DNA from: a virus
DNA length: 64,000 nucleotides
IMG/VR virus record: IMGVR_UViG_3300042484_002069
Location: 1 to 64,000 of that record
Reading direction: 5' to 3' (one strand)
Of the stretch, positions 1-64,000 are shown in pieces. Position 1 is the first letter of the stretch; each line of letters starts with the position of its first letter. The notes beneath the pieces were generated by a model that was not told where the DNA came from, did not search any database, and saw only the letters and a program-made list of their open reading frames with translations. Position numbers and translations under genes: made by a program.

Positions 1-2
1 GT

Positions 3-1028
3 ATTCGTGAGGAAGAAGAAGTTGTTTCTGAGGCAGATACGGATAGCACAATAAATGACCGATATAAGGACATTCAGACATCCGTAGACGACAAAGGCCG
101 CTTAGTCTACAAGAAAGATAAAAACGTAGAAGTTAAATCTTCGGTTGACGATCAAGGTCGTTTACAATTTAAAGATACCGCTAGAGGCAATGAAACATCT
201 ACAGATAAAGCAGGTAAAATTGTCTTTAGGCGTGCGGAAGGGGTTGAGACAGGGGACGACGAAAATATGGACGAATTGTCAGAAGCAGATCAAGAATTAA
301 ATATTGATATGGCATCTATTTTCGGCGAAGACTTATCCGAAGAATTTAGAGAAAAAGCAACATCCATTTTTGAAGCAGCAGTCATTGCTAAAGTCAACGA
401 TGAAATGGAAAGAGTTTGCGAAGCATTAGAAGAAAAATATTCTGCAGAGTTTGAAGAATATACAGAAAGCATTGTTGAAAAGGTCGATGCTTATCTAAAC
501 TATGTAGTTGAAAACTATATGGAAGAAAACAAACTAGCAATCGATAATGGGTTGCGTACTGAAATAGCCGAAGATTTTATGTCGGGACTTAAGGCGCTCT
601 TCAAAGAACATTATATTGAAGTGCCTGAGGAAAAATATGATGTAATAGGTGAATTACAAAGTAAGGTAACAGATTTAGAAGAAAGTCTAGATCGTCAACT
701 AGAACAAAATGTTGGTTTACATACTGAAGTGTCGTCTTTAAAGAAACATTTAATTATCAGTGAAATGACTGATGATTTAGCTGACACCCAAGTTAATAAA
801 TTAACGAAACTTTTAGACGGTGTAAATTTTGAGAATGAAGAAATTTACAGAGAAAAGGTTGCGGTAATTAAGGAAAATTATTTCCCAGTAACATCTGGAA
901 AAGAGTCTTTCACAATTTCCCAAACACAACCCCTTGTAGAAGAAACTAGTATTGAAGAAAGCTTCGCTTCTAATGATGTCGTATCTTCGTATGCTAAAGC
1001 CTTATCAAGAACAATTAAACGAGTATAA
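3..1028 (+). CDS. 22: Prohead core scaffold protein gp22 (5' truncated by window edge)
   Basis: The frame is open from the first bases of the window, so the start codon lies upstream; the first ATG at 267 is internal. The protein is acidic and helical, and the segment VVENYMEENKLAIDNGLRTE is characteristic of T4-type gp22, the internal scaffold around which the capsid assembles and which the prohead protease later degrades. Gene order 22-23 agrees. The N-terminal part carries three degenerate repeats of about 19 residues (SVDDKGRL, SVDDQGRL, STDKAGKI). Function follows from family knowledge and position. Confidence 0.85.
   Translation: MREEEEVVSEADTDSTINDRYKDIQTSVDDKGRLVYKKDKNVEVKSSVDDQGRLQFKDTARGNETSTDKAGKIVFRRAEGVETGDDENMDELSEADQELNIDMASIFGEDLSEEFREKATSIFEAAVIAKVNDEMERVCEALEEKYSAEFEEYTESIVEKVDAYLNYVVENYMEENKLAIDNGLRTEIAEDFMSGLKALFKEHYIEVPEEKYDVIGELQSKVTDLEESLDRQLEQNVGLHTEVSSLKKHLIISEMTDDLADTQVNKLTKLLDGVNFENEEIYREKVAVIKENYFPVTSGKESFTISQTQPLVEETSIEESFASNDVVSSYAKALSRTIKRV
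78..250 (+). repeat. Three degenerate tandem repeats inside gp22
   Basis: Three consecutive units of about 19-20 codons begin near 78, 138 and 195. Each has a polar (T/S)S(V/T)D core, then G(R/K)(L/I), a hydrophobic residue and basic residues. Similarity is visible only at protein level. Confidence 0.5.
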
Positions 1029-1030
1029 CT

Positions 1031-1038
1031 TATAAATT
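1031..1038 (+). promoter_or_regulatory. Possible T4-type late promoter of gene 23
   Basis: TATAAATT, one base off the T4 late octamer TATAAATA, lies about 29 bp before the gp23 start codon. A late promoter is expected before the capsid gene; the mismatch lowers confidence. Confidence 0.4.
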
Positions 1039-1066
1039 ACATAAGTTGTAAATAAAGGAGAATTAC

Positions 1067-2350
1067 ATGTTTTTATCCGAGAATTATCAACAAAAGTGGG
1101 GCGCAATTTTAGATCATCCTGATCTACCCCAAATTAAAGATTCGTATAAGCGTGCTGTTACTGCAGTATTATTAGAGAATCAAGAAAAATCTTTACGTGA
1201 AGAGCGTCAAGCGCTTTTCGAAACACCTTCGAATAACATCAGCGCAACTGATGGTATTCAAAAGTATGACCCAATTCTAATTGGCCTAGTCCGTCGCGCA
1301 ATGCCTAATCTAATGGCTTATGACATTTGCGGTGTACAACCAATGACAGGTCCTACTGGCCTAATCTTCGCAATGCGTTCGATGTATGGTTCGGAGCGTA
1401 ATAACACTACGACCCGTAAAGAAGCATTATTCAATGAAGCCAATACTGGATTCTCTGGCGGCTTTACTGATGGTACAGGTAACAATCCTGTATTCGGTGC
1501 TTACAATACAGGTAATGCGATTCCAACGGGGTCGATGGAAGCTAAGAGTGATTACGCAGAAATGTCTTTCTCGATTGACAAGACAACAGTTACTGCTAAA
1601 TCACGTGCATTGAAAGCAGAATACACCGTTGAATTGGCACAAGACTTAAAAGCAATTCATGGTCTTGACGCTGAAGCAGAATTATCGAACATTCTTTCGC
1701 AAGAATTTATGTTTGAGATTAATCGCGAAGTTGTTCGTACAATCTACAAAGTTGCTAAAGCAGGTTCGCCTTCAACAGCAACAGCAGGTACATTTGACTT
1801 AGATATTGATTCAAACGGACGTTGGTCTGTAGAGCGCTTTAAAGGCTTGTTATTTAATATCGAACGTGATGCTAACCACATTGCACAAGACACTCGTAGA
1901 GGAAAAGGTAACTTCATCGTTTGCTCAGCAGACGTTGCAAGTGCACTAGCTATGTCAGGCGTATTAGATTATGCTCCAGCATTAAGCACAAATCTAAATG
2001 TTGATGATACAGGCAATACATTCGCAGGCGTTTTAAACGGACGTTATAGAGTTTATATTGACCCGTATTCGTCGAATTTGGGTGCTACTAACCAGTTCTA
2101 TGTAGTTGGTTACAAAGGTACAAGTCCTTACGATGCAGGTATGTTCTATTGCCCATACGTTCCGTTACAAATGGTTCGTGCAATTGATCCTAACAGCTTC
2201 CAGCCAAAAATCGGCTTTAAGACACGTTATGGCCTAATTGCTAACCCATATGTAACTTCGTCGGATAGCTTGTCGGATTCGGATGGCGATAGCTTCACAG
2301 CAAATCGCAATCAGTATTATCGTCGTACCAAGGTTGCGAACCTAATGTAA
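1067..2350 (+). CDS. 23: Major capsid protein gp23
   Basis: This 427-residue protein is the T4-type major capsid subunit. Family-like segments include the N-terminal region ending near the FETPSNNI stretch, LVRRAMPNLMAYDICGVQPM and the C-terminal GFKTRYGLIANPY. In T4, gp23 is cleaved by the prohead protease at an (I/L)xE site after about 65 residues. It lies directly after gp22, has an aaggag ribosome binding site, and ends just before a strong terminator. No separate vertex protein (gp24) gene follows. Confidence 0.95.
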   Translation: MFLSENYQQKWGAILDHPDLPQIKDSYKRAVTAVLLENQEKSLREERQALFETPSNNISATDGIQKYDPILIGLVRRAMPNLMAYDICGVQPMTGPTGLIFAMRSMYGSERNNTTTRKEALFNEANTGFSGGFTDGTGNNPVFGAYNTGNAIPTGSMEAKSDYAEMSFSIDKTTVTAKSRALKAEYTVELAQDLKAIHGLDAEAELSNILSQEFMFEINREVVRTIYKVAKAGSPSTATAGTFDLDIDSNGRWSVERFKGLLFNIERDANHIAQDTRRGKGNFIVCSADVASALAMSGVLDYAPALSTNLNVDDTGNTFAGVLNGRYRVYIDPYSSNLGATNQFYVVGYKGTSPYDAGMFYCPYVPLQMVRAIDPNSFQPKIGFKTRYGLIANPYVTSSDSLSDSDGDSFTANRNQYYRRTKVANLM

Positions 2351-2380
2351 TTGAAGTAGCCGACAGTAAGATCGGAATTT

Positions 2381-2410
2381 AAAGGGGGAAGGAAACTTCC
2401 CCCTTTTTTA
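2381..2410 (+). terminator. Rho-independent terminator after gene 23
   Basis: An 11-bp perfect stem (AAAGGGGGAAG / CTTCCCCCTTT) with a GAAA tetraloop runs into a T tract. It separates capsid transcription from the gp19 late promoter that follows. Confidence 0.92.
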
Positions 2411-2424
2411 ACCTTTGTATCGGC

Positions 2425-2432
2425 TATAAATA
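2425..2432 (+). promoter_or_regulatory. T4-type late promoter of gene 19
   Basis: Exact TATAAATA octamer 23 bp before the gp19 start and just after the gp23 terminator. It matches the sequence recognised in T4 by RNA polymerase carrying gp55, which this window encodes. Confidence 0.75.
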
Positions 2433-2454
2433 ATAAGATGAAGAAAGGAGTACA

Positions 2455-3042
2455 ATGGCATACACTGCAAACATAGACGTTATTCAAAATGCTATATCGG
2501 AATCACAAACAACCACATATGATTATTTACGACCAAATGCGTTTAGATTCAGTTTAAAAGATTTACCTAAAGTCTCATTTACTTGCCAATCAGCAAATCT
2601 TCCAGATTTACAATTAGGATATGCTATTCAAAGTACTCCTTTTGTGGATTTGCCGACGGTCGGAGATAAAATAAACTTCGGTGAGTTTACAATCAGATTT
2701 ATTGTTGCTGAAGATATGAGAAACTATCTTGAATTGTATCGTTGGATAATTGGTTTGGGATTCCCTAAAGATTATTCACAATTCAAAACATTTTCGGATA
2801 ATAAAGTAAGTAGATTTCCATTTGTCACAAAGAAGGATGGAACTGAGGAAATTTTGGCATACTCGGATGGTACGTTGACTATTCTCGACTCGACAAACTC
2901 GCCTAAAGTAAATATAATATTTAAAAACCTGTTCCCTATATCATTACAGGCTTTGGATTTTGATATTACTTCTCAGACCGTAGAGTATTTTACTGCAATT
3001 GCTACATTTAAATATACTATTTTCGAAGTAGAACCTTTATAA
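2455..3042 (+). CDS. 19: Tail tube protein gp19
   Basis: The 195-residue protein matches T4-type tail tube subunits: an N-terminal NAFRFSLKDLPKVSFTCQSA segment, a central ELYRWIIGLGFP and a C-terminal FTAIATFKYTIFEVEPL. It would polymerise into the inner tube of the contractile tail. It has an aaaggag ribosome binding site and its own late promoter. Placement directly after gp23 differs from T4 itself. Confidence 0.88.
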   Translation: MAYTANIDVIQNAISESQTTTYDYLRPNAFRFSLKDLPKVSFTCQSANLPDLQLGYAIQSTPFVDLPTVGDKINFGEFTIRFIVAEDMRNYLELYRWIIGLGFPKDYSQFKTFSDNKVSRFPFVTKKDGTEEILAYSDGTLTILDSTNSPKVNIIFKNLFPISLQALDFDITSQTVEYFTAIATFKYTIFEVEPL

Positions 3043-3063
3043 TTTTTTTAATTTGGAGTTATT

Positions 3064-3951
3064 ATGAATACAAAAGTAAAACCTATGCCCCTGCCTTCAA
3101 TTCCTAAATTGCCAAAGGCAGGCGGCAATCAAGAGGCAGCAAACAATCCCAACGAAAAAAAGCTAGAAGTAAAACTAGACGACCTTCGTAAAGAACGTAT
3201 TTTCATTGCCACTCCCTGTTATGGTGGGCAATTAACCGAAGCATATTTTAGATCAACTATTCGATTACTAACTTTCTGTAATCAACATCAAATTCCTATT
3301 GCGTTTGGAACTATTGCGAATGAATCGTTGGTTACTAGAGCTAGAAATGTTTTGGTGGCATATTTCCTACAAAGCGATTTTACTCGTCTAATGTTTATTG
3401 ATGCAGATATCGAATTCCAAGTTGAGGATGTTATTAAACTTATTGCCCATAATAAGGATGTTGCCGTCGGCGCATATCCTAAAAAGGGTGTTAATTGGCA
3501 GCGTATTCGTGAAAGCGTTCGGCAAAATGATACTACGTATGACGATAAACAGATTGCATCGTTTGGTAGTGATTATGCAATTAACTTTAAATTTATTAAC
3601 CGCGAACAAAAACAAATTGCAATTGAAAACGGATTAATTCGTTTACATGATGGTGCAACCGGGTTTATGATGATTAAGCGAGAAGTTATTGATAAAATGA
3701 TTGAGGCATATCCAGATCTAAAATATAACAATGATTTGAATACACCGCCGGAATTAAATCCTCATTTTTACGCATTCTTCGATACAATGATTGATCCAAA
3801 GGATAAACGATATCTATCTGAAGATTATACGTTTAGTCGTAGATGGCAAGACATCGGCGGTGAAATTTGGCTTGACCCGTCAATCTCTTTGAACCATTAT
3901 GGTTCGTTTAATTTCCAAGGTAACCCTTCTCAAATTATTCAAGTAGGGTAA
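3064..3951 (+). CDS. GT-A type glycosyltransferase-like protein
   Basis: A proline-rich N-terminus of about 45 residues precedes a nucleotide-diphospho-sugar transferase fold. The motif FIDADIEF (DxD-type metal/nucleotide site) follows RARNVLVAYFL, and a later LSEDYTFSRRW resembles the acceptor region of this phage family. Such genes are frequent between structural genes and uvsY in T4-like phages of aquatic bacteria. Substrate and acceptor cannot be told from sequence. Confidence 0.7.
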   Translation: MNTKVKPMPLPSIPKLPKAGGNQEAANNPNEKKLEVKLDDLRKERIFIATPCYGGQLTEAYFRSTIRLLTFCNQHQIPIAFGTIANESLVTRARNVLVAYFLQSDFTRLMFIDADIEFQVEDVIKLIAHNKDVAVGAYPKKGVNWQRIRESVRQNDTTYDDKQIASFGSDYAINFKFINREQKQIAIENGLIRLHDGATGFMMIKREVIDKMIEAYPDLKYNNDLNTPPELNPHFYAFFDTMIDPKDKRYLSEDYTFSRRWQDIGGEIWLDPSISLNHYGSFNFQGNPSQIIQVG

Positions 3952-3954
3952 TTT

Positions 3955-4395
3955 ATGAAATTATCCGATCTTCAAGAATCCTGGGCGGAGGATTGTAAGA
4001 TTGATGAATTGAATCTTGGTCGTGAATCTGCCAGAACCCCAAACCTTCACGCCAAGTATTTGAATTATCTAACATCTAGCAAACTAAATCTTCGCAAAGC
4101 GGAATCTGATTATTATAATACCAGACGATTAAAATATAGGTATTATCGAGGCGAATTAACAAGCGCCGAACTTGCCGAATATGAATGGGATCAATGGCAA
4201 GGAAATAAACCGCTAAAAAATGAAATGGATGAATTTTTGTCCTGTGATAAAGACTTAATAACTCTTGAGGATAAAGTGGAATATTTTAAAACTGTTTTAT
4301 ATCAGCTTGAACAAATTATTCGATCTTTAAATAGTAGAACATGGGATATAAAGAATTGTATCGAGTGGAATAAATTTACAAGTGGAATGATGTAA
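3955..4395 (+). CDS. uvsY: UvsY recombination mediator
   Basis: The 146-residue protein has the UvsY pattern: WAEDCKIDELNL at the N-terminus, SARTPNLHAKYL, FLSCDKDL, and the C-terminal IKNCIEWNKFTSG. In T4, UvsY loads the UvsX recombinase on gp32-coated single-stranded DNA. The next gene, uvsW, overlaps its stop codon by one base, as expected for this recombination pair. Confidence 0.88.
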   Translation: MKLSDLQESWAEDCKIDELNLGRESARTPNLHAKYLNYLTSSKLNLRKAESDYYNTRRLKYRYYRGELTSAELAEYEWDQWQGNKPLKNEMDEFLSCDKDLITLEDKVEYFKTVLYQLEQIIRSLNSRTWDIKNCIEWNKFTSGMM

Positions 4396-5879
4396 TGGCT
4401 GCGGATATAACATTGATTAAAAAGGATGAAGTCTACATAAAAGTATTATGTGAACCTTCAATTGCCCAGGAACTTAGTGACCATTTTTGTTTCGATGTTC
4501 CTGGTGCAAAGTTTCATCCATTATATAAATCTCGTATGTGGGATGGCAAGGTTAGATTATTTTCAATGTTTACGAAAGAATTGTATACAGGGTTAAAAGA
4601 TTATGTAACTGCATTTGCTAAAGAACGGGAATACACAGTACAAGATGCAATTGTTCCGAATTTTAAAGATCCAGTAACATATGAACAGGTAAAAGAATTT
4701 TGTCTTAGTTTACAATTAGCATCTAAAGGTCAACCGATTAATATTCGAGAATACCAAATAGATGCAGTATATGCAGCGATTGTTGATAGTAGACGTTTGT
4801 TACTATCACCTACAGGTTCAGGTAAATCTCTTATAATATATTGTTTATTACGATGGCATGAAAAATTTAATCGACGTCAGCTTATTCTAGTACCAACTAC
4901 GTCTTTAGTAGAACAAATGTACACCGACTTTCAAGATTACTCGTCTATAAATGGGTGGAAGGCATCTGAACATTGTCATCGTATCTACGGTGGGCACGAA
5001 AAATCTAATGAATATGATGTTATAATTAGCACATGGCAATCTCTTTATAAATTACCTAAATCTTTTTTTAGTGATTTTAAAACAATATACGGGGATGAAG
5101 CTCATCAATTTAAGGCAAAATCGTTAACTACTATTCTAAATAAATGCGACAGCTCACCTTTTAGAATTGGAACTACTGGTACTTTAGATGGTCTTAAAAC
5201 TCATCGATTAGTGCTTGAAGGTATATTTGGCCCAGTATTAAAGGTTACATCTACTAAGCAATTAATAACAGATAAAACTCTTGCAGATTTAAAAATATTT
5301 AATATTATACTTGAATATCCAGATGAAATAAGAAAATCATTAAAAGGGAATTCTTATCAGGAGGAAATGGATTTCCTTGTACAATATGAACCTAGAAACA
5401 GATTTATTCGTAATCTTGCTCTAAAACAAACTAACAATACGTTGGTACTTTTTCAGTACGTTGAAAAACATGGAAAAAGTCTACACGAAATGATTCAACA
5501 AAAAGAACCAAATCGAAAAGTATTTTTTGTTTATGGGGGAACAGATACAGAGCAACGTGAGCAAATACGAGGATTGACAGAAAACGAAAAGGATGCTATA
5601 ATTGTAGCATCATATGGAACTTTTTCAACTGGGATAAACATTCGAAATCTGCATAATATTATTTTTGCGTCACCTTCTAAGTCTCGTATACGTAATCTAC
5701 AATCAATTGGCAGAGGCCTTAGAACAAGTGATAATAAAGATAGTTGTACTCTATATGATATCGGAGATGATCTTACTTGGAAATCTAAAAAGAACTATAC
5801 TTTACTACATATGATAGAACGTATTAAAATTTATAATGATGAACATTTCAATTACAAATTAATTAAGGTGTCAATCTAA
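4395..5879 (+). CDS. uvsW: UvsW ATP-dependent helicase
   Basis: This 494-residue superfamily 2 helicase has Walker A SPTGSGKSL near residue 140, motif II GDEAH, motif III GTTGTL, and motif VI QSIGRGLR. The N-terminal domain of about 100 residues with KSRMWDGK is typical of UvsW. In T4 it unwinds branched DNA and R-loops and drives the switch from origin-dependent to recombination-dependent replication. It is coupled to uvsY upstream and the Sm-like gene downstream. Confidence 0.93.
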   Translation: MAADITLIKKDEVYIKVLCEPSIAQELSDHFCFDVPGAKFHPLYKSRMWDGKVRLFSMFTKELYTGLKDYVTAFAKEREYTVQDAIVPNFKDPVTYEQVKEFCLSLQLASKGQPINIREYQIDAVYAAIVDSRRLLLSPTGSGKSLIIYCLLRWHEKFNRRQLILVPTTSLVEQMYTDFQDYSSINGWKASEHCHRIYGGHEKSNEYDVIISTWQSLYKLPKSFFSDFKTIYGDEAHQFKAKSLTTILNKCDSSPFRIGTTGTLDGLKTHRLVLEGIFGPVLKVTSTKQLITDKTLADLKIFNIILEYPDEIRKSLKGNSYQEEMDFLVQYEPRNRFIRNLALKQTNNTLVLFQYVEKHGKSLHEMIQQKEPNRKVFFVYGGTDTEQREQIRGLTENEKDAIIVASYGTFSTGINIRNLHNIIFASPSKSRIRNLQSIGRGLRTSDNKDSCTLYDIGDDLTWKSKKNYTLLHMIERIKIYNDEHFNYKLIKVSI

Positions 5880-6358
5880 TGGAAGATATAACATACTATA
5901 AACTATTGAAGCTTTCATCTGGAGAGAATATTATTTGTGGGACTGAGGACAATTGTAAAAATTTTACAGAAAAAGGTATGATAAGCATATCTAATCCGGT
6001 AGTTTTAAATGTACTTAGAACTCCGAAAGGTAAAAATTTGGTAGAGACGTATATACTTATACCTTGGTTTAGTTTTGCAAATGGCAATGTATATGACATT
6101 TCTACAGATCAGATTATTACAGCTATAGATATTAAGGAATCGCTAAAATCGAATTACTTTTCATATTTAGAACAGCGAGCATTAGAAGATGAAATAGAAG
6201 ATGGGTTATCAGAAGATTTTGATAATGAAGATGAGCTTCAGGAAATAGAAGAATTCCTGGAAACCTTGGGAGAAACACATGACGACGAAAATGACTACGA
6301 TGGACGAGACGACACCGGTACTACAAGAAGTAGAAGAGGTACGAGAACCCTCCACTAA
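5879..6358 (+). CDS. Small beta-rich protein, possibly Sm-like, with acidic tail
   Basis: This 159-residue protein has an N-terminal beta-rich part (YYKLLKLSSGENIICGT, then ISNPVVLNVLRTP and ETYILIPWFSF), whose pattern matches the protein at 37004-37342 and suggests an Sm-like fold. A very acidic tail follows from about residue 100 (EDEIEDGLSEDFDNEDELQE). The last 80 bases overlap the gp55 gene in another frame. Function unknown; the Sm-like assignment is inference. Confidence 0.6.
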   Translation: MEDITYYKLLKLSSGENIICGTEDNCKNFTEKGMISISNPVVLNVLRTPKGKNLVETYILIPWFSFANGNVYDISTDQIITAIDIKESLKSNYFSYLEQRALEDEIEDGLSEDFDNEDELQEIEEFLETLGETHDDENDYDGRDDTGTTRSRRGTRTLH

Positions 6359-6911
6359 ATCTAAAATGGATCCTGCTCATTATGTGGATAATAAAAAATT
6401 CTTAGCAGAACTACTAATATACAAAACTGCCGTAGATGCAGCGAAGGAAGCAGGCCAAGAAATCCCACAGGTTCCGGATTATATAGGTGAATGTTTTATT
6501 AAAATTGCAACTCATCTTTCATATAAATCTAATTTTATTAATTATACCTTTAGAGATGATATGATTTCAGATGGTATAGAAAATTGTTTAACTGCCGCAG
6601 GAAAATTTGATCCCACAAAATCATCTAATCCTTTCGCATATTATACTCAAATTGTTTTCTTTGCGTTTATTCGTAGAATCCAAAAAGAGAAAAAACATCA
6701 AGCAACCAAATATAAAATAATTGAAAATTTAGACTTAGATTCAATTATTCAGCAAAATGATGATAGCGAATCGGGTAGACAATTAATTGAATTTTTAAAG
6801 AAACAATTAGATACAATTGATCCAGAAAAACGGGAAACCCCATCCGAAACAAAATCTCGAAAAAAGAAGTCTGCTGAAATGGATATTCCTACTATAGACT
6901 TACTTACCTAA
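6279..6911 (+). CDS. 55: Late sigma factor gp55
   Basis: The 210-residue protein resembles T4 gp55, a minimal sigma factor that directs host RNA polymerase to TATAAATA late promoters. Similar regions are HYVDNKKFLAELLIY, YTFRDDMISDGIENCL, NPFAYYTQIVFFAFIRRIQK and KKHQATKYKII. A gggag site 7 bases upstream supports the start at 6279, giving an 80-base overlap with the previous gene. The coactivator gp33 is not recognised in the window; the clamp gp45 is at 32865. Confidence 0.85.
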   Translation: MTTKMTTMDETTPVLQEVEEVREPSTKSKMDPAHYVDNKKFLAELLIYKTAVDAAKEAGQEIPQVPDYIGECFIKIATHLSYKSNFINYTFRDDMISDGIENCLTAAGKFDPTKSSNPFAYYTQIVFFAFIRRIQKEKKHQATKYKIIENLDLDSIIQQNDDSESGRQLIEFLKKQLDTIDPEKRETPSETKSRKKKSAEMDIPTIDLLT

Positions 6912-6949
6912 ATACTATATACTGTATAATTAAATTGATAAAGACTTAT

Positions 6950-7813
6950 ATGAGCAAAATTAAAGTAGCAGAACTATTTTATAGTATTCAGGGAGAAGGT
7001 CGGTACATGGGTGTTCCTTCTGTTTTCTTGCGCACATTTGGTTGTAACTTTAAGTGCGCAGGGTTTGGTATGCCAAAAGGTCAAGTTAGTACAGAAGTAG
7101 ATGATATTGCATATACGCATATGAATATTGAATCATTCCAAACATATCAAGAACTTCCTTTGGTAAGTACTGGGTGTGATAGTTATGCAAGTTGGGATCC
7201 TAGATTTAAGGGACTATCTCCTCTCCTTGAAGTTGACAGTATCGCAAAATCTATTGTAGACCTGTTACCCGCAAAAGGTTGGCAACAAGAGCATTTGGTA
7301 ATTACTGGCGGTGAACCTTTATTGGGCTGGCAAAAATCCTACGAAGAATTATTAGAACATCCTTTGATGAAATCTTTAGATGAACTAACATTTGAAACAA
7401 ACGGTACCCAATCTTTGACTGAGGAATTTACTGATTATCTATTTCAAGAATGGACGCGATTTGGTAGAGATTATGATAAATTAACTTTTTCGGTTTCCCC
7501 TAAATTATCTGTTTCGGGAGAAAAGTGGGAAGATGCAATTAAGCCAGATGTAGTTTGTGACTATCAAAAAATAGGCAATACGTATTTAAAATTTGTAGTA
7601 GCATCAGAAGAAGATGTCGTTGAAGCAGAAAAAGCAGTAGCGGAATATCGCAAAGCCGGATTTTATGGGCATATTTATTTGATGCCGGTAGGTGGTATTG
7701 AAACCGTGTATTATATGAACAATAAACGAGTTGCAGAAATGGCAATGAAGTTGGGCTGGAGATATTCCGATAGATTACAAGTTCCCTTATTTAAGAATCA
7801 ATGGGGAACGTAA
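6950..7813 (+). CDS. queE: QueE, 7-carboxy-7-deazaguanine synthase (radical SAM)
   Basis: QueE converts 6-carboxy-5,6,7,8-tetrahydropterin to 7-carboxy-7-deazaguanine. From ATG 6950 the protein shows FYSIQGEGRYMGVPSVFLRT, then FGCNFKC (Cys32, Cys36), and a third cluster cysteine in TGCDSYASW (Cys76), so the usual CxxxCxxC is split by an insertion. ITGGEPLLGW and LTFETNGTQ are also present. It sits with folE, queD and a dpdA-like gene, which points to DNA modification rather than tRNA queuosine. Confidence 0.88.
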   Translation: MSKIKVAELFYSIQGEGRYMGVPSVFLRTFGCNFKCAGFGMPKGQVSTEVDDIAYTHMNIESFQTYQELPLVSTGCDSYASWDPRFKGLSPLLEVDSIAKSIVDLLPAKGWQQEHLVITGGEPLLGWQKSYEELLEHPLMKSLDELTFETNGTQSLTEEFTDYLFQEWTRFGRDYDKLTFSVSPKLSVSGEKWEDAIKPDVVCDYQKIGNTYLKFVVASEEDVVEAEKAVAEYRKAGFYGHIYLMPVGGIETVYYMNNKRVAEMAMKLGWRYSDRLQVPLFKNQWGT

Positions 7814-8238
7814 TGGAATATAGCTATTCTGATTATGATGCTGATATATATTCTTTGTTGGCAAAAATAAAACAACGTAATAAAAAGTATGATTATGTTG
7901 TAGGTATTAAACGTGGAGGACTTATTCCTGCGGTATGTTTATCGCATGCTTTAAATATTCCATTATATAATTTAGATTGGTCTACACGAGATTGGGCGAC
8001 GCAGGATATTCGTAATCAAGTATTACAACCCGAATCTAAAATTTTGCTAGTAGATGATATTTGCGACTCCGGCAAAACTCTAATAACATTGAAAGAACTA
8101 TATAGTTTTTGTGATATTGATACTGCGGTGTTAGTTTATAATATAGATCAGATACACATACCAAATTATTATGCAAGAACTATTAATCGAAAATATCAAA
8201 AAGAATTTATTAATTTTTGGTGGGAAGCATATAAATAA
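7813..8238 (+). CDS. Phosphoribosyltransferase-like protein
   Basis: About 141 residues with a type I phosphoribosyltransferase PRPP loop ILLVDDICDSGKTL and an N-terminal VVGIKRGGLIPA. The start at 7813 is preferred over an in-frame ATG at 7801 because a gggga site lies upstream and it abuts the queE stop. It may act in purine or deazapurine nucleotide metabolism, as suggested by its place between queE and folE. The base substrate is unknown. Confidence 0.7.
   Translation: MEYSYSDYDADIYSLLAKIKQRNKKYDYVVGIKRGGLIPAVCLSHALNIPLYNLDWSTRDWATQDIRNQVLQPESKILLVDDICDSGKTLITLKELYSFCDIDTAVLVYNIDQIHIPNYYARTINRKYQKEFINFWWEAYK
8230..8237 (+). promoter_or_regulatory. Late-promoter-like TATAAATA overlapping a stop codon
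   Basis: Exact TATAAATA whose TAA forms part of the stop codon of the preceding gene, 61 bp before folE. It may be a late promoter or chance in AT-rich coding sequence. Confidence 0.35.
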
Positions 8239-8241
8239 CTA

Positions 8242-8259
8242 TGTCGCACAACGGCGACA
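8242..8259 (+). promoter_or_regulatory. Hairpin in folE leader
   Basis: A 6-bp perfect stem, TGTCGC / GCGACA, with loop ACAACG lies in the folE leader and is followed by an A-rich stretch. There is no T tract. It does not fit the preQ1-I consensus that I can recall. Role unknown. Confidence 0.4.
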
Positions 8260-8298
8260 AATTACAAAACTCATATCCGTGTAAGGAAGGATTCTAAA

Positions 8299-8979
8299 AT
8301 GTCATACAACAAAACTAAAACAGATTCAGAATTAGGTCAACAAGTACATGCCTACCTAGTTAAAATGGGAGTTGAAACTCCTACTATTTCTAGACTAATT
8401 GATCGTAAAGAAAAAATTGAGATTATTGAAAAGAATTTCATTAATATTATGGACACACTTGGATTGGACTTATCAGATGATAGTCTAATGGAAACCCCTA
8501 AACGGGTCGCAAAAATGTATGTCAACGAAATATTTTGGGGATTAGATTATGATGCATTTCCAAAATGTACTACGGTTGAAAATAAAATGCGTTATAACGA
8601 AATGGTTGTTGAGCGTAATGTAAATGTTCAAAGTAATTGCGAGCATCACTTTGTAGTTATTGATGGGTTGGCGACTATCGCATATGTTCCTAAAAATCAT
8701 GTTCTTGGTTTAAGTAAAATTAATCGTATCGTAGAATATTTTAGTAAGCGCCCTCAAATACAGGAACGGTTAACAGAACAAATTTTTCATGCATTATGTT
8801 TTATTCTAAATACTGACGATGTTGCTGTATTAATTGATGCTCAGCATTACTGTGTTAAATCTAGAGGTGTTGAAGATACGGGCAGTTCTACTGTTACCGT
8901 ACGCCTCGGAGGAGGATTTAAGACCGACCCCGCAGTAAGAAATGAATTTTTAAGTATTGCGAGAATGGGCAAAAAATGA
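8299..8979 (+). CDS. folE: GTP cyclohydrolase I (FolE)
   Basis: This 226-residue enzyme converts GTP to dihydroneopterin triphosphate, the first step to 7-deazaguanines. Zinc and catalytic motifs are present: SNCEHHFVVIDG, YVPKNHVLGLSKINRIVE, and AQHYCVKSRGVEDTGS. The start has a good aaggaagg site. It overlaps the following exonuclease gene by 4 bases. With QueD and QueE it forms most of a pathway to preQ0. Confidence 0.95.
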   Translation: MSYNKTKTDSELGQQVHAYLVKMGVETPTISRLIDRKEKIEIIEKNFINIMDTLGLDLSDDSLMETPKRVAKMYVNEIFWGLDYDAFPKCTTVENKMRYNEMVVERNVNVQSNCEHHFVVIDGLATIAYVPKNHVLGLSKINRIVEYFSKRPQIQERLTEQIFHALCFILNTDDVAVLIDAQHYCVKSRGVEDTGSSTVTVRLGGGFKTDPAVRNEFLSIARMGKK

Positions 8980-9488
8980 CTGTTCATGTTATGATTGATC
9001 TAGAAACAATGTCTACAAGATCACATGCGGCGATTTGTTCAATAGGTGCAGTAAAGTTTAAAGGTAAAGAGATTCTTGATACCTTTTACTGCACCATTGA
9101 TTTAAAAACGTGTAAAGATGTTGGTCTACATATATCGAAGGATACTGTAGAATGGTGGTCTAAACAAAATAAAGAAGCACTAAAAGCTTTAACTAAAAAT
9201 ACTATTCCGTTGGACGAAGCATTAACCAATTTTGAGGGTTGGTTCGGTCCTAAGAGTTTACCTATATGGGGCAACGGTGCAGTATTTGATAATACAATTC
9301 TTACTAACGCATATTTGTATTCCGATAGAGAACCACCTTGGAAATGTTGGGATGATAGATGTTATAGAACAGTTAAGAATTTATTTAACTGGATTCCTGC
9401 AGATGAAAGGGTCGGCGTTCATCATAATGCTTTAGATGATGCGTTATATCAAACAAACCATTTAATTAAAATTTTAGGCGATTCGTAA
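8976..9488 (+). CDS. DnaQ/DexA-like 3'-5' exonuclease
   Basis: A 170-residue DEDD-type exonuclease. Exo I is MIDLETM with SHAAICSIGAVKF, the middle Asp lies in NGAVFDNTIL, and Exo III is HHNALDDALYQTNHL. T4-like phages carry related DexA or small RNase H-fold exonucleases. It may degrade host DNA or process replication ends. It is translationally coupled to folE by ATGA. Confidence 0.75.
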   Translation: MTVHVMIDLETMSTRSHAAICSIGAVKFKGKEILDTFYCTIDLKTCKDVGLHISKDTVEWWSKQNKEALKALTKNTIPLDEALTNFEGWFGPKSLPIWGNGAVFDNTILTNAYLYSDREPPWKCWDDRCYRTVKNLFNWIPADERVGVHHNALDDALYQTNHLIKILGDS

Positions 9489-9519
9489 TACAATATTAAA
9501 TTGAGTTGAATAATTAACT

Positions 9520-10884
9520 ATGAATACGTATAAAAAAAGAATAGCATTTTGTCTTAGTGATCAACATACTATTCCTCACGGCGGATTAGGTCAATTCGCA
9601 AAATCCTTTATTGAAACTTTTACTCCTCTCGGATATAAGGTAGATATTATATTAGATAGACCAGCATCTAATACAGGGTTCAAAACATACTTAGAAGAAC
9701 AAGGCGCAAGATTTATTTGCGCCGAACCTATTAGCTATACAAACCATACAAAAACATTTATGTTTGAGGATTCCTTTAACTTTGAAAAGATGGTAAATTT
9801 CAGGGAATCCATGATGAAAGCACTTAATGAAAATTTGTATGACATTATTATATGTAATACATTAGAATCATTCCCCGCAATTTATTCATTGAATCTACAA
9901 AAAAGTATACAAATAATTTATTATACCCATAATGAAAGTATGGTATTTTTAGATGATCGTGAATGGAAAAATGAATTTACGGAATCATTTAATGAAACAT
10001 TTAACGCATTAATGGGCGTTAAAGGTATTACGATTGGTACTCAGACTTTGCGAAATTTATCTGAATTACATAAGTCTAAAATACCAAATGCGAAATATTT
10101 GCCAATACTTATGACTGAGAAAACATTACTACAAAAGCACATTAAGCCTAGAGAAGGTGTATTGTGGATCGGTCGATGGGAACCTAGGAAAAATCCAGAA
10201 GCATTTATTGAGATGATTCAACAAACAGGATTGCCTGCAAAAGTAATTACAAATGCAACAGGCGCAAAGAAGTTTGAAACTGCATTGCAAGCTATTAATG
10301 CTAAATATGAAATAAGATCAGGAATATATGGACAAGAAAAGGTAGACTTTTTAACGTCTGCGAGAGTAGCATACAATCCTGCGATACGAGAAAGTTTTGG
10401 ATTAGCATTTTATGAAACAATAGGGCACATGCCGACCGTTGCAATTGAGGGAATGTCCTGGTTAGGAAATTTTCCAAATACTAACTATTTTGCAGTACAG
10501 AAAAAAGTAGTACCTAAGGTAATCGTTGACCTATATGCAAAGTTTAAGAATTCTGAACTTTGGTATCAACAAGGAGTTCTAGAATCAATACGAACTTTAG
10601 ATAGAAATGGTATAGAAGAATGGGAACGGTGTTTTAATTCTTTTGAATATATTAAATCAATTTCTGAAAGAGCTAAAATTAATGAAGTCGATGTATCTAC
10701 GTATAAAGATTTTATAACTTCTCTAAATAGGAAAGCTTTGTCTATTGACGATGTTCGTTCTGTATTGACAAACAAGCATAAATTTAATATAATATACACA
10801 GATACACAAACCTATATATCTAAAGACAAAAACTTCGTTCCAAAAGAAGAATCTGATAATTCACTAGAAAGTTTATTCGTATGA
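9520..10884 (+). CDS. Glycosyltransferase, GT4-like (GT-B)
   Basis: A 454-residue protein with two Rossmann-like halves. The N-terminal half has HGGLGQFAKSFIETFTPLGY, and the C-terminal half GVLWIGRWEPRKNPEAFIEM and a donor-side NPAIRESFGLAFYETIG, the E-x7-E-like region of GT4 enzymes. Acceptor and sugar are unknown. It overlaps the dpdA-like gene by 4 bases, so the sugar might be added to DNA or to the virion or cell surface; both are inference. Confidence 0.75.
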   Translation: MNTYKKRIAFCLSDQHTIPHGGLGQFAKSFIETFTPLGYKVDIILDRPASNTGFKTYLEEQGARFICAEPISYTNHTKTFMFEDSFNFEKMVNFRESMMKALNENLYDIIICNTLESFPAIYSLNLQKSIQIIYYTHNESMVFLDDREWKNEFTESFNETFNALMGVKGITIGTQTLRNLSELHKSKIPNAKYLPILMTEKTLLQKHIKPREGVLWIGRWEPRKNPEAFIEMIQQTGLPAKVITNATGAKKFETALQAINAKYEIRSGIYGQEKVDFLTSARVAYNPAIRESFGLAFYETIGHMPTVAIEGMSWLGNFPNTNYFAVQKKVVPKVIVDLYAKFKNSELWYQQGVLESIRTLDRNGIEEWERCFNSFEYIKSISERAKINEVDVSTYKDFITSLNRKALSIDDVRSVLTNKHKFNIIYTDTQTYISKDKNFVPKEESDNSLESLFV

Positions 10885-12170
10885 GCCGACAATTAGAATA
10901 TGTTATATCTGGACCAGCATACCTTCGGTTGGGGTCTGAGCAATGCGATGATCCTGAAACATTGCAAATGATTAATGATTTGATTCTTAAAACGGTTCAT
11001 AATAAAAATAATCATCAATTTTCTCTTTTGTATAATGGATTTACAGAAAAGAACTTTGGTAAGAAATTGCAAAAATATAGACCAGCAGTTAAAAATATTC
11101 ATGCGGACTCTGGTGGTTTGCAGATTGTTACTCGTGGATTGCAGAATACTCCTGAGACAAGAAACAAAGTATATGAAAATCAGGCAGCATGGGCAGATAT
11201 TGGAATGGCATTTGATGAGATTCCGGTAAAATCTACTTCTGCAAGTGGCGTATCCTCAAAAATTGATACTAAACGTAGATATGTTGATATGGAAAATTTT
11301 GAGACATATGCAAGACAGACAGGTAAGAATGTTAAAGATCAAATTTTAAAATTTGATTCTGTTAAAAGTGATTGTCGTCCTTTTGTTATTATTCAGGGGT
11401 CAGGGCAAGATACGTATCAGCAGTGGACTGAATATATGTTAGATGAAATTCCTAAAGAATTGCATCATCGTATTGGCGGTGTCGCTATGGGATCGGCTGC
11501 ATTGGGTATGGGACCACTCGAAGATGTAAAGCGAGCATTTTATGTAAATGCTGTACCTTTTGAAAAACCGTTTCATCTACACGTACTAGGGGTAGGTGCA
11601 TTAAAACGCATATTGCCGTATTTACTTTTTAGCCAAACTGGTCTTTATAAAGATATTGATATATCATATGATTCTACAACACATTCTATGTCATTGGATA
11701 ACGGATTATTTTACTTCTCACATTGTAAAAAAGGTACACCTGGAGACTATGGTGGATCATCTGTAAAAATGGGTAGACCATATTCTAATATCTATCGGAC
11801 TGTTACTAACGAAATTAATTCAGTATGTGGTACAGATTACTCCCCTGAAGAATATCATAAATTGATGAATATTTCAGTCGGTGAATATTTAGAAAAGGGT
11901 GGTAAATTTATAGATATTATGCGTGCTCGACTTTCCTTTATTTTAACAAATGTGCATAATTTTACTATGGATGTCTCAAACTTAATGAATTCTAAAGATG
12001 AATTTTTACGTTTCTGTAGAGATAAGAATTGTGAAAATGAATATAGTACATTATTCGATGTCAAAACATCTGAGGATTTTATCTATTGGGAAAAACACGT
12101 AGGAAAATTTATGGATTCATCTCCGGTAAATATTATTGCACCATCATCTCTTGAGGACTTATTTGCATGA
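10881..12170 (+). CDS. dpdA: DpdA-like DNA transglycosylase (TGT superfamily)
   Basis: A 429-residue tRNA-guanine-transglycosylase relative. It has NIHADSGGLQIV (DSGG, as in TGT), FVIIQGSGQDTY, IGGVAMGSAALGMG, FHLHVLGVGALKRI and a late DISYDSTTHSMS that may hold the nucleophile Asp. Phage DpdA proteins swap guanine in DNA for a 7-deazaguanine made by FolE, QueD, QueE and QueC. No bacterial tgt-type zinc site is evident. FolE, QueE and QueD are nearby; QueC is not in the window. Confidence 0.8.
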   Translation: MSRQLEYVISGPAYLRLGSEQCDDPETLQMINDLILKTVHNKNNHQFSLLYNGFTEKNFGKKLQKYRPAVKNIHADSGGLQIVTRGLQNTPETRNKVYENQAAWADIGMAFDEIPVKSTSASGVSSKIDTKRRYVDMENFETYARQTGKNVKDQILKFDSVKSDCRPFVIIQGSGQDTYQQWTEYMLDEIPKELHHRIGGVAMGSAALGMGPLEDVKRAFYVNAVPFEKPFHLHVLGVGALKRILPYLLFSQTGLYKDIDISYDSTTHSMSLDNGLFYFSHCKKGTPGDYGGSSVKMGRPYSNIYRTVTNEINSVCGTDYSPEEYHKLMNISVGEYLEKGGKFIDIMRARLSFILTNVHNFTMDVSNLMNSKDEFLRFCRDKNCENEYSTLFDVKTSEDFIYWEKHVGKFMDSSPVNIIAPSSLEDLFA

Positions 12171-12586
12171 ATTTTGCTAGCTCAATTATTAATACATCTG
12201 ACATAATTATGAAACAAACAAGTTATATTTGGGTAACATTCCAAAAAGAGGGTATCCACAAATATCCTGCTGCGGCAACGGATCCTAAATTAGCAACAGG
12301 CGATTGGCTCGATGTTAGTTTCTTAAGTACACCACATCGGCATATATTTCATTTCAGAGTTGAGATGCAGGTATTCCATGATGATCGAGATGTAGAATTT
12401 ATACAAGCAAAACGAATAATGGAACGATGGTATTCTGATGGCACATTGCAGTTAGATTATAAATCTTGCGAAATGATGGCTAGAGAGCTATATGGTCGCC
12501 TAAATACTATGTGGCCTAATAGAAATTATGTTATTGAAGTATCTGAAGATAACGAAAACGGTTGTAAACTATATTTTGGAGAGTAA
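12167..12586 (+). CDS. QueD-like T-fold protein without clear catalytic residues
   Basis: This 139-residue protein overlaps dpdA by ATGA. The C-terminal half (SCEMMARELYGRLNTMWP, then NYVIEVSEDNENGCKLYF) parallels QueD segments of the type TAENLARWIWERL and VRVWETP, and the middle RHIFHFRVEMQVF resembles its histidine-bearing strand. The cysteine and zinc-ligand pattern of active QueD is not complete. It could be a structural or regulatory paralogue for the DpdA step. This is inference; the real QueD is at 14782. Confidence 0.45.
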   Translation: MNFASSIINTSDIIMKQTSYIWVTFQKEGIHKYPAAATDPKLATGDWLDVSFLSTPHRHIFHFRVEMQVFHDDRDVEFIQAKRIMERWYSDGTLQLDYKSCEMMARELYGRLNTMWPNRNYVIEVSEDNENGCKLYFGE

Positions 12587-12592
12587 ATACTG

Positions 12593-13765
12593 ATGCGTAA
12601 ATTGATATACTGTGGACTTGAGCCATACGAAGGCCGTTATACTTTGCAGCTTCAGCAATGGAACGAAGCGGCATTTAAACGTAGAGGCATCAATTATGAA
12701 ATTATCCATGGTGATACTTTGGATAATTCTAAGTCAATTGTAACCGGGCAAGTATTGGATGCACATGGTCGTAGTTATTATTCTTTGACACAGATGGCAA
12801 AACTTGTTGCAAAGATGAAAGCCGGCGAAATTCAGTATGATGACATAATTTTCTTCGAAGATATGTTTACTCCTGGTATGGAAGTATTACCTTACATTAT
12901 GGATCAATGTGGTTGGGAACATCAGCCTAGAGTTTTTGTTAGGTGTTTAGCTCAGACAATTGATCCCGACGACTTCTTACATGTCTGGGATATGCAAGGA
13001 TGGATGGCACACTATGAGAAGATGGTTAATACTTGGGTTAGTGGTGTATTAGCATCAAATGAGGAGATGGTTGCTCATATGAAAATTGCGGGTTGGCAAG
13101 TGCCTATGTATAATATCTCAGGATTAGCATTTGATCAAAATGAGGTTCGTAGTCGAGTAAAGAATATTCGCCCATTCAACGAACGTAAAAATCGAGTAGT
13201 GTTCTCTGCAAGATTCGATCAGGAAAAGCAGCCGGGATTCTTTATGGATATTATAGAACATTTTGGGCCTAAATCGGATATTGAATTCGCGGTGTTGTCG
13301 GGTGGCCCTTTACGTAGTAATGACGACTCCTATATAGACCGAGCAGTTGAATTAACTAAGAAGCATCCGAATTTTAAAATATACGAAAATCTTAAAAAGG
13401 ATGAGTATTATGAATTGCTTGCAGATTCCAAAGTATTATTTAATTGTGCCTTGCAAGATTGGGTAAGTAATACTGCATCAGAAGCAGACGCATTAGGCAC
13501 AAATTGTTTGTTCCCCGCCTACAGATCATTTCCTGAAACATTCGCAAATGATCCCGAATGTTTATATATTCCTTGGTCTAAAGAAGATGCCACAAATAAA
13601 TTAGAGTGCTTATTGGAAACTCCTAGAAACGGCATTGGCACATTGGCTAACTGGACCTCAGGAACTATTGACAGATGCCTCGATATTATGTTAGGATTAG
13701 ATAATGGTAAGTGGAATAGAAATCAATCTAATTATAGAAATCATACATCTGAGACCAAGTATTAA
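12593..13765 (+). CDS. Glycosyltransferase, GT-B fold
   Basis: A 390-residue protein whose C-terminal half has RVVFSARFDQEKQPGFFMDI and a donor-site-like NTASEADALGTNCLFPAYRSF. The N-terminal half includes ALQ-free acceptor segments such as DIIFFEDMFTPGMEVLPYI, common in aquatic T4-like phages. It is followed directly by a nucleotide-sugar epimerase. Acceptor and sugar are unknown. Confidence 0.7.
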   Translation: MRKLIYCGLEPYEGRYTLQLQQWNEAAFKRRGINYEIIHGDTLDNSKSIVTGQVLDAHGRSYYSLTQMAKLVAKMKAGEIQYDDIIFFEDMFTPGMEVLPYIMDQCGWEHQPRVFVRCLAQTIDPDDFLHVWDMQGWMAHYEKMVNTWVSGVLASNEEMVAHMKIAGWQVPMYNISGLAFDQNEVRSRVKNIRPFNERKNRVVFSARFDQEKQPGFFMDIIEHFGPKSDIEFAVLSGGPLRSNDDSYIDRAVELTKKHPNFKIYENLKKDEYYELLADSKVLFNCALQDWVSNTASEADALGTNCLFPAYRSFPETFANDPECLYIPWSKEDATNKLECLLETPRNGIGTLANWTSGTIDRCLDIMLGLDNGKWNRNQSNYRNHTSETKY

Positions 13766-14740
13766 ATGACTAAGACTGTTATAGTTACAGGCGCCGCCGG
13801 TTATATCGGTGGCGCTATTTGCATAGAACTTATTACCAAAGGGTATTATGTAATCGGTATTGATCGCCGAGCATTACCTTCGCATTTGGAAATATATTGC
13901 GATGAATTTATCCAATCTGATTTTATTGGTTATGCATCATTAATGCAAGTAGAAAAACAACCATGTGCAATTATACATTGTGCGGGTACAAGTTTAGTTG
14001 GACCTAGTATACAAAACCCCGAAGAATATTATGAAAACAATATTCAGAAAACTTTAGAATATCTAAAATATATTCGCAAACGTTCTGCAAATACCAAATT
14101 TATTTTTAGTAGCAGCGCCTCTGTGTATGGGAATCCTAATACAGATGTACCAATAACAGAAGAACAACCAACTAATCCTATTTCACCTTACGGTGAATCT
14201 AAGTTAATGATTGACCGGGCTTTGCATTCTTTTAATATCGCATATGGTATGCAATATGTTTCTTTTAGATATTTTAATGCATGCGGAGCAATTGAGAACA
14301 GTATACATGGGCAGGAGGCAAACGCTTCACATATTTTTCCTAGAGTGTTTGAAGCAATTTTAGAAAATCTCCCATTTACATTAAACGGAAATGATTATAA
14401 TACTAAAGATGGGACCTGTGTTAGAGATTATGTTCACGTATCAGATATTGCTAGCGCACATGTAATGGCAATAGAAAAAAATATACAAGGAATATATAAT
14501 ATAGGATCTATCAGAGGTTACTCTAATCTGGAGATCATCAAAGAAGTATCTAAATGTTTAGGTAAAAACTTATCTATTGAAATTGCAGATAAGCGTATAG
14601 GTGACCCTGCATATCTAATTGCAGATTCTAATAAATTATTTTTAGATGCGGGTTGGACAGCAAAAAAAGATTTACGTACTATTATTAAAGATTTACATGA
14701 CTGGTACTTCCCAGAGGCCTCCGGCGCTCATCCCTCTTAA
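13766..14740 (+). CDS. UDP-glucose 4-epimerase-like SDR (GalE family)
   Basis: A 324-residue extended short-chain dehydrogenase. The N-terminal NAD site is VIVTGAAGYIGGAI, the catalytic Ser lies in FIFSSSASVYG, and the Tyr/Lys pair in SPYGESK. FRYFNACGA and GTCVRDYVHVSDIASAH match GalE. It would interconvert UDP-hexose epimers and supply donors to the adjacent glycosyltransferase. Exact substrate (glucose or GlcNAc series) is not decided. Confidence 0.85.
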   Translation: MTKTVIVTGAAGYIGGAICIELITKGYYVIGIDRRALPSHLEIYCDEFIQSDFIGYASLMQVEKQPCAIIHCAGTSLVGPSIQNPEEYYENNIQKTLEYLKYIRKRSANTKFIFSSSASVYGNPNTDVPITEEQPTNPISPYGESKLMIDRALHSFNIAYGMQYVSFRYFNACGAIENSIHGQEANASHIFPRVFEAILENLPFTLNGNDYNTKDGTCVRDYVHVSDIASAHVMAIEKNIQGIYNIGSIRGYSNLEIIKEVSKCLGKNLSIEIADKRIGDPAYLIADSNKLFLDAGWTAKKDLRTIIKDLHDWYFPEASGAHPS

Positions 14741-14781
14741 AATATTCTGCGTGTCTTCTTTTAAATATGGAGACAAATAAA

Positions 14782-15267
14782 ATGACAAACAAAAAATTCT
14801 TTTCTACAAAAACATACAGACAAATCGGGCCAGTTGCTTACCGGCAATGGCGCGCCGATTCTCATTGCAATTTAATTCATGGTTATGCTATGAGTTTTCA
14901 CTTTGAATTTGAAGCAGATACGTTAGATGCTCGCAATTGGGTTACTGACTTCGGAGGACTAAGACCACTTAAGGATAGTCTAGAAGAGTGGTTCGACCAT
15001 ACTTTACTTGTCGCTGAAGACGATCCTATGCGAGACGAACTACTGCACTTAGGTAAAATTGGCCTGGCTAAAATTACAGAAGTAGAACGAACCGGTTGCG
15101 AAGGCATTGCTGATTTTCTATATGAATATATTAACACTATCTTTTTACCTAATTGCGGCGCAGAAGAAGCAAAACGGGTCTGGTGCTGCCGGGTAGAGGT
15201 CCGGGAAACAGATTCTAATATGGCTGGCAGAAACGGTCACCGAGAAGATAATGAATTTATGGCATAA
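14782..15267 (+). CDS. queD: QueD, 6-carboxytetrahydropterin synthase
   Basis: QueD makes 6-carboxy-5,6,7,8-tetrahydropterin from dihydroneopterin triphosphate. The 161-residue protein has the PTPS pattern: SHCNLIHGYAMSFHFEFE with active cysteine and zinc histidines, WVTDFGGLRPLK, WFDHTLLVAEDDP, and CCRVEVRETDSN. ATG 14782 is chosen over 14767 because ggag lies 9 bases upstream. It completes FolE-QueD-QueE. Confidence 0.85.
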   Translation: MTNKKFFSTKTYRQIGPVAYRQWRADSHCNLIHGYAMSFHFEFEADTLDARNWVTDFGGLRPLKDSLEEWFDHTLLVAEDDPMRDELLHLGKIGLAKITEVERTGCEGIADFLYEYINTIFLPNCGAEEAKRVWCCRVEVRETDSNMAGRNGHREDNEFMA

Positions 15268-15771
15268 ATGAAAAAAACAAATATCGCAAAGGGTGCTCAA
15301 AGTAAAGATGAGTATGTAGGCGATTTAACTATTGCATTTATAAATCATAATACATCTGAATATCCGGTTACAGTAGGTGCAGTAAAATTTGCACCTGTTC
15401 CTGTAACTAAGCAAAAAGATTTGATGTTAAATGTTGCAAGATTGCATGCGCAACAAGAGTATGATAGAATTATGGAATTAGTTACTGTGCTACAAAAACA
15501 AGCACATGGAATTAAACATAGATTAGATTTTACTGATCGAGTACATGCTGCAGAATACTCATTTCAATTATATCATGGACAAACCTATTGGTTAGCATTT
15601 GATAAAAAAATACAAAAAACGATTTTAATAATCAATGGACCGAATGACTGGTCTACGGGTGCGCCAGCACACTATGACTATATTACACGGGCTAAATGGT
15701 TAGGTGATCATACCTGGTTAGAAGTCGATGAAGAAGGAAATCCTGTAAATGAAAATAGCGTTAATTACTGA
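15268..15771 (+). CDS. DUF2452-like conserved protein
   Basis: The 167-residue protein has RVHAAEYSFQLYHGQTYWLA and INGPNDW...HYDYITRAKWLGDHTW, a pattern I associate with the DUF2452 family found in phages and bacteria. Function unknown. It overlaps the start of gene 47 by 23 bases, so it is probably co-translated with the recombination nuclease pair. Confidence 0.65.
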   Translation: MKKTNIAKGAQSKDEYVGDLTIAFINHNTSEYPVTVGAVKFAPVPVTKQKDLMLNVARLHAQQEYDRIMELVTVLQKQAHGIKHRLDFTDRVHAAEYSFQLYHGQTYWLAFDKKIQKTILIINGPNDWSTGAPAHYDYITRAKWLGDHTWLEVDEEGNPVNENSVNY

Positions 15772-16813
15772 TACACACTTTGGGGCAAGGTCGGATTCGC
15801 AACCATTTGATGCATATTTTAAAAGATTTTATCAAGAATCATTTTTCCCAGAATTACAAAAACGTAATATTAAAAATATTATTCACCTAGGTGATTGCTT
15901 TGATCGTCGGAAATATATCAATTTTAATTCTTTAAAATCTTGCCGGGAGTATTTCTTTGATCAAACAAAGTACCTTGGCATTACTATGGATATGATTATT
16001 GGTAATCATGATACATTCTTTAAGAATACGAATAATGTAAATTCGCCCGATTTACTACTAACCGAATATGCAAATATTAATGCATATAAAGATGCGACGG
16101 AAGTAGACTTCGGTGATTGTACTATATTGATGATGCCGTGGTTGTGTGCTGATAATTACGAAGAATCAATGACGCTAGTTAAAAAAACTAAAGCAACGGT
16201 GTGTTTTGGTCATTTAGAGTTAGCAGGATTTGTAATGTACAAAGGTCAAAATACGCAGGAATCGCATGGCGGTTTAGATTCTAAATTATTTAGCAAATTT
16301 GATTTAGTATGTTCTGGGCATTTTCATCATAAGCATAGTGGAGGCAATATCCATTATTTGGGTAATCCATACCAAATGTTCTGGAATGATTTTGAGGATC
16401 CTAGAGGATTTCATATCTTTGATACTGTTACTTTGGAATTAGAATTTATTGAGAATCCTTTTACGATATTTGAAAAATATTATTATGATGACGATAAAGA
16501 AGATGTGTCGACAATAGATATTACTAAATTTGCAAGTAAACTAATAAAATTGATAGTTGTAAATAAAAAAGATTTTATTAAATTTGATACGTTTATTGAA
16601 AATATATACAATCAAAATCCAATTGAATTAAAAATTATCGAAGACTTCTCGGAGTTTGAGGCAGAAGCCTTAGATGAGACAATTGACTTAGAAGATACTA
16701 TGACTCTATTATCCAACTATGTTGATAGTATAGAAACAGATGCGGATAAAGACCGTATTAAAACTTTGATGAAATCGTTATACGTAGAAGCTCAAAATTA
16801 TGAGGAAGCATGA
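15749..16813 (+). CDS. 47: Recombination nuclease subunit gp47 (SbcD/Mre11-like)
   Basis: A 354-residue metallophosphoesterase. Motifs are ITDTHFGAR, IIHLGDCFDRR, IIGNHDTF, CFGHLE and CSGHFHHKH, binding two metal ions. With gp46 it forms the Mre11/Rad50-type complex that resects ends for recombination-dependent replication and degrades host DNA in T4. Its end overlaps gene 46 by 4 bases. Confidence 0.95.
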   Translation: MKIALITDTHFGARSDSQPFDAYFKRFYQESFFPELQKRNIKNIIHLGDCFDRRKYINFNSLKSCREYFFDQTKYLGITMDMIIGNHDTFFKNTNNVNSPDLLLTEYANINAYKDATEVDFGDCTILMMPWLCADNYEESMTLVKKTKATVCFGHLELAGFVMYKGQNTQESHGGLDSKLFSKFDLVCSGHFHHKHSGGNIHYLGNPYQMFWNDFEDPRGFHIFDTVTLELEFIENPFTIFEKYYYDDDKEDVSTIDITKFASKLIKLIVVNKKDFIKFDTFIENIYNQNPIELKIIEDFSEFEAEALDETIDLEDTMTLLSNYVDSIETDADKDRIKTLMKSLYVEAQNYEEA

Positions 16814-18528
16814 TAAAATTTAAGACTATACGTTGGAAAAACTTCTTATCAACAGGAGCACAATTCACAGAAGTTGGATTAGATAAATCAACTACCACAT
16901 TAGTTGTTGGTGAAAATGGTGCCGGTAAAAGCACCATTCTTGACGCATTGTGTTTTGTTTTATTTAATAAACCATTTCGTAGTATCAATAAGCCTCAATT
17001 ACTCAATACGATCAATGCTAAAAATTTACTAGTAGAGTTAGAATTTAATATTGGTCCTAAAGAATATAAAATTGTTCGGGGTATTAAACCTGGTATCTTT
17101 GAAATTCATGTGCAGAACGTGTTATTGAATCAAGATGCCGCAGCGAAAGATTACCAAAAATATTTAGAAGATACTATTCTAAAATTAAATTATAAATCAT
17201 TTACGCAGATTGTAATTTTAGGTAGTGCATCTTTTACTCCCTTTATGCAATTGCCGTTGGGTCATCGAAGAGAAATTATTGAGGATATTTTAGATATTCA
17301 AATATTTACAGTAATGAATTCGGTATTGAAGAATAAACAAACTGAAATAAAAAATTCAATTTTGGATATAGATTCTAAAGTAGAGTTTGGTAAAAGCAAG
17401 GTTAAATTACAACAAGACTACATTAAAACCCTTGAAGATGATATACAAAAACGGGCAAAGGATACTACAGTATTAATTGAGACTGCAAATATTGCAATTA
17501 ACGGTTTTACTACAGAGATAAACACATTAAAATCGCAAGTGGATGGATTAAAACTTACAATTTTAGATGATGATGAAACAAAGAAAAAAGAAAAACAAAT
17601 ACTTAAAGTACTGGACAAACTTAAAGAGAAGTCAAAGAAAGTAAATTCTGACATCACATTCTATCTTAACCACGATGATTGTCCCACATGCAATCAAAAT
17701 TTAAGTGAGGACTTTAAGGATAAAACGATTACGGAACATAAGCATAAATCGTCTGAGGTTGCTGATGCTATAAACGATTTAGAAAACCAAATAACCGATA
17801 TTAATTTGCGATTAGAAAAAATAGATGTAGTTAAAACTAAGATTGCAGAATTGAATGAATCTATTATTGAATTTAGCTCTAGTTTAATTGCCGAACAAAA
17901 CTATATTAAAAAATTAGCAAAAGAGATTCAGGATAGTGCTACCAATACTACCAACATAGATGAGGAAAAAACTAAATTAAAGGCATTGGCTAAAGATGTT
18001 ATTCTTTTGTCTGAAGAAAAAGGTAAGCAAACAGAAGAAAAACACTATTTTGAGATTGCGGGTATACTTTTAAAAGATACCGGAATTAAAACTAAAATTA
18101 TTAGACAATATTTGCCAATCATTAATAAATTAGTAAACAAGTATTTAGTGGCAATGGATTTCTTTTGTCATTTTGAATTGGATGAAACATTCAATGAGAC
18201 AATAAAGTCTAGGCATCGAGATGAATTTTCGTACGCATCATTTAGTGAAGGTGAAAAACAGCGTATTGATTTGGCGCTATTATTTACTTGGCGAACAATT
18301 GCAAAAATGAAAAATTGCGCTAGCACAAATTTGCTATTACTTGATGAGGTTTTCGATTCATCTTTAGATGCAAATGGTACAGATTATGTGATGAACCTTA
18401 TAAATACTTTAGGTGACGAGACTAATGTATTTGTAATTAGTCACAAGGGAGATCTTCTATTTGATAAATTTAGAAGTGTTATAAAATTTGAGAAACACCA
18501 AAATTTCTCTAGAATACAAGGAAGTTAA
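16810..18528 (+). CDS. 46: Recombination nuclease ATPase gp46 (SbcC/Rad50-like)
   Basis: A 572-residue ABC-type ATPase. Walker A is GENGAGKST near residues 35-42, coiled coils flank a zinc hook CPTC (Cys291, Cys294), and the C-terminus has the signature FSEGEKQRIDLAL, Walker B LLLLDEVFD and VISHKGD. It is the Rad50-like partner of gp47. The length is typical for T4-like phages. Confidence 0.95.
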   Translation: MIKFKTIRWKNFLSTGAQFTEVGLDKSTTTLVVGENGAGKSTILDALCFVLFNKPFRSINKPQLLNTINAKNLLVELEFNIGPKEYKIVRGIKPGIFEIHVQNVLLNQDAAAKDYQKYLEDTILKLNYKSFTQIVILGSASFTPFMQLPLGHRREIIEDILDIQIFTVMNSVLKNKQTEIKNSILDIDSKVEFGKSKVKLQQDYIKTLEDDIQKRAKDTTVLIETANIAINGFTTEINTLKSQVDGLKLTILDDDETKKKEKQILKVLDKLKEKSKKVNSDITFYLNHDDCPTCNQNLSEDFKDKTITEHKHKSSEVADAINDLENQITDINLRLEKIDVVKTKIAELNESIIEFSSSLIAEQNYIKKLAKEIQDSATNTTNIDEEKTKLKALAKDVILLSEEKGKQTEEKHYFEIAGILLKDTGIKTKIIRQYLPIINKLVNKYLVAMDFFCHFELDETFNETIKSRHRDEFSYASFSEGEKQRIDLALLFTWRTIAKMKNCASTNLLLLDEVFDSSLDANGTDYVMNLINTLGDETNVFVISHKGDLLFDKFRSVIKFEKHQNFSRIQGS

Positions 18529-18529
18529 T

Positions 18530-19126
18530 ATGGCAAATGATACTTGGCAATTACAAACGCATACGGTAAATACGTATTGTTATTATTCAGGAGTATTTGA
18601 TGATGAAATGCTTGACGATATTGTTACGTTGGGCGATTCTCTTTTATTAAAAAATGCAGAGGTTGGTGGAAATTTTGATGTGCCAGGTGGCGAAAATGCG
18701 GATATTCGAAAAACAACTATTGGTTGGATTCCTACAAACGATCAAAATGCTTGGCTTTATAGAAAATTAACAGACAGCATCTTTCAGGCAAATTCAAAAT
18801 GGTTTAATTATGATCTTAACCATATTGAATCACTACAATTTTCAGTATATAATGAAGGTGATTTTTATGATGCGCACGTTGACCATCATTATCAAGGCGC
18901 AGGGCAATATCCTAGAAAATTGAGTTTTACTATGCAATTATCAGATCCTTCGGATTATGAGGGCGGCGATGTAAATTTAATTACGTCTCAAACCCCATTT
19001 GCAATTCCAAAAGAGCGAGGAACAATTACATTTTTTCCTTCGTATACTTTACATGAAGTTAAACCTGTTACCAAAGGAATCCGAAAAGCATTAGTTGGCT
19101 GGATTCACGGCCCTAATTGGAAATAA
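18530..19126 (+). CDS. 2-oxoglutarate/Fe(II)-dependent dioxygenase (PhyH/P4H type)
   Basis: A 198-residue protein with iron ligands in FYDAHVDHHYQG (HxD) and a distal His in FFPSYTLHEV, followed by GIRKALVGW, whose Arg would bind 2-oxoglutarate. Start ATG 18530 follows aagga and lies two bases after the gene 46 stop; an upstream in-frame ATG at 18488 is inside gene 46. Such oxygenases are common in aquatic T4-like phages. Substrate unknown. Confidence 0.82.
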   Translation: MANDTWQLQTHTVNTYCYYSGVFDDEMLDDIVTLGDSLLLKNAEVGGNFDVPGGENADIRKTTIGWIPTNDQNAWLYRKLTDSIFQANSKWFNYDLNHIESLQFSVYNEGDFYDAHVDHHYQGAGQYPRKLSFTMQLSDPSDYEGGDVNLITSQTPFAIPKERGTITFFPSYTLHEVKPVTKGIRKALVGWIHGPNWK

Positions 19127-19129
19127 CAA

Positions 19130-19405
19130 ATGGCTAACAAAATTCCGTTGGAGTATCTAGAATTAGATAACGATTTTGGTTTCACCGCAGTAAATGAAAA
19201 AGATGTTACTGAACCAATATTGGCAGAAGCCAAAACATCGGTAGATAGTGAAACCAAATTGAAGTTGCAGACTTTAGAAAAAATGGTTATGCCCCTTTTG
19301 GTTAATTTGATGAAGAATCCCGAAAAGGAGTACATACATTGGCCAAATCGAGTTCCTCTCATAGAGAAGCAAATTGAGCGTATTTTAGCTATAACTAGAG
19401 CTTGA
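19130..19405 (+). CDS. Conserved T4-like phage protein of unknown function
   Basis: 91 residues with LELDNDFGFTAV and LLVNLMKNPEKEYIHWPNR, a pattern recurring in aquatic T4-like phages. No catalytic motif is seen. Its TGA stop lies inside the -35 box of the following promoter. Confidence 0.6.
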   Translation: MANKIPLEYLELDNDFGFTAVNEKDVTEPILAEAKTSVDSETKLKLQTLEKMVMPLLVNLMKNPEKEYIHWPNRVPLIEKQIERILAITRA

Positions 19406-19430
19406 CAACTGATCCTTTAGGTGTTATAAT
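19402..19430 (+). promoter_or_regulatory. Sigma-70-type promoter of the metallopeptidase/VWA gene
   Basis: TTGACA (19402-19407), a 17-bp spacer and TATAAT (19425-19430) form a perfect host-type promoter. The -35 box contains the TGA stop of the gene before it. Confidence 0.88.
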
Positions 19431-19455
19431 ATAGAAAAGCCTAAAGGAGATACAT

Positions 19456-21666
19456 ATGATAACCGATTCTAAGTCTATATTAGCAAAACTTTTAGCATCA
19501 GAAAACATTCAAGTAGAACATAAGAAAACTTCTACCGCATACTTCGATACCAAAAATCGGGTCATGGTCATTCCTATTTGGAAGTCCATGACTCCGTTCT
19601 TATACGATTTGCTTCTAGGCCATGAGGTTGGGCATGCATTGTTTACCCCACCTGACGGCTGGCACGATCAAGTATTAGATGGTACCAAGAAGGGGTTCAA
19701 AACATATTTAAATGTTGTCGAAGACGCTCGCATCGAAAAATGTATTCAAGAAAAGTTTCCTGGGTTGAAGGTATCCTTTAAAAAGGGATATGCTGAACTA
19801 ATGCAAAAAGACTTTTTCGGAATTCAGAAAAATGAATGGGATATCAACACACTGCCTTTAATTGATCGTATCAATTTACACTATAAGGTCGGTTCATATT
19901 TAAACGTGCAATTCAAAGATGATGAACAATATTTTTTAAAACGAATTAATGGTATTAAAACGTGGGATGACGTTGTTTCTGTATCTAACGAATTGTATGA
20001 ATATGGTAAAACAGAACCAAAATTGCAAAATTTTGATGATGTCGATTATGTTGAGGATATGGATGATGATTTTGATTCGGAAGATGATACTTGGGAAGAA
20101 GTGGAATCTGATTCTGATTCCGATAAAAAGAGCAAAAAAACAAAAAATAGACGAGGATCGGATATTGGCGAGTTTGATCCAGAGTCAGTAACTGATAAAT
20201 TTTTTCGGCAAATGGAAAATCAACTTGTCGACGATTCAGTAAAGCCATACCTTTATGTCAATATGCCTGAGGTTGATATTAGTAAAGTCATTGTACCGTA
20301 TAAAACAATTCAGAAATTCTACACAAAATTTCGGTATCAAGATTATACACTTAATGTTGATACTTTGGATGCATTAGCAATTACACAATCAGAAAAAGCA
20401 AAAGAACATTTGTATAAAAAGTTCTTAGAATCGAATAAGAAATATATAGGTTATTTGGTTAAAGAATTTGAGCTTAAAAAGAATGCTAAACAATATGCAA
20501 GGGCATCTATTGCTAAAACTGGCAAATTGGATATGAAAAAAATTCATTCTTATAAGACTAATGATGATCTGTTTAAACGAATGACAATTGTCCCAGACGG
20601 TAAATCTCATGGGTTATTGATGTTCGTAGATTATTCTGGGTCTATGGGTGAAAGTATTCAAGCAACAATTGAGCAAACCCTAGTTTTGGTAATGTTCTGC
20701 AGAAAAGTAAATATTCCATTTCGTGTATATGCATTCACTGATCTACAGAATGATTCAATTAATATTGAACTAGGTATGGAAACTCCAAATACAGAGGACC
20801 CGGCTACATATTTTAGAGCTCGTAGTGTGAATGGATTGGGTAGATTTTCAAAACGAGTAAATGATTTGCATGTTGATGATGTTGCATTCAGATTACGCGA
20901 ATATGTATCAAGCGAAATGAATTCAAATGATTTTAAAGATGCAGTTAAATATTGGTTGCTTGTGGGAGAATTGATGACTTCTCGGTATAACCATAGGGGT
21001 AGCACAAATCCTGCGGTTAGTGTACATTTAAGAAATTCAGAATTTGAACAATTGAATGGCACCCCTTTGAATGAAGCCATTATTTCTGCAATCGATATTA
21101 CGGAAGCTTTTAGAAAACAATATAAATTGGATGTCGTCAATACAGTATTTTTAACCGACGGCGATTCAAACGATACGGGGGCAGTATATAAAGAAAATGA
21201 TAAATATCTCAATTACTACGATAAGTATGGGAATAATTGTAATGTCATTATTCGGCACACTAAGACTATGCTGGAAGGTAAGAAAATTCCTAATGCGGAA
21301 TTAACTACTGGTTTGCTAGATTTACTGAAAAAAGTATCCGGTGCAAATACAATTGGTTTTTTTATTGCTCCTAGATTTGGAAGGAACGTTGTTATGAACA
21401 GAATTAGTAAAACGGGTAAATACGTTCAGAATTTTGATCAGCAATATAAAACGGCAAAACAACAGAAATTCTTCATGTTAAATGATGTTGGATATGATGA
21501 TTTCTATATTATTCCTGGTGGAAAAGATTTGGAAATCACTGAAGATAATTTGGTTGTTTCGGCAGGAGCCAAAAAGACAGAGATTAAAAACGCATTTATG
21601 AAAATGCAAAAAAGCAAATCTATTAATCGAGTTCTTTTGAGTAGATTCGTTAGTAAAATTGCTTGA
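19456..21666 (+). CDS. Metallopeptidase/VWA protein (CobT-like)
   Basis: A 736-residue protein. Near residue 55 it has a zinc-peptidase motif, GHEVGHALFTPP (HExxH), then an acidic linker around residues 200-225, and a C-terminal von Willebrand A domain with MIDAS MFVDYSGSMGES and later FLTDGDSNDTG. VWA proteins of this type pair with MoxR/CobS ATPases, and one follows directly. In cyanophages the pair is often labelled CobT/CobS; cobalamin synthesis is not supported here. Its TGA lies in the next promoter. Confidence 0.8.
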   Translation: MITDSKSILAKLLASENIQVEHKKTSTAYFDTKNRVMVIPIWKSMTPFLYDLLLGHEVGHALFTPPDGWHDQVLDGTKKGFKTYLNVVEDARIEKCIQEKFPGLKVSFKKGYAELMQKDFFGIQKNEWDINTLPLIDRINLHYKVGSYLNVQFKDDEQYFLKRINGIKTWDDVVSVSNELYEYGKTEPKLQNFDDVDYVEDMDDDFDSEDDTWEEVESDSDSDKKSKKTKNRRGSDIGEFDPESVTDKFFRQMENQLVDDSVKPYLYVNMPEVDISKVIVPYKTIQKFYTKFRYQDYTLNVDTLDALAITQSEKAKEHLYKKFLESNKKYIGYLVKEFELKKNAKQYARASIAKTGKLDMKKIHSYKTNDDLFKRMTIVPDGKSHGLLMFVDYSGSMGESIQATIEQTLVLVMFCRKVNIPFRVYAFTDLQNDSINIELGMETPNTEDPATYFRARSVNGLGRFSKRVNDLHVDDVAFRLREYVSSEMNSNDFKDAVKYWLLVGELMTSRYNHRGSTNPAVSVHLRNSEFEQLNGTPLNEAIISAIDITEAFRKQYKLDVVNTVFLTDGDSNDTGAVYKENDKYLNYYDKYGNNCNVIIRHTKTMLEGKKIPNAELTTGLLDLLKKVSGANTIGFFIAPRFGRNVVMNRISKTGKYVQNFDQQYKTAKQQKFFMLNDVGYDDFYIIPGGKDLEITEDNLVVSAGAKKTEIKNAFMKMQKSKSINRVLLSRFVSKIA

Positions 21667-21691
21667 CAAGAATTGCAATAGGTGTTATAAT
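21663..21691 (+). promoter_or_regulatory. Sigma-70-type promoter of the MoxR/CobS-like ATPase gene
   Basis: TTGACA (21663-21668), 17-bp spacer, TATAAT (21686-21691). The TGA stop of the upstream gene is part of the -35 box. Confidence 0.88.
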
Positions 21692-21724
21692 ATGATGTAG
21701 CTTTTAACTTTTGAGGATTATATT

Positions 21725-22996
21725 ATGTCTAGAACGCATTACAGTGAGCAGCAACGTACCGAATTAGTTATTAAATTAGAAGAAGAATATGGTAGCAAAG
21801 TATCTAAAGATGAAATTTTAGAATTTTGCGATATGCGAAATTTGCCGAATCCGCATTTTTTAGTTTCTCGAAAAGATATTAAGGTCAATAAAGTATATGA
21901 CCTTAGTCTATTAAATTCTTCGACTATTAGCGATCCTTATATGAATGATACACCGATTGTAGCGCCCACCCCATCCGCACAAATTTTGCCTTTGAAGCAA
22001 CGTAAAATGGTTTCAGAGATTGATAACTCTGTGCCAGCAAAAGATAATACGTATGTCCCGTTTGGCTTTTTTAAGCAACTGGAACAAATTTTAAAATCAA
22101 GAACATTTTATCCGGTCTTTATTACTGGTCTATCGGGTAATGGCAAGACTACGATGGTCGAACAAGTGTGCGCAAAACTTGGGCGAGATTGTATTCGGGT
22201 AAATGTTAGTATCGAAACAGATGAAGAAGATCTAATCGGTGGTAATACATTGCTAGATGGCAATGTTGTTTATCGTGAAGGGCCGGTACTAATGGCTATG
22301 CGCCGCGGCGCAGTTCTTTTGATCGATGAAATTGATCGAGGTTCAAATAAACTAATGTGTATGCAAAGTATTCTTGAGGGCAAGCCATTGTTCAATAAGA
22401 AAACTGGCGAGATGATTTATCCCGCGGCAGGATTTACTGTAGTTGCTACCGCAAATACTAAGGGTCGAGGCACAGACGATGGTCGCTTTATTGCAGCACA
22501 AATTTTGGACGAGGCATTTCTTGAACGCTTCCCTATTACGGTAGAACAAGAGTATCCGTCGACTACTGTTGAACGAAAAATTCTGCAAAATAAAATGGAA
22601 TTTTTTGGTAAAGTTGATTCTGAATTTTCTGAGAAACTTATTACGTGGGCAGACATTATTCGTAAGACTTTTCTTGAGGGCGGCGTAGATGAAATTATCA
22701 GCACTCGCCGATTGGTAAATATCGTGCAGGCGTACTCAATTTTTAACAATCAAGAAGATGCGATTCAATATTGCATTAATCGATTCGACGATGATACTAA
22801 GTCCGCATTTATGGATTTGTATCAAAAAATGAGCAATCCGTTGCGTCAGGAAACTACTTCGGAAACAGTATACGATGATACTAAGTCCGCATTTATGGAT
22901 TTGTATCAAAAAATGAGCAATCCGTTGCGTCAGGAAACTACTTCGGAAACAGTATACGATGACGGCGAACCTCTTATTAGTAGTCCACAAATTTAA
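21725..22996 (+). CDS. MoxR/CobS-like AAA+ ATPase with C-terminal tandem duplication
   Basis: A 423-residue AAA+ protein. Walker A is GLSGNGKTTM, followed by VNVSIETDEEDLIGG, Walker B AVLLIDEIDRG and a sensor region VATANTKGRGTDDGRF. It resembles the ATPase called CobS in cyanophages and would act with the adjacent VWA/peptidase protein as a remodelling machine. The last part holds two identical 28-residue copies (DDTKSAFMDLYQ...SETVY) from an 84-bp tandem duplication. Confidence 0.85.
   Translation: MSRTHYSEQQRTELVIKLEEEYGSKVSKDEILEFCDMRNLPNPHFLVSRKDIKVNKVYDLSLLNSSTISDPYMNDTPIVAPTPSAQILPLKQRKMVSEIDNSVPAKDNTYVPFGFFKQLEQILKSRTFYPVFITGLSGNGKTTMVEQVCAKLGRDCIRVNVSIETDEEDLIGGNTLLDGNVVYREGPVLMAMRRGAVLLIDEIDRGSNKLMCMQSILEGKPLFNKKTGEMIYPAAGFTVVATANTKGRGTDDGRFIAAQILDEAFLERFPITVEQEYPSTTVERKILQNKMEFFGKVDSEFSEKLITWADIIRKTFLEGGVDEIISTRRLVNIVQAYSIFNNQEDAIQYCINRFDDDTKSAFMDLYQKMSNPLRQETTSETVYDDTKSAFMDLYQKMSNPLRQETTSETVYDDGEPLISSPQI
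22790..22957 (+). repeat. Exact 84-bp tandem duplication
   Basis: Copies at 22790-22873 and 22874-22957 are identical base for base and in frame, and the sequence after the second copy restarts with gatga. The unit encodes 28 residues of the AAA+ ATPase C-terminus. Confidence 0.97.
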
Positions 22997-23005
22997 TTGA
23001 TAAAG

Positions 23006-23029
23006 TATAGCGTACGCAAGTACGCTATA
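23006..23029 (+). promoter_or_regulatory. Perfect 10-bp hairpin with GCAA tetraloop
   Basis: TATAGCGTAC / GTACGCTATA pair perfectly around a GNRA loop, between the AAA+ gene and the next ATG at 23039. No T tract follows, so it is more likely an mRNA stability or translation element than a terminator. Confidence 0.6.
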
Positions 23030-23038
23030 CCTACGTAT

Positions 23039-23872
23039 ATGCACACTAATGAAAATACTTATGATACGTTTATTCCTAGATGGTTTGGCCGTTTAGGTAA
23101 CAACATACAACAAATATCTAACGGAATTTATTTCTGCAGAGATAACAAAATACATTTTACATCACCAGACCACCCCATGGTCGAAGCCATTGATTTGAAT
23201 TTTGGTGACAATAATTTTAGCATACCGCCAAATTCTCACAATTGGTTTTATTTCTTTGATGGGTCCGATGCTGACTTTAGTACAAATACCGATGATTTAA
23301 ATTTTCAACGCAAGCATATCTGCGAAGAATATATATTACCTAAGCTTAAAATTAATCATATCGAATTAGATAAACCATTGCCCGACGATGTGTTAGTAAT
23401 TCATATTAGAAGCGGAGACTTATATACGAATTGGCCATCTAGCCACCCACAGAATCCTTTTGCATATTATGTAAAATTATTTAATATGTATCATGGTAAA
23501 GTAATTTTTCTTGTAGAAGATCTACATAATCCGATTGTAGATTATTTTTCTAAAATTTCTACTGATACAAGAGTGTGTTCTATTGAAGATTCATATTTAC
23601 TTTTACTACAAGCAAGAAACATTGCATCATCGGGAGCGGGATCTTTTGTAATGGGCGCTGCTCTTTGTTCTAAAAATATTAAAAAGTTTTATTGTACCAA
23701 TCTTTGGTTGCCTAATAGTCTAAACCCTACGATGCTAAAAGATCATCTTGAGGTATACTGCGCACACCTAGTAGGTGATAAATATATAAAAATTGGCGAA
23801 TGGCATTGCTCCACTGAAACCATTGATAAGATTTTAAATTATAACGAAGATATATTATTTGGGAGATTATAA
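23039..23872 (+). CDS. Fucosyltransferase-like glycosyltransferase
   Basis: About 277 residues. The segment [10 protein letters not shown] matches the HxRxGD donor motif of alpha-1,2/alpha-1,6 fucosyltransferases, and [13 protein letters not shown] is a typical N-terminal motif. The ATG at 23039 is preferred because the longer frame (TTG 22997) would run through the hairpin; no clear ribosome site decides. It heads the glycan island with GDP-sugar genes, so a GDP-deoxyhexose donor is plausible. Confidence 0.65.
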
Positions 23873-23873
23873 C

Positions 23874-24887
23874 ATGAATAAACAAGTTGCCTTAATTACA
23901 GGCATTACCGGTCAAGACGGGTCTTATCTTGCAGAATTACTACTAGAAAAGGGATATGAGGTACATGGCGTAGTTCGTCGTAGCTCGTCTAGAAATACTG
24001 GTAGAATAGATCACATCTATAGTAATCCAAATTTACATTTGCATTATGGTGACATAACCGATTCGTTAACCATAATGAACATTCTTAAGAAACACAATCC
24101 ATCTGAAATTTATAATTTAGCAGCACAGAGTCACGTAATGGTATCGTTTGAGACACCAGAATATACTGCAAGTGTGGACGGCTTAGGTACTCTAAAATTA
24201 CTTGAGTCTGTTAGAATTTTGAATATGGATAAAACAACTAAGATTTATCAAGCATCTACGTCGGAATTATATGGATTGGTGCAGGAAACCCCTCAAAGAG
24301 AAACAACTCCTTTTTATCCTAGATCCCCATATGGTGTAGCGAAATTGTATGCATATTGGATAGTTAAAAATTATCGGGAATCATATAATATGTTTGCGTG
24401 TTCAGGAATTTTATTTAATCACGAATCGCCCCGACGCGGATTTAATTTTGTGACTAAAAAAATTGTAGATGGACTTGTTAATATTAGCGGGGGCTACCAA
24501 GATTGTCTATATATGGGTAATTTAAATGCTATGCGGGATTGGGGTCACGCCAAGGACTATGTTCGGGCAATGTGGATGATGCTGCAACAAGATAAGCCGG
24601 ATGATTTTGTTATTGCGACGGGCGAACAATATTCAGTCAAAACATTCATTGAAAAATGTGCACCGTATTATGGTATGGATATTCGCTGGGAAGGTGAGGG
24701 CATTAATGAAGTTGGTATTGATAATAATTCAGGGAAAACTATTATTCGAGTAGATCCTAAATATTTTAGACCGGCCGAAGTAGAAACTTTGCTAGGTGAT
24801 TCGACAAAAGCTAGAACTATTCTAGGATGGTCGCCAGAATATACATTTGATATGCTAGTAAAAGAAATGTGCATGGAGTTTAACTAA
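23874..24887 (+). CDS. gmd: GDP-mannose 4,6-dehydratase
   Basis: A 337-residue SDR that converts GDP-mannose to GDP-4-keto-6-deoxymannose. Seen are [43 protein letters not shown], the catalytic YGVAK, and [16 protein letters not shown], all typical of Gmd. ATG 23874 follows gggag at good spacing. Its product feeds the Fcl/ColC-like and ColD-like enzymes downstream. Confidence 0.95.
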
Positions 24888-25522
24888 TGTTTCCTCCCTC
24901 ATACCAAAATATCAATAAAATAGTTACGGAAAAATATTTAAATTATGATTTTGGATTTTTTATTGAAGTAGGCGGGGCAGATGGATATACTCAAAGTAAT
25001 ACTTGGTATCTTGAAAAATACAAAAATTGGACAGGGGTTTTAGTTGAACCAAATCCGGATTCTGCAGAAATGTGTCGCAATACCAGACCAGATTCTAAAG
25101 TATTTAATTATGCATTAGTTGATCGAGAGTATCCAGATTCGGAAATAACAATGGTACGTAGAATGGTGTATCCGGGCGATCCCGGACTTATGACTGCGGC
25201 TAAAGATTCTCCGTTGAGAACTAATTCCGATTGGATGCAACCGGCAACAAGCATAGATAAAACTGAAGAATTTACTATACGTACTACTACACTTGATGAA
25301 ATATTAGAATCTTTAGATGTTAAAACTGTTGATTTCTTTTCTTTGGATGTTGAAGGTTATGAAGTACAAGTATTAAAAGGATTCAATTTGGAAAAATATT
25401 TGCCAAAGGTTATACTAATAGAATGGCATGACGATATACAAACTATTTCCGATGTCTTATCTAATACCCATAAGTTAGCAGAACAACTATCTAAACATGA
25501 TTATGTTTTTATTTTAAAATAG
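24887..25522 (+). CDS. FkbM-family SAM-dependent methyltransferase
   Basis: A 211-residue protein with FFIEVGGADGYTQSNTWYLE, GVLVEPNPDSAEMC and VDFFSLDVEGYEVQVLKGF, the SAM-binding and C-terminal motifs of the FkbM family. In polysaccharide clusters these methylate sugar hydroxyls. It overlaps gmd by one base. Target sugar unknown. Confidence 0.82.
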   Translation: MFPPSYQNINKIVTEKYLNYDFGFFIEVGGADGYTQSNTWYLEKYKNWTGVLVEPNPDSAEMCRNTRPDSKVFNYALVDREYPDSEITMVRRMVYPGDPGLMTAAKDSPLRTNSDWMQPATSIDKTEEFTIRTTTLDEILESLDVKTVDFFSLDVEGYEVQVLKGFNLEKYLPKVILIEWHDDIQTISDVLSNTHKLAEQLSKHDYVFILK

Positions 25523-25531
25523 GATAGTAAA

Positions 25532-26473
25532 ATGGAAATGTATAAAAGTAGTAAAATATTTGTTGCTGGTCATAAAGGATTAGTTGGTTCAGCAATAGTA
25601 AATAAGTTGCGAAGCGAAGGATTTAATAATCTTGTTTTGCGAGATAAGGAATCTCTTGATCTTAGAAATCAATTGGAGGTTAAAGAATTCTTTAAAGCGG
25701 AAAAACCAGAATTTATATTTCTTGCTGCAGCAAAAGTCGGAGGAATAAATTGGAATTATACACATCCCGCCGACTTTATCTATGACAATCTTCTAATACA
25801 ATCCAATGTTATAGATTCCGCATATAGAAATGGAGCTAAGAAACTATTGTTTCTAGGATCGGCCTGCATCTATCCTAAGGTTACGCCACAGCCAATTAAA
25901 GAAGAATATTTGTTGACTGCGCCATTAGAACCAACTAATGAGGGTTATGCTTTAGCAAAAATTACTGGTCTAAGAATGTGCGAATATTATAGACGTCAGT
26001 ATGGTTTCAATGCGATTAGTTGTATGCCTGCAAACTTATATGGACCTAACGATAATTTTATACCGGAACACGGGCACGTTATTCCTGGCATTATTACGAA
26101 GTTACGAAATGCCATCATTAACAATGATGACACGATTGAATGCTGGGGTGACGGTACTCCTACACGAGAGTTTTTATATGTAGATGATCTTGCAGACGCA
26201 TGCGTTTTTCTAATGCAAACTTATAATGAGGCACAGTTCATTAACGTGGGTAGTAATGAGGAATTAACAATTAAAGATTTAGCAGAAAATCTTAAATCCG
26301 CAATGGGGTTCACCGGAGAAATAGTTTGGAATACAGATAAACCGAACGGTACACCTAGACGTAAAATGGATAATAGTAAATTGAATGCACTTGGTTGGAA
26401 TGCCAAAGTAGATTTTAACGAAGGGCTAAAACGTACAATAGAATGGTATAAAAAAGAAAAGGGGATGCTATGA
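25532..26473 (+). CDS. fcl: GDP-L-fucose synthase or ColC-type epimerase/reductase
   Basis: A 313-residue SDR with FVAGHKGLVGSAIV, AAAKVGGINWN, FLGSACIYPK, EGYALAKI and ANLYGPNDNF, the Fcl pattern with Ser-Tyr-Lys catalysis. Fcl epimerises and reduces GDP-4-keto-6-deoxymannose to GDP-L-fucose. ColC, its homologue, does the same on the 3-deoxy intermediate made by ColD. Because a ColD-like gene overlaps its end, either role is possible. Confidence 0.88.
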   Translation: MEMYKSSKIFVAGHKGLVGSAIVNKLRSEGFNNLVLRDKESLDLRNQLEVKEFFKAEKPEFIFLAAAKVGGINWNYTHPADFIYDNLLIQSNVIDSAYRNGAKKLLFLGSACIYPKVTPQPIKEEYLLTAPLEPTNEGYALAKITGLRMCEYYRRQYGFNAISCMPANLYGPNDNFIPEHGHVIPGIITKLRNAIINNDDTIECWGDGTPTREFLYVDDLADACVFLMQTYNEAQFINVGSNEELTIKDLAENLKSAMGFTGEIVWNTDKPNGTPRRKMDNSKLNALGWNAKVDFNEGLKRTIEWYKKEKGML

Positions 26474-27639
26474 GATGGCCGTTGATGGGTGAAACAATTA
26501 CATTCACCGATAGATTAAAAATGGCATATTTTGCCATGACTGCTGATAAATTCACTAACGGTGAACGAGTAAAGCAGTTTGAAAAAGAATGGAGTACTTG
26601 GTTAGGCGCAAAACATTCTTTATATGTATCCTCAGGTAGTACAGCAAACTTTTTACTTATTGCCGCCGCAAAAGAATTATACAATTTAAAACCTGGCGAC
26701 AAGGTATTAGTGCCGGCATGTACATGGATGACAAATGTTGCCCCTATTATACAGTTAGGATTAACTCCTATCTTCTGCGATGTTAATCTATCAAACTTTA
26801 GTTTTGATCTAACTGATGCTGTTAAGATATCTAAAAAGCATGATATTAAAATGGTATTTGTTACGCACCTATTAGGATTTTCTGCAGATAACGAAGTACT
26901 AAAACGCATATTTACAAACGCAATTATTTTAGATGACGTATGCGAATCGCATGGCTGCACAGACATTGCCGGAATTAAACGAGGCGCAAATAGTTTAGGA
27001 GCTACCTTTAGCTTTTACTTCGGGCATCATATGTCTACAATTGAAGGTGGTATGATATCTACAAACAACGATGATCTTTATGATTTAATGAAGATGAAAC
27101 GTAGTCATGGTTTTGCTAGAGAGTCCACTCGTTTTGCCGAATATGCAGAAACATATAAAGATATAGATAAACAATTTTTATTCATAACAGACGGATATAA
27201 TTTTAGAAATCATGAAATTTGCGCTGTGCTTGGTTCATCCCAACTAAAACGATTAGATGAGATGATATCTATTCGGAATAAAAATCATGAAATATTCTGT
27301 AAAATTATTGACAAATATCCGCATCTGTTTTATAATATTAAAAACTCTATAGGTAATAGTAGTTTCTGTTTGCCGTTTATCTGCAAGTCGCCAGAAATAA
27401 TGAAGGCAATGAAGGATACGTTTACAAAAAATGGTATAGAATATCGACCGGTAGTATCAGGTAATTTATTGCGTCAACCGTTTTTAGCAGAATATAGTAT
27501 TGACACCGATAAAGAAATAACAAACGCAGATATTATTCAAACACAGGGTGTGTATATTGGCAACAATCACTTTGTTACTTTGGAAGATATGAGATTTTTA
27601 GATAAAGTCGTAGGAGAAATATATGTCAACATTGGGTGA
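26470..27639 (+). CDS. ColD-like PLP-dependent GDP-4-keto-6-deoxymannose 3-dehydratase
   Basis: A 389-residue DegT/DnrJ-family enzyme. The usual PLP-binding lysine is replaced: SFYFGHHMSTIEGGM places His186/His187 there, as in ColD, which removes the 3-hydroxyl on the way to colitose instead of transaminating. VSSGSTANFLLI and DDVCESHG also fit. Together with Gmd and Fcl/ColC this suggests GDP-colitose or a related 3,6-dideoxyhexose. Function is inferred from the His substitution and context. Confidence 0.75.
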   Translation: MRWPLMGETITFTDRLKMAYFAMTADKFTNGERVKQFEKEWSTWLGAKHSLYVSSGSTANFLLIAAAKELYNLKPGDKVLVPACTWMTNVAPIIQLGLTPIFCDVNLSNFSFDLTDAVKISKKHDIKMVFVTHLLGFSADNEVLKRIFTNAIILDDVCESHGCTDIAGIKRGANSLGATFSFYFGHHMSTIEGGMISTNNDDLYDLMKMKRSHGFARESTRFAEYAETYKDIDKQFLFITDGYNFRNHEICAVLGSSQLKRLDEMISIRNKNHEIFCKIIDKYPHLFYNIKNSIGNSSFCLPFICKSPEIMKAMKDTFTKNGIEYRPVVSGNLLRQPFLAEYSIDTDKEITNADIIQTQGVYIGNNHFVTLEDMRFLDKVVGEIYVNIG

Positions 27640-27970
27640 AAGCATAGAAGCAATTATTAAAAATACAGTTGATCGGGTATGTCAAGAAGATATGCCGGAT
27701 TCGGAATATATCGCAACAGATAATCTAGGCGAGATTATCGAGAAATTAGCAATTATTCATATTCGTATGTGGATGTTAGAAGATGCGATGCAAGCAGCAA
27801 AAACAGATTCTGAACTTGCCGAATTGAAGCGCAAGGTTGATATTTGCTTTAAGGTTAAGCGCCCTAAGTATGTACAAGCAATTAACACTATGGTAGATGA
27901 TGCAATTAGAACAAACAAATCATTAAAAGAAGATTCTGTAAAATTATATAAAGGCGTAGATAATGGCTAA
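27623..27970 (+). CDS. DUF4254-like small protein in glycan island
   Basis: 115 residues, helical, with GEIIEKLAIIHIRMWMLEDA and ELKRKVDICFKVKRPKYVQAI. The pattern recalls DUF4254-type proteins found among sugar-modifying genes. No catalytic residues identified. It overlaps both neighbours, so it belongs to the same transcript. Confidence 0.55.
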   Translation: MSTLGESIEAIIKNTVDRVCQEDMPDSEYIATDNLGEIIEKLAIIHIRMWMLEDAMQAAKTDSELAELKRKVDICFKVKRPKYVQAINTMVDDAIRTNKSLKEDSVKLYKGVDNG

Positions 27971-28937
27971 AATTGTATTCTTCAATCATTACCATAGAGG
28001 CGATTTGTTAACGCATAAAGAATATGTTAGGCAATTAAAACAAGAATTACCTGATGTAGAATTTGAGTATATGCATTTTAATCATTCTAAATTAACTAGA
28101 GATTTAGATATTCCGAAGACCGGATCACCTACTGATTTAGATGCAAAGACTCCATTCTATCAGGAAGAGGATACCCTTTATATTAATACCTGGATTGGAT
28201 GTTTTTGGGATATATTCTGCGAGCATGGTGGTATTAATATGGATTCGCTTTGGCATCAATGGCAGAAAATTTTTGAAACTGTTAATGCCGCATTTGGTGT
28301 CGAGTTAAAACTAAATGCAGAAAAAGAATCATATTTGCCATCTATTGATTTTAGTAGATTTGATACTACTTCTATTGATCAATATTTAAGTAACTCTATC
28401 GGCATTAAGAAAATTTTAATTTGCAACGGTGCTCCTCAATCAGGACAATCATTCTCATATGATATGTCTGATTTTATTCATAGTACTGCTAAAGAATATT
28501 CTGACGTACATTTTATCTGCACAACAAAATTTGATACTAAAGAAACAAATATTCTATTTACAGATGATATCATCAAAGATACCGAAATTGAGGATGAAAA
28601 ACGTGCACCTTGGGAGGATAAAGGATTTTGCGATCTTCAAGAAATTTCTTATTTAAGTGAACATGCGGATGCGATTGTCGGTAAAAACTCTGGACCCTTT
28701 GTATTCTGCGAAACAAAAACAAATTATATGAATTCATCTAAGAAATTTTTATCGTATAATGTTAGTTGGGGTGAAGCATTCCAAACAGGTGCTAAGAAAC
28801 CAACAGAAACAATGTCGAATAATATGAATCTTGAATGCGATTATAAAATTGTTCCTATTTCAGATATTCATAATTTAACAGATGCCGATGCAACTAATAT
28901 TAAAAACTCTTTAAACGAATTAGCGAATAGCCTATGA
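27963..28937 (+). CDS. Unassigned glycan-island protein, possible glycosyltransferase
   Basis: 324 residues beginning KIVFFNHYHRGDLLTHKEYV, with IKKILICNGAPQSGQSFSYD and HADAIVGKNSGPFVF. The layout recalls GT-B proteins of the heptosyltransferase type, but no diagnostic donor motif is certain. It overlaps both neighbours, within the run of transferases. Confidence 0.5.
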   Translation: MAKIVFFNHYHRGDLLTHKEYVRQLKQELPDVEFEYMHFNHSKLTRDLDIPKTGSPTDLDAKTPFYQEEDTLYINTWIGCFWDIFCEHGGINMDSLWHQWQKIFETVNAAFGVELKLNAEKESYLPSIDFSRFDTTSIDQYLSNSIGIKKILICNGAPQSGQSFSYDMSDFIHSTAKEYSDVHFICTTKFDTKETNILFTDDIIKDTEIEDEKRAPWEDKGFCDLQEISYLSEHADAIVGKNSGPFVFCETKTNYMNSSKKFLSYNVSWGEAFQTGAKKPTETMSNNMNLECDYKIVPISDIHNLTDADATNIKNSLNELANSL

Positions 28938-29812
28938 AAAAATTAAAATTAGGTTTTACCGATACACATGAACATTTATCTACATTTTTTGCTAGTCTAT
29001 TAGCTAATAGATTTGATGTAGAAATTGATAACGAAAATCCCGATTATTTAATTTTTGGCGATGATAATTTCGGAACAAACAATACTAAATTCGATAAGAA
29101 GGATGTAGTTAAGATTTTCTATACTGGAGAAAATCGTCGTCCAGAGGATTATGATTGCCATTATGCAATATCCTTCGATCATAATTACAGCAATTGGCAT
29201 TATCGTTTACCGTTATTTGTAATCTATATGTGGTCGCTAGATCAAATTCATAATACTGGTTATGACTATTATCACATTCTTCAGGATAATCAACCTAAGG
29301 AAAAAACAGATTTTTGTTCTTTTGTTGTAGGAAATCCTAAATGCGAAATACGTAATGACTTCTTTCGACGTTTAGGTAAGTACAAAAAAGTTGACAGTGG
29401 CGGCACACTATATAATAACATTAATGCTAGTCTTGACGGGGAACAAGCAAAGATTGATTTTCTATCCTCAAGAAAATTTAATATTTGTTTTGAGTCCAGT
29501 GCGAATCCGGGTTATGTGACAGAGAAAATTTTACACGCATACTATGCAAAGACTATTCCTATTTACTGGGGCAGCCCAACAATAACTGCAGATTTTAATC
29601 CGCTATCCTTTATCAATGTAAATAATTTCCATGATTTAGATGCAGTAGTAGATTATGTTAAGATGATTGATAACGACGATGACCTATATAACAGAATCTT
29701 AGCAGCAAGTCCTTTTGCTGGAAATATACCTAGAGATTATGTTATGCTAAATAATTTCTTAAATTGGTTTGAATCGGTAGTTTATAATAAAATTGACATG
29801 AGAGAAGAATGA
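28934..29812 (+). CDS. GT10-family alpha-1,3-fucosyltransferase-like
   Basis: A 292-residue protein. KFNICFESSANPGYVTEKIL and IPIYWGSPTI are the hallmark C-terminal motifs of GT10 fucosyltransferases, which use GDP-fucose. It lies downstream of gmd and fcl, which supply a GDP-deoxyhexose. Acceptor (host LPS mimic, virion protein or other) unknown. Confidence 0.88.
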   Translation: MKKLKLGFTDTHEHLSTFFASLLANRFDVEIDNENPDYLIFGDDNFGTNNTKFDKKDVVKIFYTGENRRPEDYDCHYAISFDHNYSNWHYRLPLFVIYMWSLDQIHNTGYDYYHILQDNQPKEKTDFCSFVVGNPKCEIRNDFFRRLGKYKKVDSGGTLYNNINASLDGEQAKIDFLSSRKFNICFESSANPGYVTEKILHAYYAKTIPIYWGSPTITADFNPLSFINVNNFHDLDAVVDYVKMIDNDDDLYNRILAASPFAGNIPRDYVMLNNFLNWFESVVYNKIDMREE

Positions 29813-30528
29813 AAATACAAACCTTCATTTTTAATTGGGTAGGCCAATACGACAATACGTATAACAAAGAACTACAATTAAAAGATTTCAATCCTGTTAT
29901 TATTAACAGCGATGATATCTATAATGATATTCCTGAATGGCATCATATTGGCAATGATGCATACTTTGGAGCACAATTTGCTAAAGCAGTTGAATTATTT
30001 TTAGAGACTGATAATGAAGTATTATTTCATATCCAAGGTGATGCATCATATAATGACTGGCCTAAACTATATGACGATGCAAACAAATATTTTGAGATGT
30101 CAGATTGGGGCATTTACGCACCTAATGTAGATTATACATGGTATGACTCTAGCAGAACAGATATTACTAGTTTATATTTTCCTATTGAAGGATTGAAGAT
30201 TGTAGCAAATACAGATTGCACCTGTTGGTTCATCCATAGAGATATTTTAAAACTCTACAAAGAACGTAATCTAAATCTTGAACAATATAAGATGGGTTGG
30301 TCTTGGGATATTATATTACCTAGCTTATGTTTTATTAATCAGCGACCCGTAATACGAGATTATAATCATACAATCCAGCATCCGCTAGGCACAGGATATG
30401 ATACTAACCAAGCAGAAAAAGAAATGCAACAGTTATATGATACTTTGCCCGAGGATCTTCAAGAAGCATTTCGATACATCAAAGGTGATCGAGAAAATTT
30501 AACCAAATATTATCAGACGCCGGCATGA
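29809..30528 (+). CDS. GT-A-like putative glycosyltransferase
   Basis: 239 residues. VLFHIQGDASYNDW and DCTCWFIHRDIL resemble nucleotide-sugar and acceptor sites of GT-A folds. There is no close family I can name. It overlaps the GT10 gene and the following gene by 4 bases each. Confidence 0.5.
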   Translation: MKIQTFIFNWVGQYDNTYNKELQLKDFNPVIINSDDIYNDIPEWHHIGNDAYFGAQFAKAVELFLETDNEVLFHIQGDASYNDWPKLYDDANKYFEMSDWGIYAPNVDYTWYDSSRTDITSLYFPIEGLKIVANTDCTCWFIHRDILKLYKERNLNLEQYKMGWSWDIILPSLCFINQRPVIRDYNHTIQHPLGTGYDTNQAEKEMQQLYDTLPEDLQEAFRYIKGDRENLTKYYQTPA

Positions 30529-31160
30529 AAAAAATTATAGCTTTTAGTCTTTGGGGTAATAATCCTAAATATTGTGCCGGGGCAATACGCAATGCACAAT
30601 TAGCTAAAACAATTTTTCCAGAATGGATATGTATTTTTTATTATAACGATACCGTACCAGCAACTTATATTAAAATACTAAGTGAATTTGATAATGTGGA
30701 AGTAGTAAAAATTGCTGATGGATCATTTGGGGCATTTTGGCGATTTTTTGATATGCTCGAAGATACAATTGTAATATCCAGAGACTGCGATTCCCGCCTT
30801 TCTAAAAGAGAGAAACGTATTGTGGATGATTGGTTATCTAGCAAAGAAAAAATGTGCGTAATACGAGATCATATTAATCACTATGAGTTTCCGATGCTTG
30901 CAGGTATGTGGGGAATTAAAAATGGACTTCATATAGATTTGCACAAACCAATGGAACAATATTGGTATACTCATTCGTATTTGGTGGATCAATTTTATTT
31001 GCGAGATGTTGTATGGCCGGTGTTAAAAGATAATTGTAAAATTTATGGTATCAAGGAAACTGCTTGGATGCGAGAAACATATGAAAGTATTGGTATGGAC
31101 TTTATTGGTCAAACATATTCAGACGATGAATCTCCAGTATATCCCGGCGCTTTAGTATAG
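30525..31160 (+). CDS. Putative glycosyltransferase with DxD motif
   Basis: 211 residues with KKIIAFSLWGNNPKYCAGAI, a capsule-type N-terminus, and SRDCDSRLSKRE (DxD), then HYEFPMLAGMWGIK. These motifs occur in small GT-A proteins of polysaccharide clusters. Sugar and acceptor unknown. Confidence 0.6.
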   Translation: MKKIIAFSLWGNNPKYCAGAIRNAQLAKTIFPEWICIFYYNDTVPATYIKILSEFDNVEVVKIADGSFGAFWRFFDMLEDTIVISRDCDSRLSKREKRIVDDWLSSKEKMCVIRDHINHYEFPMLAGMWGIKNGLHIDLHKPMEQYWYTHSYLVDQFYLRDVVWPVLKDNCKIYGIKETAWMRETYESIGMDFIGQTYSDDESPVYPGALV

Positions 31161-31167
31161 GGTTAAA

Positions 31168-31860
31168 ATGGGTATCGCATTATTACATCATACAGGGTTG
31201 GGTGACCATTTCATGTGCAATGGTCTTGTTCATCAATTAGCTGATAAGTATGGGGAAGTGGATTTGTTCTGCAAAGAGCATTTGTATAAAACTATCAATC
31301 ACTTATACATGGATTTTCCTAACATAAAAATTATTCCGATTAAAAATGATTCAGAAGATCCATACCGGTATGCTGCAAATACACAAAAAGATCTAGTACG
31401 TGTTGGATTTGAGCATACCGATTTCAATAGATTTGAGGAATCTTTCTATGAACAAGTAGGATTAGATGTTGATGATGAATTTGCATACTTTCAATTTCCC
31501 TCGGATTTATCTGGATCAAAAAAATTATATGAGCAAGTTGTTGCGGCAAGGGGAAAAGATTATATTTTTGTACATGATGTAAGCTCATATAAAGCATTTG
31601 ATTTAAAAATAGAATCATCCTTGCCTAGATTTGTAGTTAATAAAACAGATACAGATGACGTATTAGATTATATTGATACTATCTGTAACGCCAAAGAAGT
31701 ACATATAATAAACAGCGGGTTACATAATTTAGTTTTCCAATTACTATGCCATGGAAAAGTAAATTCTGATAACGTATTTTTTCATGATGCAAGAAAACCA
31801 AAAGACGGTGGAATTGCTATTAGAATTCCTAGTGATGTGAAGGTTATACAATATGACTAA
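31168..31860 (+). CDS. GT9/heptosyltransferase-like protein
   Basis: 230 residues starting ALLHHTGLGDHFMCNGLVHQ, a G-x-GD nucleotide-binding opening typical of GT9-like proteins, with HIINSGLHNLVFQLLCHG later. It is shorter than ADP-heptose transferases. Assignment is tentative. Confidence 0.5.
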   Translation: MGIALLHHTGLGDHFMCNGLVHQLADKYGEVDLFCKEHLYKTINHLYMDFPNIKIIPIKNDSEDPYRYAANTQKDLVRVGFEHTDFNRFEESFYEQVGLDVDDEFAYFQFPSDLSGSKKLYEQVVAARGKDYIFVHDVSSYKAFDLKIESSLPRFVVNKTDTDDVLDYIDTICNAKEVHIINSGLHNLVFQLLCHGKVNSDNVFFHDARKPKDGGIAIRIPSDVKVIQYD

Positions 31861-32593
31861 AAGAGTTACAATAATTACACCCACAACAGGGACAGATTAC
31901 TTAGAACACTGTTTGCAATCAGTTAAGCAACAAACATATAAAAACATCAATCACTTCGTTGTTATAGATGGGCAACAGTATGCGGAAAAAGCAAACAAAA
32001 TTTTAGCAATTAATCCGAACGAAGAAAGAACAGTTTTATGTCTTCCGGAAAATACTGGGGCGGATGGGTATAATGGGCATAGAATTTATGGGTCTATTCC
32101 TTATCTATGTAATACTGATTATATAATGTACTTAGATGAAGATAATTGGATTGACTCAGAACACGTCCAAAGTTTAATTGACACAATAGATGAAGGCAAT
32201 GATTGGGCCTTTTCTTTAAGGAAAATTTATGGCAGCAATGGTGATTTTATTTGTACTGATGATTGCGAGAATCTTGGGCTGTGGCCGACTTGCATCAACG
32301 AAAAAGAACTCTTTGTAGATGTGGGTGCGTATTTCTTACCTACCGCAATTGCTATTCAAATTTCTCCTTTATGGTATAGACGGGCAAGACATCCCGAGGA
32401 ACAGCCAGAAGTCGATAGACTTATTATGCAAATTCTGATAGAATATAATTTTAAATATAACACCAACGGTAGATATACGTTAAATTATAGAGTAGGAAAC
32501 AGGCAAGATTCGGTACAAAAAGAATTCTTTTTGTGGGGAAATGCTAAGATGGAGCAAAAATATGGAGATTATTATCCGTGGCGCAAGAAATAG
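31853..32593 (+). CDS. GT2-family glycosyltransferase
   Basis: 246 residues with VTIITPTTGTDYLEHCLQS, NHFVVIDG and YIMYLDEDNWID, the GT-A core with an acidic metal motif (DED). It closes the glycan island and overlaps the DUF3310 gene by 16 bases. Confidence 0.78.
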   Translation: MTKRVTIITPTTGTDYLEHCLQSVKQQTYKNINHFVVIDGQQYAEKANKILAINPNEERTVLCLPENTGADGYNGHRIYGSIPYLCNTDYIMYLDEDNWIDSEHVQSLIDTIDEGNDWAFSLRKIYGSNGDFICTDDCENLGLWPTCINEKELFVDVGAYFLPTAIAIQISPLWYRRARHPEEQPEVDRLIMQILIEYNFKYNTNGRYTLNYRVGNRQDSVQKEFFLWGNAKMEQKYGDYYPWRKK

Positions 32594-32865
32594 AATATAA
32601 GTTTAATGAGGGTGATCTGTTGAAAGATTTTCAGGCATATGTTGATGCGACATACAATCAACACTACGCCCTAAACAAATATCAAGCAACAGAATTTATT
32701 ATTGATAACGGACATGGCGTAGGATTTACTGCGGGCAATGTAATGAAATATGTCCAAAGGTACGGAAAAAAAGCAGGAAGGAATAGACAAGACTTGCTAA
32801 AGGTGTTACACTATGCATTGATGCTGTTATATGTGCATGACATTGAAACTAAGGAGACTAAATAA
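32578..32865 (+). CDS. DUF3310-family protein
   Basis: 95 residues with a GTG start. HYALNKYQATEFIIDNG, NVMKYVQRYGKK and DLLKVLHYALMLL match DUF3310, a common phage family sometimes labelled nucleotide kinase or SaV-like. Function unproven. It overlaps the clamp gene by one base. Confidence 0.75.
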   Translation: MAQEIEYKFNEGDLLKDFQAYVDATYNQHYALNKYQATEFIIDNGHGVGFTAGNVMKYVQRYGKKAGRNRQDLLKVLHYALMLLYVHDIETKETK

Positions 32866-33521
32866 TGCAAATAAGTAAAGAAACAATTGATATTCTAAAG
32901 AACTTCGCCTCTATTAATTCTAACCTAATGATTCGAAAAGGTAAGACTCTTTCGACTATTAGTACAGGTAAAAACATTTTTAGTAAAGCGGATGTAACTG
33001 AGGAATTTCCTCTCGAAGTAGCAATTTATGATTTGAACTCATTGCTTGCGCTTTTAACTGTTATGGAAAATCAAGAAGTAGATTTTGGTGAAAAAAGTTT
33101 AACGATTTCTAAAGGCAATGGTAAATTTGAATATTTTTATGCTAGCCCAAGCGTTATTGTTGCCGCACCAGAAAAGAGCATTGAGTTAGATTCGCATTAC
33201 GAATTTACACTTTCTGCAGATGATGTGCAGATGATTATGAAGGCAGCGGCAATTACCGGTGCGCCAACTATCACAATTTCTAGTAAAGAAGGCAAGGTTT
33301 CTCTTAATATCGGCGATAAGAAAAACGATACTGCAAATACATATAAAAAATCAATCGGAGATAGTGAACATACGTTTGAATGTCATATGGCGGTTGAGAA
33401 TTTTAAAATTATTCCCGACGCATATAATGTTACTATTTCTAAAAAGAAAGCATTTCAATTTAAACATGCTACTAAGGTAATTGAATATTTTATTGCAATG
33501 GAACCCGATTCAGTAGTTTAA
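32865..33521 (+). CDS. 45: Sliding clamp gp45
   Basis: 218 residues matching the T4 clamp: IDILKNFASINSNLMIRKG, IYDLNSLLALLTVMENQEVD and VAENFKIIPDAYNVTIS-like segments. The trimeric ring holds DNA polymerase and, in T4, activates late promoters with gp55 and gp33. It precedes gp44 and gp62, the clamp loader. Confidence 0.92.
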   Translation: MQISKETIDILKNFASINSNLMIRKGKTLSTISTGKNIFSKADVTEEFPLEVAIYDLNSLLALLTVMENQEVDFGEKSLTISKGNGKFEYFYASPSVIVAAPEKSIELDSHYEFTLSADDVQMIMKAAAITGAPTITISSKEGKVSLNIGDKKNDTANTYKKSIGDSEHTFECHMAVENFKIIPDAYNVTISKKKAFQFKHATKVIEYFIAMEPDSVV

Positions 33522-33555
33522 TGTTGCTGTACGCCTATTATAATATGGAGTTGTT

Positions 33556-34497
33556 ATGGATTATCGTGAAAATGAATTTCTTTGGGTTGAGAAATATCGC
33601 CCGAGGAAATTAGAAGATTGTATTCTTCCCGCTAGTCAGAAAACTATTTTTCTGGAAATGTTAGCAAAGGGAGAGATACAAAATATGTTATTATGCGGCG
33701 GCGCAGGCATGGGCAAAACGACAGTTGCCCGTGCTTTGTGCGAAGAGCTACAAACAGATTATATCATCATTAATGGATCAGAAGAATCGGGTATTGATGT
33801 TCTTCGTACAAAGATTAAGCAATTTGCATCTACTGTTTCTTTTAGCGGTAAGCCAAAAGTTGTTATATTAGATGAAGCGGATTATTTAAATCCAAATTCC
33901 ACACAACCTGCTCTTCGAGCATTTATGGAAGAATTTTCATCTAATTGTAGATTCATTCTTACTTGTAATTTTAAAAATAGAATCATTCCTCCTCTGCATT
34001 CTAGAGCGGCAGTCATTGAATTTAAATTGCCAAAAGCAGATAAACCTAAAATTGCCTCAGCATTTTTTAAGCGAGTAAATGAAATTCTCAGCATTGAAAA
34101 AGTTGAGGCTGATGGTAAAGTTGTTGCAAAGGTAATCGAAAAACATTTTCCGGACTATCGTAGAGTTCTAAATGAACTTCAGAGGTATGGTGCATCTGGA
34201 AAAATTGATGAGGGTATCTTTGTAAGTTTAGGTGAGACTAATCTTCAAGAATTGATTGTGTCTTTGAAAGATAAGGATTGGAAGAAGATGCGAACTTGGG
34301 TCGTCAATAACATTGATAATGACCCACAAACAATTTTTAGAAAACTATATGATGTTCTATGTGATGAAGTTGTGCAGGTTCCTCAATTAGTATTGTTACT
34401 GGCAGATTATCAATATAAATCGGCATTTTGTGCGGATCAAGAAATTAATTTAGTGGCATGCTTAACTGAAATTATGGCAGCAGTAGAATTAAAATAA
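33556..34497 (+). CDS. 44: Clamp loader large subunit gp44
   Basis: 313-residue AAA+ ATPase. WVEKYRPRKLEDCILP opens the protein, Walker A is GGAGMGKTTVAR, Walker B VVILDEADYL, and the region ILTCNFKNRIIPPLHSRA holds sensor 1 and an SRC-like arginine. It loads gp45 on primer-template DNA with gp62. Confidence 0.95.
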   Translation: MDYRENEFLWVEKYRPRKLEDCILPASQKTIFLEMLAKGEIQNMLLCGGAGMGKTTVARALCEELQTDYIIINGSEESGIDVLRTKIKQFASTVSFSGKPKVVILDEADYLNPNSTQPALRAFMEEFSSNCRFILTCNFKNRIIPPLHSRAAVIEFKLPKADKPKIASAFFKRVNEILSIEKVEADGKVVAKVIEKHFPDYRRVLNELQRYGASGKIDEGIFVSLGETNLQELIVSLKDKDWKKMRTWVVNNIDNDPQTIFRKLYDVLCDEVVQVPQLVLLLADYQYKSAFCADQEINLVACLTEIMAAVELK

Positions 34498-34781
34498 TGA
34501 TAAATCCATTTGAAAATATATTTATTTGGATAAAAGAGGATTGGAAATCTTACCCACTTCGTTTTACGGTTGAGATTATTGCATGGACAATGAGTATTGG
34601 ATGTACTATGTGGATGGGATACACTTTGCCGAATCCTCCTTTCATCTATCTATATCCGCTATTCATGGTACAATGTATGTTATTTGCTTGGTCAGCCTGG
34701 ACTAGAGGATCGACCGGTATGATCGCAAATTATCTATTAATTGTAACGATAGATGTAGTAGCATATGTGAGGATGTTATGA
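34497..34781 (+). CDS. Small membrane protein
   Basis: 94 residues with about three hydrophobic segments (VEIIAWTMSIGCTMWMGY, FIYLYPLFMVQCMLFAW, IANYLLIVTIDVVAYV). It is inserted between gp44 and gp62 and overlaps both. Similar small membrane proteins appear at this place in aquatic T4-like phages. Function unknown. Confidence 0.65.
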   Translation: MINPFENIFIWIKEDWKSYPLRFTVEIIAWTMSIGCTMWMGYTLPNPPFIYLYPLFMVQCMLFAWSAWTRGSTGMIANYLLIVTIDVVAYVRML

Positions 34782-35218
34782 GTTTATTCGGTAAGCCGGT
34801 CGAAAAAATTGAGGAAGTTCCTTATAAGTCTCCCGCAATATCTCCCTTTGATTTTATTAATTCTATACATTATTCTAAACAAAACTTAATAGTAGATGAA
34901 TGGTCTGAAAAACAATATAATCCCTTTATTATAAACAAAGGATTATCCTATGGACATGATACCGTTATTCCCGCAAATGAGATGAATTCCCGTCCTCATT
35001 TGGATAAAATTCTTCAATTTCACTTTCTCATAAATATTGTTAGACCTAGAAAAAGATTCAATAAATGGATAAAGGTCGATAAAATCGATGAATTGGAAGT
35101 TGTAAAAGAATACTATGGCTATAGCACAGAAAAAGCCAAACAAGTACTCCCCCTTCTCAATGAGTCGATTCTTGATAAAATGAAGAAAAGCTTAACAAGG
35201 GGTGGTAAGAATGAGTAA
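34778..35218 (+). CDS. 62: Clamp loader small subunit gp62
   Basis: 146 residues. SPFDFINSIHYSKQNLIVDE and YNPFIINKGLSYGHDTV match T4 gp62, as does the position between gp44 and regA. It binds gp44 to complete the clamp loader. It overlaps regA by 8 bases. Confidence 0.85.
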   Translation: MSLFGKPVEKIEEVPYKSPAISPFDFINSIHYSKQNLIVDEWSEKQYNPFIINKGLSYGHDTVIPANEMNSRPHLDKILQFHFLINIVRPRKRFNKWIKVDKIDELEVVKEYYGYSTEKAKQVLPLLNESILDKMKKSLTRGGKNE

Positions 35219-35645
35219 TGACATCATTTCAATAAATTTTCCGGGATATAATCCGTTAGAAGTAATTTTAACTGAACCCGATGATTTTCTTAAGGTAAGG
35301 GAGACCTTAACTCGAATAGGAGTAGCGTCGAGAAAAGATAAAACACTATATCAATCATGCCACATATTGCACAAGCAAGGTAGATATTTTATTGTACATT
35401 TTAAAGAGTTATTTGCATTAGATGGAAAGGTTGCAGATCTCTCTGAAAATGACCTGCAACGAAGAAATACTATTGCCAAATTGCTAGTGGATTGGGGATT
35501 GGTAGAAATTAGCAATCCTCACAATTTTGTAAATTACGCCCCTCTTTCTCAAATAAAGGTTATATCGCATAAAGAGAAAGATGATTGGACATTAGAAACA
35601 AAGTATAACATTGGCAAGAAAAAGATGCCAATGGGATATAAATAA
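35211..35645 (+). CDS. regA: RegA translational repressor
   Basis: 144 residues. DDFLKVRETLTRIGVASRKD, LYQSCHILHKQGRYFIVHF and VDWGLVEI match T4 RegA, which binds early mRNAs at start regions to block translation. Start ATG 35211 is chosen because aagggg lies about 8 bases upstream; an in-frame GTG exists at 35202. Its stop overlaps a late-promoter octamer. Confidence 0.92.
   Translation: MSNDIISINFPGYNPLEVILTEPDDFLKVRETLTRIGVASRKDKTLYQSCHILHKQGRYFIVHFKELFALDGKVADLSENDLQRRNTIAKLLVDWGLVEISNPHNFVNYAPLSQIKVISHKEKDDWTLETKYNIGKKKMPMGYK
35637..35644 (+). promoter_or_regulatory. T4-type late promoter upstream of pqqA
   Basis: Exact TATAAATA overlapping the regA stop codon, 117 bp before the pqqA start. 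It is the only recognisable promoter in the gap and suggests late expression of pqqA. Confidence 0.6.
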
Positions 35646-35760
35646 TATTTTAGATGTAAAATATATTTTACACATTGATCTCACATTGAATTTTTGCTGC
35701 AGCATCTTCAATAAACTGATCTGTATCAGCAGTACTTTTTATTAAAACTAGGAGAAAAAT

Positions 35761-35832
35761 ATGTGGACAACACCATCAGCAATTGATTTGCGTTTCGGGT
35801 TCGAAATCACAATGTACATTGCAAATAGGTAA
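35761..35832 (+). CDS. pqqA: PqqA, PQQ precursor peptide
   Basis: A 23-residue open frame from ATG to TAA with aggag seven bases upstream. It starts MWTTP and ends DLRFGFEITMYIANR, the conserved body of bacterial PqqA. Glu15 and Tyr19 are in the E-x-x-x-Y arrangement that PqqE cross-links to build pyrroloquinoline quinone. Length is typical (22-24). No pqqB-E gene is in the window, so the peptide would rely on host enzymes. Stated family facts are general knowledge; the phage role is inferred. Confidence 0.93.
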   Translation: MWTTPSAIDLRFGFEITMYIANR

Positions 35833-35962
35833 TACCGCTTTCCTCGGGATGGGAACGTAAAGACTTCACCTTAGGACCGCTTTGGTACGGAGCGTGAATT
35901 AAGCTGGCACAACGATAGGGTGTCCCTGTATTCAGTAAGCAGGATAGCTATGCCTTCGGGGT
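35833..35962 (+). ncRNA. Candidate structured RNA downstream of pqqA
   Basis: Non-coding stretch of about 130 bases, richer in G+C than its surroundings, between pqqA and its terminator. Visible pairings are TTCA/TGAA enclosing CGCT/AGCG, AGGG/CCCT with loop TGT, and CCG/CGG pairs that repeat. I do not recognise an RNA family. It may be the 3' UTR of pqqA or a separate RNA. Confidence 0.4.
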
Positions 35963-35977
35963 AGCACTTTTTTTTAA
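35949..35977 (+). terminator. Rho-independent terminator after pqqA
   Basis: GCTA..CC / GG..TAGC around a stable TTCG tetraloop, followed by a run of eight or more T. It closes the pqqA transcription unit ahead of the 35998 gene. Confidence 0.85.
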
Positions 35978-35997
35978 CTCGCTTAATAGGAGCACAT

Positions 35998-36294
35998 ATG
36001 ATTACAGCCGATATTTTTATCGACACAGTTCAAAACGGCAAACGCCAATTCATTTCTAAATATGTAACGGATAAAGACCTTGCAAAACCACTTAATGATT
36101 TTGTGGATGCGCAAACTGTATTCTCGCATGCAGTAGTTTCTTCAGTAAAAGAATCTTTTGGTCATCTAAATAAAAAAATAACTCAAAGCAAAATTGAAGA
36201 AGTAATCAATCCATTTAATATTGACTGGGTTCAGGCCGGTATGAAAGCCTGGTTAGATCAACCGGCAACTAAAGCTAAACCGTTTAAGGAGTAA
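35998..36294 (+). CDS. Conserved small phage protein
   Basis: 98 residues, helical, beginning ITADIFIDTVQNGKRQFISK and containing PLNDFVDAQTVFSHA. Its shape recalls phasin-like helical proteins that sit before hsp20 in aquatic T4-like phages, but no motif fixes a function. It has an aggag site and is separated from hsp20 by 3 bases. Confidence 0.55.
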   Translation: MITADIFIDTVQNGKRQFISKYVTDKDLAKPLNDFVDAQTVFSHAVVSSVKESFGHLNKKITQSKIEEVINPFNIDWVQAGMKAWLDQPATKAKPFKE

Positions 36295-36297
36295 CAT

Positions 36298-36819
36298 ATG
36301 GCAACTCCTGCTTTTAGTAATTTTATCTTTGGCCCAGCGTATAAGGATGTTGAGAAATTCTTTGTCGGATATGATCAACAATTTGATCGCATGGCAAAAT
36401 TTCATGATGATCTAGCAAAAAACGTACCAAACTATCCTCCGTATAACATTAAGAAAACGGGTGAGAATACATACGCTATTGAATTAGCAGTCGCCGGATT
36501 TGGTAAACAGGATATTGAGATTGAATTTGCAGATGATGTATTAGTTGTTAAGGGGAATACTTCCGAAGACAACAGCGATTATTTGTTCAAAGGAATCGCC
36601 GCACGTAATTTTACACGTACATTCGCCTTGAATGAGCAAATTGAAATTAAAGATGCGGAACTTTTTAATGGTATGCTAAAAATAATACTAGAGCGTATTA
36701 TACCTGAGCATAAAAAACCAAAAAAAATTGAAGTGAAAGATACAAGTGAAATTGTTTCTGCTACAGGAAAAAAGTCTAAGAAAGAATTGTTATTAGAGGA
36801 TACTAATGCAATTGATTAA
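36298..36819 (+). CDS. hsp20: Small heat shock protein Hsp20
   Basis: 173 residues with an alpha-crystallin domain: YPPYNIKKTGENTYAIELAV, IEIEFADDVLVVKGN and the late GMLKIILERIIPEHKKPKKI. Hsp20 is a core gene of cyanophage-type T4-like phages, thought to guard folding of virion or host proteins. It overlaps the next small gene by 14 bases. Confidence 0.92.
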   Translation: MATPAFSNFIFGPAYKDVEKFFVGYDQQFDRMAKFHDDLAKNVPNYPPYNIKKTGENTYAIELAVAGFGKQDIEIEFADDVLVVKGNTSEDNSDYLFKGIAARNFTRTFALNEQIEIKDAELFNGMLKIILERIIPEHKKPKKIEVKDTSEIVSATGKKSKKELLLEDTNAID

Positions 36820-36964
36820 AAAAGTTTGTAATCTTTTTTCATTGAAGAATCGCTATAATTCAGATTTAGAAAATTTTATTCTTAGTAATAATCCAAAAGA
36901 TGTTTCAGATGTAGAGCGGTTGGCAAAACAATATGATGCGGCTCGCAAAAACAATTTTTATTAA
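36806..36964 (+). CDS. Small protein of 52 residues
   Basis: Starts ATG 36806 with agagga six bases upstream, overlapping the hsp20 end. The sequence includes LENFILSNNPKDVSDVERLA and KQYDAARKNNFY, a charged helical pattern that resembles small proteobacterial DUF3563-type proteins. Function unknown. Confidence 0.6.
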   Translation: MQLIKKVCNLFSLKNRYNSDLENFILSNNPKDVSDVERLAKQYDAARKNNFY

Positions 36965-36970
36965 ATAAAT

Positions 36971-36988
36971 GCGGGGGGAAACCCCCGC
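36971..36988 (+). promoter_or_regulatory. GC-rich hairpin in leader of 37004 gene
   Basis: GCGGGGG / CCCCCGC with a GAAA loop, without a T tract on the + strand, ending 15 bases before the start codon. It may protect or separate mRNAs; a terminator on the - strand is possible but no gene would use it. Confidence 0.55.
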
Positions 36989-37003
36989 AACTGAAAGGAC
37001 ATT

Positions 37004-37342
37004 ATGATTAGATTACTTAAATTGATAACCAGTGAAGAAATTGTAGGCGATTGCACTAAACGAGGATCAAAGATTTTTGTAAAAAAACCTTGTGCGATTA
37101 TGTTGATTCAATCTAGATCGACTCCGGATCAACATTCTATGGCATTAATTCCATACGCAGGTTATACTAAAGGGCATGAGGTTCAAATTGAATCTAAGCA
37201 TATTGTATGGGAAGCTGAGTTGGATGAGGATGTATTAAATCAATACAACTCATTATTCGGATCAGATATTCAAATTGTGTCTGCCTCAGTAGAAAAACCA
37301 ACAATCCCTAATACATCTACATTAAACATTGTAAAAAATTAA
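37004..37342 (+). CDS. Small beta-rich protein, possible Sm-like fold
   Basis: 112 residues. IRLLKLITSEEIVGDCTKRG, IFVKKPCAIMLI and MALIPYAGYT align by pattern with the protein at 5879-6358, and an LSm-like fold is suspected. If so it could bind RNA. No experimental link is known to me. It ends before a bidirectional terminator. Confidence 0.55.
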   Translation: MIRLLKLITSEEIVGDCTKRGSKIFVKKPCAIMLIQSRSTPDQHSMALIPYAGYTKGHEVQIESKHIVWEAELDEDVLNQYNSLFGSDIQIVSASVEKPTIPNTSTLNIVKN

Positions 37343-37344
37343 TC

Positions 37345-37369
37345 TAAAAAACTAGGGCAACGCCCTAGT
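37345..37369 (-). terminator. Terminator between convergent genes
   Basis: ACTAGGGC / GCCCTAGT with loop AAC. On the minus strand it is followed by six T, so it ends the minus cassette well; on the plus strand the tail is weaker. Confidence 0.85.
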
Positions 37370-37376
37370 TCTAGTA

Positions 37377-37838
37377 TCAAATCGCTTCTTTACCGCATAC
37401 TGAAATAAAGACTTGCTCGCGAGGCGTATTCGGTGCATCTAAATTTGTAATAAAATCCCCCATTTGATGTCGTTGTACCCATACTATTTTATTATTTGCA
37501 TCAGTGAAAAAATCAGTTATTAGATATAACTTAGCAGTATCACATTCAATTAAACCAAAACTATAAATTTTCTTTACCGGTACTGGTATTTGATCATATT
37601 TCACTTCATCAGTAAAGACAATCATACTATGCATCTTAAACATTTCATCGGACTTAGCAAATCCGCCTTTATTTAAGTATAACTGATATGTAGATTCTTT
37701 TGCAACAAATTTCCAGTCAGAATCAACATATGCGATAGTATAACTCTCTTGTTCTTCAATAAAATGGAATTTAAATTCATTTGCTGCGAATGTAACTGAT
37801 GCGAATGCTAATAGAATAATTGCTAATAGTTTTTTCAT
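37377..37838 (-). CDS. Exported protein of unknown function
   Basis: 153 residues with a clear signal peptide (KKLLAIILLAFASVTFA, cleavage after AFA-type site). The mature part has two cysteines (IECDTAK, ISVCGKE) that could form a disulfide. Last gene of the minus-strand envelope cassette. Function unknown. Confidence 0.65.
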   Translation of the reverse strand: MKKLLAIILLAFASVTFAANEFKFHFIEEQESYTIAYVDSDWKFVAKESTYQLYLNKGGFAKSDEMFKMHSMIVFTDEVKYDQIPVPVKKIYSFGLIECDTAKLYLITDFFTDANNKIVWVQRHQMGDFITNLDAPNTPREQVFISVCGKEAI

Positions 37839-37858
37839 GTCAATCCTTCGAAGTGAGC

Positions 37859-38158
37859 CTAGTCTCGATTAAAAAATCTTTTCTTAGGCTTAGGTGGTAC
37901 TACAGGTTTAGGTGGGGGTTCAGGTTCAGGTTCTTTTTTCTTAATAGAGATATTATCTTCTCTTAACATCTGTTTAACAAGTTGTACGGTTTTCGCAAGT
38001 TCTCTATCCGCAACCATTTTTATAGCTAATAGTTTGCTATCATAATTATTTGCTCCCTCCAGCAAATCTTTAGATATGGTTATCTTCTTTTTTGGTTTTA
38101 ATGCTTGGAGTTGTTTCTTAAACTCTTCTGATTCTGGTGTCTTTTCTTCTTCGCTCAT
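37859..38158 (-). CDS. Small charged protein with proline-rich tail
   Basis: 99 residues, Lys/Glu rich, with a helical centre (MVADRELAKTVQLVKQMLRE) and a Pro/Lys tail (PEPEPPPKPVVPPKPKKR). No signal peptide. It lies between an exported protein and a membrane protein. Function unknown. Confidence 0.55.
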   Translation of the reverse strand: MSEEEKTPESEEFKKQLQALKPKKKITISKDLLEGANNYDSKLLAIKMVADRELAKTVQLVKQMLREDNISIKKKEPEPEPPPKPVVPPKPKKRFFNRD

Positions 38159-38165
38159 TTTTTTC

Positions 38166-38816
38166 CTAGGTGCAATCTACCCATCGTAAAGTTGAATACC
38201 AATCATACGTTGGACTACCTTTAGGTATAAAGCAAGTGCCTAGTTCGGGATTTTGCTGTATCCTATCCTGTACGATCAAATACATACAACCCACGTACAA
38301 AAATATTGCAAGTAATATTGTTGCAACCCATGAACTATCATTAAGTAATGCTTGTAATTTTCTTCTTCGTCTAGCAGCTTTAGCCATAGCTGCAGCTCGC
38401 GCTTCTTTTTGTTCTTTTTCTGCTCGGTCTCGTTTTTCTTCTATAAGGTCAGACAAACGTTGTCTTTCTGTACTAAATCTACTCCATATATCACCCAACC
38501 CAGGCGTTTGATAAATTAACATTTCTCGCAATTCTACTTCGGCTTGCTCAAGTTGCATCTGCATCATAACATTATTTAAAGCTTGAGAATTCACCTTAGA
38601 TGGGTCATCACTTTCTTCACTTTCCTTTTTTGCTTGAGCAGCAGCTTCTTGTACTACTCCTTTGGCATCTAAAAATTTTCCAATATTTCCAGATACCTCC
38701 ATTGTAATTTCTGATACATCTGCCGCTGCTGCTTGACATTCTTTATAGAACTCCACACCCGATCTTATTGCTTTTAATGCCCCTTGCGCCATCGCAAAGG
38801 CGGTGATTGGATCCAC
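38166..38816 (-). CDS. Helical protein with C-terminal membrane segment
   Basis: 216 residues. A long helical region with SDLIEEKRDRAEKEQKEAR and a basic patch (KAARRRRKLQALL) precedes one hydrophobic segment, WVATILLAIFLYVGCMYLIV, and two cysteines after it. The layout recalls membrane proteins repeatedly found in small envelope cassettes of aquatic T4-like phages. Function unknown. Confidence 0.6.
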   Translation of the reverse strand: MDPITAFAMAQGALKAIRSGVEFYKECQAAAADVSEITMEVSGNIGKFLDAKGVVQEAAAQAKKESEESDDPSKVNSQALNNVMMQMQLEQAEVELREMLIYQTPGLGDIWSRFSTERQRLSDLIEEKRDRAEKEQKEARAAAMAKAARRRRKLQALLNDSSWVATILLAIFLYVGCMYLIVQDRIQQNPELGTCFIPKGSPTYDWYSTLRWVDCT

Positions 38817-38833
38817 GTCATTCCTTTTTCTTC

Positions 38834-39205
38834 TTAACTTTTTAGTTCCTCCGCAGCTTCTTCTGCTTCGGCCCGATTACTAATTTCTGCTTGAAAGGCA
38901 GATCTTTGCATTTCTGCGCCTGCCATTGCCGCTTCCCTGCCTGTACCTGCAAGCATAATACCGCTCAATGTTCCGCATAAAAATGTTGCCACGGGAATAA
39001 TAAGTTCAAAAAATTTACTATCAATAGGACTTATTGCATCTAGCGGCTGAGTCACAAAAATAATACTATATAACACTACAAAAATAATGCCAATTAACGT
39101 AAATGCTAAACACGCACCAATAAACACTTTAAGTCTAACCATAAGTTCAGATTCAGTATATCTTTCTCCAGGTTTAGATACTTTCGATTTTTCGCTATTT
39201 TTCAT
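38834..39205 (-). CDS. Small membrane protein (two segments)
   Basis: 123 residues with hydrophobic segments FIGACLAFTLIGIIFVVLYS and IIPVATFLCGTLSGIML, then a charged Ala/Glu C-terminus. Its start overlaps the lipoprotein gene in ATGA fashion. Possible role in envelope modification or lysis timing is only a guess. Confidence 0.65.
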   Translation of the reverse strand: MKNSEKSKVSKPGERYTESELMVRLKVFIGACLAFTLIGIIFVVLYSIIFVTQPLDAISPIDSKFFELIIPVATFLCGTLSGIMLAGTGREAAMAGAEMQRSAFQAEISNRAEAEEAAEELKS

Positions 39206-39378
39206 CTTTTCAAATCCTTATTAAAAATTAGTTCAGGGCAATCTCGATTCACTTCACATATTGGTTTTTTGCATTGTGGGGTATTCCAATTCCCCGGATC
39301 TTGACATGGATATCTAAATGCTTGATTGCACCCTGCCAGTAGTAAAATTATAAAAATACAATATTTTATATACCTCAT
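39202..39378 (-). CDS. Small lipoprotein of 58 residues
   Basis: A hydrophobic leader ends in the lipobox LLAGC. The mature part has conserved-looking Cys and Pro (YPCQDPGNW, KPICEVNRDCPEL), a pattern I associate with aquatic T4-like phages. It overlaps the next gene by ATGA and lies one base from the EF-hand gene. Expected in a membrane leaflet; function unknown. Confidence 0.75.
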   Translation of the reverse strand: MRYIKYCIFIILLLAGCNQAFRYPCQDPGNWNTPQCKKPICEVNRDCPELIFNKDLKR

Positions 39379-39379
39379 G

Positions 39380-39655
39380 TTATCCTCGTCTTGTCCATGA
39401 ACTTATGCCAACGTATGCGCCCACTACGCCACCCAATGCAATCCAGTACAATTCCAATGCAGAACTGATTCGTTCAATCCTTGATTCTGGGACAACAAAC
39501 ATAATAGAAAATGCTGTGACAATGATGGAAATTAACGCTACCCATGCCATTCTTCTTCTATTTTTTGCTCGTTGTTCGTAGATAGTATATTCCTTTTTAT
39601 CTAAAATTCCATCATGGTTTATATCAATAGATTCTAGATTTTCTTCAGTAGCCAT
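39380..39655 (-). CDS. Small membrane protein with EF-hand-like loop
   Basis: 91 residues. SIDINHDGILDKKEYTIYE matches the canonical calcium loop DxNxDGxLDxxE. Two hydrophobic segments follow (WVALISIIVTAFSIMFV and LYWIALGGVVGAYVGIS). First gene of the minus cassette, with gagagg before its ATG. Calcium binding is inferred from the loop only. Confidence 0.7.
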   Translation of the reverse strand: MATEENLESIDINHDGILDKKEYTIYEQRAKNRRRMAWVALISIIVTAFSIMFVVPESRIERISSALELYWIALGGVVGAYVGISSWTRRG

Positions 39656-39712
39656 TTACACCTCTCATGTTATGCCGTAAATCTATACGTTAGTATTTCT
39701 ACGAGTTTGCGT

Positions 39713-39825
39713 ATGAAGGTAATGCTATTATAGGTGTGGGGGTAGTGCTCGAATCAGATGCGGTTTAATTTAAACCGAGGACAATGTCATTACGAAGTGC
39801 CACTTTGCACGGCCTTCATATTTTT
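39713..39825 (+). ncRNA. Candidate structured RNA upstream of gene 43
   Basis: ATGAAGG (39713) pairs with CCTTCAT (39813-39819); inside, TAATG (39720) pairs with CATTA (39788), a palindrome CGGTTTAA-T-TTAAACCG (39761-39777) forms a hairpin, and GTGC/GCAC forms another. A T tract follows. This nested layout in a 286-base gap between divergent genes suggests a structured RNA with terminator. The rest of the gap shows no ORF or consensus promoter. Confidence 0.5.
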
Positions 39826-39941
39826 AACCCATTTTATTTGGACATTTTATTTGTAAATAATGGTTAATCTCATCTTTATTTATATAGGTAAAGCCTTAAA
39901 TATATTATATAATAAGACAAGTAATATAAACGAGGAGTTTT

Positions 39942-42437
39942 ATGAAGTTCTACACTAGTGTGAATCAGTATGGTAATAATATTTTGGTTCGGGGTATTAA
40001 CAATGGAAAGCGGGTTCAGGATAGAATTCCGTTTAAGCCGAAACTATTTGTCAAATCTAAAAATGAAGCAAAGTATAAATCGCTGTATGGGCAGAACTTA
40101 GAACCGGTTCAATTTGATAGTATTAATGATGCAAAAGACTACGTAAGTAAATATAAAGAAGTAGAAAATTTTCCGATATTTGGTAACACTAACTACGGTT
40201 ATCAGTATATTACGGAAAACTTCTCGGATGAAATTGAATTCGATATAAGTCAAATTAAAATCTGGTCATTGGATATTGAAACTTCCGCCGAATTGGGATT
40301 TCCTGATGTTGCAAATCCCCAAGAACAGTTGTTAGTTATCACAACTCAAGATGCAAATACTAAAGAACTGATGTCCTTTGGTCTACACGACTATGTAGTT
40401 AAATCAGAAAAACACACGTATATTAAATGTAAAGACGAAGTAGATTTATTGAAAAAATTTGTAGACTATGTTGCAGCAGATCATCCGCATATTATTACAG
40501 GTTGGAATGTAGAATTTTTTGATATCCCATATCTATGTAACCGTATTACTCGAATTTTAGGAGAAGATTATGTGAAACGTCTTTCACCCTGGAAAGTTGT
40601 TAAAGAAAAAAATATTATTAAACTGAAGAAAGAAAATATTTCGTTTGAATTGTTGGGTATTGCGATTTTAGATTACCTTGATCTGTATAAAAAGTTTACT
40701 TATACCAATCAGGAATCATACAAATTAGATCATATCGCAAAAGTAGAACTGGGTAAAGAGAAGTTATCGTATGATGAATTTTCGTCATTTACTGAATTCT
40801 ACAAAAATGATTGGCAAAAATTTGTAGAGTATAACATTCGAGATGTTGAACTGGTAGATGAGCTTGAAGAAAAGATGAAATTAATTGAACTCATCTTAAC
40901 AATGGCGTATGATGCAAAGTGTAACTATATTGATATTTTCTCTGCAGTAAGAACATGGGATTGTATTCTTTATAATGAACTATGGAAGAAAAATATTGTT
41001 GTTCATCAACGGCAGGAAAAAACAGGAAGAAGTATTGCTGGTGCGTATGTACAAGAACCTAGACCAGGTAAGTATAACTGGGTAGTATCGTTTGATGCGA
41101 CAAGTCTGTATCCTAGTATTATTATGCAATATAATATGTCACCTGAGACTTTGGTAAGTACATATCCTAAATTTTATGATGTACAAATGAAGACGTTGCT
41201 AAATGGTACAGCCGACTTGTCTGAGCTAGAAGATAAAAAGTATTGTATGACGGCAAATGGAAGGTGCTTTACGAAGGAAAAACAGGGAGTATTCCCGGCA
41301 ATTGTTCAGAAGCTATTTGACGATCGAACTAAGTATAAGAAACTTATGCTTGAGGCACAATCTCAATACGAGGTAACTAAGAATAAACATTGGCAAAAAG
41401 AGATATCCAAATATAATAATTTTCAGATGGCTCGTAAGATTCAGATGAATTCTTTGTTTGGTGCAATGGCAAATGAATATTTTAGATTCTATGATGACCA
41501 TATTGCGGAAGGCATTACCCTTACGGGGCAATATATTATTCAAAAAGTTGGCAAAGCATTGGACGACTATTTAAATAAAATTTGTGGTACTAAAGATTTT
41601 AACTATTCTTTTTATTCAGATACAGACTCCTGTTACATAACATTAGATCCGCTAGTACAAAAGTATTATAAAGATCACTCATCTGAGAAAATTGTAGAAT
41701 TACTTGATAAAATCTGCGAAGATAAAATTCAGGAAGTACTTAATAAAGTATGCAATGAAATTTCAGGATACACGCATGCGTTTGATACTAAGATTAATTT
41801 TAAGCGAGAAGCAATTGCCGAAACTGGCGTATGGGTTGCAAAGAAGCGATATGCACTAAATGTTTCTAATAATGAGGGTGTACAATATAAAGAACCGAAA
41901 TTAAAGGTTATGGGTCTGGAGATTGTTAGATCATCTACGCCTGAACCTGTACGAGATGCTCTACGAGGCGCGGTTAAATTAATTTTAACTAAAGATGAGG
42001 AAGTAGTGCAGAAATATATTATGGATTTTGAGAAAGAATATAAACAACATGCTCCAGAATTAATTGCATTTCCTCGGGGTGTGAATGGTCTCGGAAAATA
42101 CTCCGACAGATCAAATATATATAAGCATGCGACACCCATGCACGTCCGTGGCGCACTTCTTTATAATTTCTATCTTGACAAGTTTGATCTTGGTAAAAAA
42201 TATGAACGTATAAAGGAAGGGGATAAGATCAAATTTATTTACCTCAAAGAACCCAATACTATAGGTGAAAATTGTATAGCATTTAATACTGTTATACCTT
42301 CTGAAATGGATTTAAAGAAATATTCAGATTATGATTTGATGTTTCAGAAATCTTTCCTAGAACCTTTAACCACAATTTTAAATGGTATTGGTTGGACCGC
42401 AAAACCACAAGCAACGCTAGAAGGATTATTTGGATGA
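39942..42437 (+). CDS. 43: DNA polymerase gp43 (family B)
   Basis: 831 residues. The 3'-5' exonuclease has SLDIETSAE, GWNVEFFDIPYL and YNIRDVELVDEL, and the polymerase has FDATSLYPSIIMQ, RKIQMNSLFGAMANEY and YSDTDSCY. The C-terminal clamp-binding tail ends LEGLFG. Replicates the phage genome with gp45, gp44 and gp62. ATGA overlap with the nuclease gene downstream. Confidence 0.97.
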   Translation: MKFYTSVNQYGNNILVRGINNGKRVQDRIPFKPKLFVKSKNEAKYKSLYGQNLEPVQFDSINDAKDYVSKYKEVENFPIFGNTNYGYQYITENFSDEIEFDISQIKIWSLDIETSAELGFPDVANPQEQLLVITTQDANTKELMSFGLHDYVVKSEKHTYIKCKDEVDLLKKFVDYVAADHPHIITGWNVEFFDIPYLCNRITRILGEDYVKRLSPWKVVKEKNIIKLKKENISFELLGIAILDYLDLYKKFTYTNQESYKLDHIAKVELGKEKLSYDEFSSFTEFYKNDWQKFVEYNIRDVELVDELEEKMKLIELILTMAYDAKCNYIDIFSAVRTWDCILYNELWKKNIVVHQRQEKTGRSIAGAYVQEPRPGKYNWVVSFDATSLYPSIIMQYNMSPETLVSTYPKFYDVQMKTLLNGTADLSELEDKKYCMTANGRCFTKEKQGVFPAIVQKLFDDRTKYKKLMLEAQSQYEVTKNKHWQKEISKYNNFQMARKIQMNSLFGAMANEYFRFYDDHIAEGITLTGQYIIQKVGKALDDYLNKICGTKDFNYSFYSDTDSCYITLDPLVQKYYKDHSSEKIVELLDKICEDKIQEVLNKVCNEISGYTHAFDTKINFKREAIAETGVWVAKKRYALNVSNNEGVQYKEPKLKVMGLEIVRSSTPEPVRDALRGAVKLILTKDEEVVQKYIMDFEKEYKQHAPELIAFPRGVNGLGKYSDRSNIYKHATPMHVRGALLYNFYLDKFDLGKKYERIKEGDKIKFIYLKEPNTIGENCIAFNTVIPSEMDLKKYSDYDLMFQKSFLEPLTTILNGIGWTAKPQATLEGLFG

Positions 42438-43192
42438 AAAAACTATTTTTACTTTTGCTATTACCATTTGCAGTATTAGCAAACCCTATCGACGATAAGT
42501 GCCCGCAATTTGTTTTCAACGGCGCACCTGTTAGTAAACTAACAGAGACTCAATACTTATGCAAAAAGAATTATGCTATTCATTATAGATACAATACTAA
42601 GACTGCCGAGTATGTTGTAGAACATATTACATTGGCAAACATTACTGGGCCTGCTAAACGTAAAGATGATTTTAGACCGGACTTAGAATTGCCCGAAAAA
42701 CATAGAAGTGTATTATCCGATTATGCGGGGCAACCATATGACAGAGGACATTTATCCCCAGGAGCAGATAACAACGCAAATGATATTTACATGAGCGAAA
42801 GTTTCTTTCTTAGCAATATGGTACCGCAAGTTCCAAATCACAATAGAGGCATTTGGAAACAATTGGAAACCGCAGTACGTACTTGGGTAAGAGAAGGAAA
42901 GGACATTTATGTAGTTAGCGGAACGACATATTCTGCCGAATATCTTAAAATTGGTAAAGGTGAAGTAGGTGTACCAACAGGACTATGGAAGGTAATTATT
43001 GATGCGAAAACTAATAAAGCAATCGCATTTGACTTCCCTAATGCTCCTTTGCCTGTAAAAGATTTGCCTAAGTATGCTACAACTGTTAGAGCAGTTGAAC
43101 AAAAAACGGGGTTAAATTTTCATCCAAAATTGAAAGATGATTCTGTTGAAACGATCGCACCAAATTTGGCAGAATGGACGGGAATACAATAA
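42434..43192 (+). CDS. Exported DNA/RNA non-specific endonuclease (NUC family)
   Basis: 252 residues from ATG 42434, which overlaps the gp43 stop. A signal peptide (KKLFLLLLLPFAVLA) precedes a His-Asn-type nuclease site, YDRGHLSPGADN, followed by SNMVPQVPNHNRGIWKQLE. It would act in the periplasm or outside. Serratia-type nucleases share the DRGH motif. Role might be nucleotide scavenging or exclusion of incoming DNA; both are inference. Confidence 0.88.
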   Translation: MKKLFLLLLLPFAVLANPIDDKCPQFVFNGAPVSKLTETQYLCKKNYAIHYRYNTKTAEYVVEHITLANITGPAKRKDDFRPDLELPEKHRSVLSDYAGQPYDRGHLSPGADNNANDIYMSESFFLSNMVPQVPNHNRGIWKQLETAVRTWVREGKDIYVVSGTTYSAEYLKIGKGEVGVPTGLWKVIIDAKTNKAIAFDFPNAPLPVKDLPKYATTVRAVEQKTGLNFHPKLKDDSVETIAPNLAEWTGIQ

Positions 43193-43576
43193 ATGAAAAC
43201 ACTTATTACACTATTTTTAAGTATATCTTTAATTGGTTGCACATCGATTAAAGATAAAGTTCCTAGTTTCTGGGACGATAACCAAAGTAAAATAAGCATA
43301 GATATACGACAAGAAATTAATCATTTAAATTGTACTCAACCGCATTTACCACAAATTGAAAAAATACAAAGTAAGATCGAGTGGTTTATATTATACTCCG
43401 AAAGTAAACAAACCAAAGATGTATTAAAATTGTTAAATCCTATGTCCGAAACTTTGGGGGATTTTTATACTCGAAGTAAAGAAAAAGAAGGTAGTGAAAC
43501 TTATTGCAACTTGAAAAAGAAAGTATTGTCGGCTCAAGCAAAATTGATAGCAGAAACTATACATGGGAGATTTTAA
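43193..43576 (+). CDS. Small lipoprotein
   Basis: 127 residues with a leader ending in the lipobox SLIGC. The mature part is helical with two further Cys. It directly follows the exported nuclease, and both would act in the periplasm. It is about the size of an inhibitor or anchor; function unknown. Confidence 0.65.
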   Translation: MKTLITLFLSISLIGCTSIKDKVPSFWDDNQSKISIDIRQEINHLNCTQPHLPQIEKIQSKIEWFILYSESKQTKDVLKLLNPMSETLGDFYTRSKEKEGSETYCNLKKKVLSAQAKLIAETIHGRF

Positions 43577-43804
43577 ATGGACTTAAAGGAAATTGCAAAA
43601 TGCGGACAGCCTTGGGCAGAAGAAAAGGCTAAAATTGCATTAGAATTACAGGAGCAATATAATGCTAAAACCATTTCGAAAGATGAATATGTGGAGTTGA
43701 TCGAAGATATGGCAAGAATGGAATCGTTGGATGAGGTTTCTTCTGATATGAAATTAAAAACGGCTTTGGTAACCGCGCTCTTTGTTTTAGTGCAGATAGT
43801 ATAG
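43577..43804 (+). CDS. Small protein before uvsX
   Basis: 75 residues, helical: QPWAEEKAKIALELQEQYNA and DEYVELIEDMARMESLDE, then a hydrophobic C-terminus (LVTALFVLVQIV). No motif. Ends just at the start of the uvsX promoter. Confidence 0.5.
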   Translation: MDLKEIAKCGQPWAEEKAKIALELQEQYNAKTISKDEYVELIEDMARMESLDEVSSDMKLKTALVTALFVLVQIV

Positions 43805-43830
43805 ACAAGCGCAAATTTAGAATATATAAT
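43802..43830 (+). promoter_or_regulatory. Sigma-70-type promoter of uvsX
   Basis: TAGACA (43802-43807), 17-bp spacer, TATAAT (43825-43830), 22 bp before the uvsX ATG. One mismatch in -35. Confidence 0.75.
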
Positions 43831-43851
43831 GTAGTATTATAAGGAGTTTAT

Positions 43852-44913
43852 ATGTCGTTACTTGAAAAATTGAAAAAGAATTCTACAATTAAAGAAACTG
43901 AAGTATTAAATAAATCCAAATTTTTTGGTAAAAAGGATATGATCCAAACATCTGTTCCTATGGTGAATGTTGCCCTTTCGGGAAGTTTAGAGGGCGGGTT
44001 GACTCCAGGATTAACTGTGTTTGCAGGGCCATCTAAGCATTTTAAAACTGCGTTCTCTTTGTTGTTGGCAAAATCTTACTTGGACAAATATGAAGATGCT
44101 GTTGTACTGTTTTATGATTCTGAGTTTGGTAGTCCTCAGTCTTACTTTGATTCTTTCGGTATTGACACCTCCCGAGTTCTACATACTCCAATTACCGACA
44201 TTGAACAGCTAAAGTTTGATATCATGTCTCAGATTAACAATCTTGAAAGAGGTGATCATATTATCATCGTTGTAGATTCAGTTGGCAATCTTGCTTCTAA
44301 GAAAGAAGTTGATGATGCGTTGGAAGGAAAGTCTGTCGCGGATATGACTCGAGCAAAACAGATGAAATCTTTGTTCCGAATGATTACACCGCATTTGACT
44401 ATTAAAGATATTCCTATGGTGGTTGTAAATCATACGTATGCTGAGATTGGTTTATATCCTAAGCAGATCGTTTCCGGTGGCACAGGAATATATTATTCGG
44501 CGGATAATATCTTTATTATTGGGCGGCAGCAGGAGAAAGATGGTACTGAAATTACAGGGTACAATTTTATCATCAATGTTGAGAAATCTAGATTTGTACG
44601 AGAAAAATCTAAAATCCCAGTAGAAGTACTATATGAAGGTGGAATTAGTAAGTGGTCTGGTCTTTTGGATGTGGCATTGGAGGGCGGATTTGTAGTTAAA
44701 CCCTCAAATGGTTGGTATTCTCTTAAAGGTGAAGAAAAGAAATATCGCAAAGCAGATACATACACAAAAGAATTTTGGATGCCGGTATTGACCTCCAAAG
44801 ATTTTAGAGACTTTATTGAAAATCGTTATCAAATGGCTACAGGCGATCTGATGTCTAGCTCGTTTGATGATGTTGATTTAGAAGAGGAGTTTACAAATGC
44901 AAGTGAAGTATGA
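43852..44913 (+). CDS. uvsX: UvsX RecA-like recombinase
   Basis: 353 residues. A Walker A-like motif VFAGPSKHFKTAFSL near residue 60, Walker B IIIVVDSVGNL, and GGTGIYYSADNIFIIGR are typical of UvsX. It forms filaments on ssDNA loaded by UvsY and drives recombination-dependent replication. The acidic C-terminus overlaps the next gene by 17 bases. Confidence 0.95.
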   Translation: MSLLEKLKKNSTIKETEVLNKSKFFGKKDMIQTSVPMVNVALSGSLEGGLTPGLTVFAGPSKHFKTAFSLLLAKSYLDKYEDAVVLFYDSEFGSPQSYFDSFGIDTSRVLHTPITDIEQLKFDIMSQINNLERGDHIIIVVDSVGNLASKKEVDDALEGKSVADMTRAKQMKSLFRMITPHLTIKDIPMVVVNHTYAEIGLYPKQIVSGGTGIYYSADNIFIIGRQQEKDGTEITGYNFIINVEKSRFVREKSKIPVEVLYEGGISKWSGLLDVALEGGFVVKPSNGWYSLKGEEKKYRKADTYTKEFWMPVLTSKDFRDFIENRYQMATGDLMSSSFDDVDLEEEFTNASEV

Positions 44914-45193
44914 ACCTTGGCAATTAGTAAAAGAGGATAAAGAATATTGGGGAGTTAGAATTCTTGAGGGAAAATTTAATGAATTGGCTCTTGCGATAAA
45001 TGATGTTAAAATGACAGAAGATGATAGTGTATCTGTAGACTATGACATTATTTATTCTCTATTACCTATAGAAGAAGTTACTGAAAGTCAAGAATTCAAT
45101 GATACTCTATCTTTTATTATCCAAGACATTTTAGTAAAGGCTATGAATGAGCACGAAAATCGAAACAGTAATACTGCAAAACTTAATACATGA
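44897..45193 (+). CDS. Unknown protein between uvsX and gene 41
   Basis: 98 residues with YEPWQLVKEDKEYWGVRILE and LSFIIQDILVKAMNE. The gene overlaps both neighbours (17 and 47 bases). Aquatic T4-like phages often have a small gene at this site. Function unknown. Confidence 0.6.
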   Translation: MQVKYEPWQLVKEDKEYWGVRILEGKFNELALAINDVKMTEDDSVSVDYDIIYSLLPIEEVTESQEFNDTLSFIIQDILVKAMNEHENRNSNTAKLNT

Positions 45194-46580
45194 TGATGAA
45201 TACATGAGGAAGGTAATCCCGTTTTTGAAGCGGGATTATTTTTTAGATACAAATGATAAAATTATTTACGACAAAATTACTGCGTACATTGATGATTACA
45301 ATTCTTTACCTTCCAAAGATGCATTAGTTATTTCGATACAGAATGATAAAAATTTAAATGAGGATCAATATTCAGATGTTTTTAATTATGTTCAGCAATT
45401 AGAAGCAACTGATCATAACAAAGACTGGTTGTATAAAGAAACAGAAAAATTCTGTAAGGATAAGGCAGTTTATAATGCAATTTTAACTTCGGTTGCTATT
45501 TTAGACGGCAGAGACAAATCTAAATCTGAAGATGGAATCCCTTCTTTATTGCAAGATGCACTAGGTGTATGTTTTGATAATAATGTAGGGCATGACTATA
45601 TTTTGAATGCGGATAAGCGATATGAGTTTTATCATAAAGTCGAATCTCGTATACCTTTTGATTTAGAATATTTTAACAAGATCACTAACGGCGGAATGCC
45701 GAATAAAACATTAAATGTGGTCTTAGCTGGAACCGGTGTGGGTAAAAGTTTATTCATGTGCCACGTAGCAGCAGCTGCCCTAAGTCAAGGCAGAAATGTT
45801 CTGTATATTACACTAGAAATGGCAGAAGAAAGAATTGCGGAACGTGTTGATGCGAATTTGATGAACATTACAATGGATCAATTAAAAGAATTACCTAAAG
45901 CCTTATTTGATAATAGAATGGATAAGATCAAAGGTAAAACGCAGGGCAATTTGATTATTAAAGAATATCCTACTACAGGTGCACACGTTGGACATTTTAA
46001 ATCCTTATTAAATGAGCTACAGCTAAAACGGCAATTTAAACCCGATCTTATTATTATCGACTATCTGAATATTTGCGCAAGTTCAAGATTAAAAGCAAGC
46101 GCAGGCGTTAATTCCTATACGTTAGTTAAATCGATCGCAGAAGAGCTTAGAGGTCTAGCAGTTGAGGAAAATGTACCTATTCTAAGTGCAACACAAACTA
46201 CAAGAACTGGTTTTGGAAATACAGATGTAGAGCTAACGGACACTTCAGAATCATTTGGTTTGCCTGCAACGGTTGATTTTATGTTTGCGCTAATTTCTAC
46301 AGAAGATCTTGAAAAGATGAATCAACTTATGGTTAAGCAGTTGAAGAATAGATACAATGATCCTACACTAAATAAAAGATTTGTAATTGGTGTTGATCGA
46401 GCAAAGATGAAGTTATATGATCTCGAAGAATCTGCACAGAAAAATATTTCAGATTCTGGAAATCCGCAAAGACAATCTTTACCTAAATATGATAAGCCAC
46501 CGCAGTCTAGAGATAGCATGCAGGCAAATAAAGATATATTTACAGCCAACAAGCGCGATTTTTCAAAGATTAGATTATGA
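45147..46580 (+). CDS. 41: Replicative DNA helicase gp41 (DnaB-like)
   Basis: 477 residues. Walker A is AGTGVGKSLFMCH near residue 195, then VLYITLEMAEERIAERVDAN, Walker B LIIIDYLNIC and VPILSATQTTR, the DnaB/gp41 pattern. It unwinds at the fork; primase gp61 is not in the window. Confidence 0.93.
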   Translation: MSTKIETVILQNLIHDDEYMRKVIPFLKRDYFLDTNDKIIYDKITAYIDDYNSLPSKDALVISIQNDKNLNEDQYSDVFNYVQQLEATDHNKDWLYKETEKFCKDKAVYNAILTSVAILDGRDKSKSEDGIPSLLQDALGVCFDNNVGHDYILNADKRYEFYHKVESRIPFDLEYFNKITNGGMPNKTLNVVLAGTGVGKSLFMCHVAAAALSQGRNVLYITLEMAEERIAERVDANLMNITMDQLKELPKALFDNRMDKIKGKTQGNLIIKEYPTTGAHVGHFKSLLNELQLKRQFKPDLIIIDYLNICASSRLKASAGVNSYTLVKSIAEELRGLAVEENVPILSATQTTRTGFGNTDVELTDTSESFGLPATVDFMFALISTEDLEKMNQLMVKQLKNRYNDPTLNKRFVIGVDRAKMKLYDLEESAQKNISDSGNPQRQSLPKYDKPPQSRDSMQANKDIFTANKRDFSKIRL

Positions 46581-46795
46581 AATCTTTAAAAAGTACTAGG
46601 TTGTCTTCTACTAGGTTGCAAAATGCGGAAACCGAAGTATTAGTGCAATTAGATAGCCCGATTGCTATAAGTATTAAGGATATTATACCAATGGGTAAAA
46701 AAATTAGTTATGTCGAAGATACTCAGGGATCTGAGGTATCGGAAAAATTTAAAAATGATATGATATGGCAAGAAATCCTTAAAAATACTAAATAA
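46577..46795 (+). CDS. Small hypothetical protein
   Basis: 72 residues overlapping gp41 by ATGA. Starts with a basic Ser/Thr stretch (KSLKSTRLSSTRL) and has ISIKDIIPMGKKISYVED. No motif recognised. Confidence 0.5.
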   Translation: MKSLKSTRLSSTRLQNAETEVLVQLDSPIAISIKDIIPMGKKISYVEDTQGSEVSEKFKNDMIWQEILKNTK

Positions 46796-46825
46796 ATAAA
46801 AGATAGCATATTCGAAAGGCGCAAT

Positions 46826-47332
46826 ATGAATCTTACTATACTAGGGGCAAAAGATCGAAAATTAACAAAAATGCTAAGGATGGCGGCAGATTCCTTCGCA
46901 CATAAGTTACTAACCCCGCAAATGATAAAACATATAACACTGGAAGTGCATATATGTGATAAGTTATCCGCGGGTGCATATTGTACTATTGCAGATGATT
47001 TACCGATACCTAGAAAATTTTTAGTAGAGATTCATAGAACAAGAAAAAAGATTCATATGTTTACCGCACTTGCACATGAAATGGTTCATCTTAAACAATG
47101 GGCCAGTGGTGAAATGAAGGGTAAGATAAGAAAAACTAAATATATTACTGTTTGGAGAGGCGAAACATATGAGGATGACGTGTCCTATTGGGATCAACCT
47201 TGGGAGTTCGAAGCATATGGACTGCAAGAAAGTTTAGTCGCTAAATTTTTAACAGAGCACAATCAATTTAAAAATTTAAGACAGCGCCAAGAAGATTGGT
47301 TCGTGTATGATGATCTAGAAAATAGGGATTAA
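46826..47332 (+). CDS. SprT-like zinc metalloprotease
   Basis: 168 residues. The zinc motif ALAHEMVHLKQW (HExxH) is followed by WEFEAYGLQESL as third ligand region. The compact layout resembles SprT/WLM-type domains found in T4-like phages, which may cut DNA-bound or virion proteins. Substrate unknown. It has a gaaagg site. Confidence 0.72.
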   Translation: MNLTILGAKDRKLTKMLRMAADSFAHKLLTPQMIKHITLEVHICDKLSAGAYCTIADDLPIPRKFLVEIHRTRKKIHMFTALAHEMVHLKQWASGEMKGKIRKTKYITVWRGETYEDDVSYWDQPWEFEAYGLQESLVAKFLTEHNQFKNLRQRQEDWFVYDDLENRD

Positions 47333-47357
47333 AAATGTAGTTAACTAGGAGTAAAAT

Positions 47358-47534
47358 ATGGGAGAACTGATTTTTTCGTTGTATGATCTCATACAAATAG
47401 GATTGATGTTGTTAGCTTGCTATTGTTGCAAAGCATACGGATATCAAAAAGGAATTTTGGAAACGCTAGAGTTCTTTGAAACAAATGGAGTAATTGACAT
47501 ACCCACAGAAGACACAATCGAAGAAGAAAAATAA
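47358..47534 (+). CDS. Small membrane protein of 58 residues
   Basis: ATG 47358 with taggag upstream. One hydrophobic segment (YDLIQIGLMLLACYCCKAY) then an acidic tail (PTEDTIEEEK). Ends before a terminator. Function unknown. Confidence 0.6.
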   Translation: MGELIFSLYDLIQIGLMLLACYCCKAYGYQKGILETLEFFETNGVIDIPTEDTIEEEK

Positions 47535-47546
47535 CAATCTGTTAAT

Positions 47547-47580
47547 AATACCCTAGAGAAACATTCTGGGGTATTATTTT
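47547..47580 (+). terminator. Rho-independent terminator
   Basis: AATACCC(TAGA) / (TCTG)GGGTATT, an 11-bp stem with one G-T pair and a 7-base loop, followed by ATTTT. Confidence 0.82.
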
Positions 47581-47595
47581 GGCTAAAAATAGTGC

Positions 47596-47624
47596 TTGAC
47601 TTCTTGTCCAAAATATGCTATAAT
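47596..47624 (+). promoter_or_regulatory. Sigma-70-type promoter of SWIM-like gene
   Basis: TTGACT (47596-47601), 17-bp spacer, TATAAT (47619-47624), 24 bp before ATG 47648. It follows the terminator immediately. Confidence 0.85.
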
Positions 47625-47647
47625 AGAGGTATAGTGAAGGAGCAGAT

Positions 47648-48037
47648 ATGAACTTTGTGATAGGACAATCGGTAGCAATTCAAACTAAGATGCGGTCGGT
47701 GCTTCTTGGAGAGGATTACAAATTTGTAACATTTACAGGCAAGGTGGTGCCGAACCCAAAATGGGTAGATACCGACTACGTCTGTGTTTTTACCGGTGAC
47801 CCGAATCACCCTACTTCTGTTATTCATAAAAAATTTATTGTAGGTCATACGTTCTCAGAATCTAGAACAAGTGAACGAATATTTCAGGTCAACTCCAAAT
47901 CAACCGGTAAGACATATATGGTAATATCGGTAAACGGAACGGTGTCCTGTAATTGTACGGGATATCAATTCCGTAGAAAATGTAGCCATTCCGACAAAGT
48001 TAAACAATTTATCCAAAAAGATGAATCAAATGCTTGA
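47648..48037 (+). CDS. SWIM-type zinc finger protein
   Basis: 129 residues. The C-terminal GTVSCNCTGYQFRRKCSH fits the SWIM finger CxCx(n)CxH, which binds DNA or protein. The first 80 residues have no known motif. Its TGA stop lies in the -35 box of the next promoter. Confidence 0.75.
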   Translation: MNFVIGQSVAIQTKMRSVLLGEDYKFVTFTGKVVPNPKWVDTDYVCVFTGDPNHPTSVIHKKFIVGHTFSESRTSERIFQVNSKSTGKTYMVISVNGTVSCNCTGYQFRRKCSHSDKVKQFIQKDESNA

Positions 48038-48062
48038 CTTTCTATCCGAACGGCTATATAAT
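48034..48062 (+). promoter_or_regulatory. Sigma-70-type promoter of 48117 gene
   Basis: TTGACT (48034-48039), 17-bp spacer, TATAAT (48057-48062). The TGA in the -35 box ends the previous gene. A leader of about 50 bases follows. Confidence 0.86.
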
Positions 48063-48116
48063 TATGTTGTGGTGTTAAAAAATTGATGTTATTATTTTAT
48101 TATGGAGATTTAAATT

Positions 48117-48503
48117 ATGTCTAAATTCACAGTTGCCGGTGTTTCTACTCAAAATGGTATTACCAAAGTTCGTTTTGCGAACGACATTGTTTCTCGTACT
48201 AAACTGCTTGCGAAGGGCGGCCATTCTCCCCTGGAGCTTGTCCAGTTACCAAATGCTATGACCAAGGCAGAAGCTTGTCAGTATCTGCTTGATCTAGGTG
48301 GAGTATTTGCAGGTGATGTTAATCTTATTACAGAGACAATGGGTAAGAAAAACGGTACGCCAATTGTACAGGCTAAAGCAAACACTAAGGCAGTAAAGGC
48401 AGTAGCAAAGTCTGCCGCAAAGTCTAAGCCGATTAAAGTTGTTGCGCATAAAGTGCAGGAAGAAGATCTTACGATTACAGAGATCAAAGAATTGGCGGCA
48501 TAA
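48117..48503 (+). CDS. Hypothetical protein with Lys/Ala-rich tail
   Basis: 128 residues. An N-terminal half with VAGVSTQNGITKVRFANDIV and MTKAEACQYLLDLGG, then a Lys/Ala linker (KANTKAVKAVAKSAAKSK) resembling nucleic-acid-binding tails. Codon use is richer in G+C than its neighbours. Function unknown. Confidence 0.55.
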   Translation: MSKFTVAGVSTQNGITKVRFANDIVSRTKLLAKGGHSPLELVQLPNAMTKAEACQYLLDLGGVFAGDVNLITETMGKKNGTPIVQAKANTKAVKAVAKSAAKSKPIKVVAHKVQEEDLTITEIKELAA

Positions 48504-48506
48504 ATA
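48499..48506 (+). promoter_or_regulatory. Possible late-type promoter CATAAATA
   Basis: One mismatch to TATAAATA, overlapping the preceding stop codon, about 60 bp before the 48567 gene. A short inverted repeat (GGCGCCCTAGGGCGC-like, near 48530) lies between. Confidence 0.3.
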
Positions 48507-48566
48507 ATAGACAATGAACGTGAGTGACGGCGCCCTAGGGCGCTGTTATGTCTTTAAGGAGTAATT

Positions 48567-49364
48567 ATGCTAAATGAAAATGTAACTAAAGTAGGTATCG
48601 TTGGGCTAGGTTTTGTTGGTGGGGCAATTGCACAAAATATGCCCTGCGAACTTCGCATCGTAGATAAAGACCTAACAAAATCTACGCACACATATGCGGA
48701 ATTGAAAGAATGCGATGGCATTTTTGTAAGTGTACCGACTCCTATGAGTTTTGATGGAGTGTGCAATACTTCAATTTTGGAAGAAGTATTAGAAAATTTA
48801 AAAGATTACACCAATCCAATTATTAGTAAATGTACTGCACCACCTACGGTGTATACTAAGTTATCAAAACAGTATCCAAATTTGATCCATGCCCCAGAAT
48901 TTTTAACTGCTGCAAATGCGAAACAAGATTACCAGTATGGTAAATTTGCAGTCATAGGTGGATCTAACAGCGCACATATGGATAAGGCAGAAAGTATTAT
49001 TCGTATTGGACAGCGAAATTTAATTAGTGTTGCCCGTGTTACAATTGAGGAAGCAGCATTGATGAAATATGGAATCAATACTTTTCTCGCAACTAAAATT
49101 GTTTTCATGAACGAATTGTTTATACTATGTAGTAAACTTGAAATAGATTATAATAACATTTCTTCACTAATGAAGCTAGACTCTCGTATTGGATCTACGC
49201 ATATGAAAGTTCCAGGACAAGATGGTTTAGGATTTGACGGAATGTGTTTTCCTAAAGATACTAGTGCGTTGTATTCATTTGCAAAAGCAAATGGCATTGA
49301 TATGGAGCTATTGGGACATACAATTGAAGTCAACAAAAAGTTAAGAAAAATTGGTAGCAAATAG
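48567..49364 (+). CDS. UDP-glucose 6-dehydrogenase-like protein
   Basis: 265 residues. VGIVGLGFVGGAIAQ is an NAD-binding Rossmann motif; then FVSVPTPMSFDG, APEFLTAANA and GFDGMCFPKDTSALY hold the catalytic-cysteine region (GxCxPKD) of nucleotide-sugar dehydrogenases. It lacks the C-terminal UDP-binding domain of full-length enzymes (about 390 residues or more), so activity is uncertain. Strong ggag site. Confidence 0.75.
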   Translation: MLNENVTKVGIVGLGFVGGAIAQNMPCELRIVDKDLTKSTHTYAELKECDGIFVSVPTPMSFDGVCNTSILEEVLENLKDYTNPIISKCTAPPTVYTKLSKQYPNLIHAPEFLTAANAKQDYQYGKFAVIGGSNSAHMDKAESIIRIGQRNLISVARVTIEEAALMKYGINTFLATKIVFMNELFILCSKLEIDYNNISSLMKLDSRIGSTHMKVPGQDGLGFDGMCFPKDTSALYSFAKANGIDMELLGHTIEVNKKLRKIGSK

Positions 49365-49383
49365 TCAAAGAATGTAAAATGCA

Positions 49384-49635
49384 ATGAAGGAACTACTCAA
49401 AGTATTACCACTCATTTTATCTAACTTCGGCATAGTAGTTAGGTTGCTTAAGATGCTACCAATGATACTATTGGGGTTGACCGTTGTAGGCGTAATAGGT
49501 TACGGAATTTATTATTACATAACAAATTCTAAGGATCCATATAAATGTTTCAATGGTGAAATTTATGAAAAGATGACATTTGATTCTAATGTGTATCAAT
49601 TCAAAGGCGGATATTGCGTAAATTCAAAAGATTAG
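49384..49635 (+). CDS. Small membrane protein with C-terminal Cys
   Basis: 83 residues with one or two hydrophobic segments (LLKMLPMILLGLTVVGVIGYGIYYYIT) and a short exported tail with two cysteines (YKCFNGEIY, GGYCVNS). The ATG at 49384 has only weak ribosome-site support. Function unknown. Confidence 0.55.
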   Translation: MKELLKVLPLILSNFGIVVRLLKMLPMILLGLTVVGVIGYGIYYYITNSKDPYKCFNGEIYEKMTFDSNVYQFKGGYCVNSKD

Positions 49636-49653
49636 GTATTCTTTATAAAATGC

Positions 49654-49682
49654 TTGACAAAGAAGTAATTTTATGTTAGAAT
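49654..49682 (+). promoter_or_regulatory. Sigma-70-type promoter of tRNA cluster
   Basis: TTGACA (49654-49659), 17-bp spacer, TAGAAT (49677-49682). It would drive the small gene and the tRNA genes that follow. Confidence 0.8.
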
Positions 49683-49705
49683 ATATTTTAATTTAAGGAT
49701 TGATG

Positions 49706-49846
49706 ATGAAGCGAAAAATTCAGATCACTGCTCGGAACCCGTTTGTAAAGCTGGCCTTATTTAAAAAGGCGGGTAAACATCAAAAGACAAACAAAGCATT
49801 ACGAAGAGAATATAAAACGGGCATAGCTCAGTTGGTAGAGCAGTAG
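49706..49846 (+). CDS. Small basic protein reading into a tRNA relic
   Basis: 46 residues from ATG 49706 with aagga seven bases upstream (49703 also possible). The body, RKIQITARNPFVKLALFKKA and HQKTNKALRRE, is a basic pattern seen in small phage proteins. The last residues (TGIAQLVEQ) are encoded by the 5' half of a tRNA-like sequence, so the frame probably acquired a new end there. Confidence 0.65.
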   Translation: MKRKIQITARNPFVKLALFKKAGKHQKTNKALRREYKTGIAQLVEQ

Positions 49847-49854
49847 ACTGTTAA
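49819..49854 (+). pseudogene. tRNA-Asn 5' half (truncated)
   Basis: GGGCATA, a D arm GCTCAGTTGGTAGAGC and GTAGACTGTTAA give a 5' half with anticodon GTT (Asn). The matching 3' stem and T arm are missing; the next complete tRNA begins seven bases on. No 3' half with TATGCCC was found in the window. Confidence 0.72.
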
Positions 49855-49860
49855 TTATTT

Positions 49861-49935
49861 GGTCTTAAAGTGTTCACGGACGCACATATGTCTGTCACGC
49901 ATAAAGAAGGGGATCGTTACCCCTTGAGACCGCCA
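49861..49935 (+). tRNA. tRNA-Asp (GTC)
   Basis: Acceptor GGTCTTA/TGAGACC, discriminator G and encoded CCA. D stem GTGT/GCAC, anticodon arm TATGT CTGTCAC GCATA, T stem AGGGG/CCCCT. The T loop ATCGTTA departs from TTCRANN and the variable loop is four bases, so folding is slightly unusual. Confidence 0.82.
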
Positions 49936-49966
49936 ATTTTAAATAGTTGTATATAAAGTTTTTAAA

Positions 49967-50050
49967 GCGGAAGTGATGTAATGGTAGCCATGCGGGTCTT
50001 AGAAGCCCGTGCCGAAAGGCGTGAGAGTTCGAGTCTCTCCTCCCGCACCA
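49967..50050 (+). tRNA. tRNA-Leu (TAG)
   Basis: Class II tRNA with acceptor GCGGAAG/CTCCCGC (one mismatch), anticodon arm CGGGT CTTAGAA GCCCG, long variable arm GCCGAAAGGC, T arm GAGAG TTCGAGT CTCTC, A73 and CCA. Confidence 0.9.
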
Positions 50051-50055
50051 AACAC

Positions 50056-50130
50056 CTGGCGTTAGTACAACGGATAGTACAGGGGATTTCTACTCCCTCG
50101 ATGTGGGTTCGATTCCTGCACGCCGGACCA
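50056..50130 (+). tRNA. tRNA-Arg (TCT)
   Basis: Acceptor CTGGCGT/ACGCCGG, anticodon arm GGGGA TTTCTAC TCCCT, TTCGATT T loop, A73 and encoded CCA. Reads AGA/AGG, which suits an AT-rich phage. Confidence 0.92.
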
Positions 50131-50151
50131 AATTATTGATTAGGAGATATT

Positions 50152-50373
50152 ATGAGTAATAAGGTTAAAGCTGTTAAACGTACTGCTGTAATATTTGCAA
50201 TTATTGTATCTGTACTTTTATTGCTTGTTGGATTTTTTGCAGAAGCGTCTGCTCAATTTGTAGCATGGACAATCATTATTGGAATAACCGCGTTTTACTT
50301 TTGGTTAGTATATTCTGTTATTTTGAATCAAATAAATTATAGCGATAGTATAAAAGACAAAGAAGTTGAATAG
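50152..50373 (+). CDS. Small two-segment membrane protein
   Basis: 73 residues. After a basic start (NKVKAVKRT) come AVIFAIIVSVLLLLVGFF and AWTIIIGITAFYFWLVYSV. Lies between tRNA genes with aggag 7 bases upstream. Function unknown. Confidence 0.65.
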   Translation: MSNKVKAVKRTAVIFAIIVSVLLLLVGFFAEASAQFVAWTIIIGITAFYFWLVYSVILNQINYSDSIKDKEVE

Positions 50374-50378
50374 TATAA

Positions 50379-50415
50379 GGAGTATGGTGTAGGTTAAATC
50401 CTACATCCTCCACCA
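50379..50415 (+). pseudogene. tRNA minihelix relic (acceptor plus T arm)
   Basis: GGAGTAT pairs with ATCCTCC (6 of 7), then GTAGG/CCTAC forms a T-like stem around TTAAAT, and A plus encoded CCA ends it. D and anticodon arms are absent: two bases connect acceptor to T arm. It looks like a deleted tRNA, or a natural 37-nt minihelix. Confidence 0.6.
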
Positions 50416-50422
50416 AAATATA

Positions 50423-50514
50423 CTCCGGTAGTGTAATGGTAGCACGACGAGATTTATAACCTCGATTCGCTAGATAGGCGGTTAGAGAAGGTTCGAGTCC
50501 TTCCCGGAGTACCA
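50423..50514 (+). tRNA. Class II tRNA with positional anticodon TAT
   Basis: Acceptor ACTCCGG/CCGGAGT, D arm GTG/CAC, anticodon arm CGAGA TTTATAA CCTCG (A-C mismatch next to the loop), T arm GAAGG TTCGAGT CCTTC, A73 and CCA. The variable region is about 22 bases with CGC/GCG pairing. By position the anticodon is TAT (Ile AUA), yet a long variable arm is typical of Leu, Ser or Tyr, so identity is unresolved. Confidence 0.75.
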
Positions 50515-50530
50515 AATTAGAAGGTAATAA

Positions 50531-50740
50531 ATGTTTAAAGTATATTGGACTGATCATCAGGACATGTCGTATGGCAAACAATTTGAAAAAATGACAGAGG
50601 CTTTGAAGTTTACACAGGATCTACGTAACGTGTATCAGCGTAAATTTGTTACCATGGTAAGTGAGAACCCTGACTGCACTAGTCTATTGGGTGTGAGCGA
50701 AGTTAATGCTGATTATGATTTTAAAAAACGCAGAACCTAA
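50531..50740 (+). CDS. Small hypothetical protein
   Basis: 69 residues: FKVYWTDHQDMSYGKQFEKM, TEALKFTQDLRN and VSEVNADYDFKKRRT. It recalls small phage proteins between tRNAs, with no catalytic motif. Its end overlaps the minus-strand dnaJ-like gene by 4 bases. Confidence 0.55.
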   Translation: MFKVYWTDHQDMSYGKQFEKMTEALKFTQDLRNVYQRKFVTMVSENPDCTSLLGVSEVNADYDFKKRRT

Positions 50741-51306
50741 CTTATTGCTACTAATTCTTCAAGGCCATAAAAATAGTCTTTAAGTATTTCCAATTCAAGA
50801 TTACAAATTTTAATACGTGTATTAAAATCTTCAAATTCCTGTTTACGTTGTTTTATTTGAAGTTGAACAACATCTAACAGTATATTGCGATTTTTATTTT
50901 TCGAATTTATCCTACGTATAACTTTTTCTAGTTGTAATATATATTGCTCACATACTATAATATTGTTAGCCATATCAACTTTAATTTGATTAATTTGGCC
51001 AACCATAATAGTAATTAGATCATCGTTTTCGGGATTAAAATTCGGAACAATTGCATGTAACATTTGTGTGATATGATCTAATGCCGATTGTTTAATATTT
51101 TGATTTGAATCCGCTTCACCTAATAGATCATATTCTTTTCTGCGAATAGGATCAATCAGAATTTCGTATGCTAATTTTATGCGTTTGAATACTTCCTCGT
51201 CCCCACCTTTGTCGGGATGATGAATTTGCGCTAAAGATCTAAATTTGAGTTTTATCTCATCTTCAGACGCATCAATTGATATTTCTAATTCTATATATGG
51301 ATTCAT
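50737..51306 (-). CDS. DnaJ-domain protein
   Basis: 189 residues from ATG at 51306 (a longer open frame upstream has no support). The N-terminal J domain has HHPDKGGDEEVFKRIKLAYE, including the HPD tripeptide needed to stimulate Hsp70. The rest is coiled-coil-like (INSKNKNRNILLDVVQLQIK). It is the only minus-strand gene in the tRNA region and might redirect host DnaK. Confidence 0.85.
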   Translation of the reverse strand: MNPYIELEISIDASEDEIKLKFRSLAQIHHPDKGGDEEVFKRIKLAYEILIDPIRRKEYDLLGEADSNQNIKQSALDHITQMLHAIVPNFNPENDDLITIMVGQINQIKVDMANNIIVCEQYILQLEKVIRRINSKNKNRNILLDVVQLQIKQRKQEFEDFNTRIKICNLELEILKDYFYGLEELVAIS

Positions 51307-51340
51307 GTTAAATATTTTTAAGTATTTATTAGGAGTTAGA

Positions 51341-52261
51341 ATGATATTTGCAACAACCAAGTCTCGCTGGTGTAGTGGCAGCACAGCAGTCTCCAAAACT
51401 GTTAGTCGCGGTTCGATTCCGTGGCGGGGCGCCATAGTTTTATTCACATCTTTAATTTTATGTTGTGCCAGTGCATACGCTAAACCGCACAAACATATTA
51501 AAAAGAAAAGAATGATTCGTACAGATACTACGAGTGTTCTAGTATTCAATGATACTACAAATACACATGAGTATAATAAGAATGCAAATAAAGTTAGGCC
51601 TTTTGCAAGTGTTACTAAATTAATGACAGCAATGGTATCGTTAGATAGTGATAAAGATTTATCTAAAGTGATGCAAATTAATTCGAATGTCGGCGGATCA
51701 TTACCTAGAAAAAAGAATTTTACCAGATACGAAATTCTAAGTGCTATGCTAGTTAAAAGTGATAATTCCGCGGCAGAGACTTTGGCTAATGCATATCCCG
51801 GCGGAAGAAGAATGTTCATAGCACAAATGAATCGAAAAGCTTTAGAGTTTGGTATGATTAGTAGTTCTTTTGACGATCCCTCCGGTATAAGTGCTAACAA
51901 TCAAGCAACTGCTATAGATATAGGAACAATGGTTGCAAAAGCTGCATCATATCCTATTATACGTGAGATTAGCACAAAGAAACAAATTGAAATTGAAACA
52001 AGTTATAAGAAGAAAATTAGAACAATTACGTTAAACAATACAAATAGACCAGTATTATTTGAGTTTAACACCATTGTTGTTAGTAAAACAGGATTTACTA
52101 GCCATGCGGGATATTGTCTGGCTTTAGCAGTAGAACGGCATGGTCAAATGTATTCTGTCGTAATACTTGGAGCCAAAGACAAATATGACAGAATACGCAA
52201 AGTAGAAGATATTATGTATAATCATATCATAGATAGGCGTAAAAAAGAGCTTGACGCCTAG
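51341..52261 (+). CDS. DD-carboxypeptidase/endopeptidase-like penicillin-binding protein (S11)
   Basis: 306 residues. Catalytic motifs are SVTK (Ser90, Lys93), SDN (Ser140) and KTG (249-251), as in S11 D-alanyl-D-alanine peptidases. A hydrophobic segment IVLFTSLILCCASAYA looks like a signal peptide, so it would act in the periplasm. ATG 51341 follows aggag, but the first 31 codons read through tRNA-Trp. An alternative start after the tRNA would need a rare codon. It ends just inside the next promoter. Confidence 0.78.
   Translation: MIFATTKSRWCSGSTAVSKTVSRGSIPWRGAIVLFTSLILCCASAYAKPHKHIKKKRMIRTDTTSVLVFNDTTNTHEYNKNANKVRPFASVTKLMTAMVSLDSDKDLSKVMQINSNVGGSLPRKKNFTRYEILSAMLVKSDNSAAETLANAYPGGRRMFIAQMNRKALEFGMISSSFDDPSGISANNQATAIDIGTMVAKAASYPIIREISTKKQIEIETSYKKKIRTITLNNTNRPVLFEFNTIVVSKTGFTSHAGYCLALAVERHGQMYSVVILGAKDKYDRIRKVEDIMYNHIIDRRKKELDA
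51361..51434 (+). tRNA. tRNA-Trp (CCA)
   Basis: Acceptor GTCTCGC/GCGGGGC with G-T pairs, G73, encoded CCA, anticodon arm GCAGT CTCCAAA ACTGT and T arm CGCGG TTCGATT CCGTG. It lies inside the first codons of the DD-peptidase reading frame. Confidence 0.92.
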
Positions 52262-52279
52262 CGAAAAAGGTGTTATAAT
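52251..52279 (+). promoter_or_regulatory. Sigma-70-type promoter of YkuK-like gene
   Basis: TTGACG (52251-52256), 17-bp spacer, TATAAT (52274-52279), overlapping the end of the DD-peptidase gene. Confidence 0.83.
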
Positions 52280-52303
52280 TATATTAGACTCTCCTAAAAG
52301 ACA

Positions 52304-52777
52304 ATGATGAAGCGATTAGATATCCAAGAAGTTAAAGCATTTATAGATATGCAAACACAGGAGACTAAAATCTATCTGGGAGCAGACTCTGAAAGATATA
52401 AACGTAACGGTAAATGGTATGCGGATTATACTATAGCAGTAGTAATACACATCGATGGGTGCCATGGATGTAAAATTTTTGGTGAAGTTCAAACAGAAAT
52501 AGACTACGACGCTAAAAGTAGCAAACCTTCACTTCGTTTGATGAATGAAGTATATAAGGTAGCAGAATTGTATCAAAAACTCATTGACGTAATTTGTGAT
52601 CGACACGTAGAAATTCATTTAGATATTAATCCAAATGAAAAGCATAATAGCAACATCGTAATACAACAAGCAATAGGATACATTAAAGGTATGTGTAATG
52701 TGATTCCGTTGGTAAAACCTAATGCGTTTGCTGCATCATATGCAGCAGATAGATTAAAGTCTGTACTGGCGGTATAA
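52304..52777 (+). CDS. YkuK-type RNase H-like protein (DUF458)
   Basis: 157 residues. IYLGADSERY, the repeated-Asp style HLDINPNEKHNSNIV and FAASYAADRL match the YkuK/DUF458 family, which has an RNase H-like fold. In phages it may act on RNA primers or hybrids; not shown. It ends just before tRNA-Thr. Confidence 0.78.
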   Translation: MMKRLDIQEVKAFIDMQTQETKIYLGADSERYKRNGKWYADYTIAVVIHIDGCHGCKIFGEVQTEIDYDAKSSKPSLRLMNEVYKVAELYQKLIDVICDRHVEIHLDINPNEKHNSNIVIQQAIGYIKGMCNVIPLVKPNAFAASYAADRLKSVLAV

Positions 52778-52782
52778 TATAC

Positions 52783-52856
52783 GCCCCCTTAGTTAAATGG
52801 TATAACAGTTGATTTGTAATCATCAATTGGCAGTTCGATTCTGTCAGGGGGCACCA
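52783..52856 (+). tRNA. tRNA-Thr (TGT)
   Basis: Acceptor GCCCCCT/AGGGGGC, D arm GTT/AAC, loop TTTGTAA, T loop TTCGATT, A73 and encoded CCA. The anticodon stem has one T-T mismatch. Confidence 0.9.
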
Positions 52857-52870
52857 TTTGGGAGATAAAT

Positions 52871-53101
52871 ATGGGATTAGTAGAAGCAGGAACTTTTTTG
52901 GGAGCAACAATTCTTTTTGGTTTGGGAATTGCAGTCATTGGTGTTGTGGTTATTTTTCTAAATAACATAATCCATAAATTCTGGAAACCTTTGAATTGGT
53001 TTAAATTTTTAGATTTCAATGACACAAAAATGTACCCTGTTCGTGTCCATAAAGAACCTACATTTGATGATATCAAACCAACTAAGACTAATAAGGAGTA
53101 A
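52871..53101 (+). CDS. Single-pass membrane protein
   Basis: 76 residues with LGATILFGLGIAVIGVVVIFL as membrane span, followed by NNIIHKFWKPLNWFKFLDF and a polar tail. ggag upstream of ATG 52871. Function unknown. Confidence 0.6.
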   Translation: MGLVEAGTFLGATILFGLGIAVIGVVVIFLNNIIHKFWKPLNWFKFLDFNDTKMYPVRVHKEPTFDDIKPTKTNKE

Positions 53102-53103
53102 CT

Positions 53104-53256
53104 ATGGAAAAGACTTTACTAAAAGAAGATGGACCTAAGTGTGGATGTGGTCGTAGTCCGTCGGGGTATTGTATTGGTTGGCATAATTTATCTGAAGAAG
53201 CATATGCGGATAAACTAGAACAGTATAAAAAAGATACTGGCGAGTATAATAAGTAA
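53104..53256 (+). CDS. Small CDGSH-like metal-binding protein
   Basis: 50 residues. KCGCGRSPSGYCIGWH has Cys-x-Cys, Ser, Cys and His nearly spaced as in CDGSH [2Fe-2S] proteins, with one residue fewer before the third Cys. A small zinc or iron site is possible. The ATG follows aaggag. Confidence 0.6.
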   Translation: MEKTLLKEDGPKCGCGRSPSGYCIGWHNLSEEAYADKLEQYKKDTGEYNK

Positions 53257-53261
53257 GATTT

Positions 53262-53335
53262 GCGGGGTTGTCATATTGGTTGTGTCCTAGCCTTCCAAGC
53301 TAGTCAAAGGAGTTCGATTCTCCTACCCCGCTCCA
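53262..53335 (+). tRNA. tRNA-Gly (TCC)
   Basis: Acceptor GCGGGGT/ACCCCGC, T73, anticodon arm CTAGC CTTCCAA GCTAG, TTCGATT T loop, encoded CCA. U73 agrees with glycine identity. Confidence 0.93.
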
Positions 53336-53339
53336 GTTT

Positions 53340-53615
53340 ATGAGAAAACAAAAAGACGAATCATATGAGAATTGGTCAGAGAGAGTTCGTCTTTTTGAAT
53401 ATGACATTGCGATCAAACAAATATCTACAGGGATAGATGTGGAAATTGTTTTAGAATCCATGTCAAAAAGAATACAAGTAAAATTGTTACATTTTTTACT
53501 AAAAGAAATTAATGAAAACGTAAAAATATATTATGATCCAATTACTTCAAAGAACCGATATGAAGAAACGTATTTACGGCGGACTAAACCTGCTGATCAT
53601 ATTTTGGATAACTAA
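53340..53615 (+). CDS. Protein resembling the glutamyl-tRNA reductase dimerisation region
   Basis: 91 residues. YDIAIKQISTGIDVEIVLES and MSKRIQVKLLHFLLKEI parallel the C-terminal helices of HemA (pattern NKLLH). The catalytic and NADPH domains are missing, so it is not an enzyme. It might mimic or bind host HemA, or it may be an unrelated helical protein. Confidence 0.5.
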   Translation: MRKQKDESYENWSERVRLFEYDIAIKQISTGIDVEIVLESMSKRIQVKLLHFLLKEINENVKIYYDPITSKNRYEETYLRRTKPADHILDN

Positions 53616-53618
53616 TGC

Positions 53619-53647
53619 TTGACAATTTTAGTAGAATGTTATATAAT
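53619..53647 (+). promoter_or_regulatory. Sigma-70-type promoter of tRNA-Leu and rubrerythrin gene
   Basis: TTGACA (53619-53624), 17-bp spacer, TATAAT (53642-53647), 17 bases before tRNA-Leu. Confidence 0.88.
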
Positions 53648-53663
53648 ATGTTTATTAATTAAT

Positions 53664-53747
53664 GCCCGGGTGGTGAAATGGTAGACACAAGAGACTTAAA
53701 ATCTCTCGCCGAAAGGTGTGCCGGTTCGAGTCCGGCTCCGGGTACCA
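53664..53747 (+). tRNA. tRNA-Leu (TAA)
   Basis: Class II: acceptor GCCCGGG/TCCGGGT-type with wobble ends, anticodon arm GAGA CTTAAAA TCTC, long variable arm GCCGAAAGGTG, T arm GCCGG TTCGAGT CCGGC, A73, CCA. Confidence 0.93.
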
Positions 53748-53770
53748 TTTTTATATGTTAGGAGATTGAG

Positions 53771-54214
53771 ATGAGTAATATGAGCGTAAAAGGAACTAAA
53801 ACTGAGGAATGTCTGAAGGATGCATTTGCTGGAGAATCAAAGGCAAATCGTCGATATCTATATTTTGCAAACATGGCAGATATTGCAGGCGCACAAGACG
53901 TAGCTAGTGTTTTTCGTCATACTGCAGAAGGCGAAACCGGGCATGCGCATGGGCACATGGAATATCTAGTTAATGGAGGATCGGGCGATCCCGAAACAGG
54001 GTTGCCCGCAACTAATATTATTGAAGCGCTTGAATCTGCCATCTCAGGCGAGACTCATGAATATACGGATATGTATCCTGGTATGGCAAAGACTGCTCGA
54101 GATGAGGGGTTTGAAGAAATTTCAGATTGGTTTGAAACTTTGGCAAAAGCTGAACGTAGTCACGCTGGCAAATTTAAGCGTACACTTGATGCGTACAAAG
54201 CAGAAATTAATTAA
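53771..54214 (+). CDS. Rubrerythrin-like diiron protein
   Basis: 147 residues. Four-helix ferritin-like pattern: [19 protein letters not shown] (first Glu), [13 protein letters not shown] (ExxH), [15 protein letters not shown] and [13 protein letters not shown] (ExxH). It lacks the C-terminal rubredoxin domain of classic rubrerythrin, so it may be a single-domain peroxide-scavenging diiron protein. An aggag site precedes it. Role in infection not known; oxidative protection is inference. Confidence 0.85.
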
Positions 54215-54227
54215 GTAGAAGGTTTTA

Positions 54228-54306
<79 letters not shown>

Positions 54307-54323
54307 TTAATAAAGGTAACAAA

Positions 54324-54584
54324 ATGGTAATTTTAAACGTAGAAAATATTGTGGATAAAGGACGGTATACGTCCCAGCTTGCAGCAGAAAAAGCGGGTGG
54401 ATTATATGATATGGTTTTAATTGCAAGTGCACGTGCTCGCGAATTAAAGAAACATCAATCCGCAGATACTGCCCGCAGTTTAATTAGTGCGGCAATTTCA
54501 GATGTAGAGGATGGTATTGCAGGGCGAGAATATTTGATTAAGCATCAAAAAGATATTGTTAGTCAGCATCGCCGTCATAAATGA
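54324..54584 (+). CDS. RNA polymerase omega-like protein (RpoZ)
   Basis: 86 residues from ATG 54324 with aaagg upstream. GLYDMVLIASARARELKKHQ parallels the omega motif NRFDLVLVAARRARQ, and LISAAISDVEDGIAGREYLI parallels ALREIEEGLI. Host omega binds the beta' subunit. A phage version could replace it or help the modified polymerase of the late system. Based on motif match only. Confidence 0.72.
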   Translation: MVILNVENIVDKGRYTSQLAAEKAGGLYDMVLIASARARELKKHQSADTARSLISAAISDVEDGIAGREYLIKHQKDIVSQHRRHK

Positions 54585-54595
54585 ACAACTTGTAA

Positions 54596-54623
54596 TTGAC
54601 TTTTTTTAAAAGTCTGTTATAAT
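54596..54623 (+). promoter_or_regulatory. Sigma-70-type promoter of winged-helix gene
   Basis: TTGACT (54596-54601), 16-bp spacer, TATAAT (54618-54623). A T-rich leader of about 50 bases follows. Confidence 0.78.
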
Positions 54624-54675
54624 TGTAATATAGTAAATGATTACTATAATTTTTTTTTATTTTAATGGAGATCAT

Positions 54676-54927
54676 ATGTTAAAAGATCGTATTTTGAAAG
54701 TACTAAAGTCTGGTCGTCAGTTTACTCCTTCGCAACTCGCAGGGTTGGCAGGTACTACTGAAGATTCAGTCCGTCCTCGTATTAGTGAACTTCGTGCTGA
54801 AGGTTTTGCTATTTACACAAACTCAACTAAGAATGGCAAAACTGCCTATCGCATGGGTACACCTAGCCGCAAAATGGTAGCAGCTGCGTATCAATTGCAC
54901 GGTAGCGACGCATTTAGCCGCGGCTAA
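54676..54927 (+). CDS. Winged-helix DNA-binding protein
   Basis: 83 residues from ATG 54676 with ggag upstream. KVLKSGRQFTPSQLAGLAGT, TEDSVRPRISELRAEGFAIY is a helix-turn-helix with wing, and KNGKTAYRMGTPSRKMVAAA the wing and tail. It could regulate phage or host transcription. Target unknown. Confidence 0.75.
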   Translation: MLKDRILKVLKSGRQFTPSQLAGLAGTTEDSVRPRISELRAEGFAIYTNSTKNGKTAYRMGTPSRKMVAAAYQLHGSDAFSRG

Positions 54928-54954
54928 TCTTAGATAAAATCTTACCTATATATT

Positions 54955-55521
54955 ATGAGCATTTACAATTTTGATGATGTTGCATTCCGCAAAGAAGCAG
55001 ATCGTATTTACAAAATTCGCGCACTTAAAGCTAGACCTTTAACTGATGAAGAAGCAGACATTGCAACCGCATATTCTAGCTGGAAGTATCAGAAGAATAA
55101 GAAGAGTTTAACTCCTCAGAAAGCTGCGAAGATTCGTAAAAAATTGCGTGAATGGCATAAGGCGAAAAAAGCAGATCCAAGTAAATTTGGTGATCTTGAA
55201 TTCAAATCACTAAAAGCTCGGGTTGTTGCGTTTGAGAAAAAAGGTAAGATTCTTAAGTTTAATCTTACTCCTGAGTACATTCAAAAGATTTTTAATTCTT
55301 GCGACGGTAAATGTCAATTGACCGGATTAGCATTTAATATGGAAATCGGTACAAAGGCTAAGAGAAATCCGTATAGGCCTAGCGTAGATAGAATTAATTC
55401 TAATGCAGGCTACGTTAAAGGTAACATTCAAATAGTGCTAGCTATTGTGAATACAATGAAAATGGATTATACAGATGATGTAATTCATCCCGTGGTGCAA
55501 GCCTGGGCCTCTAGAATCTAA
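54955..55521 (+). CDS. HNH-like endonuclease
   Basis: 188 residues. The basic N-terminus is followed by FNSCDGKCQLTGLAF and RPSVDRINSNAGYVKGNIQIV, the arrangement of small phage HNH endonucleases (D-R-I-x-x-x-x-G-Y). The zinc-Cys layout is partial. It could be a free-standing homing nuclease or degrade host DNA. A strong terminator follows. Confidence 0.72.
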   Translation: MSIYNFDDVAFRKEADRIYKIRALKARPLTDEEADIATAYSSWKYQKNKKSLTPQKAAKIRKKLREWHKAKKADPSKFGDLEFKSLKARVVAFEKKGKILKFNLTPEYIQKIFNSCDGKCQLTGLAFNMEIGTKAKRNPYRPSVDRINSNAGYVKGNIQIVLAIVNTMKMDYTDDVIHPVVQAWASRI

Positions 55522-55542
55522 CTCTAGACTTCATTACCCCTT

Positions 55543-55568
55543 AGGGCGACTTCGGTCGCCCTTTTTTT
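55543..55568 (+). terminator. Rho-independent terminator before late cluster
   Basis: AGGGCGAC / GTCGCCCT with a TTCG tetraloop followed by seven T. It ends the early tRNA region. Confidence 0.97.
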
Positions 55569-55585
55569 ATCTCGATTACGCAGGA

Positions 55586-55593
55586 TATAAATA
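55586..55593 (+). promoter_or_regulatory. T4-type late promoter of packaged-protein cluster
   Basis: Exact TATAAATA 29 bp before ATG 55622, right after the terminator. It opens the late cluster. Confidence 0.8.
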
Positions 55594-55621
55594 TTATAGA
55601 TTAATATTCTAATGGACAATC

Positions 55622-56635
55622 ATGATAACTTCATTCAAATCTTTTCTCATAGAAGAAGCTAGAGAAACAGGAAAAGCATCCGATGCAGAGGGTAAATTGC
55701 ATGAACTACTAACGGGTTTGCATTTTAACAAGGGAAAGCACGTAGAATCTTACCGTGAAGAAGGTCAATTGCCCGAAGATATACATAACAAATTGAAGGA
55801 TGAGGTTAGTCCCGAAACCTACAATCGCATTAGTAAACATGCTAAAGAAATGGCAGGCCATTTACATGATTTTATCAAATCTAGCGGGTTTAAAGGTAAA
55901 ATAGATAAGACCGCTTGGACTTCTCAAACTAAAGATATCGAGCATTTTACTGGCAAAAAAGATCCGAACAATGAGTCAGATTTGATGACTAGTTTGGTAC
56001 ATGGAGTCGGGTCAACTAAACCAAAAGGTACAGTAGAGCATCTTGGTTTTAGTATGAAATATGCAAATAATGCCCCTACCCTAAAAAATAAAACTCCTAA
56101 AACCTTAGCTGATACATATGGTGCAGACCACACTCAGTTATCTAACCCGCATGAACAACATATAGCAGCGGTTAGAAAAGTGTTAGGTGCTAACAAAACT
56201 ACATCTGCCGCAGAAATGCATACTAGATATAAAGCATTAAGAGGTACAGATGTAGGGGATGCTATAGAAAAATCTTCGCATTCTTCCAGAGTAGAAATGA
56301 TCAACAGATTACATAGACATTTAAGTAAAATGACACCCGATGAATTGCATGCGCAAGTAATGAACCATATTGCAGGTCCAACGAATACAAAAGTATTAAT
56401 GGCAAGCACAAATTCGGACGGTAAACATAGTATTGTTGATACTAGAGAACATTACAATAAAATTTTATCGGATCACCGAGGTGAATTATCAGTTAAAAAG
56501 GGTGAAGGCACAACAATGTCTATCACCGGTAAAGGAGGAAAACCATTGTTAAATATTCAAGCAGTAAACAAAGGTAGACCAACCAAGACTCCCGAATTTA
56601 TAGCTAAACCTGGCGCAAGTCTTTTAAAGCATTAA
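55622..56635 (+). CDS. Late protein with capsid-targeting-like leader
   Basis: 337 residues. The N-terminus ITSFKSFLIEEA resembles the T4 capsid-targeting sequence of internal proteins (MKTYQEFIAEA) and has an (L/I)xE cleavage site (LIE). The rest is Lys/His/Ser rich, with SKHAKEMAGHLHDFIKSSGF and no known enzyme motif. Probably co-packaged in the prohead. Function unknown. Confidence 0.65.
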   Translation: MITSFKSFLIEEARETGKASDAEGKLHELLTGLHFNKGKHVESYREEGQLPEDIHNKLKDEVSPETYNRISKHAKEMAGHLHDFIKSSGFKGKIDKTAWTSQTKDIEHFTGKKDPNNESDLMTSLVHGVGSTKPKGTVEHLGFSMKYANNAPTLKNKTPKTLADTYGADHTQLSNPHEQHIAAVRKVLGANKTTSAAEMHTRYKALRGTDVGDAIEKSSHSSRVEMINRLHRHLSKMTPDELHAQVMNHIAGPTNTKVLMASTNSDGKHSIVDTREHYNKILSDHRGELSVKKGEGTTMSITGKGGKPLLNIQAVNKGRPTKTPEFIAKPGASLLKH

Positions 56636-56636
56636 T

Positions 56637-57809
56637 ATGAAAACATTTTTAAATTTTCTATCAGAAGAAGTTGCTGAAAAATCTAAAGCAACAAAACATT
56701 TAACTCATCTTGGGGGTGAAGCGCACTTCTTTGGTAAAAAAGAATCAGACGCAGATGTATCTAGATTGGAAGAATTACACAAACACCTATCCGGAAATCC
56801 ATCTGCTACCAAAGCAGTAGTTATTAAAGCAGATGGATCACCTTCTTTCGAAATGGGATATGTTAAAAATCCTAAATCCGGTAGTAAAGAATTTGGTGTG
56901 GCATATAAAGGTGCTACAAAGGGGTATGCATTTAATCAAGACGATGTAAAAGAGAAATTTGGACACTCTGCAGGATTACAATCTAAAATGGGGCAGTTAC
57001 TAGAACATGGTAAAAAGATTCTGTCACCGTTACATGGGGTGTATCAAGGCGACTTCATGGGCAGTAAAAAAGATAAAACAATTAAACAAGAAGGCGATGA
57101 GATAACTCATAAAGAAAATTTAATTAAATATCATTATCCTGCAAATTCGGAAGAGGGCAAGGCAGTAAAACGAGCAAAAATAAGTGTGTCATTGCATACT
57201 AGAATCGACACGCCTGAACCGGAATACGAAGTAGATACGTCAAAATTTCATAGCAATTCAGATGTACATATTTTTCATAATAAATTAAACAAAAAGAATG
57301 TTGATTATAATTTAGATGACAGGCAAGATTTTGCAAAACATCTTTCCAAAGCAAAAGAACATTTAGGCAATATTAAGCAACATGATCAATTAGTAGAAGG
57401 GCACACTCCTCATCTACAAACATATATCAATAAGACAGTTAGAACAGGTGCATCTCCTAGCACCGCTGGTTATGCGTCGCACCTAGATGAAGCAATGCAA
57501 AAAGAAGTAGAAAAAGTTAAAAGACCAGAAACAAAGATGCGCAAATTTAATGAAAAATTGGAAATGCTGCATCATGTAGAAAAGAATAAAGAACATTTTG
57601 GCGAATTATTCAATGCACATAAACATTTAGATAAGGCAAAGAATATTTTATTAAAGACTTTAGAAAACTCAGGCCAAAATCAAAAGCATACTATTGACGG
57701 CAAACCAACAAAACCTGAAGGATTTGTGGTTGGATACAAAGATGGATCCGTCGCTAAGGTAGTAAATAGAAGCAAAGAAGGTTTCTCTGGACAGAATTTA
57801 AACAAATGA
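56637..57809 (+). CDS. DUF6267-like protein with ligase-type motifs, capsid-targeted
   Basis: 390 residues. Leader MKTFLNFLSEEVAE (LSE site). Motif I-like VVIKADGSPSF contains KxDGS as in DNA/RNA ligases and capping enzymes, followed by FGVAYKG and GVYQGDFMG, and a late EGFVVGYKDGSVAKVV fits motifs IV and V. The family resembles DUF6267 of aquatic T4-like phages. Nucleotidyltransferase chemistry is inferred; residues of motif III are uncertain. Confidence 0.7.
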   Translation: MKTFLNFLSEEVAEKSKATKHLTHLGGEAHFFGKKESDADVSRLEELHKHLSGNPSATKAVVIKADGSPSFEMGYVKNPKSGSKEFGVAYKGATKGYAFNQDDVKEKFGHSAGLQSKMGQLLEHGKKILSPLHGVYQGDFMGSKKDKTIKQEGDEITHKENLIKYHYPANSEEGKAVKRAKISVSLHTRIDTPEPEYEVDTSKFHSNSDVHIFHNKLNKKNVDYNLDDRQDFAKHLSKAKEHLGNIKQHDQLVEGHTPHLQTYINKTVRTGASPSTAGYASHLDEAMQKEVEKVKRPETKMRKFNEKLEMLHHVEKNKEHFGELFNAHKHLDKAKNILLKTLENSGQNQKHTIDGKPTKPEGFVVGYKDGSVAKVVNRSKEGFSGQNLNK

Positions 57810-58102
57810 AAACATTCAAAGAATACTTAGACGAAGATTGGCAGGATAATAAGTATAAAAATCCTGAAGGCGGATTAACTAAGGCCGGTGTTATGGCTTA
57901 CAGACGAGAAAATCCGGGTAGTAAATTACAAACTGCAGTTACTACTAAGCCATCAAAATTAAAACCGGGTAGTAAAGCTGCAAACAGAAGAAAATCTTTT
58001 TGCGCCCGTATGGGAGGAATGAAATCCAAATTGACTTCTGCAAAAACAGCAAATGATCCTAATTCAAGAATAAATAAAGCTTTGCGTAAATGGAATTGCT
58101 AG
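57806..58102 (+). CDS. DUF6321-like small protein with targeting leader
   Basis: 98 residues. MKTFKEYLDEDW is the leader; the core GGLTKAGVMAYRRENPGSKL, RRKSFCARMGGMKSK and SRINKALRKWNC is a pattern common in cyanophage-type late proteins. Basic, with two Cys. It overlaps both neighbours. Confidence 0.75.
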   Translation: MKTFKEYLDEDWQDNKYKNPEGGLTKAGVMAYRRENPGSKLQTAVTTKPSKLKPGSKAANRRKSFCARMGGMKSKLTSAKTANDPNSRINKALRKWNC

Positions 58103-58701
58103 TGAAAACATTTAAGGCATATTTAGAAGAATCAAAAAAACATTCGTTACATATTTTTGATATAGATGATACGTTACTGCATACTACTGCAAAAATTCAT
58201 GTTAAAGACAAACACGGTAATACAGTGCAAACATTATCTAATCAAGAATTTAATGATCATCATCTAAAACCAAATCACAGTTACGATTTTGGCGAATTTA
58301 GAAATGCTGAGAAATTTAGTAAAGAATCAACACCTATACATAGTATGATAAATAAAGTAAAGTTGGTCTCCAATCAACCGGGACACCATGTCATTTTTAA
58401 CACGGCTAGAGCAAACTTTGACGATAAACATAAATTCTTAAATACTTTCAAAAAACATGGAATCGATATGAGTAAGATACATGTTATACGTGCAGGAAAT
58501 ATCAATAAAGAGGGAACTCCTGCAGCAAAGAAAGCATTAGTTATTCATGGATATATAAACAAGCACAAATATAACGATGTGCATATGTACGATGACAGTA
58601 AATCTAATTTAAAAACTTTTTTGGATCTACGATCTAAGCATGCATCTACTAAGTTTCATGCACATTATGTACAAGGTAATGAATCTAAACCCTTAGAATA
58701 A
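58102..58701 (+). CDS. HAD-like phosphatase with targeting leader
   Basis: 199 residues from GTG 58102, chosen because it yields the leader MKTFKAYLEES shared with its neighbours; the in-frame ATG 58090 lacks this. HIFDIDDTLLHTT is the HAD motif I (DxDDTL) and HVIFNTARA and HMYDDSKSNLKTF are motifs II and IV-like. Probably packaged; substrate (nucleotide, polynucleotide or protein phosphate) unknown. Confidence 0.8.
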   Translation: MKTFKAYLEESKKHSLHIFDIDDTLLHTTAKIHVKDKHGNTVQTLSNQEFNDHHLKPNHSYDFGEFRNAEKFSKESTPIHSMINKVKLVSNQPGHHVIFNTARANFDDKHKFLNTFKKHGIDMSKIHVIRAGNINKEGTPAAKKALVIHGYINKHKYNDVHMYDDSKSNLKTFLDLRSKHASTKFHAHYVQGNESKPLE

Positions 58702-58759
58702 GAATAGCATATTTAATAGGGTACATAGCAAATGATAACATCATGTCAATAGGTAGTCA

Positions 58760-60436
58760 ATGAAAAGTATTAAAGAAAAAGAGCTTTTGGCTAAATTTGC
58801 CAAATCGTTAGGTCAAGAAATCGATCCGGCATTAATTAAAGAGGTCGAATCATTTAATTCCATTAAAAAAGATGCGCACGCTTCAATTAAGAAAAATGCG
58901 TTAAATGACCTAATGGAAGCGTTTAAAACTGCTAATTTGGAAAAGGAAATAATTGAAATTATTGAATATCCTTTGCCACCTACGTTAGATGAAGTATTGT
59001 CTATTTTAAATGAACCAGACACGGAGATACTAAATGAGTTGGTACAAAAGAACACCATTGAAGAATCCTCCATTATTGAAGAAATACCCATCCCCGCCCC
59101 AACCATCGAAAAAACTCTTGCCGAAAGAGCCGCCCAATTTATAAGTGAAGCACCGAAAGATAGTTTTCAGCAGCCTGACCCCGATCCAGTTTCAAAGAAT
59201 TTTGAAGACATTCAACGTAAATTAAAATTTTTAGAAGCAACAATTGGAAAAATTGCAGTGGCTGGACCAGGATCCGGTGAAACTAAATTTAGGATGTTGG
59301 ACGATGTTGATAGATCATCTATAGGAAATACAGATCAAGTTCTTAGATGGAACCCCGATCCACGCGGTGATGCGTATGGTAAATTTTTCTTTGGTCAAGT
59401 TAGCGGCGATCAAGGACCTATTAGATCAATGCGGTATGACACAAATGGATATGGTGCAAATGCAAATGTTGTTCCTGGGTTAACTGCATGGAATACATCT
59501 CAGGATTGCTTAGACATACATCATAAAGATGGATCGGTATTGCAAGTTGGACTAGAACAACATATACGAGTGTATAATAATACTAGTAATGTATTATACA
59601 ATGGTACGTTTGTACAATTTGCCGGAGTCGTTGATACTGGGGCGAACGTGCAATTTGAGGCATGTAATTTTGTTGTTACGTGTCAACCGTATATCTCAAA
59701 TACTACCGCAGATCAACTGTACACGGTTGGAGTTTTAACAACTGACGTACTCCCCAATACTATAGGTAGAGCAACGACATTTGGTGAAGTTAGGAATCTT
59801 AATACTACCGGAAATTTAGTTAATGAAGTTTGGTATAGTGGAGATTTGCTATGGGGACATCCTGGTATCCCCGGTGCACTTACAAAAGTCCGCCCAACTT
59901 CTCCAAATGCAGTTATTTCTGTGGCGGCAGTTATACATGCAGATGTGGGAGATGGTATACTGTTAGTGAGACCAACTATCGAATATCGAAGACCATATGG
60001 CGTGTTCTCTAGTAACGTATCACAAAATGCAAACGTCATAAACACGCCGTATGCTATTTCATATAACACGGTTAATTTTTCGAATGGTATATTTGCAAAC
60101 GGGGCAAATATCTTAATGAATGGCAATTATGGCCTATATGATATTCAATATAATTTACAATTAGTATCTACGAATGCAGCTGCAAAAGACGTATGGGTCT
60201 GGGCAAGAAAAAACGGATTGGATATTCCTCTTTCCGCAAGAAGAGTATCAATTACTGGAAATGGAGTAGAAACAGTTCTTGCTGGTAACTTTTTTGTTAG
60301 TATGGTATTCAATGATAGGTTTGAAATATATTGGGCAGCAAATTCTACTGATGTTAGATTGGATGCTCCTCCTAGTACTACTTTTTCTCCTGCAATACCA
60401 TCTGTTCGTATATCCGTAGCTCAAATAGCTAGATAG
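58760..60436 (+). CDS. Virion structural protein, jelly-roll-like C-terminus
   Basis: 558 residues. The N-terminal 150 residues are acidic and helical with ERAAQFISEA (possible cleavage site ISE); the middle FRMLDDVDRSSIGNTDQVL and QHIRVYNNTSNVLYNGTFVQ are beta-rich; the end (DIQYNLQLVS, VSMVFNDRFEIYWAA, VRISVAQIAR) resembles C1q/TNF-like domains of fibres and decoration proteins. Location on the virion is inferred. Confidence 0.65.
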   Translation: MKSIKEKELLAKFAKSLGQEIDPALIKEVESFNSIKKDAHASIKKNALNDLMEAFKTANLEKEIIEIIEYPLPPTLDEVLSILNEPDTEILNELVQKNTIEESSIIEEIPIPAPTIEKTLAERAAQFISEAPKDSFQQPDPDPVSKNFEDIQRKLKFLEATIGKIAVAGPGSGETKFRMLDDVDRSSIGNTDQVLRWNPDPRGDAYGKFFFGQVSGDQGPIRSMRYDTNGYGANANVVPGLTAWNTSQDCLDIHHKDGSVLQVGLEQHIRVYNNTSNVLYNGTFVQFAGVVDTGANVQFEACNFVVTCQPYISNTTADQLYTVGVLTTDVLPNTIGRATTFGEVRNLNTTGNLVNEVWYSGDLLWGHPGIPGALTKVRPTSPNAVISVAAVIHADVGDGILLVRPTIEYRRPYGVFSSNVSQNANVINTPYAISYNTVNFSNGIFANGANILMNGNYGLYDIQYNLQLVSTNAAAKDVWVWARKNGLDIPLSARRVSITGNGVETVLAGNFFVSMVFNDRFEIYWAANSTDVRLDAPPSTTFSPAIPSVRISVAQIAR

Positions 60437-60452
60437 CCAAACAATCAAAACA

Positions 60453-60460
60453 TATAAATA
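60453..60460 (+). promoter_or_regulatory. T4-type late promoter of nucleotidyltransferase gene
   Basis: Exact TATAAATA 28 bp before ATG 60488. Confidence 0.78.
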
Positions 60461-60487
60461 ATAGAACATTATATTCTAATAGATCTC

Positions 60488-62350
60488 ATGAATTTCAAAG
60501 ACTACATTAAAGAAGAGTCAACCAAAAAGGACACGATTGTTGTCTTAAATGGTCGCATGAATCCAATGACTCGTGGTCATGAGGATAATATTAAAGGAAT
60601 GACCGGATTCGCAAAAAAGCATAATGCCGATCATTTGGTTATCGCCTCTCATTCGCACGATAATAAAAAGAATCCACTTGCGCCTGAGCAAAAATTAAAA
60701 CATTTGCAAAGAGCTTTTCCTGACGTAAATATTAAAACTTCAGACAAGCAACATCCTACGATTTTTCATCAGTTATCAAATATTCACGATCAGGGATATA
60801 AGCATGTAGTTCTTGCTAGCGGCGCAGATCGTACAGAAGATTACGACCGAATTAAAGAATATAACGGCAAACATGGTAAACATGGTTATTATAACTTTAA
60901 ATCCATCTCTACTGCAAGTACCGGTGAAAGAACTGAAGGCATATCTGGGACGGATATGCGAAATCATGCACTCAATAATAATTTTAACGAATTTAAAAAG
61001 AATCTTCCTACAAAACTTGCGGCAAATACTGAACATGCGAAGGAAGTATTTAATGATGTAAAGACAGGATTACAACCTAAGAAAAAAGTAACTGAAGATT
61101 ATGAAAATCCTTATAGATTTGATTGGGGTACTCCTGGCGGTACAAAATATATGCAAAATATAACTCCTAACAAACCTACGGAATGCGTAACACCCGGGGA
61201 AACTTGGAGTCAAGAAAAGGGAATGTGTGTCTCTATTAGAGAGGCATACATTAATGACGAAATTTTTAGATTAAATGAAGTTGTAGAAACTACTAATGGG
61301 GATATTGGTCCTATTGTTTTTAGAGGATCTACATACGTTACTATGAAATTAGAAAATGGACAAACAGTTAAGCATTGGTTAAAAGATATTGTTGAACATA
61401 CTGGTGAATCATTTAGCTCAAAAATATCTGAACCAGTAATAACATATAAGAAAAGATTTAGTGAGCAAAAAGCAGCTCTTCTAATGTCTAAAGAGGCATT
61501 ATCCGAAATGTTAAATACACAAAAAGAAATAACATATCAAGATTATAAAACAACAAATCTTCATATGTGTGCAGATGCATCTAAGCAACTTAAAGAGTTG
61601 ATGGCAAACTCTAAACTTAATCCTAAATTTGTACTGCAGGCAATACAAGCAACAGATCAATATTTAGGAATAGAAAAAGCTGCAATGAAAAATGGCTATG
61701 CAGATCAAGAAACAGTGCATAATTTTATAATGAAATTTGCAATTGCACATGATACTTTAAATATGTTAGGTTATCCGGACAAAGAACTCGCATATATGGA
61801 AAAGCATTTGACAATTATGTCAAATTTAAGTATGCACAAGGATACAAACTTTGCAAACGAGATTGGCACAACTATTAATACTTATGGGGCAGAAGACACA
61901 TCTGAAGGTGTTGATACTTCAGACTATGCAATAAAAATAGATGCATCAGGAAGAAAACGTAAAGTTCATCCAAATCGAATAATAAGCGATAGACAAGTTG
62001 TAAAAGAAACTAGAAAGACTGAACCTATGAAAAATAATTATAATACGTTCCGCAAAAAGATACAAGAGATTTATGAGCCAGATCCACCGACTCATAGTAG
62101 AGATATTAATTTCTCAGATATCAAAGATATATTTCATGGAATAGATAAACCTATTCATGATGAGACCATTGACGGAAAACCGGTAGGTATGGTATCTTTT
62201 AAGACCTTTATGAATGAGCCAATGAATAAAAAATTGGCAGCTGCGCATGAAAAAGATAGACAAGATGTGCATAGAGATCAAGTAGAAATTAGTTCGCAAC
62301 ATTCTCCTTCATACAAAATGATGAGAAAAGTAACCCAATTGGAGCCATAA
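60488..62350 (+). CDS. Nucleotidyltransferase-domain protein, capsid-targeted
   Basis: 620 residues. Leader MNFKDYIKEES (IKE). Then a cytidylyltransferase-like domain: VVLNGRMNPMTRGHEDNI (HxGH-type site is RGH) and TEGISGTDMRNHAL (ISxTxMR). A linker with CVTPGETWSQEKGMC follows, and the C-terminal 350 residues are helical with no known motif. It may activate nucleotides or modify an injected component; unknown. Confidence 0.72.
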   Translation: MNFKDYIKEESTKKDTIVVLNGRMNPMTRGHEDNIKGMTGFAKKHNADHLVIASHSHDNKKNPLAPEQKLKHLQRAFPDVNIKTSDKQHPTIFHQLSNIHDQGYKHVVLASGADRTEDYDRIKEYNGKHGKHGYYNFKSISTASTGERTEGISGTDMRNHALNNNFNEFKKNLPTKLAANTEHAKEVFNDVKTGLQPKKKVTEDYENPYRFDWGTPGGTKYMQNITPNKPTECVTPGETWSQEKGMCVSIREAYINDEIFRLNEVVETTNGDIGPIVFRGSTYVTMKLENGQTVKHWLKDIVEHTGESFSSKISEPVITYKKRFSEQKAALLMSKEALSEMLNTQKEITYQDYKTTNLHMCADASKQLKELMANSKLNPKFVLQAIQATDQYLGIEKAAMKNGYADQETVHNFIMKFAIAHDTLNMLGYPDKELAYMEKHLTIMSNLSMHKDTNFANEIGTTINTYGAEDTSEGVDTSDYAIKIDASGRKRKVHPNRIISDRQVVKETRKTEPMKNNYNTFRKKIQEIYEPDPPTHSRDINFSDIKDIFHGIDKPIHDETIDGKPVGMVSFKTFMNEPMNKKLAAAHEKDRQDVHRDQVEISSQHSPSYKMMRKVTQLEP

Positions 62351-62351
62351 T

Positions 62352-62789
62352 ATGAATGAATTACAGATAGCACTCAAAAAGGTATTAGCAAATACATTCG
62401 TAATGTATTTTAAAACTCATACATATCATTGGAATGTAGAAGGAATGTTTTTTCCGCAACTACATGAATTCTTTGGAAATTTATATGAAGAACTATATGG
62501 TGCGGTAGATCCTATTGCAGAACATATTCGTGCAATGGATAGTTATACTCCTTTATCGCTAGTTGAATTAAAAGGATTATCTACTGTAATGGAATCATTA
62601 TCCGGTGTACCGGATGCCAAATCTATGGTTAATAATTTGATTGTTGATAATAATACTGTTATTATTTCATTAATGCAAGCATATCAAGAAGCTGATAAGG
62701 CATCGGAATTAGGGCTTGCCAATTTCCTACAAGATAGAATAGATATTCATCAGAAACATGGTTGGATGTTAAAGGCGACTGCAAAATGA
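62352..62789 (+). CDS. Dps-like ferritin-fold protein
   Basis: 145 residues. THTYHWNVEGMFFPQLHEFF, YEELYGAVDPIAEHIRAM and QDRIDIHQKHGWMLKA match the Dps family, whose dodecamers bind DNA and oxidise Fe(II) with H2O2. Ferroxidase ligands (His, Asp, Glu) are present. It has no targeting leader, unlike its neighbours. It could guard phage DNA during infection; inference. Confidence 0.88.
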   Translation: MNELQIALKKVLANTFVMYFKTHTYHWNVEGMFFPQLHEFFGNLYEELYGAVDPIAEHIRAMDSYTPLSLVELKGLSTVMESLSGVPDAKSMVNNLIVDNNTVIISLMQAYQEADKASELGLANFLQDRIDIHQKHGWMLKATAK

Positions 62790-63235
62790 TTAGCTTTAGA
62801 GACTATGATGTGAATGAAATCTCTGAAGAAGAAATTGATAATTTAATTGAATCTTTAGAATGGGAAGATGTTATTGAATTATTTGATGATGCCGATTTTG
62901 TTCTTGATGAAGCAATAACTGCAACTGAGAGATTAAAACGCGGACAAAAGATGCGCTCGAGAAAAACGTTACTTGCAATTGCAAGGAATGTAAAATTAAA
63001 AAGAGCAGCATCTACCAATATATTGAAGCGTAGAGCTACCGTATCCGCAAGAAAAATATTAATGAATAAGTTTTTAAAGGGTAGAACTAAAGGTGAATTA
63101 TCTGCTTCGGAAAAGAATGCGTTAGAAGCTAGAATATCAGCTGCACTAAAACGTATTAAAAATTTACCGGATAAGTTAATGCCCAAGATACGAGACATTG
63201 AAAGAAAACGATTAAGTAGTAAAAATAAAGTATGA
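62786..63235 (+). CDS. Basic late protein with leader-like N-terminus
   Basis: 149 residues from ATG 62786, overlapping the dps stop. MISFRDYDVNEISEEE (ISE) is leader-like; the second half is very basic (RLKRGQKMRSRKTLLAIA and RISAALKRIKNLPDKLM) and recurs in T4-like aquatic phages. DNA or scaffold binding is possible. Function unknown. Confidence 0.65.
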   Translation: MISFRDYDVNEISEEEIDNLIESLEWEDVIELFDDADFVLDEAITATERLKRGQKMRSRKTLLAIARNVKLKRAASTNILKRRATVSARKILMNKFLKGRTKGELSASEKNALEARISAALKRIKNLPDKLMPKIRDIERKRLSSKNKV

Positions 63236-63384
63236 AAACTTTAAAAGATTTAAGAGAAAATTTACTTGCTGGACTTATATCCAGGGGCGTTAAACATACC
63301 ACACCCACAGGTAAATCTAATCTAAATAAAAACAGGGAAATAGGTTCGAAAAAACCAAATAAAAAGCCTTTATTTCCGCAATAA
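63232..63384 (+). CDS. Small basic protein of 50 residues with leader-like start
   Basis: MKTLKDLRENLLAGL, then a Lys/Asn-rich tail (KSNLNKNREIGSKKPNKK). Overlaps the previous gene by ATGA. LRE fits an (L/I)xE site. Function unknown. Confidence 0.6.
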   Translation: MKTLKDLRENLLAGLISRGVKHTTPTGKSNLNKNREIGSKKPNKKPLFPQ

Positions 63385-63387
63385 ATA
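63380..63387 (+). promoter_or_regulatory. Possible late promoter AATAAATA
   Basis: One mismatch to the late octamer, 26 bp before ATG 63413. Weak evidence. Confidence 0.3.
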
Positions 63388-63412
63388 ATTAAGTAAACAA
63401 CAAGGAACTATC

Positions 63413-64000
63413 ATGATTCGTATAACACAAAACTTATTTGATTCAATTCAAAAAATAACATTGGGAGAAAATGCTACAGATCAAGCTACCCCGGTGGAAG
63501 AAAACAATGTAGATAAGGCACATTTTTGTGCAACTCATGTAGAGCATGCTTTATATGGAAAAGGTACTTGTATCTCCGAAGAACATGCAGAACCTAAAGA
63601 AGATGGAAGTATCGAGTGGTATACTGTACAATTTGATACCGGTGCCAAACAAATATACACGGAACAATTAAATATTCTTCAGGCAGAAAGTCATATGCAT
63701 AGCAAAAAGAAAGCTATGAAAGAAGAAGATGAATTGGAAGAAAATGATGGCAATTTAGCTAATAATGCTAAACCTTATAATAAAGTAACACATGGTGACG
63801 TAATTGCTGGTCGTCTAGGTAAAGATGAATATGGCGGCAAAAAGAAAGTTATGGCGAAAGAGGATACTCAAGTAGATGAGGCATTTCCTAGTGTAGCAGA
63901 TGCACTTAAAAAAGATAAAAATAAAAGCAGCTTTAATACCAAACAGACTTCGACCGGTACCATTTATACTAAAAAATATAAAGAAGAACCTGAAGATTCC
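63413..64000 (+). CDS. Acidic/basic late protein, cut by window end
   Basis: At least 196 codons, open at the right edge, with caagga upstream. IRITQNLFDSIQKITLGEN resembles a targeting leader with an LGE site. The middle part has HFCATHVEHALYGKGTC and many Lys/Glu blocks (KKKAMKEEDELEE). Repeated (L/V)DEAF-like acidic sites could be protease targets. Function unknown. Confidence 0.6.
   Translation, partial: MIRITQNLFDSIQKITLGENATDQATPVEENNVDKAHFCATHVEHALYGKGTCISEEHAEPKEDGSIEWYTVQFDTGAKQIYTEQLNILQAESHMHSKKKAMKEEDELEENDGNLANNAKPYNKVTHGDVIAGRLGKDEYGGKKKVMAKEDTQVDEAFPSVADALKKDKNKSSFNTKQTSTGTIYTKKYKEEPEDS

Follow-up and report, generated by a model that had tools for sequence, protein, structure and literature searches.

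Organization of the pqqA locus

The window, that is, the whole stretch of 64,000 nucleotides analysed from IMG/VR record IMGVR_UViG_3300042484_002069, comes on the evidence of its proteins from a T4-like phage of aquatic bacteria, distant from any isolate; two replication/recombination proteins match those of Melnitz and of cyanophages at about 51% and 50%, respectively. The genes around the locus run in the order gp44, a 94-aa ORF, gp62, regA, pqqA, a 98-aa ORF (orf98) and hsp20, with gp43 farther to the right (Table 1); the genes called gp44 and gp62 here are presumably these two, going by the gene order of T4. A homologue annotated as regA also adjoins hsp20 in S-PM2, S-RSM4 and P-HM1, and most of the listed phage records that match hsp20 are annotated as Hsp20 or heat shock protein.

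As the original prediction had it, pqqA is a complete gene with an AGGAG ribosome site, and its peptide of about 23 residues contains the Glu-x3-Tyr cross-link pair as Glu15 and Tyr19. Its identity is borne out by two curated PqqA models, PF08042 of Pfam (40.8 bits, cut-off 21.1, E = 2.1e-10) and TIGR02107 (38.8 bits, cut-off 20, E = 5.5e-10), both exceeded about twofold; profile comparison thus confirms that a genuine PqqA is encoded. No second PqqA was found in the 66,666-base IMG/VR record of the window, and an identical gene lies on a second contig, IMGVR_UViG_3300002835_003007 (L114), a duplicate contig of the same phage. Among the best 80 of at least 600 RegA relatives, only this duplicate carries pqqA, so the gene is dispensable for most T4-like phages.

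The predicted late-type promoter is present upstream as the octamer TATAAATA. This octamer is not enriched in the window, where it occurs 7 times against 14.9 expected by chance. In relatives without pqqA (L264–L267), TATAAATA is followed within about 10 bases by a GC-rich element starting CCCCGGGATGGGAA; in the window, about 190 nt including pqqA are inserted between the two. The left side of the inserted segment holds a palindrome, TGTAAAATATATTTTACA; its final four bases already belong to the pqqA leader, and it may be an operator. A minus-strand coding fragment upstream of pqqA (IKSTADTDQFIEDAAAKIQCEINV) was rejected as a gene, as it had no phage match and its best host match reflected DNA conservation of the leader.

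Elsewhere in the window, a perfect 84-bp tandem duplication (28 codons) lies inside a long ORF at 22788–22955, either an assembly artefact or a recent duplication. Two similar 33-nt sequences containing TTGACA and TATAAT-like hexamers stand just before gene starts at 19400–19432 and 21661–21693 and are likely duplicated early promoters. Nine tRNA genes are clustered at 49861–54306.

Table 1 Features around pqqA, in window positions
Feature	Position	Strand	Remarks
regA-type translational repressor gene, left neighbour	35202..35645	+	at least 600 relatives
T4-type late promoter-like octamer TATAAATA	35637..35644	+	
18-nt perfect palindrome TGTAAAATATATTTTACA	35655..35672	.	self-match; left side of inserted segment
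Structured pqqA leader RNA	35669..35760	+	covariance models, covariation
AGGAG Shine-Dalgarno of pqqA	35750..35754	+	
pqqA	35761..35832	+	23 codons, peptide MWTTPSAIDLRFGFEITMYIANR
Ancestral GC-rich element upstream of orf98/hsp20	35840..35966	+	hairpin 35946–35966 at its end
ROSE-like hairpin CUC-G-CU/AG-GAG hiding the orf98 ribosome site	35978..35992	+	
98-aa ORF (orf98), right neighbour	35998..36294	+	partial homologues in L264–L268
Hsp20-type small heat shock gene	36298..36819	+	495 phage records match
gp43 DNA polymerase, right border of pqqA hotspot	39942..42437	+	about 50% identity, full length, to cyanophage DNA polymerases

The downstream element and a ROSE-like hairpin belong to the neighbouring genes

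A strong terminator of pqqA had also been proposed. The region in question (35833–35975) lies between the late octamer and orf98/hsp20 and is kept in relatives without pqqA, its hairpin is weak (−9 kcal/mol), and a terminator scan gave this hairpin no score. Because the octamer and the element adjoin in pqqA-free relatives, the supposed terminator predates pqqA here and belongs to the downstream genes, being part of an older hsp20 leader. As to a moron cassette with its own promoter and terminator, both the late octamer and the downstream element occur in relatives without the insertion. The GC-rich element itself, about 110 nt of extra sequence between the late promoter and the hsp20 leader, is conserved in L264–L267, L035, L048, L099 and L258.

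Upstream of hsp20 in T4-like cyano-, pelagi- and methylophages (L263–L350), a hairpin lies over the ribosome site and carries a bulged G and UYGCU, a motif typical of ROSE thermometers (PMC3669281). A strict ROSE-like form was present in 53 of 74 distinct hsp20 upstream regions; among control genes it was found before 1 of 69, and among shuffles in 2.5%. The hairpin shows compensatory pair changes (CUC/GAG, GAC/GUC, GUC/GAC, CAC/GUG). We regard a ROSE-like RNA thermometer before hsp20 or orf98 as a candidate element of T4-like phages. It resembles the known ROSE-like thermometers (PMC3669281) in that UYGCU faces the ribosome site upstream of a small heat shock gene, and in the layout of hairpin I and hairpin II (35946–35992); unlike them, it resides in T4-like phages, is known here from sequence, and is a neighbour of pqqA lying outside it. 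The folding energies of 35700–35985 and 35833–35975 were no better than those of shuffles, so folding energy alone would have missed both RNA elements.

The pqqA leader is a conserved structured RNA shared with host genomes

About 90 nt before the window pqqA align with the pqqA leaders of marine Methylophilaceae (pairwise score 64; the best of 300 shuffles scored 38). The leader structure has a helix between UCUC and the ribosome site, an inner arm in two parts and a further hairpin; in the window, TCTC (35679–35682) pairs with GAGA of the ribosome site (35752–35755), and ATTGAA (35685–35690) with TTCAAT (35707–35712). A host-only covariance model, built from ten host leaders with the window left out, matched the window leader with E = 1.2e-5 and other viral pqqA leaders as well, each ending at the pqqA start; a joint model matched the window leader with E = 2.1e-10. 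By covariance model, 11 of 100 Methylophilaceae genomes contain the leader, all 11 of them 1.1–1.4 Mb in size, and in those of the 11 that were examined it stands before the first of two tandem pqqA copies.

A search with a leader-core pattern matched 117 viral contigs. In 112 of these the core precedes pqqA (intact in 101, split in 11), and the contig breaks off in the remaining 5. In none of the 117 was the core seen to be followed by another gene. The intact genes start 27–58 nt downstream of the core. Pairing on 28 distinct rows amounted to 96.7% of cells (83.1% in shuffles, at most 54.1% when slid), and on 63 phage rows 249 cells had changed on both sides (94 when shuffled, at most 42 when slid), both alignments having been fitted to the model. 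A check on unfitted letters was therefore added, in which all 17 distinct arm pairs were complementary at two free positions, compared with a mean of 4.3 in shuffles.

Searches of the window stretch and the host leaders returned no Rfam family at the leader positions, and we regard the leader as a candidate for a new regulatory RNA. Its layout suggests translational control. It is possible, though we hold this only tentatively and below even odds, that the leader is a new riboswitch class that senses PQQ, a PQQ intermediate or a related signal, controls PqqA translation, and was taken over together with the gene by marine and freshwater phages; PQQ itself as the ligand is a guess. Model matches in L023, L103 and L150 were taken as chance, those in L023 and L103 not being beside pqqA. 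A 72-kb viral contig (L051) carries pqqA, a weak match to the leader that stops 3 nt short of the gene, and a 628-aa PQQ dehydrogenase-like ORF; it resembles the Baikal type.

pqqA is widespread in phages, selected at the peptide level and, in T4-like phages, fixed in one genomic site

The original prediction proposed a search of other phages, and this revealed pqqA well beyond the window. A six-frame search of annotated phages found the gene, unannotated, in P19250A, Venkman, MEP301, MEP401/402 and four Melnitz strains; these isolates are five methylophage lineages with pqqA. It was also found in phage ctXG6705, from Manatee Spring. A degenerate-pattern search recovered pqqA in at least 120 viral IMG/VR contigs, and nearly all of those listed have a clear purine-rich ribosome site before the start. 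The gene is viral rather than host contamination, since it is flanked by regA and hsp20/gp43 and is also present in complete isolate genomes. Matches in "Acinetobacter phage MD-2021a" were rejected as bacterial contigs with pqqABCDE; one record under this name (L008, CAKLQF020000010.1) contains bacterial ppk and pqqABCDE and looks like a mislabelled bacterial contig. The viral PqqA of two further records (L023, L070) is of a divergent type, IRLGMEITAYV[FM][NT]R; it may come from phages that infect other hosts.

The first degenerate pattern required Glu and Tyr, so that residue invariance from that scan was circular and was not used. A second scan left residues 15–23 free, for an independent test of the two residues, and all 126 matches retained Glu15, Tyr19 and the exact 9-residue tail followed by a stop; conservation of the cross-link pair in related phages, on which the prediction depended, thus holds throughout this sample. 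Across 115 distinct viral pqqA DNAs, codon positions 1, 2 and 3 differ by 0.13, 0.09 and 0.39, respectively. Since differences concentrate at third positions and Glu15, Tyr19 and the tail are kept, phage pqqA is, by its codon pattern, under purifying selection for the whole peptide.

The leader-bearing contigs also share a genomic site. T4-like markers were recognised on 82 of the 117; without exception, these 82 have the cassette on the same strand and, wherever regA or gp43 is present to judge by, to the right of regA and to the left of gp43. In non-T4 phages, pqqA frequently lies antisense to the genes on either side (43 of 118). That pqqA is merely a selfish passenger, a host gene caught by chance and unused, would fit a small, intergenic and patchily distributed gene; however, it recurs in unrelated phage types and is under purifying selection, and we give this reading very little credence.

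In 11 contigs (L404, L411, L425, L427, L435, L461, L469, L471, L474, L483, L484) pqqA is interrupted inside the Phe14 codon by an insert, 231–278 nt long where both ends are seen and without a large ORF. Rfam assigned 2 of 6 scanned inserts to group I introns (95.8 and 70 bits), and the other four show the same sequence hallmarks by eye at scores below the gathering threshold. Exon 2 is intact in 9 of the 11 contigs and was not resolved in the other two; the split genes are presumably spliced. Introns in a gene of 23 codons are unusual and imply that pqqA is a conserved target. These split genes also bear on whether the RNA, rather than the peptide, is the active product. In that case the leader and short ORF would either function as a small RNA or soak up, as a sponge, the ligand or protein that binds the leader. 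The strongly conserved leader structure and an ORF of only 72 nt would suit such a role. Yet most of the phage pqqA copies sampled first keep the peptide although no leader of this type can be recognised before them, the codon pattern indicates selection on protein, and both exons are intact in 9 of the 11 split contigs (the other two as above), which makes an RNA product very unlikely.

Phages carry the substrate without the enzymes

We examined 50 whole pqqA-bearing viral records, of which six are isolate or complete phage genomes and many others fragments. None of the 50 encodes a PqqE above the family cut-off, and one encodes a PQQ-dependent dehydrogenase, both absences being firm only for the complete genomes. 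Three viral records gave weak matches to the PqqE model that fall well short of the cut-off and probably represent other radical-SAM proteins.

Host genomes show a comparable imbalance between substrate and enzyme. Each of 40 host genomes has 1–12 pqqA copies, and the 35 with PqqE over the cut-off have one copy, except one genome with two. The complete LSUCC0665 chromosome contains three pqqA copies, all far from pqqE. A previous study reported 3–12 pqqA copies in Methylophilaceae, with the other pqq genes (pqqBCDE) typically single (PMC4109929). In Gluconobacter, overexpression of single genes including pqqA raised PQQ, according to a passage of PMC7936290 that cites this work. Hosts appear to raise substrate dosage through gene copies, and phages to add one more.

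The proposal that the phage supplies only the substrate gains independent support from the lack of PqqE in the 50 records, the near-absence of PQQ dehydrogenase, host amplification of pqqA without pqqE, and purifying selection. It is the best reading, because Methylophilaceae carry up to 12 pqqA but usually one pqqE. Two considerations weigh against it: PqqE or PqqB, rather than PqqA, may limit PQQ in the infected cell, and PQQ is stable and shared, so that a benefit within one lytic cycle is not obvious.

As the phage copy keeps the residues known to be recognised by PqqD/PqqE and no downstream enzyme is encoded, the peptide could instead be a decoy that occupies PqqD/PqqE, blocks PQQ synthesis and shuts methanol oxidation down, the alternative offered in the original prediction. 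A decoy, however, should lose or change the cross-link residues or the tail, which all sampled copies keep, and host genomes themselves add extra copies of the same peptide; we consider this role highly improbable.

Host of the window phage

Comparison with host pqqA genes, also proposed at the outset, gave a divided answer. The leader belongs to the type seen in Methylophilaceae with small genomes, in keeping with a methylotroph, whereas the peptide and DNA are closest to pqqA of Oxalobacteraceae/Burkholderiales (83% nucleotide identity, L149); the peptide, of type DLRFGFEITMYIANR, has its counterparts in Oxalobacteraceae, Derxia and Ferrovum-labelled MAGs. The host of the window phage is therefore uncertain. 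The peptide and DNA matches would fit a non-methylotrophic Burkholderiales host, in which PqqA would serve PQQ-dependent alcohol or sugar dehydrogenases instead of methanol dehydrogenase. Against this, viral peptides with a similar YIANR tail bear the Methylophilaceae-type leader too, as does the window, and we consider a Burkholderiales host rather unlikely, if worth keeping in view. A methylotroph host is favoured, though not firmly.

A model of substrate supply during infection

Phage pqqA is a real, conserved and selected gene, carried as substrate only, with a host-type leader and in a fixed genomic niche. We infer that it is expressed, that its peptide is processed, that PQQ rises as a result, and that the leader responds to a signal. 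Taken together, we put at roughly 75% the probability that the window encodes a functional PqqA derived from a PQQ-making host, most likely a Methylophilaceae methylotroph, which comes with its host leader and supplies substrate during infection.

According to this model, pqqA and its cis-regulatory leader RNA would have been acquired together from a PQQ-making host. Late in infection, the phage transcript would yield extra PqqA, host PqqD/PqqE would cross-link Glu15 to Tyr19 of the phage peptide, and host PqqB/C and proteases would complete PQQ. PQQ is a vitamin-like cofactor and each molecule made uses up one PqqA, so the added substrate could keep PQQ-dependent dehydrogenases charged (in methylotrophs, the lanthanide methanol dehydrogenase XoxF) and thereby keep respiration running for virion production. 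By pairing with the ribosome site, the leader may place PqqA synthesis under the control of a signal already in use in the host. xoxF is the most abundant transcript in OM43 (PMC5120137).

Since related viruses widely carry the pair of pqqA and leader, our data suggest that many viruses may feed their hosts' methanol-burning machinery by supplying PqqA alone; PQQ metabolism feeds methanol oxidation in lakes and coastal seas. What is new here is the widespread, mostly unannotated, substrate-only pqqA of methylophages, including cultured ones, whose presence makes the substrate-supply idea testable in existing phage–host pairs. The leader transferred with the gene is a structured RNA with good support and no Rfam entry, and offers a concrete riboswitch candidate for PQQ metabolism. 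If the riboswitch reading is true, the virus would use an RNA sensor of its host to meter how much precursor of a host cofactor is supplied.

Comparison with known viral and host pqqA

The existence of viral pqqA is already known (PMC7678222, PMC13188868). In the open-access literature we found no earlier report of how widespread it is, of its occurrence as substrate only, of the shared leader, of its fixed locus or of the introns, and phage pqqA goes unmentioned in the open-access papers on Melnitz, Venkman, MEP301 and MEP401/402. The available text on reservoir sediment viruses (PMC13188868) likewise places PQQ genes on viral contigs, listing pqqA, pqqE and pqqD; it reads them as phosphate solubilisation and describes no leader or genomic site.

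As a stand-alone gene of the same peptide family, the window copy resembles the orphan pqqA of Methylophilaceae (PMC4109929), and it shares its leader with the first copy of OM43-type tandem pqqA pairs in hosts. Unlike those orphan genes (PMC4109929), it resides on a T4-like phage, behind a late promoter-like octamer and beside regA. The closest viral parallel is Lake Baikal, where pqqA on viruses of freshwater methylotrophs (VP_266/VP_139) was likewise read as an auxiliary metabolic gene (PMC7678222). That report concerned one virus population that also encodes methanol dehydrogenase, whereas 49 of the 50 records here are without a PQQ dehydrogenase, and in contrast to the Baikal case the gene is traced here to cultured phages and accompanied by a structured leader.
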